Assembly: GCA_945862235.1 (NCBI GenBank)
Contig: CAMAYU010000054.1
Span: forward strand, 1-32,850
Direction: 5' to 3'
DNA from: Schlesneria paludicola DSM 18645
GTDB taxonomy: Bacteria > Planctomycetota > Planctomycetia > Planctomycetales > Planctomycetaceae
DNA length: 32,850 bases
Shown: piece by piece, positions 1 through 32,850 of the stretch
How positions within the stretch are numbered: position 1 is the stretch's first letter
Layout of the letters: each line of letters starts with the position of its first letter
The notes under the pieces: model-generated
What the model saw: the letters and a program-made list of their open reading frames with translations, nothing else
The model's database searches: none
What the model was told of the DNA's origin: nothing
Position numbers and translations under genes: made by a program

Positions 1-20
1 ACACACACACACACACACAC
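1..20. repeat. (AC)10 dinucleotide microsatellite at the window edge
   Basis: The first 20 bases are a pure AC dinucleotide run, cut by the window edge, so its full length is unknown. It lies upstream of the DUF1501 gene, next to a long hairpin. Such runs are prone to slippage; no function can be assigned from the sequence. Confidence 0.9.
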
Positions 21-37
21 CGGAAGTTCAAAACCGT

Positions 38-100
38 AGGGTAAGCGTCTTGCTTGCCCAAGTCTGAAAATAGAGAACGGGCAAGCGAGACGCTTACCCT
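38..100. repeat. 22-bp inverted repeat (hairpin element)
   Basis: Arms 38-59 and 79-100 are reverse complements with one mismatch (a G:U pair in RNA); the loop is 19 nt. The element ends 31 bases before the DUF1501 start, so it would be in the 5' leader or act as a terminator of an upstream gene outside the window. One arm of the same element recurs at 30023-30044. Confidence 0.85.
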
Positions 101-131
101 AAGTGTGACAGGTTCTCAGGAGACCAAGGCC

Positions 132-1373
132 ATGCCCTCATCCACTCGACGTGACTTTCTGCGACAACTGGGAGCGGCGGGGATCGTGTCGCTCGGCGCG
201 ATGCCGCCGCGGTTCATGACGCGCGCTGCCGAAGCGGCGACGGGACCGGTGCCGCGCGATCAGCGAGTCCTCGTCATGATCCAGATGGCGGGAGGCAACG
301 ACGGGTTGAATACGCTTGTCCCGATCGGCGATCCGGCTTATGAGAAAGCGAGGCCGGGGATCGGTTTCAGGAAGGGGCAGGCGCTGCGGCTGAACGAGCA
401 GTTCGGGCTGCATCCGAATCTGACCGGGCTGCGTGAGCTGTTTGACGAAGGGAAGCTCTCCATCGTCCAAGGGGTCGGCTATCCGAACCCGGATCGTTCG
501 CACTTCCGCTCGATGGACATCTGGCAGTCGGCGGAACCCGATCGGGCCGAACCGCGCGATGGCTGGTTGGGCCGCGCCCTCGAATGGCAGTTCGATCAGC
601 AGCCTGCGTTGGCCGAAGGACTCACGCTGGGAACCGACAAGCTGCCGCTGGCCTTCGTCAGCAGTCGCGTCAATGTGCCGACGCTGCGCCGCGTGGAAGA
701 CTTTCAATTGGCGGACGGATCGGGACCGGCAGCCAATCGGACGCTGACTCGCACCGCTCAGAAGCGACTCGCCGGGGAAGCGGCTTCGTCCGGCAGTGAA
801 CTCGATTTTCTGAGACGTGCGACGACGACGGCTCTGACCAGCGCCGAGCGATTGAAAAGCATGTCGTCTTCGTACAAGACGACCGTCAATTATCCGGGGA
901 CCGCGCTGGCGAACCGGCTCAAACTGATTGCTCAAATGGTGACGGCCGACTTCCCCGCGCGGATGTACTTCGTGTCGCTCGACGGCTTCGACACGCACTC
1001 GCAACAGCAGTCGGGACACGCCGCTCTGATGGCCGAACTGTCGGGAGCGATCCGCGCTTTTGAGCAAGACCTGACCGAGCACAAACTGAACGATCGAGTC
1101 GCCCTCGCCACGTTCTCCGAATTCGGCCGCCGCGTCGCCGAGAACGGCAGCTTGGGGACCGATCACGGCGCGGCGTCGATGCTGTTCGCCATGACCCCCA
1201 CCGGCAAAGCGGGCTTCCACGGCAAGCCCCCCAGCCTGACGGATCTCACCGACGGAGACCTCAAGTTCACCACCGACTTCCGCTCGGTCTACGCCACGCT
1301 GCTGGAGAAGTGGCTCGAGATTCCGTCTGAGGGAATTCTAGGTGGGAAGTTCGAGACGCTTGGGTTTGCTTGA
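132..1373 (+). CDS. DUF1501 family protein, Tat-exported
   Basis: The protein of 413 residues belongs to the DUF1501 family, which is abundant in planctomycetes and related to alkaline-phosphatase/sulfatase-like folds; its biochemical role is not established. Residues 2-36 carry a twin-arginine signal (TRRDFLRQLGAAG followed by a hydrophobic stretch and an Ala-rich cleavage region). Family-typical motifs are visible: MAGGNDGLNTLVP near the start of the mature protein, FVSLDGFDTHSQQ in the middle and FSEFGRRVAENGSLGTDHG towards the end. The frame is open upstream to base 54, but that part is made of a hairpin repeat; ATG at 132 has an AGGAG at 118-122 with 9-nt spacing, so I start there. In planctomycetes these genes are usually next to a DUF1800 or DUF1549/DUF1553 gene; any such partner would lie to the left of the window. 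Confidence 0.9.
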   Translation: MPSSTRRDFLRQLGAAGIVSLGAMPPRFMTRAAEAATGPVPRDQRVLVMIQMAGGNDGLNTLVPIGDPAYEKARPGIGFRKGQALRLNEQFGLHPNLTGLRELFDEGKLSIVQGVGYPNPDRSHFRSMDIWQSAEPDRAEPRDGWLGRALEWQFDQQPALAEGLTLGTDKLPLAFVSSRVNVPTLRRVEDFQLADGSGPAANRTLTRTAQKRLAGEAASSGSELDFLRRATTTALTSAERLKSMSSSYKTTVNYPGTALANRLKLIAQMVTADFPARMYFVSLDGFDTHSQQQSGHAALMAELSGAIRAFEQDLTEHKLNDRVALATFSEFGRRVAENGSLGTDHGAASMLFAMTPTGKAGFHGKPPSLTDLTDGDLKFTTDFRSVYATLLEKWLEIPSEGILGGKFETLGFA

Positions 1374-1426
1374 AGCGGATGGCAAATGGCAGGAAGGGAC
1401 GGCGCTGGCTTGAGCGGGGGAAATCA

Positions 1427-1589
1427 GTGCGAACTGAAAAGTGATCAGTGCAAAGTGAAGACAGAGGTCAACTCAATCCAACGAGTCGAGTTGACGAAAC
1501 CGCGCCATCAGTCACCCAGCCCACGAATTGGCCAGTGATCGCCGATGACTTTCTTCCACACTTTGCACTGATCACTTTTCACTTCGCAC
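1427..1589. repeat. 31-bp inverted repeat with a 101-nt spacer
   Basis: Arms 1427-1457 and 1559-1589 match as reverse complements with a single mismatch. The element fills much of the 486-base gap between the DUF1501 gene and the ferredoxin gene; the rest of that gap shows no gene I can support. The spacer is long for a simple terminator hairpin, which fits a small palindromic element better. The word gatcagtg in its arms also occurs in the inverted repeat at 14875-14956. Confidence 0.85.
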
Positions 1590-1859
1590 TACTTCTCCCC
1601 AAACCAGCTCCCTCCTCATCGCGCAATCCGCCCTCAAGACTCCCCCGTCTCCCGTCCTTCCCCTTCCCACGGCCGAGAATTGCCGTCGGGTCCGCTCGCC
1701 AGCTTTGAGGGCTGTGGCTAGAATCGCCTCGAACTTTGCGGGTTGTGACCGTTGTGAACAACCGGACACAAGTCCCGGCTGCCTGTTGCCGATGAGCGTG
1801 GGCAGCATCGGAGACGTTGGAATTCGTCGGGCGTGGGATCAGTTGAGAGGGTGCGATTC

Positions 1860-2261
1860 ATGGCTAAAGCAGGCGGACGGAAGAAGGTTCCCAAGGAAAT
1901 CGCGATCATCAACGCCGACAACTGCACCGGCTGCGAATCGTGCCTTGAGGTCTGTCCCGTAGACTGCATCTACAAGGTCGAGGGCGAGTCGATCGCCGGG
2001 CTGCAATCGTGGTGTGAGATCGACGTGGAGCGGTGCGTCGGCTGCGAAGTCTGCATCCACATCCCGACCAAAAAGACCGACCCCTACGAACTGACCGTCT
2101 GCCCGTGGGACGCGATCATTCTCGTGCCGACCGTGCAGGTCGCTCAAGCCGTGGCGAACAAAGGTGGTCCGCCCGGCTACATGCTTCAGCACTGGGACCG
2201 CCTCGTCGTTCCGGCTCAGCGTCTGGCGGAGCTGGCCGCTGAACAGGCGAGCGCGAAGTAG
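1860..2261 (+). CDS. ferredoxin with two cysteine clusters, 4Fe-4S dicluster type
   Basis: This 133-residue soluble protein should carry two iron-sulfur clusters and act as an electron carrier. The first motif is classical: Cys22, 25, 28 and 32 in CTGCESCLEVCP. The second is unusual: Cys59, 62 and 65 are followed by an insert and the next CP pair is Cys81, giving C-x2-C-x2-C-x15-C instead of C-x2-C-x2-C-x3-C. Additional cysteines at 36 and 52 lie between the two. The C-terminal 45 residues are an extension without cysteines. ATG at 1860 has GAGAGG at 1845-1850 with 9-nt spacing; an upstream in-frame start at 1833 has none. It is a single-gene unit closed by a terminator at 2271-2306. Its redox partner is not evident from the neighbours. 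Confidence 0.88.
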   Translation: MAKAGGRKKVPKEIAIINADNCTGCESCLEVCPVDCIYKVEGESIAGLQSWCEIDVERCVGCEVCIHIPTKKTDPYELTVCPWDAIILVPTVQVAQAVANKGGPPGYMLQHWDRLVVPAQRLAELAAEQASAK

Positions 2262-2270
2262 CTCTGCCCT

Positions 2271-2306
2271 GAAGTCCGGCTTTTCTGAAAACCGGGCTTC
2301 TTTTTT
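2271..2306 (+). terminator. rho-independent terminator of the ferredoxin gene
   Basis: Stem 2271-2279 pairs with 2292-2300 (nine pairs, one G:T) and is followed directly by six T residues at 2301-2306. It starts 9 bases after the ferredoxin stop codon. The whole 30-base hairpin, including the loop, recurs almost identically on the opposite strand at 12525-12554. Confidence 0.85.
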
Positions 2307-2312
2307 CCACGT

Positions 2313-2402
2313 CGTTTAACCGCAAGCCGAAGGCGTGCGCGGCGAGTGTTAGTGACGGGAGCAACGTTCTACACGCGCAGGCCTTCGGCTTGCCGTTAAA
2401 CG
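2313..2402. repeat. 29-bp inverted repeat upstream of the dehydrogenase gene
   Basis: Arms 2313-2341 and 2374-2402 are reverse complements with two mismatches; the loop is 32 nt. The right arm ends 25 bases before the start codon of the dehydrogenase gene, so a promoter for that gene, if separate, must be within or before the element, or the transcript carries the hairpin in its leader. Confidence 0.85.
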
Positions 2403-2427
2403 AAGTGGTTCTTGAGGTTTTCCCCTC

Positions 2428-3402
2428 ATGTCTGCGCGATTTCGAGTCCTCATCACGGACCGGGCTTGGCCGGACACCTCGGTCGAGAGCGATCTCCTCT
2501 CGCGCATCGGGGCGGATGTTGTGGAATCTGCCTCGACGGATGAAGCGGCTCTTGTGGCAGCGGCCTCGGACGTGGATGCCATCGCGACAAACTGGGCCTG
2601 CGTGACGGAGGCCGTGATGCGGGCGAGTGGCCGGTGTCGGACGGTCGCTCGGTTTGGGATCGGCGTGGACAATATCGCCGTCTCGGCCGCGACGGCACTT
2701 GGGATTCCTGTCACGAACTGCCCGGACTATTGCGTGGGCGAGGTCTCCGATCACGCGCTCGGGTTGCTACTCGCATGTGCCCGGCGGATCGGGTTCTTTC
2801 ACGGTCGCACCAAGCGTGGTGAGTACAAACTCGCTGCCGTGCGACCGATGCAGCGGATCGTCGGGCAAACGTTGGGGCTACTCGGGCTGGGGCACATCGC
2901 GCGGGAGTTGGTTCCGAAAGCGCGGGCACTTGGTCTGAACGTCATTGCGCACACGGCGAGTGGCCGCGACTATGGGACCCGCGTGCGGATGGTCTCCTTT
3001 CCCGAGTTGCTTGCGTCGAGCGACTACCTGTCGGTCCATGCTCCGCTGAATGACTCGACCCGTCGCCTGTTTGATGCGGCGGCGTTGGCTCAGATGAAGC
3101 CGACCGCGTATCTCATCAACACGTCGCGCGGCGGACTGATTGATGAGGTGGCGTTGTGGGACGCCTTACAGCGGGATCAGCTCGCGGGGGCGGCGCTCGA
3201 TGTCTTCGAGCCTGAGCCGCCCGATTTGTCGCGACCGCTGTTTCAAGACGAGCGAGTCATCGTCACGCCACATGCGGCGTTCGTCTCCGAGCAATCGGTG
3301 CGGCAACTGCGAGTGCAGGCGATGGAGCAAGTGGTCGCGGTTCTGGAAGGCCGTCGCCCGAACAACGTGCTCAACCCGCAAATCTATTCTGTTCAGCCTT
3401 GA
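2428..3402 (+). CDS. D-2-hydroxyacid dehydrogenase (CtBP/phosphoglycerate dehydrogenase-like)
   Basis: This 324-residue protein is an NAD(P)-dependent D-isomer specific 2-hydroxyacid dehydrogenase. The central Rossmann nucleotide-binding motif LLGLGHIARELV lies at 151-162. The catalytic triad of the family is present: Arg234 in NTSRGGLIDE, Glu263 in DVFEPEPP and His282 in TPHAAF. The length fits the short, single-domain-pair members; the ACT or regulatory domains of long SerA enzymes are absent. A serC gene occurs 24 kb away, but the two are not linked, so serine synthesis is only one possible role; substrate cannot be deduced. ATG at 2428 has GAGG at 2414-2417. It stands alone between two hairpin elements. 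Confidence 0.88.
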   Translation: MSARFRVLITDRAWPDTSVESDLLSRIGADVVESASTDEAALVAAASDVDAIATNWACVTEAVMRASGRCRTVARFGIGVDNIAVSAATALGIPVTNCPDYCVGEVSDHALGLLLACARRIGFFHGRTKRGEYKLAAVRPMQRIVGQTLGLLGLGHIARELVPKARALGLNVIAHTASGRDYGTRVRMVSFPELLASSDYLSVHAPLNDSTRRLFDAAALAQMKPTAYLINTSRGGLIDEVALWDALQRDQLAGAALDVFEPEPPDLSRPLFQDERVIVTPHAAFVSEQSVRQLRVQAMEQVVAVLEGRRPNNVLNPQIYSVQP

Positions 3403-3502
3403 TCGTTGCCGTTCTCCCATTGGGCGCGACGCTCTCGCCGTCGCACCACCGCTTCGTGAGCTAGCGTTCTCCTCAGACAGCACTGCGGAACGATCTGCCA
3501 AT

Positions 3503-3566
3503 CGAAGCCTGACGCGCGAGCGAAGGATCGGTGGCCGTGCGTGCTTCGCTTGCGCGTCAGGCTTCG
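3503..3566. repeat. 23-bp inverted repeat
   Basis: Arms 3503-3525 and 3544-3566 are reverse complements with one mismatch and an 18-nt loop. It sits between the dehydrogenase gene and the coiled-coil gene, 100 bases after the former's stop codon. No T run follows, so it is listed as a palindromic element rather than as a classical terminator. Confidence 0.85.
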
Positions 3567-3609
3567 GTGAGCCTGCGTCGTTTTGTCGCTCGCTTAAAGG
3601 ATTCCGATC

Positions 3610-4872
3610 GTGGGCGCCCGCCACTCTCGTTCCAAAAACATGGCCAATTCCTTCGAAGGGGTGGCCGCAAACGCCGTCGCGGTGACGGAGGACCTGTCGT
3701 TGGAATTCGGTTCCACGAACATGACTGTTCAAGAGAAAGCCACCGACGATTCGTTGTTCGTGCAATTTGAAACGGACGACGCTCCTTCAAGTGACGAGCA
3801 GGTTTCGCTGGCGTTGACCGAAGCGTCTGCCGCATCTCAGACGTTCGACGCTCCCTCTGTCGATGAACTCGATGGCCTGCGCGAACAACTCGACGGCAAG
3901 GACGAATTGATTTCGGCACTGGTCGTCGAATTGGAAAAAGTTGTCGAGCAACTCGATCGGCTGCAGCGCAGCGGTGGCGAACGACCGCGCGGGTCGGGAA
4001 GTTTCACGGCGTCGAGCGGATCAAAACTGTCACCGGAAGCTGCGGAGGAACAGCAGCAAATCTTCGGTGATCTTCAACGTTTTGTGCAGCAGTGGGACGA
4101 GCTTCAGCCAGCCAGTGTGCTGGGGCGGATCGAGTCTGAATTGGCTGCGATGCGTTCACTGATGACGCACGGTTCCCATTCGCTCGCCCCGCTCGACGCC
4201 TTGACCCGCGAGCAGTTGGACGCGACCAGCGGCTTGGACGGCGTGCTCGCGCGGCTGGCCATCGAGACACCTGATCGCGTGCGAACGGAGTCTCCCACTG
4301 CCGGTTCGAGTTGGGAATCGATGAAGCGGCAGATGCTTGGAGAGGACAACACCGCAGTCGTTGAGGAACACGAAACGGCCGTCGCCTACTTGGATGATCG
4401 GCCGATCGAAAGGACATCGTCCTGCGACGATGAACTTTCACTCGAGCGTTACACCGGACTCCTTGCGGTCGATCTCGACGCGGCCACGCGCGAAGAGTTG
4501 CAGGCCGCTTGCGCCGATCGAGACGCAGCCATCGTGCAACTCACACGCTTGTTGCGATCGCACAACAACGTCGAGTTACCCGCCGATTGGAGTGACATCG
4601 CGGGTATCCCAGATGAAGTGAAAAGTCGTGCCGATCAACTGGTGTCACGTTTGGAGAAGCAGGTCCAACTGGCCGAGGTGGAACTGTCCTTGGATCGGGC
4701 GCGGCTGTCTCGCGAGCGGAGTCAGGTGCAGGCCGAACGAGCCACCATCGACCGGCATCTCAAACGCCTCGGTCTCAGTTCACTCGACGAGTTGGAGAAC
4801 ATCGCCGTCGAAAGCGGTTCGGCATCGGATCGGCGCTGGATGCGATTCTTGGGCGTGAACCGCCGGTCGTGA
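3610..4872 (+). CDS. coiled-coil protein of unknown function
   Basis: I do not recognise a family for this 420-residue protein. It is acidic, lacks a signal peptide and membrane segments, and has two heptad-rich stretches: residues about 85-120 (DELDGLREQLDGKDELISAL and onward) and about 335-390 (QLVSRLEKQVQLAEVELSLD and onward). The middle, about 120-335, is low in hydrophobic residues and Ser/Glu-rich. The C-terminus is short and basic. It is likely cytoplasmic and structural or regulatory, which is inference from composition only. The GTG start at 3610 is preferred because AAAGGA at 3596-3601 lies 8 nt upstream; the in-frame ATG at 3640 has no Shine-Dalgarno sequence. The gene faces a minus-strand lipoprotein gene with only 16 bases between stop codons. 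Confidence 0.8.
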   Translation: MGARHSRSKNMANSFEGVAANAVAVTEDLSLEFGSTNMTVQEKATDDSLFVQFETDDAPSSDEQVSLALTEASAASQTFDAPSVDELDGLREQLDGKDELISALVVELEKVVEQLDRLQRSGGERPRGSGSFTASSGSKLSPEAAEEQQQIFGDLQRFVQQWDELQPASVLGRIESELAAMRSLMTHGSHSLAPLDALTREQLDATSGLDGVLARLAIETPDRVRTESPTAGSSWESMKRQMLGEDNTAVVEEHETAVAYLDDRPIERTSSCDDELSLERYTGLLAVDLDAATREELQAACADRDAAIVQLTRLLRSHNNVELPADWSDIAGIPDEVKSRADQLVSRLEKQVQLAEVELSLDRARLSRERSQVQAERATIDRHLKRLGLSSLDELENIAVESGSASDRRWMRFLGVNRRS

Positions 4873-4888
4873 GGCGAGGTGTGCAGCG

Positions 4889-6073
4889 CTACCGCGATCG
4901 TCTGGCCGGTGCCGCTTCGTCGGCATATCCGGTCTGCTGGATGGCCGACTCTGGCGATGACGAGCCTGACTGGCGACTGGCCGTCTGGTCGAGAAATGCG
5001 CTGACCGAAGTCAGTGTTTCCTTGCGCTGCATGATCTCGGAGCCATCGGCTAACTGAACGGACATTTCGAGATAGCGATTCATTTGCGAATTGGTGGGCA
5101 GCCCGGTTCGTCGGTCGACCTTGCACGTCCCGTGGCAATGGCCACCGCGGACGAACACGCGCATCTCGCGGTCTGCATCACGAACCACTGTCGGCACTTT
5201 GTCGCCCAAAATGTTGCCTACGAGGCTGATCTCGGCGGTGGTCTCGGTGAGACCATCAAGGACACAGCGCGTGTTGACCTGTACGGGAATCGGGCCTTCG
5301 GTGCGGCGCGGCTTCAAATCCCACGACTGGCCCACCTTCACGGCAACGGCAGGACTCGTCGGGTCGTTGCTGTAAGGCAGTAATCCGATCCCGTCATCGA
5401 CGAAGTTGGCGAGATCATGCTCGCTGTGAACTCCTTCGAGTTGTTGCAGCACCGAGGAGCGAAGGTGTGACGGCACATCCTTCACGCAGCGTTGAAGGAA
5501 CTCAGCAAAGCCAATCAACTGCTCGACCCTGTTGTCGGGTCCGATCCAAAATGAGAAGCCGTTCTCGTTCAATCCCGCGTAGGCGAGGGCTTCCGGTGGG
5601 ATCGGCTGCTGCGGCGAAGCGTCTGACGAGTATTCGACGTTCTTCCCGGCGATGTCGTGCGAATAACGGATGCGGTGATAACGAACGCCCAGCCGTTTGT
5701 GGCCGTCACGCACTTCTTCGACGCTCAGCGACAGGAGCATCTCCGCCAGCGATCGATAGACCGAGATTTCGCGACCGACGGCTTGAGTCAGCCGCTGTTC
5801 GACACGCTTCGTCAACGGGAAGCGATCCCCGACCTTGAGCTTCAGTTCCAGCTCGGCCGCAGTCGGCACCTCGTCCGACTTCTTGCCGTCGCCATCGACC
5901 AGTTCATCTCCCTCACCTTCCTCGTCGAGGTCTGCGAGGTCCGCGTCTAGGTCGGCCTTGCTCCCTTGGAAGTAGTTGCAACCGGGTAGCCCGACCAATA
6001 ACAAACCCGCCAGCGCGAACAACCGCAGCGTAGTGAACGGCATTTTGATGAACGGCACTGTCGAGAACAGCAT
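4889..6073 (-). CDS. lipoprotein of unknown function
   Basis: The 394-residue product has a lipoprotein signal peptide: a hydrophobic stretch at about 13-30 ending in the lipobox GLPGC with Cys32 as the lipidated residue, then an acidic linker (about 38-65, rich in Asp and Glu). The rest is a soluble domain that starts KLKVGDRFPLTKRVEQRLTQ and contains repeated beta-strand-like segments; this start resembles DUF6263-type planctomycete lipoproteins, but that assignment is tentative. Two His/Cys residues occur in GGHCHGTCKVDRRTG. The frame is open upstream to 6463, but ATG at 6073 has an AAGGAAGG on the minus strand 8 nt upstream, and the extension would run through a repeat element. It is transcribed divergently from the cyanophycinase-like gene. 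Confidence 0.8.
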   Translation of the reverse strand: MLFSTVPFIKMPFTTLRLFALAGLLLVGLPGCNYFQGSKADLDADLADLDEEGEGDELVDGDGKKSDEVPTAAELELKLKVGDRFPLTKRVEQRLTQAVGREISVYRSLAEMLLSLSVEEVRDGHKRLGVRYHRIRYSHDIAGKNVEYSSDASPQQPIPPEALAYAGLNENGFSFWIGPDNRVEQLIGFAEFLQRCVKDVPSHLRSSVLQQLEGVHSEHDLANFVDDGIGLLPYSNDPTSPAVAVKVGQSWDLKPRRTEGPIPVQVNTRCVLDGLTETTAEISLVGNILGDKVPTVVRDADREMRVFVRGGHCHGTCKVDRRTGLPTNSQMNRYLEMSVQLADGSEIMQRKETLTSVSAFLDQTASRQSGSSSPESAIQQTGYADEAAPARRSR

Positions 6074-6219
6074 CGTGAAGACCTTCCTTGGTCGAGGACA
6101 CCGCCAGACGAAGAGGCCACCGAATCGCTGCGAGATGATGCAACGCGGCCCCCGCGAAGTGCGGGAACATAGCAGTCGATCCCAATCGCGCAAAGGTGAG
6201 CTTGCCGGGTAGCGATTCA

Positions 6220-6327
6220 TTAGGCGAGCGGCAAGACTTGATTTACCCAAAGTAGACGTGTCACTCCGTGACACGAACCGTTCCCGCCACGGAGTGTCCG
6301 GTCTACTTTCTCTTGCCGGTCGCCTTA
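6220..6327. repeat. nested two-segment inverted repeat in a divergent promoter region
   Basis: Inner arms 6249-6270 and 6288-6309 pair at 18 of 22 positions around a 17-nt loop; outer arms 6220-6236 and 6311-6327 pair at 15 of 17, with a 12-base bulge on the left side. The element fills the centre of the 411-base gap between the divergent lipoprotein and cyanophycinase-like genes. I see no convincing sigma-70 promoter in the rest of the gap. Confidence 0.75.
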
Positions 6328-6484
6328 GGTGACAACTCGTCCCGAGGCCATCCCGCAACCATGACTTCTGGAACTCGCCTTGCCCCTCGTGACGAACCGA
6401 CCTAATTTGATGCGTTGATGGAGGGCCAGCTCGCCTGGAGATCGCCCCCTCACTGATCCACATTCGTCGAGGAGTGTACTCACG

Positions 6485-8197
6485 ATGGTCGTCGTTCCCG
6501 CGAAGTCATTGGTTGTTTGTTCGTGTTCGTCGTGCCGTCACTGGCTCGCGCTGCGGTTCGCCGTTTTGTTCGGTGTCGCGTGGAGCGGGCTGTCGCTGGG
6601 ATCGCGTTCGCTGCAGGCTGAACATCTGTCAGCAGCGAACGAACTGCGCCCCGCCGGACCCGTGACGGGGGCGCTGTTGATTGCCGGTGGAGGAGGAATT
6701 CCCGTCGCGGTCCTCGATCGGTACTTCGAGTTGGCAGGAGGCGAGCAGTCGCGGATCGTCATCATCACGACGGCCAGCCAATTGGCGGGAACACCCGAAG
6801 CAGAGAAACGCTACGCGCACTGGCACGATCGCAAACCGGCCTCACTGACGTTCCTGCACACACGCGATCGATTGGAAGCGGATCGTGCGGAGTTCTCGAA
6901 AGTGCTGCTGGAAGCGAACGCCGTCTGGTTCATGGGAGGCAATCAAAACTGGCTGGCGGAAGCGTATCTCGGAACACTCGTCGAAGAACGCTGTCATGCC
7001 TTGTTGCGACGCGGCGGCGTGATCGGCGGATCGTCAGCCGGGGCGGCAATCATGTCGCGATCAATGATTGCGGGAGGGCGCGAGTTGCCCGTGATGGCGT
7101 CGGGATTCGGGTTCATGGAAGGGACGATCATCGACCAGCACTTCCGAAAGCGGAACCGGCAAGCTCGACTGATGCAGGCTCTCGAACTTCGGCCGGGGCT
7201 CGTCGGCATTGGCATCGACGAGGCGACGGCATTGGTTGTGCGCGGCCGGACTCTGGAAGTTGTGGGAGACTCCGATGTGACCATCGCTCTGGCTCCGTCA
7301 TCTGGGCGTGATGCACGAGTTCAGTCATTGGTCGCTGGCCAGAAGGACGATTTGGTGAAGCTCAGCCGCGCGGCGATCGCCCGCACGCGGCCCACCTTTC
7401 CGGCTCGACTGGCCCCGGTCCCGGAAGTCAAATCCGGAACGTTGGTCATCGTGGGAGGCGGCAATACACCGCGCGAAGCGGTCGATCAATTCCTCACGGC
7501 AGCCGGGGGCAAAGATGCGTCGATCATCGTCGTCTCGAACGCACTCGGTGAAGAACCGCCGGAAGAACAAAAGGTCTGCGGCTGGCTGAAAACGGCCGGA
7601 GCATCCAACGTGCATCAGGTCCACGCACGCACGGGCGACGATCTGGCCAGCCCCGAATTGCAGTCTCGAATCCAGACCGCAAAGGGTGTCTGGTTCACAG
7701 GCGGTCGTCAGTGGCGGCTGGTCGATGCGTACCTCGACACGCCTGTTCAATGCCTGTTTCAAGCCGTGCTGAATCGCGGCGGCGTCATCGGCGGGACATC
7801 GGCGGGAGCCACGATTCAGGGCGATTACCTCGTGCGCGGCAATCCGATGGGCAACGAAGACATGATGGCCGAAGGCTATGAACGCGGCTTCGGGTTTCTG
7901 CCTGGCGTCGCCATCGACCAGCACTTCACGCAGCGGTCACGCTTCGGTGACATGACCGGCTTGAAGAAGGCGTTTCCGCAACTGATCGGCATCGGCGTTG
8001 ATGAGGCCACCGCCCTGATCGTGCGCGGCACGATGATGGAAGTCGTCGGCCAGAGCCAAGTCGCCGTGTTCGACCGTCAGCCGAACGATCCCGACACCGA
8101 GCCTGAATACGAAGTGGTCAAAGCGGGTCAGAAGTACGACTTCAAACAGCGTCGCCTGATGGACTCGGCTGAAGTCCAAACCATCGAAACGAAGTGA
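6485..8197 (+). CDS. tandem-domain cyanophycinase-like serine peptidase (family S51), exported
   Basis: The 570-residue protein consists of an N-terminal hydrophobic segment (about 20-42, probable signal peptide or anchor) and two consecutive S51/cyanophycinase domains, about 60-290 and 317-550. Each repeats the same landmarks: an opening beta-strand LLIAGGGG (64-71) or LVIVGGGN (320-327), a VWFMGG or VWFTGG strand, the nucleophile elbow GGSSAGA with Ser184 or GGTSAGA with Ser439, the DQHF segment at 217-220 and 478-481, and a GIGIDEATALVVRG or GIGVDEATALIVRG segment. Both active sites look intact. Cyanophycinases cleave beta-Asp-Arg dipeptides from cyanophycin; exported relatives act on unknown peptides. 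No cyanophycin synthetase is nearby. ATG at 6485 has GAGGAG at 6469-6474. Single-domain members are about half this length, so this is a fused duplication. Confidence 0.88.
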   Translation: MVVVPAKSLVVCSCSSCRHWLALRFAVLFGVAWSGLSLGSRSLQAEHLSAANELRPAGPVTGALLIAGGGGIPVAVLDRYFELAGGEQSRIVIITTASQLAGTPEAEKRYAHWHDRKPASLTFLHTRDRLEADRAEFSKVLLEANAVWFMGGNQNWLAEAYLGTLVEERCHALLRRGGVIGGSSAGAAIMSRSMIAGGRELPVMASGFGFMEGTIIDQHFRKRNRQARLMQALELRPGLVGIGIDEATALVVRGRTLEVVGDSDVTIALAPSSGRDARVQSLVAGQKDDLVKLSRAAIARTRPTFPARLAPVPEVKSGTLVIVGGGNTPREAVDQFLTAAGGKDASIIVVSNALGEEPPEEQKVCGWLKTAGASNVHQVHARTGDDLASPELQSRIQTAKGVWFTGGRQWRLVDAYLDTPVQCLFQAVLNRGGVIGGTSAGATIQGDYLVRGNPMGNEDMMAEGYERGFGFLPGVAIDQHFTQRSRFGDMTGLKKAFPQLIGIGVDEATALIVRGTMMEVVGQSQVAVFDRQPNDPDTEPEYEVVKAGQKYDFKQRRLMDSAEVQTIETK

Positions 8198-8278
8198 CAC
8201 AGCCCGTCCGCGCCGCAGCCGGAAACAGTCCCGCTTCGCATTCTGCCTCACGCGGCCCTCGGTTAAACTTGCACCTGA

Positions 8279-8330
8279 TTCTGCCCCACATCGTTCGGCC
8301 TTTCTTATGGTAGAACGATGTGGGGCAGAA
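8279..8330. terminator. perfect 18-bp hairpin between convergent genes
   Basis: Arms 8279-8296 and 8313-8330 are perfect reverse complements with a 16-nt loop. The hairpin lies between the stop codons of the plus-strand cyanophycinase-like gene and the minus-strand secreted-protein gene, so it could terminate both. There is no T run on either side; it may equally be a palindromic repeat element. Confidence 0.6.
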
Positions 8331-8375
8331 CTATGAGGACGGGCAGCGAGTCATCGACCGTTGATCACGGTTCTG

Positions 8376-9491
8376 TCACCGCGTGACGATTGGCCCGGTA
8401 TCGACGACCTCAAAGTCGCGGACCTTCACTCGCTTCAAGGTCGAGATCGCGTCGTCGTCCCACCGCGCATCGGGGGCACCGCTGACGAACCAGTCGCCGC
8501 CGTTGTCGGCCAGCAACATGCCGTAGGTCTTGAGACCTTGCAGTAAGACCTGAGACAGCCGAGGGAACTTGCTGGTGTCGAAGCTCGCTTTCAGTCGGAC
8601 GCGCATTCCCATCGGAGGGAGGTTGGGACTGGTTGAGTTGCTGGCGAAGTGCCTCGCGGGCAAGACGTAAGCGCGTTGAGTCCTCTTCACTGTGAACCGC
8701 AGGGCGTGTTGCAGCTTGCCGAGTTCGACGATCTCGTCATAGCGGGCTAGCCCCGGAAAGATCGGCAGCCCGGCCGCATCGGCCGAGGTCCAACCGGCCG
8801 GTCGCAGCGCATTGCTGCTCAGGTCGAAGATCGCTCCCGAGCCAGCCTTCCACTTGCCGCCCGGCAGCGAATGAACTTGGTACAGCTCGTACAGCTTCTT
8901 GTTCTTCGCGTCGATCATCAGAACGTGACGATCGGCATCGGCGGGCGCGTGCGATCCCCCTTCGATCGGTGGGTTGGGGGGGATCGGGTACGGCCCGACA
9001 TCGCTCTCGTCGGAGTACTCGAACTGCACGGCGGACTTCATTTGAGTCGGCGACACCGCGACGAACGGGATGCCGTTCGGGACTCCCTTCCAAACCGTGC
9101 CGAAGTCGGGATGCAGCGGCTTGTCCAAGCCAACCGACTGCAGCCACGCTTCCGACTTCGCATGCAGCTTGAGGTGTGAAACATTGCGATTCCAGGCATT
9201 GTCTGCGGGAAAGATCGCGACTTCACCGTAGGGTGTCGTCAGCATGGGCAACTTGGCCTGCGCATCGACAACGGCCGCATCCTGACCCAAAACCTGCGAG
9301 CCAAATCTCGACAAGCAAAGCAGCGAGACCATCGCTAAAGCGAGCGGGAAGAATTGTCTGCCCCCTACCAACCCGAAGTGCGAACGAGAACGCCGATCGA
9401 CTTCGCCCTCGTTCACACTTCGGGTTGGTGTCTTCGGGTAAACCACTTCTTGCCGCTCGCTTAATGACGATCTCTGAGTGAGCCGACTCAT
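8376..9491 (-). CDS. conserved secreted protein of unknown function
   Basis: The 371-residue product has a hydrophobic signal segment at about 47-63 (FFPLALAMVSLLCLSRFGSQ) and a single extracytoplasmic domain. Distinctive conserved-looking blocks are DNAWNRNVS, LHPDFGTVW, GIPFVAVSP, DVGPYPIPPNPPIEGG, DRHVLMIDAKNKKLYELYQV, SSNALRPAGWTSADAAGLP, ALRFTVKRTQRAYVLPARH and MLLADNGGDW. I recall similar proteins from diverse bacteria but no functional name. The ATG at 9491 has AGAGGTG on the minus strand, whereas the in-frame ATG at 9332 just before the hydrophobic segment has none, so I take the longer form. This makes residues about 21-42 the translation of a dispersed inverted repeat (9367-9429), an unusual n-region for a signal peptide. 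Confidence 0.8.
   Translation of the reverse strand: MSRLTQRSSLSERQEVVYPKTPTRSVNEGEVDRRSRSHFGLVGGRQFFPLALAMVSLLCLSRFGSQVLGQDAAVVDAQAKLPMLTTPYGEVAIFPADNAWNRNVSHLKLHAKSEAWLQSVGLDKPLHPDFGTVWKGVPNGIPFVAVSPTQMKSAVQFEYSDESDVGPYPIPPNPPIEGGSHAPADADRHVLMIDAKNKKLYELYQVHSLPGGKWKAGSGAIFDLSSNALRPAGWTSADAAGLPIFPGLARYDEIVELGKLQHALRFTVKRTQRAYVLPARHFASNSTSPNLPPMGMRVRLKASFDTSKFPRLSQVLLQGLKTYGMLLADNGGDWFVSGAPDARWDDDAISTLKRVKVRDFEVVDTGPIVTR
9367..9429. repeat. 22-bp inverted repeat inside the 5' coding part of a gene
   Basis: Arms 9367-9388 and 9408-9429 are reverse complements with one mismatch and a 19-nt loop. The element lies between the likely ribosome binding site and the signal-peptide-coding part of the minus-strand secreted-protein gene, and is read in frame as TPTRSVNEGEVDRRSRSHFG. 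The words around gcgggttggtgt in its neighbourhood also appear in the gap upstream of groEL1 (about 17440), suggesting a dispersed family. Confidence 0.8.
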
Positions 9492-9668
9492 GAAAACACC
9501 TCTTGGAATTACGGTACATCTCCCACGAGCGCGGAGACTATCGGCGGACGGAGCCAGCAACAATGGGCCGGTTTGCATCCGCGGTTCTCCACCGAGCGTT
9601 CTTCGGGGCATGCCAACTCATTCATCAAAACTTTCGATGCTGGAATCTGACCAACAAACGGGGGCGCA

Positions 9669-9700
9669 TTGTCGTAGGTCGCGGAAACGGTCCCTATAAT
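9669..9700 (+). promoter_or_regulatory. possible sigma-70 promoter of the moxR gene
   Basis: A perfect -10 hexamer TATAAT lies at 9695-9700, 45 bases upstream of the GTG start. The best -35 candidate, TTGTCG at 9669-9674, has a long 20-base spacer, so the -10 is convincing and the -35 weak. Confidence 0.45.
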
Positions 9701-9744
9701 CCGGCCCCATCAGTCGGCCTGAATTCTTGAGCAAGGAGCAGTTC

Positions 9745-10683
9745 GTGGCGGAAGACCATTCGTTGATCGCGGCGTTCGAGCGGAATGTCTCTTCGGCCAT
9801 TCTGGGCAAGCCGGAGCCGATCCGCTTGGCACTCGTCACGCTGCTGGCGCAAGGGCATCTGTTGGTGGAAGACGCGCCGGGAGTGGGCAAGACGGCGCTG
9901 GCCAAGGGGATCGCGAAGAGCCTCGCTTGTGGCTTCAAGCGATTGCAGTTCACGCCCGACATGTTGCCGAGCGACATCCTCGGTTCGAGCGTCTACCTGC
10001 CGAGTCTGGGTGAGTTCGAGTTCCGACAAGGGCCGATCTTCACCAATGTCCTGCTGGCGGACGAGATCAACCGGACGACGCCGCGAACCCAGAGCGCGCT
10101 GCTGGAAGCGATGAGTGAGGGACAGGTCTCGGTCGAGGGGAAGACTCACAAACTGGCCGATCCCTTCTTCGTGCTGGCGACTCAGAATCCGTTCGAGTTC
10201 GAGGGGACGTACCCGCTTCCCGAGAACCAGCTCGACCGCTTCATGCTCTGCATCGAGATCGGTTATTCGACGCGCGAGGTCGAGAAGAACGTTCTCACAA
10301 ATCATCGCGACGGCGAACCGGTCGATCATCTCGGCCCGGTCCTCGACCCCGCCCAGTTGGCTCAACTCCAAAAGGCGGCTCGCAATGTGCGAGTGGATGA
10401 CTCGATCAATGACTACATGCTCGACATCGTGACTGCGACCCGCACGCACGAGCAGTTGCAATTGGGTGTGAGCACACGCGGCGTGATCACGCTCTACCGG
10501 GCGGCTCAAGCTCTTGCGCTGGTCGAAGGCCGCAACTACGTGATCCCCGACGATGTGAAGCGGCTGGCCATCCCCGCGCTGGCGCATCGCATCGTCGTGA
10601 AGGGCGTCCTGCACGAAGGCCGTCGCGAACGAGCCAAGTCGATCCTGAAGCAGATCCTCGGGAAGACGCCCGTGCCGGCTTGA
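9745..10683 (+). CDS. MoxR family AAA+ ATPase
   Basis: This 312-residue cytoplasmic protein is a MoxR-type AAA+ ATPase; family members act as chaperones that help activate metal- or VWA-domain-containing partners. Walker A is EDAPGVGKTALA at 42-53, Walker B LLADEINR at 103-110, sensor 1 ATQNP at 145-149 and the LPENQLDRF segment at 158-166; the C-terminal lid contains GVSTRGVITLYRAAQALALV. The GTG at 9745 has AAGGAG at 9733-9738 with 6-nt spacing; an upstream in-frame TTG at 9727 would place this sequence inside the gene. moxR genes usually precede a DUF58 and VWA-domain genes, but here the next gene is convergent and unrelated, so this copy stands alone. Confidence 0.9.
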   Translation: MAEDHSLIAAFERNVSSAILGKPEPIRLALVTLLAQGHLLVEDAPGVGKTALAKGIAKSLACGFKRLQFTPDMLPSDILGSSVYLPSLGEFEFRQGPIFTNVLLADEINRTTPRTQSALLEAMSEGQVSVEGKTHKLADPFFVLATQNPFEFEGTYPLPENQLDRFMLCIEIGYSTREVEKNVLTNHRDGEPVDHLGPVLDPAQLAQLQKAARNVRVDDSINDYMLDIVTATRTHEQLQLGVSTRGVITLYRAAQALALVEGRNYVIPDDVKRLAIPALAHRIVVKGVLHEGRRERAKSILKQILGKTPVPA

Positions 10684-10735
10684 AGGAGGCAGGTGTCAGG
10701 AGTACCGGCGGATCAGGGCCATCGCCTTTGTTCGC

Positions 10736-10835
10736 GTAGGGTGGGACAGCTCGCTTCGAGCGCCGGCCCACCAACGGGAAACGTCGAGAATTCATGGTGG
10801 GCCGGCGCGGCGAAGCGCCACTGGTCCCACGCTAC
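10736..10835. repeat. imperfect ~38-bp inverted repeat between convergent genes
   Basis: Arms 10736-10773 and 10795-10835 pair over most of their length with a few mismatches and small indels; the inner 13 bp (cgccggcccacca and its complement) are almost perfect. It is the main content of the gap between the convergent moxR and HExxH genes. The outer word gtagggtggg is shared with the element at 22291-22359. Confidence 0.75.
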
Positions 10836-10881
10836 ACGTTTCGCAGACCAACCAAGCCGATGGCCTTGCCGACGGATCGGT

Positions 10882-12417
10882 TCAACGCTTTGCCGTGGCC
10901 TCTTCCGTCTGGCGGGCGTCTTCGCGGTACTGGCGGTCGAGTTCCTCGAAATCGACTCCCGTCAGTTCGTCGAGTGCTGCGGCGTGGTCTCGCACGCGGT
11001 TGTCGCCGCTGTAGAGTTGCGACAGGTGTGAGACCAAAGCCTCGCGATAACGTCCATTGTCGTAGTGCATGAAGAATCGAGCCAACCCCGCCGCCTGCGT
11101 GTAGTTCTTCGTGAGAGCTGGTGCGAATTGGAAATTGCGCATGCCCATTCCTGAGAACTCTTTCAGCGGCATGTAGTAGCTGTTCTCGGCCAGCAAGTTG
11201 GCTCTGGCTCCCGCGAAACGAATGTAGCCCGGATCGCCAATGGAGACAGTGCCGTTCGCACGTTGAAACGACTCCATGTAACAGGCGATCCCCTCAATGA
11301 TCCAAAAGTGGTCTTTCTCACTGATGGGGCGGTTCGCTTGGTGGGACTCGAAGAAGAGCTGGTGCGTGGCTTCGTGGAACAGCGTCGCTTCGCTGTCGCC
11401 CTTGTCATCGTGATAGAAGTGCGCGACGCGGTCGTTCGTCATGTAGACACCGTTCGTCTGTTCGATCGTCGGGAACTGCTTCTTTAACCGGTCAAGGTAC
11501 TCATCGCGCGAGCGGTAATAATGGACGACGTAAGGTGTCGGTCGCACCAGCCGCGACTTGCCATCGAAGAGTTTTTTGAGCTGCTCGGGCGTGTTGAAGA
11601 AGCCCGCGAATGTCTCGTTAAAGAATCCGTAGAAGTCTTCGAGGGCCTTCCCGAGTTCCACGCCTCGTTCCAAGCTGTAGTTCGTTTTGATGAGGTAATG
11701 ATCGGTGCGGACTTGCCAGCCGTCGGCAAACGCATGTCGCAGTTCTTTTTCTTTCGCGGTGGTGTACCAGCGGCCCTTAAAGAACCGCTCGTCTGCGGCG
11801 TACTTGACGAGATGGTTTTTTGGGAGCCACCCAAAGTCATTGTGCCAGTCCTTTCCTTCGCGAGTTTGGGCGGCCGCAAACGACGTGACCCATTCGTTGC
11901 CGAGTCGCTCGAAGCCGAGTATTTTGCGAATCGGGGCGTGATCGGGATTGTGGACCGCCGCCTCGCGCACGAGTCGATAGGCGTAGCCGGGGTTGTCGCT
12001 GTGAAGGGCGCGACGTGACAATAGGTACAGCTTCTTGGCGTACTCGTCCTCGGAATGCTTGAGCTGCGTCTGCCAGAAGCGTTCGTCGGGCGTCAGTTGT
12101 GCGGGAAGTTCCGGCTGAACATCACGCGGCAACGCGGAGAGGTTCAACGCTTGAGTCGCTGGAGAAATGAGGCGGCTTTTGATGCGAGCGGCCCCCTCGG
12201 GAAGGGACTTGTCCTCACAAAATTCGATCAGTTTGGTCAGCTCTGTGGAGAAGCTTCGAAACTCTTCGACGTGAGACTCTTGGATCGCCGCCAGCGAATT
12301 GCGTCCACCGGGTTGCTGCGCGGTGGACGGTTTCACGCCCGAACACACGCACAGCACGATCGCGAAACAAAGTCGTGCAACGTGGAAATCGCCACTTTTT
12401 AGAGACCGACATTTCAT
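10882..12417 (-). CDS. secreted HExxH metalloprotease-like protein
   Basis: The 511-residue product has a signal peptide (hydrophobic residues about 13-30, then STAQQP). The N-terminal half is helical and may contain TPR-like repeats (LLSRRALHSDNPGYAYRLVR). The C-terminal half has the zinc motif HEATH at 348-352 and a glutamate in WIIEGIACYME (Glu375), 23 residues later, which is the gluzincin pattern; this recalls DUF1570-type peptidases common in planctomycetes. A peptidase function is inferred from the motif; substrate unknown. ATG at 12417 directly precedes the signal peptide and is preferred over a TTG at 12447. The gene runs towards moxR and is downstream of obg on the same strand, separated by two hairpins, so it is probably a separate unit. 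Confidence 0.82.
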   Translation of the reverse strand: MKCRSLKSGDFHVARLCFAIVLCVCSGVKPSTAQQPGGRNSLAAIQESHVEEFRSFSTELTKLIEFCEDKSLPEGAARIKSRLISPATQALNLSALPRDVQPELPAQLTPDERFWQTQLKHSEDEYAKKLYLLSRRALHSDNPGYAYRLVREAAVHNPDHAPIRKILGFERLGNEWVTSFAAAQTREGKDWHNDFGWLPKNHLVKYAADERFFKGRWYTTAKEKELRHAFADGWQVRTDHYLIKTNYSLERGVELGKALEDFYGFFNETFAGFFNTPEQLKKLFDGKSRLVRPTPYVVHYYRSRDEYLDRLKKQFPTIEQTNGVYMTNDRVAHFYHDDKGDSEATLFHEATHQLFFESHQANRPISEKDHFWIIEGIACYMESFQRANGTVSIGDPGYIRFAGARANLLAENSYYMPLKEFSGMGMRNFQFAPALTKNYTQAAGLARFFMHYDNGRYREALVSHLSQLYSGDNRVRDHAAALDELTGVDFEELDRQYREDARQTEEATAKR

Positions 12418-12523
12418 GGGACCACCACCCTCAAGAAGACGCCTCAATCACGCAGGGCAGGCATTCTAGGAGAGGATTTCGGACGGGCCTAGACGAAGTC
12501 GCCACACGGTCCAAGCGCGCGAC

Positions 12524-12555
12524 CGAAGCCCGGTTTTAAGAAAAGCCGGGCTTCG
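12524..12555. repeat. hairpin element, second copy of the 2271-2300 hairpin
   Basis: Stem 12524-12533 pairs perfectly with 12546-12555 around a 12-nt loop. Read on the minus strand, bases 12554-12525 differ from the ferredoxin terminator hairpin at 2271-2300 in only two positions, loop included. Here no T run follows on the minus strand. It lies between obg and the HExxH gene. Confidence 0.8.
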
Positions 12556-12588
12556 GGAGGGATTGTTTACGAGGGGGGCCGCAAACAC

Positions 12589-12612
12589 AGGACGGGCAAG
12601 AGTGCCCATCCT
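12589..12612 (-). terminator. short hairpin directly after obg
   Basis: Stem 12589-12598 pairs with 12603-12612 (nine of ten pairs, loop 4 nt), starting five bases past the obg stop on the minus strand. It is well placed to end the obg transcript, but it lacks a clear T run. Confidence 0.5.
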
Positions 12613-12616
12613 ACAG

Positions 12617-13624
12617 TCAGCTTTCTTGCGGCTCGTCCAGTTCGTCGAGCAGCCTCACTGCGGCTTGCAGAAGCTGCGGCAGGCCCTTGCCCGAGATCGC
12701 GCTGATCTTCATCACCGGGCGACCGATTCGTTCTTCGAGGAGTTCGGCCGCAGCATCAGCGTCCGTTAGCTCACACTTGGTGATGACGATCAATTCGGGC
12801 CGCGACGCGATCTCCTCGTCGTACAGCCGCAGTTCTTCGCGAATTTGGAGGTAGTTCTCGACCGGATCGGTCTGGTCATCGGGAGACGGTTCAATGAGAT
12901 GAATCAGGACTTTGGTTCGCTCGACGTGACGGAGGAACTCGTGCCCCAAACCGACTCCCGCGTGAGCGCCTTCGATGAGGCCGGGGATGTCGGCCATCAC
13001 GAATTGCCGTTCGTGACCGACGCGGACGATGCCGAGGTTCGGGTACTTTGTGGTGAAGGGGTAGTTGGCGATCTCGGGCGTGGCACGCGACAGGCGCGAG
13101 AGGAGCGTCGATTTGCCCGCGTTCGGTTTGCCGATCAAGCCGACATCGGCGATGACCTTCAATTCGAGAGCGATGTCGCGATGTTCGCCCGCTTCACCGG
13201 GGCCGAACTCACGCGGAGCACGGTTCGTCGAGGACATGAACCGAATGTTCCCCTTGCCGCCTTGCCCACCCTTGGCCACGATCAGTTGCTCGCCGTGTTC
13301 AACCATATCCTTGAGGACGTGACCGCGATTGGAATCGCGCAGAATCGTCCCCGTTGGGACATGAATCACCACGTCTGCACCGTTGCAACCGCTGCGCAAA
13401 GAGGACTCGCCTGCTCCGCCGGGGTCGGCTTTCCAATGGCGGACGCCAGCCAGATGGATGAGGCTGCTGACGTTCTCGTCGGCCTCAATAATGATGTGGC
13501 CCCCGCGACCGCCATCGCCCCCGTTGGGACCGCCGCGCGGGACGTGCGACTCCTTCCGGAAACTGGCCGAACCGGCACCGCCATCACCCGCTCTACAGAA
13601 AATCGATACTTGGTCTACAAACAT
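12617..13624 (-). CDS. obg: Obg/CgtA family GTPase, ribosome assembly
   Basis: Obg is a GTPase needed for large ribosomal subunit assembly and stress signalling. The 335-residue protein has the glycine-rich Obg fold at 1-158 (GDGGAGSASFRKE, GGPNGGDGGRGG, GGQGGKGN), then the G domain: G1 GKPNAGKS at 165-172, switch segment NYPFTTKYPNLG, G3 DIPGL at 212-216 and G5 SAIS at 308-311. G4 is TKCE at 282-285 rather than the usual NKxD. There is no C-terminal OCT domain, so the protein ends with the G domain, as in many short Obg proteins. It follows the GspF-like gene on the same strand after 55 bases and may be cotranscribed with it. Confidence 0.93.
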   Translation of the reverse strand: MFVDQVSIFCRAGDGGAGSASFRKESHVPRGGPNGGDGGRGGHIIIEADENVSSLIHLAGVRHWKADPGGAGESSLRSGCNGADVVIHVPTGTILRDSNRGHVLKDMVEHGEQLIVAKGGQGGKGNIRFMSSTNRAPREFGPGEAGEHRDIALELKVIADVGLIGKPNAGKSTLLSRLSRATPEIANYPFTTKYPNLGIVRVGHERQFVMADIPGLIEGAHAGVGLGHEFLRHVERTKVLIHLIEPSPDDQTDPVENYLQIREELRLYDEEIASRPELIVITKCELTDADAAAELLEERIGRPVMKISAISGKGLPQLLQAAVRLLDELDEPQES

Positions 13625-13679
13625 AGTGCGGGGATGATAGCCGCTGATCGACGCATGAGGGAGTCACTTGGGTTGAGAC

Positions 13680-14750
13680 TCACATTTGCTTCAATAAGTC
13701 GTTGATTGGGCCGATGTACGCGATCATGAAGATGCGGAACACGATGAACACGATCATGATCGCGACCAGCGCCCAGATCATCCACGCGAGTGTCCCGGTC
13801 AGCGCGGCCAAGCTCCGTCGCGCCTGTTCTTCGAGCTGGGGGCTGAGTCGTTCGAGGGTCTCGGGAACGGTCCCGGTCGCCTCGCCGACTCGCACCAGTT
13901 CGAGGTATTCGACCGGAAACAGGTTGGTCGCGGCGAGGGCCTCGGACAGGTCTTCGCCCCCCTGCACCATCCCGATCACTTGTGGTGCCGCCGCCGCGAA
14001 CGATCCGTTGGCGGTCGCCTTCAGGCTGGCGTCGAGACTCGGGCCGATCGGCATCCCGGCTTGTTGAGTCAGCGCGAAGGCCCACGAGAATCGGGCCATT
14101 GCGAAAGATCGCAGGCAGTAGCCGATCACCGGGATGCGGAGCAGGATCGCGTGGATCGTCGCTCGGCCGCGCAGCCCGCGCGTCAGTAGTTGATACGCCA
14201 CGAACAGGGCGAACGCCGATCCGAAATTCAGGAACAGCCACATCAGCGAACCCGATGCGCCGGTCAGGCCAAGACCGAGAATGTCCAACGGTTCGTTCCC
14301 CTTCCCTGATGCGATCATCCCCATGATAAAGATCAGGCCGGCGACGATGAACACGGCCGCAACGAGCTGAAACAGGGGCCACGCGATCGCTCCCACAAAC
14401 GTTCTGCGCAGTCGAATCAGGTTCTCGTAGTGATCGGCTAACGACGCGAGAACTTCCGGCAGCGAACCGGTCTCCTCGGCGACCGAGACCAAGTCGATCA
14501 TCAACTCGGGAAACCGACCGGGATGCGCCCGCATCGACGCCGCGATGTCCTGCCCCTTGCGCAGGTCGTCGACAATGGACTTGGAGACTTGCTGCAACAC
14601 CCCATGTCGTGACTGGCCTCCCGCGACCTGAACCGCCTTTAAAATGTTCACACCCGAATGGAGCAACGTCCCCAACGACCGGCAAAACGTCGCGAGAATT
14701 CCCCACGGCAACTGCGATCCGAACACCTGCGACCGAATCGAACTGGCCAC
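13680..14750 (-). CDS. GspF/PilC family inner-membrane protein (type II secretion/type IV pilus type)
   Basis: The 356-residue protein has the double T2SSF layout: a cytoplasmic domain at about 15-125 (FCRSLGTLLHSGVNILKAVQ, then EETGSLPEVLASLADHYENL), membrane segments around 128-150 and 180-205, a second cytoplasmic domain (FSWAFALTQQAGMPIGPSLD, then GEATGTVPETLERLSPQLEE) and a C-terminal membrane helix (LAWMIWALVAIMIVFIVFRI). Such proteins are the inner-membrane platform of pseudopilus or pilus machines. No GspE ATPase or pseudopilin gene is adjacent, so its machine must be encoded elsewhere. The GTG at 14750 is chosen because GGGAG on the minus strand lies 7 nt upstream; the open frame extends to 14897 but through an inverted repeat. 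Confidence 0.85.
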   Translation of the reverse strand: MASSIRSQVFGSQLPWGILATFCRSLGTLLHSGVNILKAVQVAGGQSRHGVLQQVSKSIVDDLRKGQDIAASMRAHPGRFPELMIDLVSVAEETGSLPEVLASLADHYENLIRLRRTFVGAIAWPLFQLVAAVFIVAGLIFIMGMIASGKGNEPLDILGLGLTGASGSLMWLFLNFGSAFALFVAYQLLTRGLRGRATIHAILLRIPVIGYCLRSFAMARFSWAFALTQQAGMPIGPSLDASLKATANGSFAAAAPQVIGMVQGGEDLSEALAATNLFPVEYLELVRVGEATGTVPETLERLSPQLEEQARRSLAALTGTLAWMIWALVAIMIVFIVFRIFMIAYIGPINDLLKQM

Positions 14751-14874
14751 GATAGAACTCCCGTCGTGAGAAGATTTGAAAGACAATCGCACTTCAACAC
14801 CCAAGTGTGAACGCCACGTCACTCGAGCTTTGGGGACCAAAACAGGAAAGAAAAAATCAAAGCCAGCAGGGGGA

Positions 14875-14956
14875 CACTGATCTCCGCTGATCGACACTAA
14901 TTCAGACCTGAATCTTCGCGTCCTCCATTATTAGCGACGATCAGCGGAGATCAGTG
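14875..14956. repeat. perfect 19-bp inverted repeat in a divergent region
   Basis: Arms 14875-14893 and 14938-14956 are perfect reverse complements with a 44-nt loop. It occupies the centre of the 334-base divergent gap between the GspF-like gene and the FG-GAP gene; the remainder of that gap shows no further gene. Confidence 0.85.
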
Positions 14957-15084
14957 TTCTCACTTCTTGATTAGACCAAACGGAGCGTTCAGCCCGCGTG
15001 TGCGCGTGGACTCGTGGCTGACCGCGGTCGCATGGTAGCATCGCGCCGTGGTTCGTTCTCACTGCTTACTCAAGGATTCTCACC

Positions 15085-16278
15085 ATGCTGCGGTCTCGGG
15101 GGTTGTTGGCGTTGATGCTGTTCTTGTGCGGTTCGCGCGGCGTTCTGGCGGGTGTGCCGAAGTTTGAGGCTCATGTGATCGACCCGAACATCGGCAACGT
15201 CTGTTATGCCGTGGCCTCGGCCGACGTGAACGGTGACGGGAAGCTCGACATCGTGGCTGTCAGCGAGAACCGCGTGCAGTGGTACGAAGCGCCGTCGTGG
15301 ACGAAGCACATCATTTTGGAAGACCAACTCGAAGCCGAGCATGTTTGCATCGCGGCACTTGACATCGACCAAGACGGGAAGCTCGACTTCGCGATTGGCG
15401 CGGGCTGGATCAAGTCGAACAGTGGGACGATTCAGTGGATCACGCGCGGTGCGAAGCCGGAAGACAAGTGGAACGTTCACTTCATCGGGAAAGAGAAAAC
15501 GACGCACCGGATGAGCTTCGCCGACGTGTTGGGAACCGGGCGACCGCAGTTGGTGGTCTCACCGCTGACTCGCAGTGCCGAAGGAGCGACGGGCGTGCGA
15601 CTGCTGGCGTTTGAGATTCCGAAGCAGCCCAAGACGGATCGCTGGATGCCGACGGTCCTCGATGCGACCGTGAACCGGATGCATGCGCACACTCACGCCG
15701 ACTGGGACGGCGATGGCAAAGGGGACACGATCGTCTCGGGCGAAGAAGGTGTGTTCCTCGTTCAACGCAAGGGCGACGCCTTCGCGAAGACGTTGCTCGG
15801 GACCGGAGCCAGTGGCGACAAGCCCGAACTACGCGGCGCGGGTGAAGTGAAGCTGGGACGCCTGAAAGGCTCGCGCCGCTTCATCGCGACGGTCGAACCG
15901 ATGCACGGCACGAGCGTCGCCGTTTATCTCAACAATGCCGATGGATCGTTGCCGCTGAAGCGAGTCGTGATTGAAGAGACCCTGAAACAAGGCCACGCGG
16001 TTTGGACCGCCGATCTCGACGGCGACGGCTCCGACGAGGTGGTGGTCGGGCATCGCGAACCGGGGACCGGCACCGTCAAAGGGCCGGGCCTGTACGTCTT
16101 TTCGAGCGATGACGAAGCTGGATCGAAGTGGACGAAGCACATCATCGACGATGGCGGCATAGCGGTCGAAGACGCCTTCGCCACTGACCTCAACGGCGAC
16201 GGCCGCCCTGATCTAGTCGCCGGTGGCCGAGCCACTCACAACGTGAAGCTGTATATCAACGCGGGCGCAACGAAGTAA
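15085..16278 (+). CDS. secreted FG-GAP/VCBS repeat protein
   Basis: The 397-residue protein has an N-terminal signal peptide (residues 1-22, RGLLALMLFLCGSRGVLAG) and repeated beta-propeller blades of FG-GAP/VCBS type. Calcium-binding loops of the form DxDxDGxxD are visible at 47-55 (DVNGDGKLD), 93-101 (DIDQDGKLD), 206-214 (DWDGDGKGD), 310-318 (DLDGDGSDE) and 368-376 (DLNGDGRPD). It is probably an extracytoplasmic binding or structural protein, a class greatly expanded in planctomycetes; no enzymatic residues are apparent. ATG at 15085 has AAGGA at about 15072. It converges on the sugar isomerase-like gene, with a hairpin between. Confidence 0.88.
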   Translation: MLRSRGLLALMLFLCGSRGVLAGVPKFEAHVIDPNIGNVCYAVASADVNGDGKLDIVAVSENRVQWYEAPSWTKHIILEDQLEAEHVCIAALDIDQDGKLDFAIGAGWIKSNSGTIQWITRGAKPEDKWNVHFIGKEKTTHRMSFADVLGTGRPQLVVSPLTRSAEGATGVRLLAFEIPKQPKTDRWMPTVLDATVNRMHAHTHADWDGDGKGDTIVSGEEGVFLVQRKGDAFAKTLLGTGASGDKPELRGAGEVKLGRLKGSRRFIATVEPMHGTSVAVYLNNADGSLPLKRVVIEETLKQGHAVWTADLDGDGSDEVVVGHREPGTGTVKGPGLYVFSSDDEAGSKWTKHIIDDGGIAVEDAFATDLNGDGRPDLVAGGRATHNVKLYINAGATK

Positions 16279-16295
16279 TTCCGCCGTGTCGTTTT

Positions 16296-16327
16296 CGTCT
16301 CCACCGACCTCACATTCGGTGGAGACG
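16296..16327. terminator. perfect 12-bp hairpin between convergent genes
   Basis: Stem 16296-16307 pairs perfectly with 16316-16327 around an 8-nt loop, 17 bases after the FG-GAP stop codon and 26 bases from the end of the minus-strand gene. Its place between converging genes suggests bidirectional termination; a T run is missing on both sides. Confidence 0.65.
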
Positions 16328-16353
16328 GTGGCGGTCACTGTAGAACTACAGAA

Positions 16354-17307
16354 CTACGCCTCGGCTCGCAGTCCCGCCTTGATGAAGGCGGGATGGATGT
16401 TGGTGTAGGAGCGTTTGGCGGCGGCGAGGGGATCATAGCCGGGCTTGTTGAAGACTTGGGCGCTGACCTCGACGACGACTGAGCCGCGATAGCCGCCCGC
16501 CTTGAGCCGTATCAGGTACTCGGCGTAGTCGATATCGCGGGCGTCGCCGGGGAGTGCGAACTCGGTTTTGCCGTCGGTGGTGGTGATGTTGTCCTTGATG
16601 TGGACGAAGACGGTCTCGCCAATCATGGCGGAAAGAGAATCGGCCAGATTGAGCTGCTGGCGTTGGAAGTGGCTGTAGTCGAAGACCAGTCGAATCCACG
16701 GGCTGTTGATTTGACGGACCAGCCACTGTGCATCCCGCGGCGTGTGCAAGGCTCCGGAAATGTGAGCCTTGATCGCGATGACCGTCTTGTGAGCTAAGGC
16801 AACTCGCTCCCAGTCCTTCAGTGCGACGACCATCTTGTCGCGCAGCTGTTCCCACTCGGCAGGCTTGCCACCGAGGACCGTTTCGATCAGCGGCGGCTCA
16901 TCCGGCGCGAGGCCGTGCGCCAGTTCGCAGGCCGCCTTGAGTCGCTCCAGATTCGTTTGATGCTGCGCTGCGGGGACGACGAGGCCGAGGTTCTCCATTA
17001 AACACGGCAGATCGAGGGCGAGGTCATTCAGTTGTGACCGGATTGCCACTCGATCTGCTTTTGTCAGAGCCGCCGCATCACACGGCCAGTCTTTCAGGCA
17101 GGCGAGTTCGACGCCGCTGTAGCCAATGTCGGCGCAGGCCTTCAGTGCTTCCGCGACCTTCAGTGATCTCATGCCATACAGGCTGAAGCCGAACCCGATC
17201 CGAGCAGGTGGCGCGGCGAACGCGGTTTGCCCCAGTGCGGCCAGCCCCGCTGAGACGGCTGTTGCTTGGAGAAACTCGCGCCGTGAGATGGCTGCTGTGA
17301 TATTCAT
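16354..17307 (-). CDS. Tat-exported sugar phosphate isomerase/epimerase-like TIM-barrel protein
   Basis: The 317-residue protein belongs to the xylose-isomerase-like TIM barrel (AP endonuclease 2) superfamily, which includes many sugar isomerases and epimerases using a divalent metal. Residues 1-32 form a twin-arginine signal ([19 protein letters not shown], then AFAAPP), so it probably works in the periplasm. Barrel landmarks are [24 protein letters not shown], the acidic and histidine residues in LVFDYSHFQ and VFVHIKDN, and [10 protein letters not shown] near the end, likely metal ligands. Substrate is unknown. ATG at 17307 directly precedes the Tat signal; the open frame further upstream lacks a plausible start. 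It is divergent from groEL1 across a 452-base gap. Confidence 0.85.
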
Positions 17308-19448
<2,141 letters not shown>

Positions 19449-19458
19449 AAAATCTCTT

Positions 19459-19614
19459 AGCTGTTAGCTCTTAGCGATTAGCTGAGAAAGACAGCGAAGA
19501 GGATTTCAGGCTCCGGCGCCACGCTCGCTCTCACGCAGGCACAGTCAAAAGTTCAACAACATTCAATAGCGGTTTTCCATCTGGCTAGCCGCTTAAAGCT
19601 AATTGCTAACAGCT
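19459..19614. repeat. imperfect inverted repeat in the groEL1-groES gap
   Basis: A 10-bp core at 19459-19468 (agctgttagc) is repeated inverted at 19605-19614, and flanking words built from ttagc/gctaa extend the pairing imperfectly. Both arms lie just inside the ends of the gap, so the transcript between groEL1 and groES could fold back. Function unknown. Confidence 0.55.
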
Positions 19615-19631
19615 CTCTTAAGGACTTATCA

Positions 19632-19922
19632 ATGAATCTCAAGCCTCTCGATGATCGCGTTGTGGTTGAGCCTCTGACGGCTGAAGAGAAGACGGCTGGC
19701 GGCATCGTGCTGCCGGATGCTGCCAAGGAAAAGCCACAGCGTGGCAAGGTTCTCGCCGTCGGTCCCGGCCGGTTGCTCGACAGCGGCGAACGCTGCCCAG
19801 TGGCTGTGAAGGTCGGTGACGAAGTTCTGTTCGCCAAGTACGGCGGAACGGAAATCGAAGTCGAAAAGAAGGAAGTCAAAATTCTCCGCGAGTCGGACAT
19901 TCTCGCGAAAGTGACAGCCTGA
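19632..19922 (+). CDS. groES: co-chaperonin GroES
   Basis: GroES is the 10-kDa heptameric lid of the GroEL chamber. The 96-residue protein shows the standard pattern: [20 protein letters not shown] at the N-terminus, the mobile-loop region [20 protein letters not shown] (about 20-39), [13 protein letters not shown], and the end segment [23 protein letters not shown] at 19632 has AAGGAC at 19620-19625. It is the only GroES visible and lies between two GroEL genes, so it presumably serves both. Confidence 0.96.
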
Positions 19923-19935
19923 CGAAGTAGCGGGT

Positions 19936-20012
19936 AGTGGATGGTGGGTAGTGGATAGATTCCCCTATCAAGCGTCCTCTGGCTACCCACCGCCCACTAT
20001 TGACCATCCACT
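19936..20012. repeat. nested inverted repeat in the groES-groEL2 gap
   Basis: An outer 10-bp arm at 19936-19945 (agtggatggt) pairs with 20003-20012, and an inner 9-bp arm at 19943-19951 pairs with 19983-19991, with further degenerate gtagtgg words between. The repeat fills the gap up to 13 bases before the groEL2 Shine-Dalgarno sequence. Confidence 0.55.
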
Positions 20013-20035
20013 CGTTTTCTCCACAGGAGCCTCTC

Positions 20036-21652
20036 GTGGCTAAGCAACTGTTGTTCGATGATCGTGCTCGGCTGAAGCTGCAACGTGGCGTTGAGACGCT
20101 GGCGAAGGCTGTCGCCGTGACGATGGGTCCCACCGGTCGAAACGTCATCATCGACAAGTCGTTCGGGAACCCGGTCGTGACCAAGGACGGTGTGACCGTC
20201 TCGAAGGAAGTTGAACTCGAAGACGCCTACGAACACATGGGCGCGAAGCTCGTGAACGAAGTCGCCTCCAAGACGAGCGACATCGCTGGCGACGGCACAA
20301 CGACCGCTACGGTTCTCGCCCGGGCGATTTATAGCGAAGGACTTCGCGGTCTGACGCTGGGAGCCAACCCGACGATCGTCCGCAAGGGGATCGAAAAGGC
20401 TGTCGATGCGGCCATTCAAGCGATCGAGAAGATGGCCAAGCCTGTCTCGTCGAAAGAAGAGATCGCTCAAGTCGGTGCCATCTCGGCCAACAACGATCGC
20501 ACGATTGGTGACTTGATTGCCGATGCGATGGAGAAGGTCGGTCGTGACGGTGTCATCACTGTTGAGGAAGGCAAAGGGAACTCAACGACGTTGCAAACCG
20601 CTGAAGGAATGCAGTTCGACAAGGGCTACATTTCGCCGTACTTGGTCACTCATCCCGAAGAGATGAAGTGCATTCTCGACGACTGCTACATCCTGCTGTT
20701 CGAGAAGAAGATTTCGAGCCTCCGCGATTTCGTGCCGATCCTCGAAAAGGTCGCTCAACGCAGCAAACCGCTGCTCGTCGTCGCCGAAGATATCGACGGC
20801 GAAGCGTTGACGGCCTTGGTCGTCAACAAGCTGCGTGGAGTCCTCCAAATTTGTGCCGTGAAGGCACCCGGATTTGGTGATCGCCGTAAGGCGATGATGG
20901 GCGACATGGCGACGCTGACCGGTGGAACGCTGATCTCGGAAGACCTCGGCATCAAGCTGGAGTCGGTCGAACTCAGCCATCTCGGTCGTGCGAAGAAGAT
21001 CGAAGTAACGAAGGATGCCTGCACGATCATCGAAGGTGCTGGCGACTCCGCCGAGATTAAGGCTCGCGTCGATCAGATTCGTCGTCAGATTGAAGCGACC
21101 GAAAGCCAGTACGATCGTGAGAAGTTCCAAGAACGTCTTGCCAAGATCACCGGCGGCGTGGCGATCATCTCGGTCGGTGCCGCCACCGAAGCCGAAATGA
21201 AGCAGACCAAGGCCCGCATGGAAGATGCCCTGCACGCGACTCGCGCCGCCGTCGAAGAGGGAATCCTCCCCGGTGGTGGTGTGGCGTTGCTGCGAGCCAT
21301 CGAAGCGGTCAGTGAAGTGAAGGCCAAGGGGGACGAGAAGATCGGCGTTCAGATCGTCATCAAAGCGCTCGAAGCTCCGATCCGTCAGATCGTCAACAAC
21401 AGCGGCCTCGACGGCAGCGTGGTGGCCGACGAAGTTCGCAACATGGCGAAGAACACTGGCTACGATGCCAACAGCGGCAAGTACGTCGATATGTACAAGG
21501 CTGGCATCATCGACCCCGCCAAGGTCGTGAAGAGTGCCCTTCGCAATGCGGCTTCCATCGCCGGACTGATGTTGACCACCTCGGTCCTCGTCACCCGTAG
21601 CGATGACACCGATGGCAATGCCAAGGGCAAGACCGAGGGGTCCGTGCGATAA
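20036..21652 (+). CDS. groEL: chaperonin GroEL, copy 2 (no GGM tail)
   Basis: This 538-residue paralogue keeps all core GroEL features: MGPTGRN near residue 30, [14 protein letters not shown] at about 85-98, [15 protein letters not shown] with the catalytic aspartate and [13 protein letters not shown]. It differs from copy 1 in its C-terminus, which ends [20 protein letters not shown], charged and without Gly-Gly-Met repeats. In other bacteria with two GroELs such divergence goes with different substrate sets; that is inference here. The GTG at 20036 is preferred over the first in-frame start at 20000 because AGGAG at 20025-20029 lies 6 nt upstream and the VAKQLLF start matches the family. 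A terminator hairpin at 21708-21735 closes the groE block. Confidence 0.95.
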
Positions 21653-21707
21653 TGTCTCGGTGAGAGTTTCTCTCGCCCGCGACATTCGACTTTGATTGAC
21701 AACTGCC

Positions 21708-21735
21708 GAACCGCCGGGCTTCCCCCCGGCGGTTC
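21708..21735 (+). terminator. probable terminator after groEL2
   Basis: Arms 21708-21718 and 21725-21735 form a perfect 11-bp GC-rich stem with a 6-nt loop, 56 bases after the groEL2 stop codon, followed by gttgtgt (T-containing but not a pure T run). It lies 42 bases before the next gene, separating the groE block from the DUF4160/DUF2442 pair. Confidence 0.7.
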
Positions 21736-21777
21736 GTTGTGTAAACGGTGCAGCTTTCTCAGCTCGGAAAGCGTGCG

Positions 21778-22012
21778 ATGCCGACAGTGCTGCGAATCGG
21801 TCGTTACCGCTTCTTCTTTTACAGCAACGAAGGACAGGAGCCGGCACACGTTCACGTTGAGTCTGGCGAAGACATGGCCAAGTTTTGGCCGGACCCCGTG
21901 TCGCTGTCTGCCAATCATGGGGTCAATTGACAGAGAGCTGACTGAGCTTGGTCAGTTAATCGAGGAGCATCAGGTGGAACTCGTCGAGGCTTGGAATGAG
22001 TACTTCAACTAG
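21778..22012 (+). pseudogene. DUF4160 family gene broken by a single-base frameshift
   Basis: The N-terminal part (MPTVLRIGRYRFFFYSNEGQ, then EPAHVHVESGEDMAKFWPDP) is a clear DUF4160 protein, read in one frame from ATG 21778 to a stop at 21928-21930. The expected C-terminal part (DRELTELGQLIEEHQVELVE, then AWNEYFN) continues in another frame from 21929 to a stop at 22010-22012. Removing one T from the pair at 21927-21928 restores one continuous product of about 77 residues, the normal family length. This is either a real inactivating insertion or a sequencing error. DUF4160 genes commonly sit next to DUF2442 genes, in arrangements that have been suggested to be toxin-antitoxin-like; the DUF2442 partner overlaps this gene by 17 bases. 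Confidence 0.85.
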
Positions 22013-22274
22013 CAGCTTGGCATCTCCGCTACGTTCGTTTCGCCCGACAACAACGCTGGCCAAGTCGGTCGATTTCTGTGACGAGATGATGCACGTGACG
22101 TTGACGGATGGACGAGTTATCAGCACGCCTGCGGCTTGGTTCCCCTCATTACTTCACGCCACTGCCGAACAGCGAGCGAATTGGGGAATCGGTGGTCACG
22201 GGGCTGGTTTGCACTGGCCAGACTTGGATGAAGATTTGCTCGTTACCGGTTTGTTGTGCAGTGGAACCGACTGA
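21996..22274 (+). CDS. DUF2442 family protein
   Basis: The 92-residue protein contains a complete DUF2442 domain at about 22-88: VDFCDEMMHVTLTDGRVIST, AAWFPSLLHATAEQRANW, and GLHWPDLDEDLLVTGLL. The family is small, probably DNA- or protein-binding, and is often paired with DUF4160, as here. ATG at 21996 lies within the end of the DUF4160 gene and has GAGG at 21986-21989, a translational-coupling arrangement. The first 20 residues are Ser/Thr-rich and not part of the domain. If DUF4160 is truly inactivated, this would be an orphaned partner. Confidence 0.82.
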   Translation: MSTSTSSLASPLRSFRPTTTLAKSVDFCDEMMHVTLTDGRVISTPAAWFPSLLHATAEQRANWGIGGHGAGLHWPDLDEDLLVTGLLCSGTD

Positions 22275-22290
22275 CATTGAGTTGAGTTAA

Positions 22291-22359
22291 CGTAGGGTGG
22301 GCATTGCCCACCATGGAATCAGCGAGCGAGTGGAATTGGTGGGCTGTGCCCACCCTACG
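22291..22359. repeat. 23-bp inverted repeat just upstream of dnaJ
   Basis: Arms 22291-22313 and 22337-22359 are reverse complements with two mismatches (ggcattgcc against ggctgtgcc) and a 23-nt loop. Each arm also contains its own small palindrome (gggcattgccc). It follows the DUF2442 stop by 16 bases and ends 17 bases before the dnaJ start codon, so it may end the upstream transcript or lie in the dnaJ leader. Confidence 0.85.
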
Positions 22360-22376
22360 CATTGAGCGGGGCCGCG

Positions 22377-23525
22377 ATGGCGACGATACGGTGTTATTAC
22401 GAGGTGCTGTCGGTCACGAAGACAGCGTCCGATGACGAGATCAAGAAGTCGTACCGCAAGCTGGCGGGGAAGCATCATCCCGACCGCAATCCGGGTGACG
22501 AGGCTGCGGTCGCGTTGTTCAAAGAAGCGGCGGAAGCCTTTGATGTTCTGAGCAATCCCGACAAGCGCTCGCGGTACGACCGCTTCGGTCACGCGGGTGT
22601 GCAAGGTGCGGCGGGAGGTGGCAGAGCCGGTGGCTTTGGCGATGTCGGCGACATCTTCGAAGCGTTCGGAGACATGTTTGGCGACATGCTCGGCGGCGGC
22701 GGCGGTGGTCGTCGGGGTGGAGGCTCACGCGGACGACGCGGCAACAGTTTGCAAACGTCGCTCACCGTGGAGCTGCTCGACGCGGCCGTCGGTTGTACGC
22801 GTGAAATCGAGATCGACAAGAACGTCTCGTGCATCACCTGCAAAGGGACAGGAGCCAAGCCGGGCACGAAGCCAACCAAGTGCGACTACTGCAACGGCAA
22901 GGGCCAGGTCATTCAGTCGCAGGGCTTCTTCCGCGTGCAGACGACTTGTCCCGCGTGTCGTGGTCAAGGCGATGTCGTTCGCGACAAGTGCGTTGATTGC
23001 CGAGGGACGAAGGTCGTGTCGCGGTCCTCTAAACTCGAAGTCAAAGTCCCGGCGGGGATCGACAACGGAATGCAGCTTTGTCTGCGCGGCGAGGGAGAGC
23101 CGGGCGAAGGGGGCGGACCACCGGGCGATCTTTACGTCGATGTCCGAGTGAAGTCGCATCCGTTGTTTGAACGAGATGGCAAGCATCTGACGTGTGAAGT
23201 TCCGATTACGTTTGCTCAAGCGGCGCTCGGCACGGAACTCGACATCCCGATCCTGACCGGCAAGCACCACATCGCGGTTCCAGCGGGGACTCAGCCTGGC
23301 GAAATCCTGCGGCTGCGAGGTCAGGGGATGCCCGACGTTCAAGGCGGAGCACGCGGCGACTTGCATGTGCAGTTCGATGTCGAAGTTCCCAAGAAACTCT
23401 CCAAGAAACAAGAAGAGTTACTCAGGCAACTGGCCGAACTCGACGACAAGCAAGTGAGTGCTCACCGCAAGTCGTTCTTCGAATCGGTGACGGAATTCTT
23501 CGGAACATCGAAACAGGAAGAGTGA
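22377..23525 (+). CDS. dnaJ: chaperone DnaJ
   Basis: DnaJ is the Hsp40 co-chaperone that loads substrates on DnaK and stimulates its ATPase. This 382-residue protein has the full type I layout: J domain at 6-72 with the HPD motif at 34-36, a Gly-rich linker (about 73-125, including LGGGGGGRRGGGSRGRRG), a zinc-finger region from Cys152 to about 212 with CITCKGTG, CDYCNGKG, CPACRGQG and CVDCRGTK, and the C-terminal substrate-binding domains. The fourth zinc motif lacks the last glycine of CxxCxGxG. ATG at 22377 is used; an in-frame TTG at 22362 is less likely. The grpE gene follows after 45 bases, but no dnaK is in the window. Confidence 0.95.
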   Translation: MATIRCYYEVLSVTKTASDDEIKKSYRKLAGKHHPDRNPGDEAAVALFKEAAEAFDVLSNPDKRSRYDRFGHAGVQGAAGGGRAGGFGDVGDIFEAFGDMFGDMLGGGGGGRRGGGSRGRRGNSLQTSLTVELLDAAVGCTREIEIDKNVSCITCKGTGAKPGTKPTKCDYCNGKGQVIQSQGFFRVQTTCPACRGQGDVVRDKCVDCRGTKVVSRSSKLEVKVPAGIDNGMQLCLRGEGEPGEGGGPPGDLYVDVRVKSHPLFERDGKHLTCEVPITFAQAALGTELDIPILTGKHHIAVPAGTQPGEILRLRGQGMPDVQGGARGDLHVQFDVEVPKKLSKKQEELLRQLAELDDKQVSAHRKSFFESVTEFFGTSKQEE

Positions 23526-23570
23526 GTGAAACGAGTCTTTTATTGAGTTGAGTGACAACGAGGTAGACGC

Positions 23571-24119
23571 ATGAGCAACGAAACGAACACAACAGAAGTC
23601 GAGACGGTTTCGATGAATGAGGCCCACGAAATGGACGCGGCACCGACTGTGGAAGAGCAGCTTCAGACGGCGTTGGCCGAGCGGGATCAGTTCAAGGACA
23701 AGTGGACACGCGCGCTGGCCGATCACGACAACTATCGTCGCCGCATCAATCGCGAGATGGACGAAGACCGCAAGTACGCCGCCCTCCCCTTGCTCAAGAC
23801 GCTGCTTCCCGCGTTCGATGGTCTGGACCGTGCGATCTTCGCGGCCTCCCAGTCGAAGAACGCCGACGAGTTGATCGGCGGCGTACAGCTCACGATCAAG
23901 CAACTCGAAACGGCGCTGAACGGCATGGGTGCGAAGAGCATCGCGGCGCTGGGACAACCGTTCGACCCGAACCAGCACGAGGCGATCTCGCAGGCCCCGT
24001 CAGCCGAGCATCCGCCGATGACGGTGTTGCACGACATCGAGCGAGGCTACATTCTGCACGACAGAATCGTTCGCCCGAGTAAGGTGATCGTTTCGATCGC
24101 GCCGCCGAACGCTGAGTAG
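23571..24119 (+). CDS. grpE: nucleotide exchange factor GrpE
   Basis: GrpE releases ADP from DnaK and completes the DnaK-DnaJ cycle. The 182-residue protein has an acidic N-terminus, a long helix typical of the GrpE dimer (about 27-60, LQTALAERDQFKDKWTRALA, then DHDNYRRRINREMDED), a four-helix-bundle segment (LLPAFDGLDRAIFA) and the C-terminal beta-domain signature (FDPNQHEAIS, VLHDIERGYILHDRIVRPSK). ATG at 23571 has a GAGG about 7 nt upstream. It lies 45 bases after dnaJ and is very likely cotranscribed. Confidence 0.95.
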   Translation: MSNETNTTEVETVSMNEAHEMDAAPTVEEQLQTALAERDQFKDKWTRALADHDNYRRRINREMDEDRKYAALPLLKTLLPAFDGLDRAIFAASQSKNADELIGGVQLTIKQLETALNGMGAKSIAALGQPFDPNQHEAISQAPSAEHPPMTVLHDIERGYILHDRIVRPSKVIVSIAPPNAE

Positions 24120-24137
24120 ATCTTGAACCATGCAACT

Positions 24138-24266
24138 CCACCGGGCTTGTCCCGGTGGCTCGCGGGTTTCTGCACTACTCTGACGCCGCCCTGCCCTCTT
24201 CCAGAACCGTGCCTGCGATGACTTGAGTAGCGCAAAGACCTGATTCCACCGGGGCAAGCCCGGTGG
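24138..24266. repeat. two copies of a 21-bp palindromic hairpin
   Basis: Bases 24138-24158 and 24246-24266 are near-identical inverted copies, and each is itself a hairpin (ccaccggg - 5 nt - cccggtgg). Either local hairpins or one large stem across an 87-nt spacer could form. The pair sits in the 242-base gap between grpE and the FmdB-type gene; the first hairpin, 18 bases after the grpE stop codon, could terminate the dnaJ-grpE transcript. Confidence 0.8.
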
Positions 24267-24361
24267 GGGGGGCGATTCAAATCTGCCACCCTGATGTGAT
24301 GCGGTTGTTGTTCCTGGTCCCTGACCACTGATTCCTGCCTCCCGTTCTCCGGAGCATCCCG

Positions 24362-24655
24362 ATGCCAACCTACGACTACAAATGCGATGCCTGCGACCAT
24401 GCTTGGGAAGAGTTCCATTCGATGACGGCGGAGCCGACGAAGAAGTGTCCGACGTGCGGCAAGAAGAAGGCGCGGCGGCTGATCGGAGCGGGCGGCGGGA
24501 TCATCTTCAAAGGGACCGGCTTCTATCAGACCGACTACCGCAGCGACTCGTACAAGAAGTCGTCGGATGCGGACAAAGCTCCTGCGCCGAGTACCGAAGC
24601 CAAGAAGTCGGACTCGGGGGGCAAGAGCGAATCCTCGAGCAAGTCGAAGGATTGA
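24362..24655 (+). CDS. FmdB-type zinc-ribbon protein
   Basis: The 97-residue protein carries the FmdB regulatory-protein zinc ribbon at its N-terminus: MPTYDYKCDACDHAWEEFHS with Cys8 and Cys11, then CPTCG with the second pair. After the family segment GIIFKGTGFYQTDYRSD it continues with a Lys/Ser-rich low-complexity tail of about 35 residues. The name comes from a proposed formamidase regulator; the true role of this widespread family is unclear. ATG at 24362 has CGGAG about 9 nt upstream. yacG follows after a single base, so the two are cotranscribed. Confidence 0.88.
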   Translation: MPTYDYKCDACDHAWEEFHSMTAEPTKKCPTCGKKKARRLIGAGGGIIFKGTGFYQTDYRSDSYKKSSDADKAPAPSTEAKKSDSGGKSESSSKSKD

Positions 24656-24656
24656 A

Positions 24657-24875
24657 ATGGTCCGCCTGAATACGTGTCCGATCTGCGGGAAGACCGTTCC
24701 GCCGGCGACCGATCCGTCCGGTGGGATGGCTCCGTTTTGCAGCCAACGCTGTCGCGAGATCGATTTCTTCCGTTGGTCCGACGGGCGCTATGCCATCGTC
24801 GAGTCGCTCAGCGCTGACGATGTGGAGATCAAGCAGATTGAGGCTTCCGCTTCGGAGGCACAGTCGGAAGAATGA
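24657..24875 (+). CDS. yacG: DNA gyrase inhibitor YacG
   Basis: YacG is a small zinc protein that binds DNA gyrase subunit B and blocks DNA binding in characterised members. The 72-residue product has the four-cysteine site CPICGKTV ... FCSQRCREID, which matches the YacG family, and a short acidic tail. The ATG at 24657 is one base after the FmdB-type gene's stop codon; the frame is open further upstream, but that part overlaps the preceding gene and is not family-like. Confidence 0.88.
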   Translation: MVRLNTCPICGKTVPPATDPSGGMAPFCSQRCREIDFFRWSDGRYAIVESLSADDVEIKQIEASASEAQSEE

Positions 24876-24989
24876 GCCGCGCGGCGTCCATCCTACGGGG
24901 CACTTATGTTCCGGGTGTTGCCTCATTGAGTTGTCCGTTCGCGTCCCTTGAATCTCGTCTGCTGAATCCGTCGTTGGCCAACCTCTCAC

Positions 24990-26033
24990 GTGACCAAATT
25001 CAACGAGCCGCTGCTATTCGACACGTACTTGCGGCCACAAATTTGGGGCGGTGAAGGGTTGGCCCGCCTGTTGGGTAAGCGGTCACAGAATCCGTCTATT
25101 CCAGGTGAAGCTGATCGCCTCACAGAACCGCTGCTGTTCGGTGAGGCGTGGGAACTGAGTACGCTTCCCGAACACGTCAGCCGTGTGGTTTCGGGTCCCT
25201 CGCACGAGAAGTCGCTGGCCGAAATCTGGCGGCAATCGAGCGGTGCGATGCCGAAGAGCGATGGGGCGTGCGGAGAGTTCCCTTGGCTCGTCAAATGGCT
25301 CGACTGTCATGGCGGCCTCTCGTTGCAGGTTCATCCCGACGACGAAGCGGCTCGCACAGTACTCGGGCAGTCGCGAGGGAAATCAGAAGCGTGGATCGTG
25401 GTCGGCGTCGAACCGCATGCGCGCATCAGCACGGGGCTGCTCGACGGAGTGACTCGCGAAGACTTCGAGTCGCACTTGGCGACAGGGACGGTGGAGAAAT
25501 GTCTCCACTCATTTGAACCGCGCGTGGGCGACTGTCTGTCGCTTCCCGCAGGAACCGTGCATACCGCCCGCGGGGTAATGCTGGCCGAGATTCAACAGCC
25601 GAGCGACGCCACGTTCCGGCTGTTCGATTGGAACCGCCGCGATCCTTCAGGTCGATCGCGTCCGCTGCATCGTGAGTGGGGACTGAACGCCATCGACTGG
25701 CAGCAGGGACCAGTCGCTCCGATTGTCTCAACGCCGTTGGCTCTCGTCGGCGAGGGAATCTCGAGCGAAGCATTGCTGGAGACGGACTGGGTGCGATTGG
25801 AACGCTTCACGGTGACGCGACCGTGGACTACGACGCGAACAGGTGTGCTGACCGTCTGGATGATCCTCGCGGGGAACGCGGTGTTGCTGGATGTGTCGAA
25901 CGGCACTCGGTACGAGTTGTCTTGCGGAGCGACCGTCTTGATCCCGGGCGAGGTCGGATCGATCGAGTGGTCTCCGTCGTCGGCGGACCAGAGTTGCACG
26001 CTGCTCTCGATCGGTCAGGCTCGCCTGCGATGA
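24990..26033 (+). CDS. manA: type I mannose-6-phosphate isomerase
   Basis: ManA interconverts mannose-6-phosphate and fructose-6-phosphate with a bound zinc ion. The 347-residue cupin protein shows the zinc ligands of the family: Gln113 and His115 in SLQVHPDD, Glu133 in KSEAWIV and His191 in GTVHTA. Other landmarks are LRPQIWGG at 14-21, GEAWELS at 51-57 and LFDWNR in the middle; the length fits the short bacterial form. The start is GTG at 24990, with no obvious Shine-Dalgarno sequence, chosen because the FNEPLLFDTYLRPQIWGGEG start aligns with the family. Its end overlaps the convergent DUF2064 gene by 19 bases. Confidence 0.9.
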   Translation: MTKFNEPLLFDTYLRPQIWGGEGLARLLGKRSQNPSIPGEADRLTEPLLFGEAWELSTLPEHVSRVVSGPSHEKSLAEIWRQSSGAMPKSDGACGEFPWLVKWLDCHGGLSLQVHPDDEAARTVLGQSRGKSEAWIVVGVEPHARISTGLLDGVTREDFESHLATGTVEKCLHSFEPRVGDCLSLPAGTVHTARGVMLAEIQQPSDATFRLFDWNRRDPSGRSRPLHREWGLNAIDWQQGPVAPIVSTPLALVGEGISSEALLETDWVRLERFTVTRPWTTTRTGVLTVWMILAGNAVLLDVSNGTRYELSCGATVLIPGEVGSIEWSPSSADQSCTLLSIGQARLR

Positions 26034-26794
26034 TTGCTGTACACGGGAGGATCGAGCAGCCGCAGTTGTTCCAGCGCGGCGGCGGTCACCGGGCACGGAT
26101 GAGTTTGTCCGGCGTGAGTCATCGCGCGAATGTGACCGGCGAGCATTTGCAAATCGGCCAAGTTGTCGATGTCGTACCACGGCGGCAGCAGACCGAGCGT
26201 CAATCCGAGGGCGGAGACTCGTTGGACCGTTTGGCGGAGAACATTGGGTCCGCTCCATGTCATTTGCTCGAACAACAATGGAGCCGGTCGCCGCAGGCCA
26301 ATCAAATAGTAGCCGCCATCCGTGGCCGGGCCGAGAACGCAGTCCACATCGCGTAACATGTCGAAGGCCTGTTGGATGAACTCGATTGGCAGTGTGGGGC
26401 TGTCGGTGCCAATCAGAACCGCGCGACAATCCGGATCGGACGTTGCGGTTAAGACGGCCACCTCGTTCGATTCCAGTTTACTCCCCTGCTCTGTTGGACT
26501 GGCCGGTTCCGACAGCACACGGTGGAAGAACGAGATGATCTTCCTGTCCAGTTCCCCCTCCGGCTGAGGCCACAGTTCGTAGCCAAGCTTTTCAAACTGT
26601 CTGAAGTATTGCGTGGCATCGCGCGGACAGTAACCGAAGACGCGGCAATCACCCGTCGCGCGGAACCGGAAGGCCAAGTCATTGAGAAACGCCGCGTAGA
26701 GCTTCGTGGCGGCGTCGTCACCCAATTCGGCCGCCAGCCGCGTTTTGACGTGTCCGGGCCGAGGATGCTTGCCGAAGAGACCGAGAGTGTTCAT
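26015..26794 (-). CDS. DUF2064/TIGR04282 family glycosyltransferase-like protein
   Basis: The 259-residue protein has the DUF2064 pattern of a GT-A-like nucleotidyl/glycosyltransferase fold: an opening GLFGKHPRPGHVKTRLAAEL with the conserved Lys-Thr-Arg-Leu, VFGYCPRDA, the LIGTDSPTLP segment with the conserved acidic residue, GPATDGGYYLIGLRRP, and WYDIDNLADL near the end. Reaction and substrate are not established for this family. ATG at 26794 has TGAGGA on the minus strand. It is divergent from serC and overlaps the end of manA by 19 bases, an arrangement with no room for a terminator between them. Confidence 0.85.
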   Translation of the reverse strand: MNTLGLFGKHPRPGHVKTRLAAELGDDAATKLYAAFLNDLAFRFRATGDCRVFGYCPRDATQYFRQFEKLGYELWPQPEGELDRKIISFFHRVLSEPASPTEQGSKLESNEVAVLTATSDPDCRAVLIGTDSPTLPIEFIQQAFDMLRDVDCVLGPATDGGYYLIGLRRPAPLLFEQMTWSGPNVLRQTVQRVSALGLTLGLLPPWYDIDNLADLQMLAGHIRAMTHAGQTHPCPVTAAALEQLRLLDPPVYSNHRRRA

Positions 26795-26873
26795 GCGTGA
26801 TCCTCAACGGTGAAGGATTCATAGAAGCCGTTTTGCTTCGCGCAATATCGACCAAACGGGAACGCCCCGCTGA

Positions 26874-26903
26874 TTGACGGACTCATCTCACAGCGGACAT
26901 ACT
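26874..26903 (+). promoter_or_regulatory. possible promoter of serC
   Basis: TTGACG at 26874-26879 (five of six consensus bases) is followed after 18 bases by CATACT at 26898-26903 (four of six). It lies about 90 bases upstream of the serC start in the divergent gap. Only sequence similarity supports it. Confidence 0.4.
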
Positions 26904-26992
26904 ACCGGCGTTGCTTCGGCCGCAGAATCGTGCGGCCGATTTCGTTGTTGTGGAGCGGTGGCTCACTCTTGCCGCCAAAGGAAATGATGCGG

Positions 26993-28099
26993 ATGACTCA
27001 GCGGATTTGGAACTTCTCGGCGGGACCAGCGGTGCTGCCGGAATCGGTGTTGGAAGAGGCGAAGAACAACCTGTTGTCGCTCGGGACTTCGGGGATCGGG
27101 ATTCTCGAACACTCCCATCGCGGCAAGGCGTTTCTTGCCGTGTACGAAGAGACGGAAGCTCTCTGTCGCGAGATCGGTGGCATCCCGTCGAACTACAAGG
27201 TGCTGTTCCTGCAAGGAGGGGCATCGAGCCAGTTCTATCAAATCCCGATGAACTTCCTGACGAAGGACCGGACGGCCGATTACCTCGTCACGGGTGTCTG
27301 GTCCGAGAAGGCTCTCGAAGAGGCTGTCCGGTTCGGTGGAACTCACACCGCCTGTTCGAGCCAGGACAAAAACTTCTCGTACATCCCGCACGAGTGTTCG
27401 TTCAGTGCGAACCCGGTCTACGCGCACTACACCTCGAACAACACGATCTTCGGGACGCAGTGGCAGAGCGTTTCGGCCGCGCCCGGCATGCCGCCGGTCC
27501 CCGCGAACGTCGATCTGATTTGCGATGCCAGCAGCGACATCTTCTCGCGTCCGATTGATGTCTCGAAACACGCGATGATCTACGCCGGTGCCCAGAAGAA
27601 TCTCGGGCCATCGGGTGTGACGCTCGTCATCCTGCGTGATGACCTCGTTGAACGCGGAGCTAAAGACCTGCCGACGATGCTTCAGTACCGGACTCACGCC
27701 AAGAACGAGTCGATGTACAACACGCCACCGACGTTCGCGATCTATCTCGTCGGACTGGTCCTCAAGTGGATCAAAGCCAACGGCGGGTTGGCGGGAGTCG
27801 GCGAGATCAATCGTCGCAAGGCGGGCAAACTCTACGCGTACCTCGACCAGAGCCAGCTCTTCAAACCGACCGCCGCGAGTGACAGCCGGTCGCAAATGAA
27901 CGTGACGTTCGTCACTGGCGATGCCGATCTCGACGCGAAGTTCTGCTCGGCAGCGACGAAGTCCGGGTTCGATGGACTCAAGGGACACCGCAGCGTCGGC
28001 GGGATGCGAGCGAGCATCTACAACGCCTTCCCTGAAGCCGGCGTCGAAGCGCTGATCGGGTTTCTTCAGAAGTTTGAAGCCGAGAACGCGAAGGCGTGA
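26993..28099 (+). CDS. serC: phosphoserine aminotransferase
   Basis: SerC converts 3-phosphohydroxypyruvate and glutamate to phosphoserine in serine synthesis, using PLP. The 368-residue product opens with the family start [20 protein letters not shown], followed by GISILEHSHR-like [36 protein letters not shown] and the PLP-lysine segment [11 protein letters not shown] with Lys202. It ends with the usual [20 protein letters not shown] at 26993 is preferred among several closely spaced ATGs because AAAGGA at 26977-26982 lies 10 nt upstream and the protein start fits. The serA-like dehydrogenase of this window is 24 kb away and need not be its partner. Confidence 0.94.
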
Positions 28100-28126
28100 T
28101 TGAGTTACAGAGTTCGTTTGCAGTTC

Positions 28127-28225
28127 TGGGGTCGGGCGTTCAAATTCCAGAATTGGCCGTGAGAGCAGTTTGAGCATGTGATGCCGTTTGACCGGCCAAT
28201 TCTGAAATTTGAACGCCCGACCCCA
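28127..28225. repeat. 32-bp inverted repeat, 31 of 32 paired
   Basis: Arms 28127-28158 and 28194-28225 are reverse complements with one mismatch; the loop is 35 nt. The outer end tggggtcgggcg resembles the tips of REP sequences associated with RAYT-type transposases, but I see no transposase nearby. It lies 27 bases after serC and 47 bases before the nucleosidase-like gene. Confidence 0.9.
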
Positions 28226-28272
28226 ATGCATCACGCCACGTTCCTGTTCACCCGCCTGAAACGAATGCCCTC

Positions 28273-29040
28273 ATGACACAGACCGATGTCGCGACCGTCG
28301 ATGCTGTGCGAGCCGACATCGGCCTGGTCTGTGCCCTCCCGTTGGAGTTGGCTGCGTTCCTCAGCCGCTGCCAGCATGTGAAGAAGTACACCGGAGGCAG
28401 CTTCACCTTCCGCGGCGGTCTCTACGACGGCATTCGCATCGCGGTCGTGGAGTCCGGGCCGGGCCAGACGCGCGCGACACGGGCGACACAAGCGCTGCTC
28501 GATGCCCATGCGCCAAAGTGGATCATCTCGACGGGATTCGCCGGTGCGCTCAGGCCCGAGTTGAAGACCGGTGATCTCGTCGTCGCCAATCGTGTGGTCA
28601 TGACGAACGGCGACGAGTTGTCGATCGATGTGGGGATGGAACCGGACGCGGCGCGCGGTCTCCACGTCGGACGACTCCTGACGGTCGATCGCATGGTGCG
28701 CACGATCGCTGAGAAGAAGCTGCTCGCCGAACAATCCGGCGCGTTGGCCGTTGAAATGGAAAGCTTCGCCGTGGCGACCGTTTGCCAGCGAGCCAAGACG
28801 CGCTGCATGGCCATTCGCGCGATCAGCGACGACCTCTCGGCTGACCTCCCCCCCGAGGTACTCAGCTTGGTTGGTGAGACCGGCGCGGTCCGCTTCGGCG
28901 CGGTCATCGGCTCGCTCTTCAAACGCCCGTCGAGCATCAAAGACATGTGGCGACTGCGAGAACAAGCCGCCGTCGCCGCCGACCGTCTCGCCGAATTTCT
29001 CGACGGCATCGTCCTGCAACTGCATCAAGCGAAGCCATGA
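28273..29040 (+). CDS. MTA/SAH nucleosidase-like protein (PNP/UDP phosphorylase family)
   Basis: The 255-residue protein belongs to the nucleoside phosphorylase/nucleosidase superfamily. Landmarks: GLVCALPLELAAFL at 17-30, the purine/ribose-site strand WIISTGFAGALRPELKTGDL at 83-102, VEMESFAVATVC with Glu161 and Glu163, and AISDD with Asp186, which corresponds to the catalytic acid of 5'-methylthioadenosine/S-adenosylhomocysteine nucleosidase. It could therefore remove adenine from MTA or SAH, or be a hopanoid-type HpnG-like phosphorylase; I cannot decide. The ATG at 28273 has a weak Shine-Dalgarno sequence. Hairpin elements flank the gene on both sides, suggesting a single-gene unit. Confidence 0.8.
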   Translation: MTQTDVATVDAVRADIGLVCALPLELAAFLSRCQHVKKYTGGSFTFRGGLYDGIRIAVVESGPGQTRATRATQALLDAHAPKWIISTGFAGALRPELKTGDLVVANRVVMTNGDELSIDVGMEPDAARGLHVGRLLTVDRMVRTIAEKKLLAEQSGALAVEMESFAVATVCQRAKTRCMAIRAISDDLSADLPPEVLSLVGETGAVRFGAVIGSLFKRPSSIKDMWRLREQAAVAADRLAEFLDGIVLQLHQAKP

Positions 29041-29045
29041 CAAGC

Positions 29046-29158
29046 GATACCTCACACTGCCTTTGATGAGACATCCGAGCGGGGCGGCGTCAGCTCCCCG
29101 GTTCTTGGGCGTCAGCCCTTCGCTCGGAAATGTCTCACTTTGTGCCGCGTGAGGCATC
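29046..29158. repeat. imperfect inverted repeat after the nucleosidase-like gene
   Basis: Bases 29046-29081 and 29121-29158 pair imperfectly; the best segment is gagacatccgagc against gctcggaaatgtctc, with an outer cctcac/gtgagg segment. The element begins six bases after the stop codon and ends 36 bases before the BtpA-family gene. Confidence 0.65.
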
Positions 29159-29194
29159 TTTCAAGTAACTCCCCATGCTGACCGGAGCCTAAAC

Positions 29195-30004
29195 ATGTCC
29201 TTGTTACCGCAATGGTCTTCAGTCCGAGTTCCCGTCATCGGCATGTTGCATCTGCCGCCGTTGCCGGGGTCGGCGCGTTGGGCCGGTGATCTGAATGCCG
29301 TTCGTGATTTCGTGCTGCGCGATGCTGAGGCACTCTGCGCCGGCGGCGTCGATGGTTTGATGATCGAGAACTTCGGCGACACGCCCTTCTATCCCGGTCG
29401 AATCCCCGCGATCACGGTCGCGGGGATGACGGCTCTGGCGTGCGAAGTCCGTCGCGCGACGAACGTGCCGCTCGGGATCAACGCTCTGCGGAACGATGGT
29501 CTCAGTGCGTTGGCGGTCGCCGTGGCGAGTGGTGCGTCGTTCATTCGCGTCAACGTGTTGTGCGGTGCCCGCGTGACGGACCAAGGCCTGCTGCAAGGGA
29601 TTGCCCACGACCTGCTGCGTGAACGAGCCAACTTGAAGGCCGAGTCGATTCGCATCCTCGCCGATGTGGACGTGAAGCACTCCGCCCCACTTGCCGTGCG
29701 ACCGCTTGAAGTCGAAATTTCCGACGTGATTCAACGCGGTCATGCCGACGCGATCATTGTTTCGGGCGCGGCAACCGGCAGCGCGACGGACACGCGCACG
29801 CTCGACACCGCCGCGCGAGCGGCCGCTCAAACTCCCGTCTTCGTCGGCAGCGGCATCTCTGTCGAGTCGATCGCGGAACTGATTGCCCATGGCGCCAGTG
29901 GCTTGATCGTCGGCACGTCTCTCAAACACGACGGCCGCATCTCGAACCCGGTCGATCCCGCGCGAGTCCGCGCGCTGGTCGATGCCGTCCGCCAAATCGG
30001 CTAA
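29195..30004 (+). CDS. BtpA/SgcQ family TIM-barrel protein
   Basis: The 269-residue cytoplasmic protein belongs to the BtpA family, a TIM-barrel group named after a factor needed for stable photosystem I in cyanobacteria; in other bacteria its role is unknown and may be metabolic. Family landmarks are VIGMLHLPPLPGS at 14-26, DVDGLMIENFGDTPF-like GVDGLMIENFGDTPFY, NVPLGINALRNDG, FIRVNVLCGARVTDQG, ADVDVKHS and the C-terminal phosphate-site-like VGSGISVESIAEL and GLIVGTSLKHDG. ATG at 29195 has GGAG at 29184-29187. No photosynthesis genes are nearby. Confidence 0.9.
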   Translation: MSLLPQWSSVRVPVIGMLHLPPLPGSARWAGDLNAVRDFVLRDAEALCAGGVDGLMIENFGDTPFYPGRIPAITVAGMTALACEVRRATNVPLGINALRNDGLSALAVAVASGASFIRVNVLCGARVTDQGLLQGIAHDLLRERANLKAESIRILADVDVKHSAPLAVRPLEVEISDVIQRGHADAIIVSGAATGSATDTRTLDTAARAAAQTPVFVGSGISVESIAELIAHGASGLIVGTSLKHDGRISNPVDPARVRALVDAVRQIG

Positions 30005-30022
30005 CAGCCCGTAGGGAAACGT

Positions 30023-30044
30023 AGGGTCAGCGTCTCGCTTGCCC
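30023..30044. repeat. single arm of the hairpin element at 38-100
   Basis: These 22 bases differ from the inverted reading of 79-100 at one position (agggtcagcg instead of agggtaagcg). The second arm is missing here, so this is a half element or a decayed copy, 18 bases after the BtpA gene's stop codon. Confidence 0.7.
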
Positions 30045-30104
30045 GTGTACGGCTCTTCCCGGTTTTCAAGTAGTTATTCCGTTCCCGGCGGAGACACTCG
30101 ATAG

Positions 30105-30278
30105 CCTCTGAACGGCGGTCGGTTGAAGATTGAGTTCGCCAAGCCGGGGCTGTCGCGACCGAAGGGGTTCTCGGCGGATCACGAGACGCTGCTCGAGGGA
30201 CACGTGCTGTTGGAGTTCGAGCGGGACCCCAGCCACACAAGTTTGAGTTCGGGAAGTGATTGCGGCCCCGCTCCTTAG
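30105..30278 (+). pseudogene. possible remnant of a coding sequence
   Basis: A 57-codon open frame without an ATG reads LNGGRLKIEFAKPGLSRPKG and continues FSADHETLLEGHVLLEFERD. Its codons end mostly in G or C, as in the real genes around it, while the surrounding gap does not read as protein. I do not recognise a family. It may be a fragment of a lost gene or chance; it lies in the 850-base gap between the BtpA-family and porin genes. Confidence 0.2.
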
Positions 30279-30336
30279 GTCTCAGAATGTAGGTCTTGAA
30301 ATGTTGTTGAGCTGCGAGCAATTGGTTCGCCTGAAA

Positions 30337-30446
30337 GTAGCCGTCATCGCTCCGCGTGAAGGCAGCCGAGCGCGAGTCAACGGCGACTGGAACGACAGGC
30401 ACCGAACTCGCGCTCGGCTGCCTTCACGCGGAGCGATGGAGGCTAC
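30337..30446. repeat. 41-bp inverted repeat, 39 of 41 paired
   Basis: Arms 30337-30377 and 30406-30446 are reverse complements with two adjacent mismatches; the loop is 28 nt. This is the longest hairpin in the window. A second large hairpin follows after 22 bases. Confidence 0.9.
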
Positions 30447-30468
30447 TTTGGCTGAGGCAAAGCCGCTT

Positions 30469-30560
30469 CGTTGAACCGCGTGGGCAACGCCCCGTGCGGC
30501 GAGTGACGTTTGAGCCTGTTTCGCCATCGACGCGCGGGGCATTGCCCACGCGGTTCAACG
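30469..30560. repeat. 30-bp inverted repeat, 28 of 30 paired
   Basis: Arms 30469-30498 and 30531-30560 are reverse complements apart from two C/T transitions, which still allow G:U pairing in RNA on one strand; the loop is 32 nt. It lies in tandem with the 41-bp repeat upstream of the porin gene. Confidence 0.9.
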
Positions 30561-30670
30561 ACTCAGTTCAGGTCGCGCGGAATCTAACAACTCGCTTCGT
30601 TACTCCCTTGTACGCCTTTCAGCAAACCTTGCCGGTCGGGTTGTGCTGTGCGGAGCGGTTCTGCCAACGC

Positions 30671-30706
30671 AGATGAAGAACCATCATTGTGATTGGTTCT
30701 TCATCT
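30671..30706. terminator. perfect 13-bp hairpin upstream of the porin gene
   Basis: Arms 30671-30683 and 30694-30706 pair perfectly around a 10-nt loop. It is AT-richer than the other hairpins. No gene ends close upstream and no T run follows, so it may be a leader or operator structure for the porin gene 150 bases downstream as well as a terminator. Confidence 0.45.
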
Positions 30707-30857
30707 GACTTAAGAATCAACGCGAAGTCTGCTGAGGCCGATTCAAATGCGGTGAGAAGCCGAACTCGCGAGATGGTGGTCTCTGTGATTTTCGTACTTC
30801 TTCGCTAAGTCGATCAGGGTGATCGGCACTCAACAAAACATCGCAAGGAGGCGGATC

Positions 30858-32507
30858 GTGGTGCGGCATCGTGGAACCGTTGCGCGCTGGTACGGGCTGA
30901 TGCTCGCGGCGCTGATGTCAGCTTCTGTCATGACGGAGACTCAGGGGGTGGAGCCTCCTATTCCGGAGACGGACACCGTGACGGAGGTCTTGCCGCCTCC
31001 TGTCGCCTCGCGGCCCGTGGCGAAGCGGGACCGAGGCTCGCTCACGCAGGAGGAGCTGATCGACCGGCTGTTTGCGGCGGAAGATCGCGTCCAATGGCTC
31101 GAAGAAGTCGAGGCGGCTCGGAAGTCGCGCGATTCCGATGTGTTTAGAAACATCTCGCATCTGAACATGGCCGCCGCTGAGGAAGTTAAGAAAGAAGAGA
31201 AGCCCGACCCGAAAGCCTTCAAGGCCACTTGGAAGCACGGGCTGAACTTCGAGTCGAACGACAAGAACTTTGCCGTGCATCTCGGTGGGCGGACGCAGAT
31301 CGATACCGTCTTCCTCGAATCAAACCCGGCGGCATTTGGGGTTGGTAACAATGGCGGCGATAACGATTCCGCCAACTTCCGCCGTGCCCGGTTGCGAGCC
31401 GACGGGACGATCTACAAGACGATCGACTATGTGGTGGAATACGACTTCGTGAATGCCTCCAACGACAACGCGGGGTTGGTTGGCGTGCTACCGGGACAAC
31501 CGAACAGCGCGGCGAATGTCATCCACGTCCCCGCTCCGACCGACGGCTACTTCACCTTCAAAGAGACGCCGATCGTCGGCAATGTGCGGGTCGGTCTTCA
31601 GAAGGAGCCGATCGGATTGGAGCATCTCACGAGCAGCCGGTATCTCGACTTCATGGAACGGTCATTCAATCAGGATGCGTACACCGGCCCGTCGAACAAC
31701 GGGTTCTCATTGGGAGCGTCGGCCTTTAACAATTTTTCCGAAGATGATCGCGGACTGTGGACTGTGGGCGTGTTCAAGAACTCCACGAACGCTTTCGCTT
31801 ATGCCGTCGATGACGGAGCCTATGCCGTCGATGGGCGATTGGTCTATTTGTTGTGGGACGAGTGCGACGGTGAGCAACTGATGCACATCGGTGGCTCGTA
31901 CAGCCACCGTGATCCAATCCTCAACCAACTCCGCATCCGCAGCCGTGGCTCGCTCAGAAATGGTCCCGGCCCACTGAATCCCGTCTTCGCTGACAGCGGC
32001 ACCTTCACGACCGACGCCCAAGACTTGGCCGGTGCCGAGTTCTCAATGGTCCTCGGTTCGTTCCAGTTGCAGTCGGAGTACATCCTGTCGAACGCGATCG
32101 ACGCGACGAACGGAGGGGGCAATCACGGGACGTACTCGACCAACGGTTACTACGTGATGGCGTCGTACTTTCTGACCGGTGAACATCGTGCCTACGACAA
32201 GAAGGCAGGCTCGTTCGGTCGTGTGATCCCGTTCAAGAATTCACGCTGGTGCCCGCAGGACTGCTCTGAAGGTGGCTGGGGGGCGTGGCAGGTGTTGGCT
32301 CGTTACTCTAATCTCGATCTCACGGACGCGGGGATCAACGGCGGTCAGGTGCAAGACTACACGGCAGGCGTGAACTGGTTCCTCAATCCGAACATGAAGA
32401 TTCAGGCGAACTATGTCGCGACGGACCGAGACTCGCTCGGCAGCCCAACCTCTCCCGGCGCGGGGATCATTCACGGCTTCGGGATGAGAATCGCCCACGA
32501 CTTCTGA
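30858..32507 (+). CDS. outer-membrane porin, OprO/OprP (phosphate-selective porin) family
   Basis: The 549-residue protein has a signal peptide (about 1-30: basic start, then YGLMLAALMSASVM and a short polar region), a coiled-coil stretch (about 60-85, EELIDRLFAAEDRVQWLEEV) as often seen in planctomycete porins, and a beta-barrel of the OprO/P type: HLGGRTQIDTVF, the family segment FRRARLRADGTIYKTIDYVV, the VGLQKEPIGLEHLTSSRYLD block, and a C-terminal aromatic residue (IAHDF). The barrel would pass small anions or other solutes through the outer membrane. The GTG at 30858 is chosen because AAGGAGG at 30845-30851 lies 6 nt upstream; the frame is open to a GTG at 30819 that would place this site inside the gene. 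A rho-independent terminator follows. Confidence 0.88.
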   Translation: MVRHRGTVARWYGLMLAALMSASVMTETQGVEPPIPETDTVTEVLPPPVASRPVAKRDRGSLTQEELIDRLFAAEDRVQWLEEVEAARKSRDSDVFRNISHLNMAAAEEVKKEEKPDPKAFKATWKHGLNFESNDKNFAVHLGGRTQIDTVFLESNPAAFGVGNNGGDNDSANFRRARLRADGTIYKTIDYVVEYDFVNASNDNAGLVGVLPGQPNSAANVIHVPAPTDGYFTFKETPIVGNVRVGLQKEPIGLEHLTSSRYLDFMERSFNQDAYTGPSNNGFSLGASAFNNFSEDDRGLWTVGVFKNSTNAFAYAVDDGAYAVDGRLVYLLWDECDGEQLMHIGGSYSHRDPILNQLRIRSRGSLRNGPGPLNPVFADSGTFTTDAQDLAGAEFSMVLGSFQLQSEYILSNAIDATNGGGNHGTYSTNGYYVMASYFLTGEHRAYDKKAGSFGRVIPFKNSRWCPQDCSEGGWGAWQVLARYSNLDLTDAGINGGQVQDYTAGVNWFLNPNMKIQANYVATDRDSLGSPTSPGAGIIHGFGMRIAHDF

Positions 32508-32551
32508 GCGATGCGGCAAGGCCTCCTGTAATCGTGTCATTGGTCGATGAG

Positions 32552-32594
32552 AAAAGAGCAGAGTGAACTCAACGAGAGTCGCTCTGCTCTTTTT
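32552..32594 (+). terminator. rho-independent terminator of the porin gene
   Basis: Stem 32552-32563 (aaaagagcagag) pairs perfectly with 32582-32593 (ctctgctctttt), ending in a run of five T residues at 32590-32594. It starts 44 bases after the porin stop codon. Confidence 0.85.
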
Positions 32595-32720
32595 CATTCA
32601 GGTCATGGTTGGCACGGAAATTCTCAGTTCAGCGACTATAGTTTCGACTGACCCGTGCGGCTGTGTGTTGCGCGAGGAACGTGTTGCCGTCGGAGTTGTC
32701 TGTCCCGAGGTTCTGCCATC

Positions 32721-32850
32721 GTGAGTCCGTTGCGGGTTGCCCCCGTCACCACTGAATGCCTGTTCATTTGCTCGGCGCTGTTTGCCGCTTGCTTGGCTCA
32801 GTCGTGGGAAGGGCAGCACTTTCGCGACGTGCAGCGCGAGTGGGGAGCGA
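32721..32850 (+). CDS. possible start of a secreted protein, cut by the window edge
   Basis: From GTG at 32721 the frame stays open to the end of the window (43 codons). The start SPLRVAPVTTECLFICSALF followed by AACLAQSW looks like a signal peptide with a short n-region and hydrophobic core. CGAGG at 32706-32710 gives a 10-nt spacing. The evidence is limited to this short stretch, so the call is tentative. Confidence 0.35.
   Translation, partial: MSPLRVAPVTTECLFICSALFAACLAQSWEGQHFRDVQREWGA

Follow-up and report, generated by a model that had tools for sequence, protein, structure and literature searches.

A probably exported planctomycete peptidase with two unlike S51 domains, one CphB-like and one of an Asp183 subtype

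The window analyzed here, a 32,850-nucleotide stretch of DNA from Schlesneria paludicola DSM 18645, encodes a 570-residue chain in which two S51 peptidase domains are fused and in which the two active sites are unlike. The N-terminal domain (D1) is of the CphB type. As judged from its residues, the C-terminal domain (D2) is a separate S51 subtype in which Arg183 of CphB is replaced by Asp, along with other fixed changes. The features discussed below are as follows; all lie on the plus strand, and subtype residues are given in CphB numbering.

6485..8197 (+), double S51 peptidase gene, 570 aa, stop codon included; open reading frame with PF03575 and TIGR02069 matches
6485..6619 (+), probable export signal, residues 1-45; read by eye
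6665..7288 (+), D1, N-terminal S51 domain, CphB-type (QSDQHRRRE); alignment to CphB, VIA-align Z 31.4 against 7uqw_B
7034..7036, 7139..7141, and 7220..7222 (+), D1 nucleophile Ser184, His219, and Glu246; alignment and motif reading
7166..7168 (+), D1 Arg228, equivalent to CphB Arg183; alignment to CphB
7430..8077 (+), D2, C-terminal S51 domain, Asp183 subtype (QSDQHRRDE); alignment to CphB
7700..7720 (+), D2 motif GGRQWRL with subtype residues R100 and W102; alignment
7799..7801, 7922..7924, and 8003..8005 (+), D2 nucleophile Ser439, His480, and Glu507; alignment and motif reading
7826..7855 (+), D2 motif YLVRGNPMGN with subtype residues Y141, R144 (Arg451), and N150; alignment
7949..7951 (+), D2 Asp489, equivalent in position to CphB Arg183; alignment to CphB

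Profile matches place both domains in the S51 family. The Pfam model PF03575 (Peptidase_S51) matched two stretches of the protein (117.9 bits against a cut-off of 23.9, E 6.1e-34), as did the NCBIfam "cyanophycinase" model TIGR02069, which scored 264.8 bits for the whole protein and, with the domains scored singly, 142.9 bits for D1 and 128.1 bits for D2, all above its cut-off of 126.6. Of the Ser-His-Glu/Asp triad of S51 enzymes, D1 and D2 both have the Ser-His-Glu form. The first-pass annotation had described two fused S51 domains, each with GGxSAGA, DQHF, and GIGxDEATA segments, and every one of these motifs was found twice: GGSSAGA (7025-7045), DQHF (from 7133), and GIGIDEATA (7205-7231) in D1, and GGTSAGA (7790-7810), DQHF (from 7916), and GIGVDEATA (7988-8014) in D2. 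Since homologs covering most of its length occur in other planctomycete genomes, the two-domain open reading frame is not a chance occurrence. The idea that only one domain is alive was rejected for the window protein, in which both triads are present, though in relatives they often are not. A promoter and terminator scan gave no signal above that of shuffled sequence.

The difference between the domains lies in the substrate pocket. According to an extract of PMC3235067, which cites Law 2009, CphB depends critically on Gln101, Asp172, Gln173, Arg178, Arg180, and Arg183, which form a pocket beside Ser132. We read nine positions by alignment to CphB (Q101, S132, D172, Q173, H174, R178, R180, R183, and E201). 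D1 of the window protein reads QSDQHRRRE and is the same as CphB at all nine, hence at all six pocket positions; D2 reads QSDQHRRDE and matches at eight of nine and five of six, the sole change being Arg183 to Asp. The earlier description of two intact active sites thus stands as far as Ser, His, and Glu are concerned but not for the D2 pocket, which is not CphB-like (Asp489 for Arg183), and the notion of two equivalent cyanophycinase sites was rejected on the same ground.

The substitution is not peculiar to the window. Position 183 is Arg in 19/19 triad-intact D1 domains and in all 53 single-domain rows (52 from Planctomycetota plus CphB), which together make up 72 Arg183-type domains. It is Asp in 25/25 triad-intact D2 domains and in 3/3 stand-alone D2-like proteins; the six D2 domains with a broken triad have Asp in five cases and Gln in one. 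Further D2-specific residues are Arg100, Trp102, Tyr141 (Phe in two), Arg144, and Asn150, and the full set RW[YF]RND occurs in 26 of the 28 D2 domains with Ser and His retained; none of the 72 Arg183-type domains has it. These positions hold although the D2 domains of the 15 proteins with both triads intact differ from one another at approximately 44% of positions on average. The fixed residues were inherited within one clade, so that 25/25 does not amount to 25 independent events, and near-identical relatives (L010, L049, and L050; L053 and L054) inflate the counts. A weak alignment with Xenopus dipeptidase E, over a stretch that is not significant, pairs Asp183 of D2 with an Arg; were that alignment true, Asp183 would be unusual across S51 as a whole.

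Domains of this subtype also occur alone. A D2-profile search of 392 Planctomycetota genomes retrieved three single-domain Asp183 proteins with the full RW[YF]RND set (L093, L094, and L095), and a tblastn search of plasmids with the window protein retrieved a stand-alone S51 protein with the same six subtype residues on a Gemmatirosa kalamazoonensis plasmid (L124). In the latter, the frame at 2477-5461 continues from the Asp183-type S51 domain into a beta-lactamase-like stretch, a weak match of 23.5 bits that falls below the cut-off. The presence of these four proteins outside the fusion indicates, at the level of sequence, that the subtype either predates the fusion or extends beyond it. The plasmid search matched 26 records, 10 of which were examined; besides L124, these comprised eight single-domain proteins of the Arg183 type and one double, on a Cytobacillus spongiae plasmid (L132, 1372-3765), whose two S51 domains are both of the Arg183 type and whose first domain is split over two frames. 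Given this Arg183-type double, S51 doubling probably occurred more than once.

Trees support a single origin for D2 and are less tidy for D1. In a tree of 104 domains, D2 forms one clade (support 100/94) and D1 needs two changes. A second tree covered 75 domains, after eleven new rows had been added and 31 of 47 single-domain rows removed, along with nine fused-domain rows that were long or degenerate. D2 again forms one clade there (99/97), to which the stand-alone L093-L095 are sister (joined at 100/99); D1, with five single-domain Arg183-type proteins falling among its rows, does not form a tidy clade and needs four changes. One fusion of an Arg183-type gene with an Asp183-type gene, followed by some losses, appears to fit these trees best, although repeated fusions may be an alternative origin.

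To follow the two sites across the fusion, we took 36 long-frame or paired matches and four single-domain ones, leaving out five matches in frames above 480 aa (G044:C114, G353:C1:78508, G283:C1:4633665, G321:C1:3776980, and G038:C177). The proteins counted as fused number 31: the window protein, six close relatives from public contigs (L005-L010), and 24 from Planctomycetota genomes. With the triad scored strictly as Ser, His, and Glu, 15 proteins have both triads intact, four keep that of D1 only, 10 that of D2 only, and two neither (L073 and L078). Under this scoring, D2 of L008 counts as broken, although with Ser and His kept and Asp in place of Glu201 it might still work; likewise, D1 is counted as lost in L072, L073, L074, L078, and L080, where the N-terminal half does not align as a full domain. 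D1 keeps all nine CphB residues in 19 of the 31 proteins, the window protein among them, and four of these 19 have a broken D2. Among the 15 proteins with both triads intact, mean pairwise identity is 0.56 for D2 and 0.52 for D1, with D2 the higher in 78 of 105 pairs.

Domains without an intact triad often persist. In 13 of the 14 proteins with one broken triad, the domain with the broken triad remains recognizable at E <1e-5; the exception is L072, whose fusion is inferred from length and whose D1 reaches no better than E 0.2-0.3. Such persistence is expected where a chain requires its second domain for packing, and the pattern of one broken triad in 14 of 31 proteins hints that the second domain also serves in that way. 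Slow decay could instead account for the retained broken domains, a view favored for some lines by L073 and L078, in which neither triad is intact.

Structure prediction bears on the same point. An AlphaFold2 model of the mature two-domain chain, run with seven sequences, had a mean pLDDT of 81.7 and a pTM of 0.70. Its D1 superimposes on CphB (7uqw_B, Z 31.4, rmsd 1.7 over 231 residues; 3en0_B, Z 31.2), and the best Foldseek match of the full chain was likewise 3en0_B. The high-TM matches were single-domain S51 chains, with TM by target of 0.69-0.81 over the top 15 rows; two-domain KaiC chains, at E down to 6e-7, were set aside for a TM of approximately 0.2 and an rmsd of approximately 17. The S51 fold was compared with known structures for D1, and D2 shows secondary structure in the chain model. 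Folded alone, D2 gave a poor model (pLDDT 61.5); its region of the full-chain model averages a pLDDT of approximately 80, as taken from block values. For two equal domains, a pTM of 0.70 suggests that some relative placement of D1 and D2 is predicted. CphB is a dimer, and a covalent pseudo-dimer may be a reasonable model for the fused chain, given that predicted placement and the frequent retention of a domain with a broken triad.

The double S51 peptidase is probably exported. An export signal had been proposed ahead of the domains, and the N-terminus of the window protein, read by eye, looks like one: Arg19 is followed by a hydrophobic run (approximately residues 20-39), and a cleavage site may lie behind SLQA, at residue 45. 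For the window protein and 30 relatives, we also picked out the 15-mer of highest hydrophobicity N-terminal to the first recognized domain, a crude measure that has no control and always returns some 15-mer. In most relatives, this segment lies within approximately 30-65 residues of D1, a position that would suit a signal peptide. For the window protein, the chosen 15-mer spans the start codon, that for L081 lies inside a redoxin domain, and for L072 and L074 the distance was measured to D2, as D1 is unrecognized there. The other two S51 proteins of the host (L004 on contig C5 and L002 on contig C6) also appear signal-like at the N-terminus by eye; as each of the three S51 proteins found in the genome looks signal-like there, no obvious cytoplasmic cyanophycinase stands beside its two synthetases.

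Those synthetases bear on a further claim of the first-pass annotation, that no cyanophycin synthetase is nearby. This holds for the window and for its contig (C54), on which no synthetase match was found, but not for the genome, which carries two adjacent CphA genes on another contig (C50, 10568-16108; L041 and L042), scoring 988 and 906 bits against a cut-off of 850. Four genomes that share the host's family label (G216, G283, G321, and G373) likewise carry closely paired CphA copies; the other 43 genomes with CphA have one match each. In addition to the window gene and the two further S51 genes, the host genome encodes two proteins over the cut-off for PF01112 (Asparaginase_2, IaaA type), which are of the isoaspartyl-peptidase type; no IadA scored over the cut-off, the one weak match in this genome reaching 23.1 bits. 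An absence of cyanophycin metabolism in the organism was accordingly rejected, there being two CphA and two Asparaginase_2 genes. From its two CphA genes, the bacterium probably makes cyanophycin, and any of its three S51 proteins could degrade it. An extract of PMC10206079 reports that CphA and cyanophycinase genes are clustered in 81% of genomes having both, that a recognizable cyanophycinase is present in only 2.8% of beta-proteobacteria with CphA, and that cyanophycin scavengers without CphA are known.

The double is widespread in the phylum. The 392 genomes surveyed represent an even draw from a larger Planctomycetota group, and 133 of them had a TIGR02069 S51 match at E <=0.001. At least 26 carry a fused or D2-clade gene, and in 23 of the 26 two domains were at least weakly seen; in G257 and G281 the gene is cut by the contig end, and in G016 the N-terminal half is unrecognizable. 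These genes fall under at least 11 family labels (f1, f2, f4, f12, f21, f34, f48, f50, f52, f55, and f70), or 10 without G016. The architecture is therefore not unique to the window, an idea that was rejected in view of double proteins in many other planctomycete genomes. The premise of a single S51 domain per chain in known cyanophycinases stands for CphB and CphE, whereas doubles are frequent in uncharacterized Planctomycetota. CphA (E <=1e-150) was found in 48 of the 392 genomes, namely in 9 of the 26 with a fused or D2-clade gene versus 39 of the 366 others (Fisher p 0.002, uncorrected for kinship); one of the nine, in G353, is below the curated cut-off.

The genes surrounding the double point to no consistent functional link. 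In L005-L008, four of the six close relatives, a MoxR-type ATPase gene on the same strand lies directly 3' of the double; in the window, it lies 1.5 kb downstream, with a 411-residue open frame without a Pfam match (8376-9611, minus strand) between the two, and L010, L104, and L105 have a related ATPase upstream that is encoded on the other strand. Near the double, L110 (G369), L119 (G016), and L121 (G361) encode a large AhpC-TSA (redoxin) protein, and in L081 (G315) a redoxin domain shares its open frame. One neighbor family appeared in 6 of 27 loci and adjoins the double in only some of them; the two members scanned were sulfatases. No cyanophycin gene was seen beside the double in the close relatives. 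Elsewhere in the window, two Cpn60 chaperonin genes and a DnaJ gene lie in a row (17760-19448, 20000-21652, and 22362-23525).

Taken with the probable export, the pocket residues lead us to favor, with slightly more belief than doubt, an exported serine peptidase in which D1 acts as an exo-cyanophycinase, D2 takes another aspartyl or isoaspartyl substrate, and the two domains pack in the manner of the CphB dimer. D1 would work outside the cytoplasm, cutting cyanophycin from the chain end and releasing beta-Asp-Arg dipeptides. D2 would apply the same chemistry to a different aspartyl or isoaspartyl substrate because the charge of its pocket is reversed, and D1 and D2 would pack like two CphB protomers, each serving as the dimer partner of the other. 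PepE and MccG provide precedents within S51 for a shift in substrate and, by extension, for D2 acting on another aspartyl-linked compound. The earlier suggestion of a different isoaspartyl substrate is more likely to apply to D2 than to D1.

Several competing accounts fit part of these data. One, in which D2 is the main enzyme, with an unfamiliar substrate, and D1 is a cyanophycinase leftover retained chiefly for its structural role as a partner, is unlikely. In its favor, the D1 triad was lost more often than that of D2 (10 versus 4 of 31), D2 is slightly more conserved in identity (higher in those 78 pairs), and Asp183-type domains are also found alone. Weighing against a leftover D1 is its full set of nine residues in 19 of 31 proteins, four with a broken D2, which argues that D1 is under selection in many lines. 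A plain doubled cyanophycinase, in which the two sites are equally active on cyanophycin and fusion does no more than hold the dimer together and boost local activity, seems rather improbable to us. Both domains do exceed the TIGR02069 cut-off, and D2 keeps eight of the nine residues, but the one that it lacks, Arg183, is reported as critical for CphB (extract of PMC3235067), and Asp is fixed there in triad-intact D2 and in the stand-alone relatives, together with the other subtype changes, against Arg in 19/19 triad-intact D1.

The remaining account, which we rate lowest, dispenses with cyanophycin altogether: both domains would cut other aspartyl or isoaspartyl bonds, such as those in isomerized protein ends, peptide-nucleotides, or other exported peptides. 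In its favor, no CphA at E <=1e-150 was found in 17 of the 26 genomes with a fused or D2-clade gene, the window contig has no synthetase match, and S51 also holds PepE and MccG (extract of PMC9239234). Against it, D1 retains 9/9 CphB residues, the same scavengers noted above live without CphA (extract of PMC10206079), and fused genes are commoner in genomes with CphA, a trend that is uncorrected for kinship. Within the favored reading of an exo-cyanophycinase joined to a site of other specificity, a bolder version can be framed, although we regard it as doubtful: the Asp183 subtype would be a new S51 specificity class, with D1 freeing beta-Asp-Arg outside the cytoplasm and D2 splitting it to aspartate and arginine. 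The acid in the D2 pocket could then hold the free alpha-amino group of beta-Asp-Arg. If true, one exported chain would carry out a breakdown that otherwise needs two separate enzymes.

These observations matter beyond the single gene. The current NCBIfam model names the Asp183 subtype a cyanophycinase though its substrate pocket has changed in a fixed way. Asp489, Arg451, and the GGRQW segment offer concrete residues for examining how S51 enzymes tell alpha-linked, beta-linked, and polymer-linked aspartate apart, and the natural fusions that have lost either site are ready controls for the need for a partner domain. Planctomycetes often live with cyanobacteria, and an exported cyanophycinase would be ecologically interesting in light of that association.

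Among characterized enzymes, the closest counterpart is CphB of Synechocystis (PDB 3en0 and 7uqw; MEROPS S51), with which the fused protein shares the fold (D1), the Ser-His-Glu triad, and nine (D1) or eight (D2) of the nine residues. CphB differs in having one domain per chain, an intracellular location (extract of PMC10206079), and Arg183, where D2 of the fused protein has Asp183 and the RW-Y-R-N set. Like the extracellular CphE of Pseudomonas, the fused protein is an S51 enzyme, one that is probably exported, and CphE sets a precedent for cyanophycin breakdown outside the cell; CphE is encoded by a 1260-bp gene and has one triad, with Arg233 as the equivalent of Arg183 and Thr in place of Gln173 (extract of PMC3235067 in each case). 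PepE, or dipeptidase E, has the same S51 fold (Z approximately 17-22 for D1) and, unlike the fused protein, a single domain. PepE is cytoplasmic. The PepE model NF003642 scores D2 higher than D1 (32.7 versus 19.2 bits; 45.3 for the whole protein), all far below its cut-off of 156. An extract of PMC9239234 places within S51 both PepE, which acts on Asp-X dipeptides, and MccG, an isoaspartyl-nucleotide hydrolase of clade V. The stand-alone proteins L093-L095 and L124 share the six-residue subtype set of D2 and have no D1 partner in frame. In the open-access literature, where several searches were broad and only the best rows were considered, no description was found of a two-domain chain that pairs a standard site with an Asp183-type one; nor was the Asp183 subtype described in the open-access literature searched, a body that leaves subscription papers mostly uncovered. 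An extract of PMC13190842 says that a planctomycete genome encodes cyanophycinase enzymes, with no architecture given in that text, and one of PMC6243061 reports on an S51 protein that carries a Por secretion domain and is not a double. The S51 family, its chemistry, and an exported cyanophycinase (CphE) are already known, and the two-domain chain with unlike sites appears to be new.
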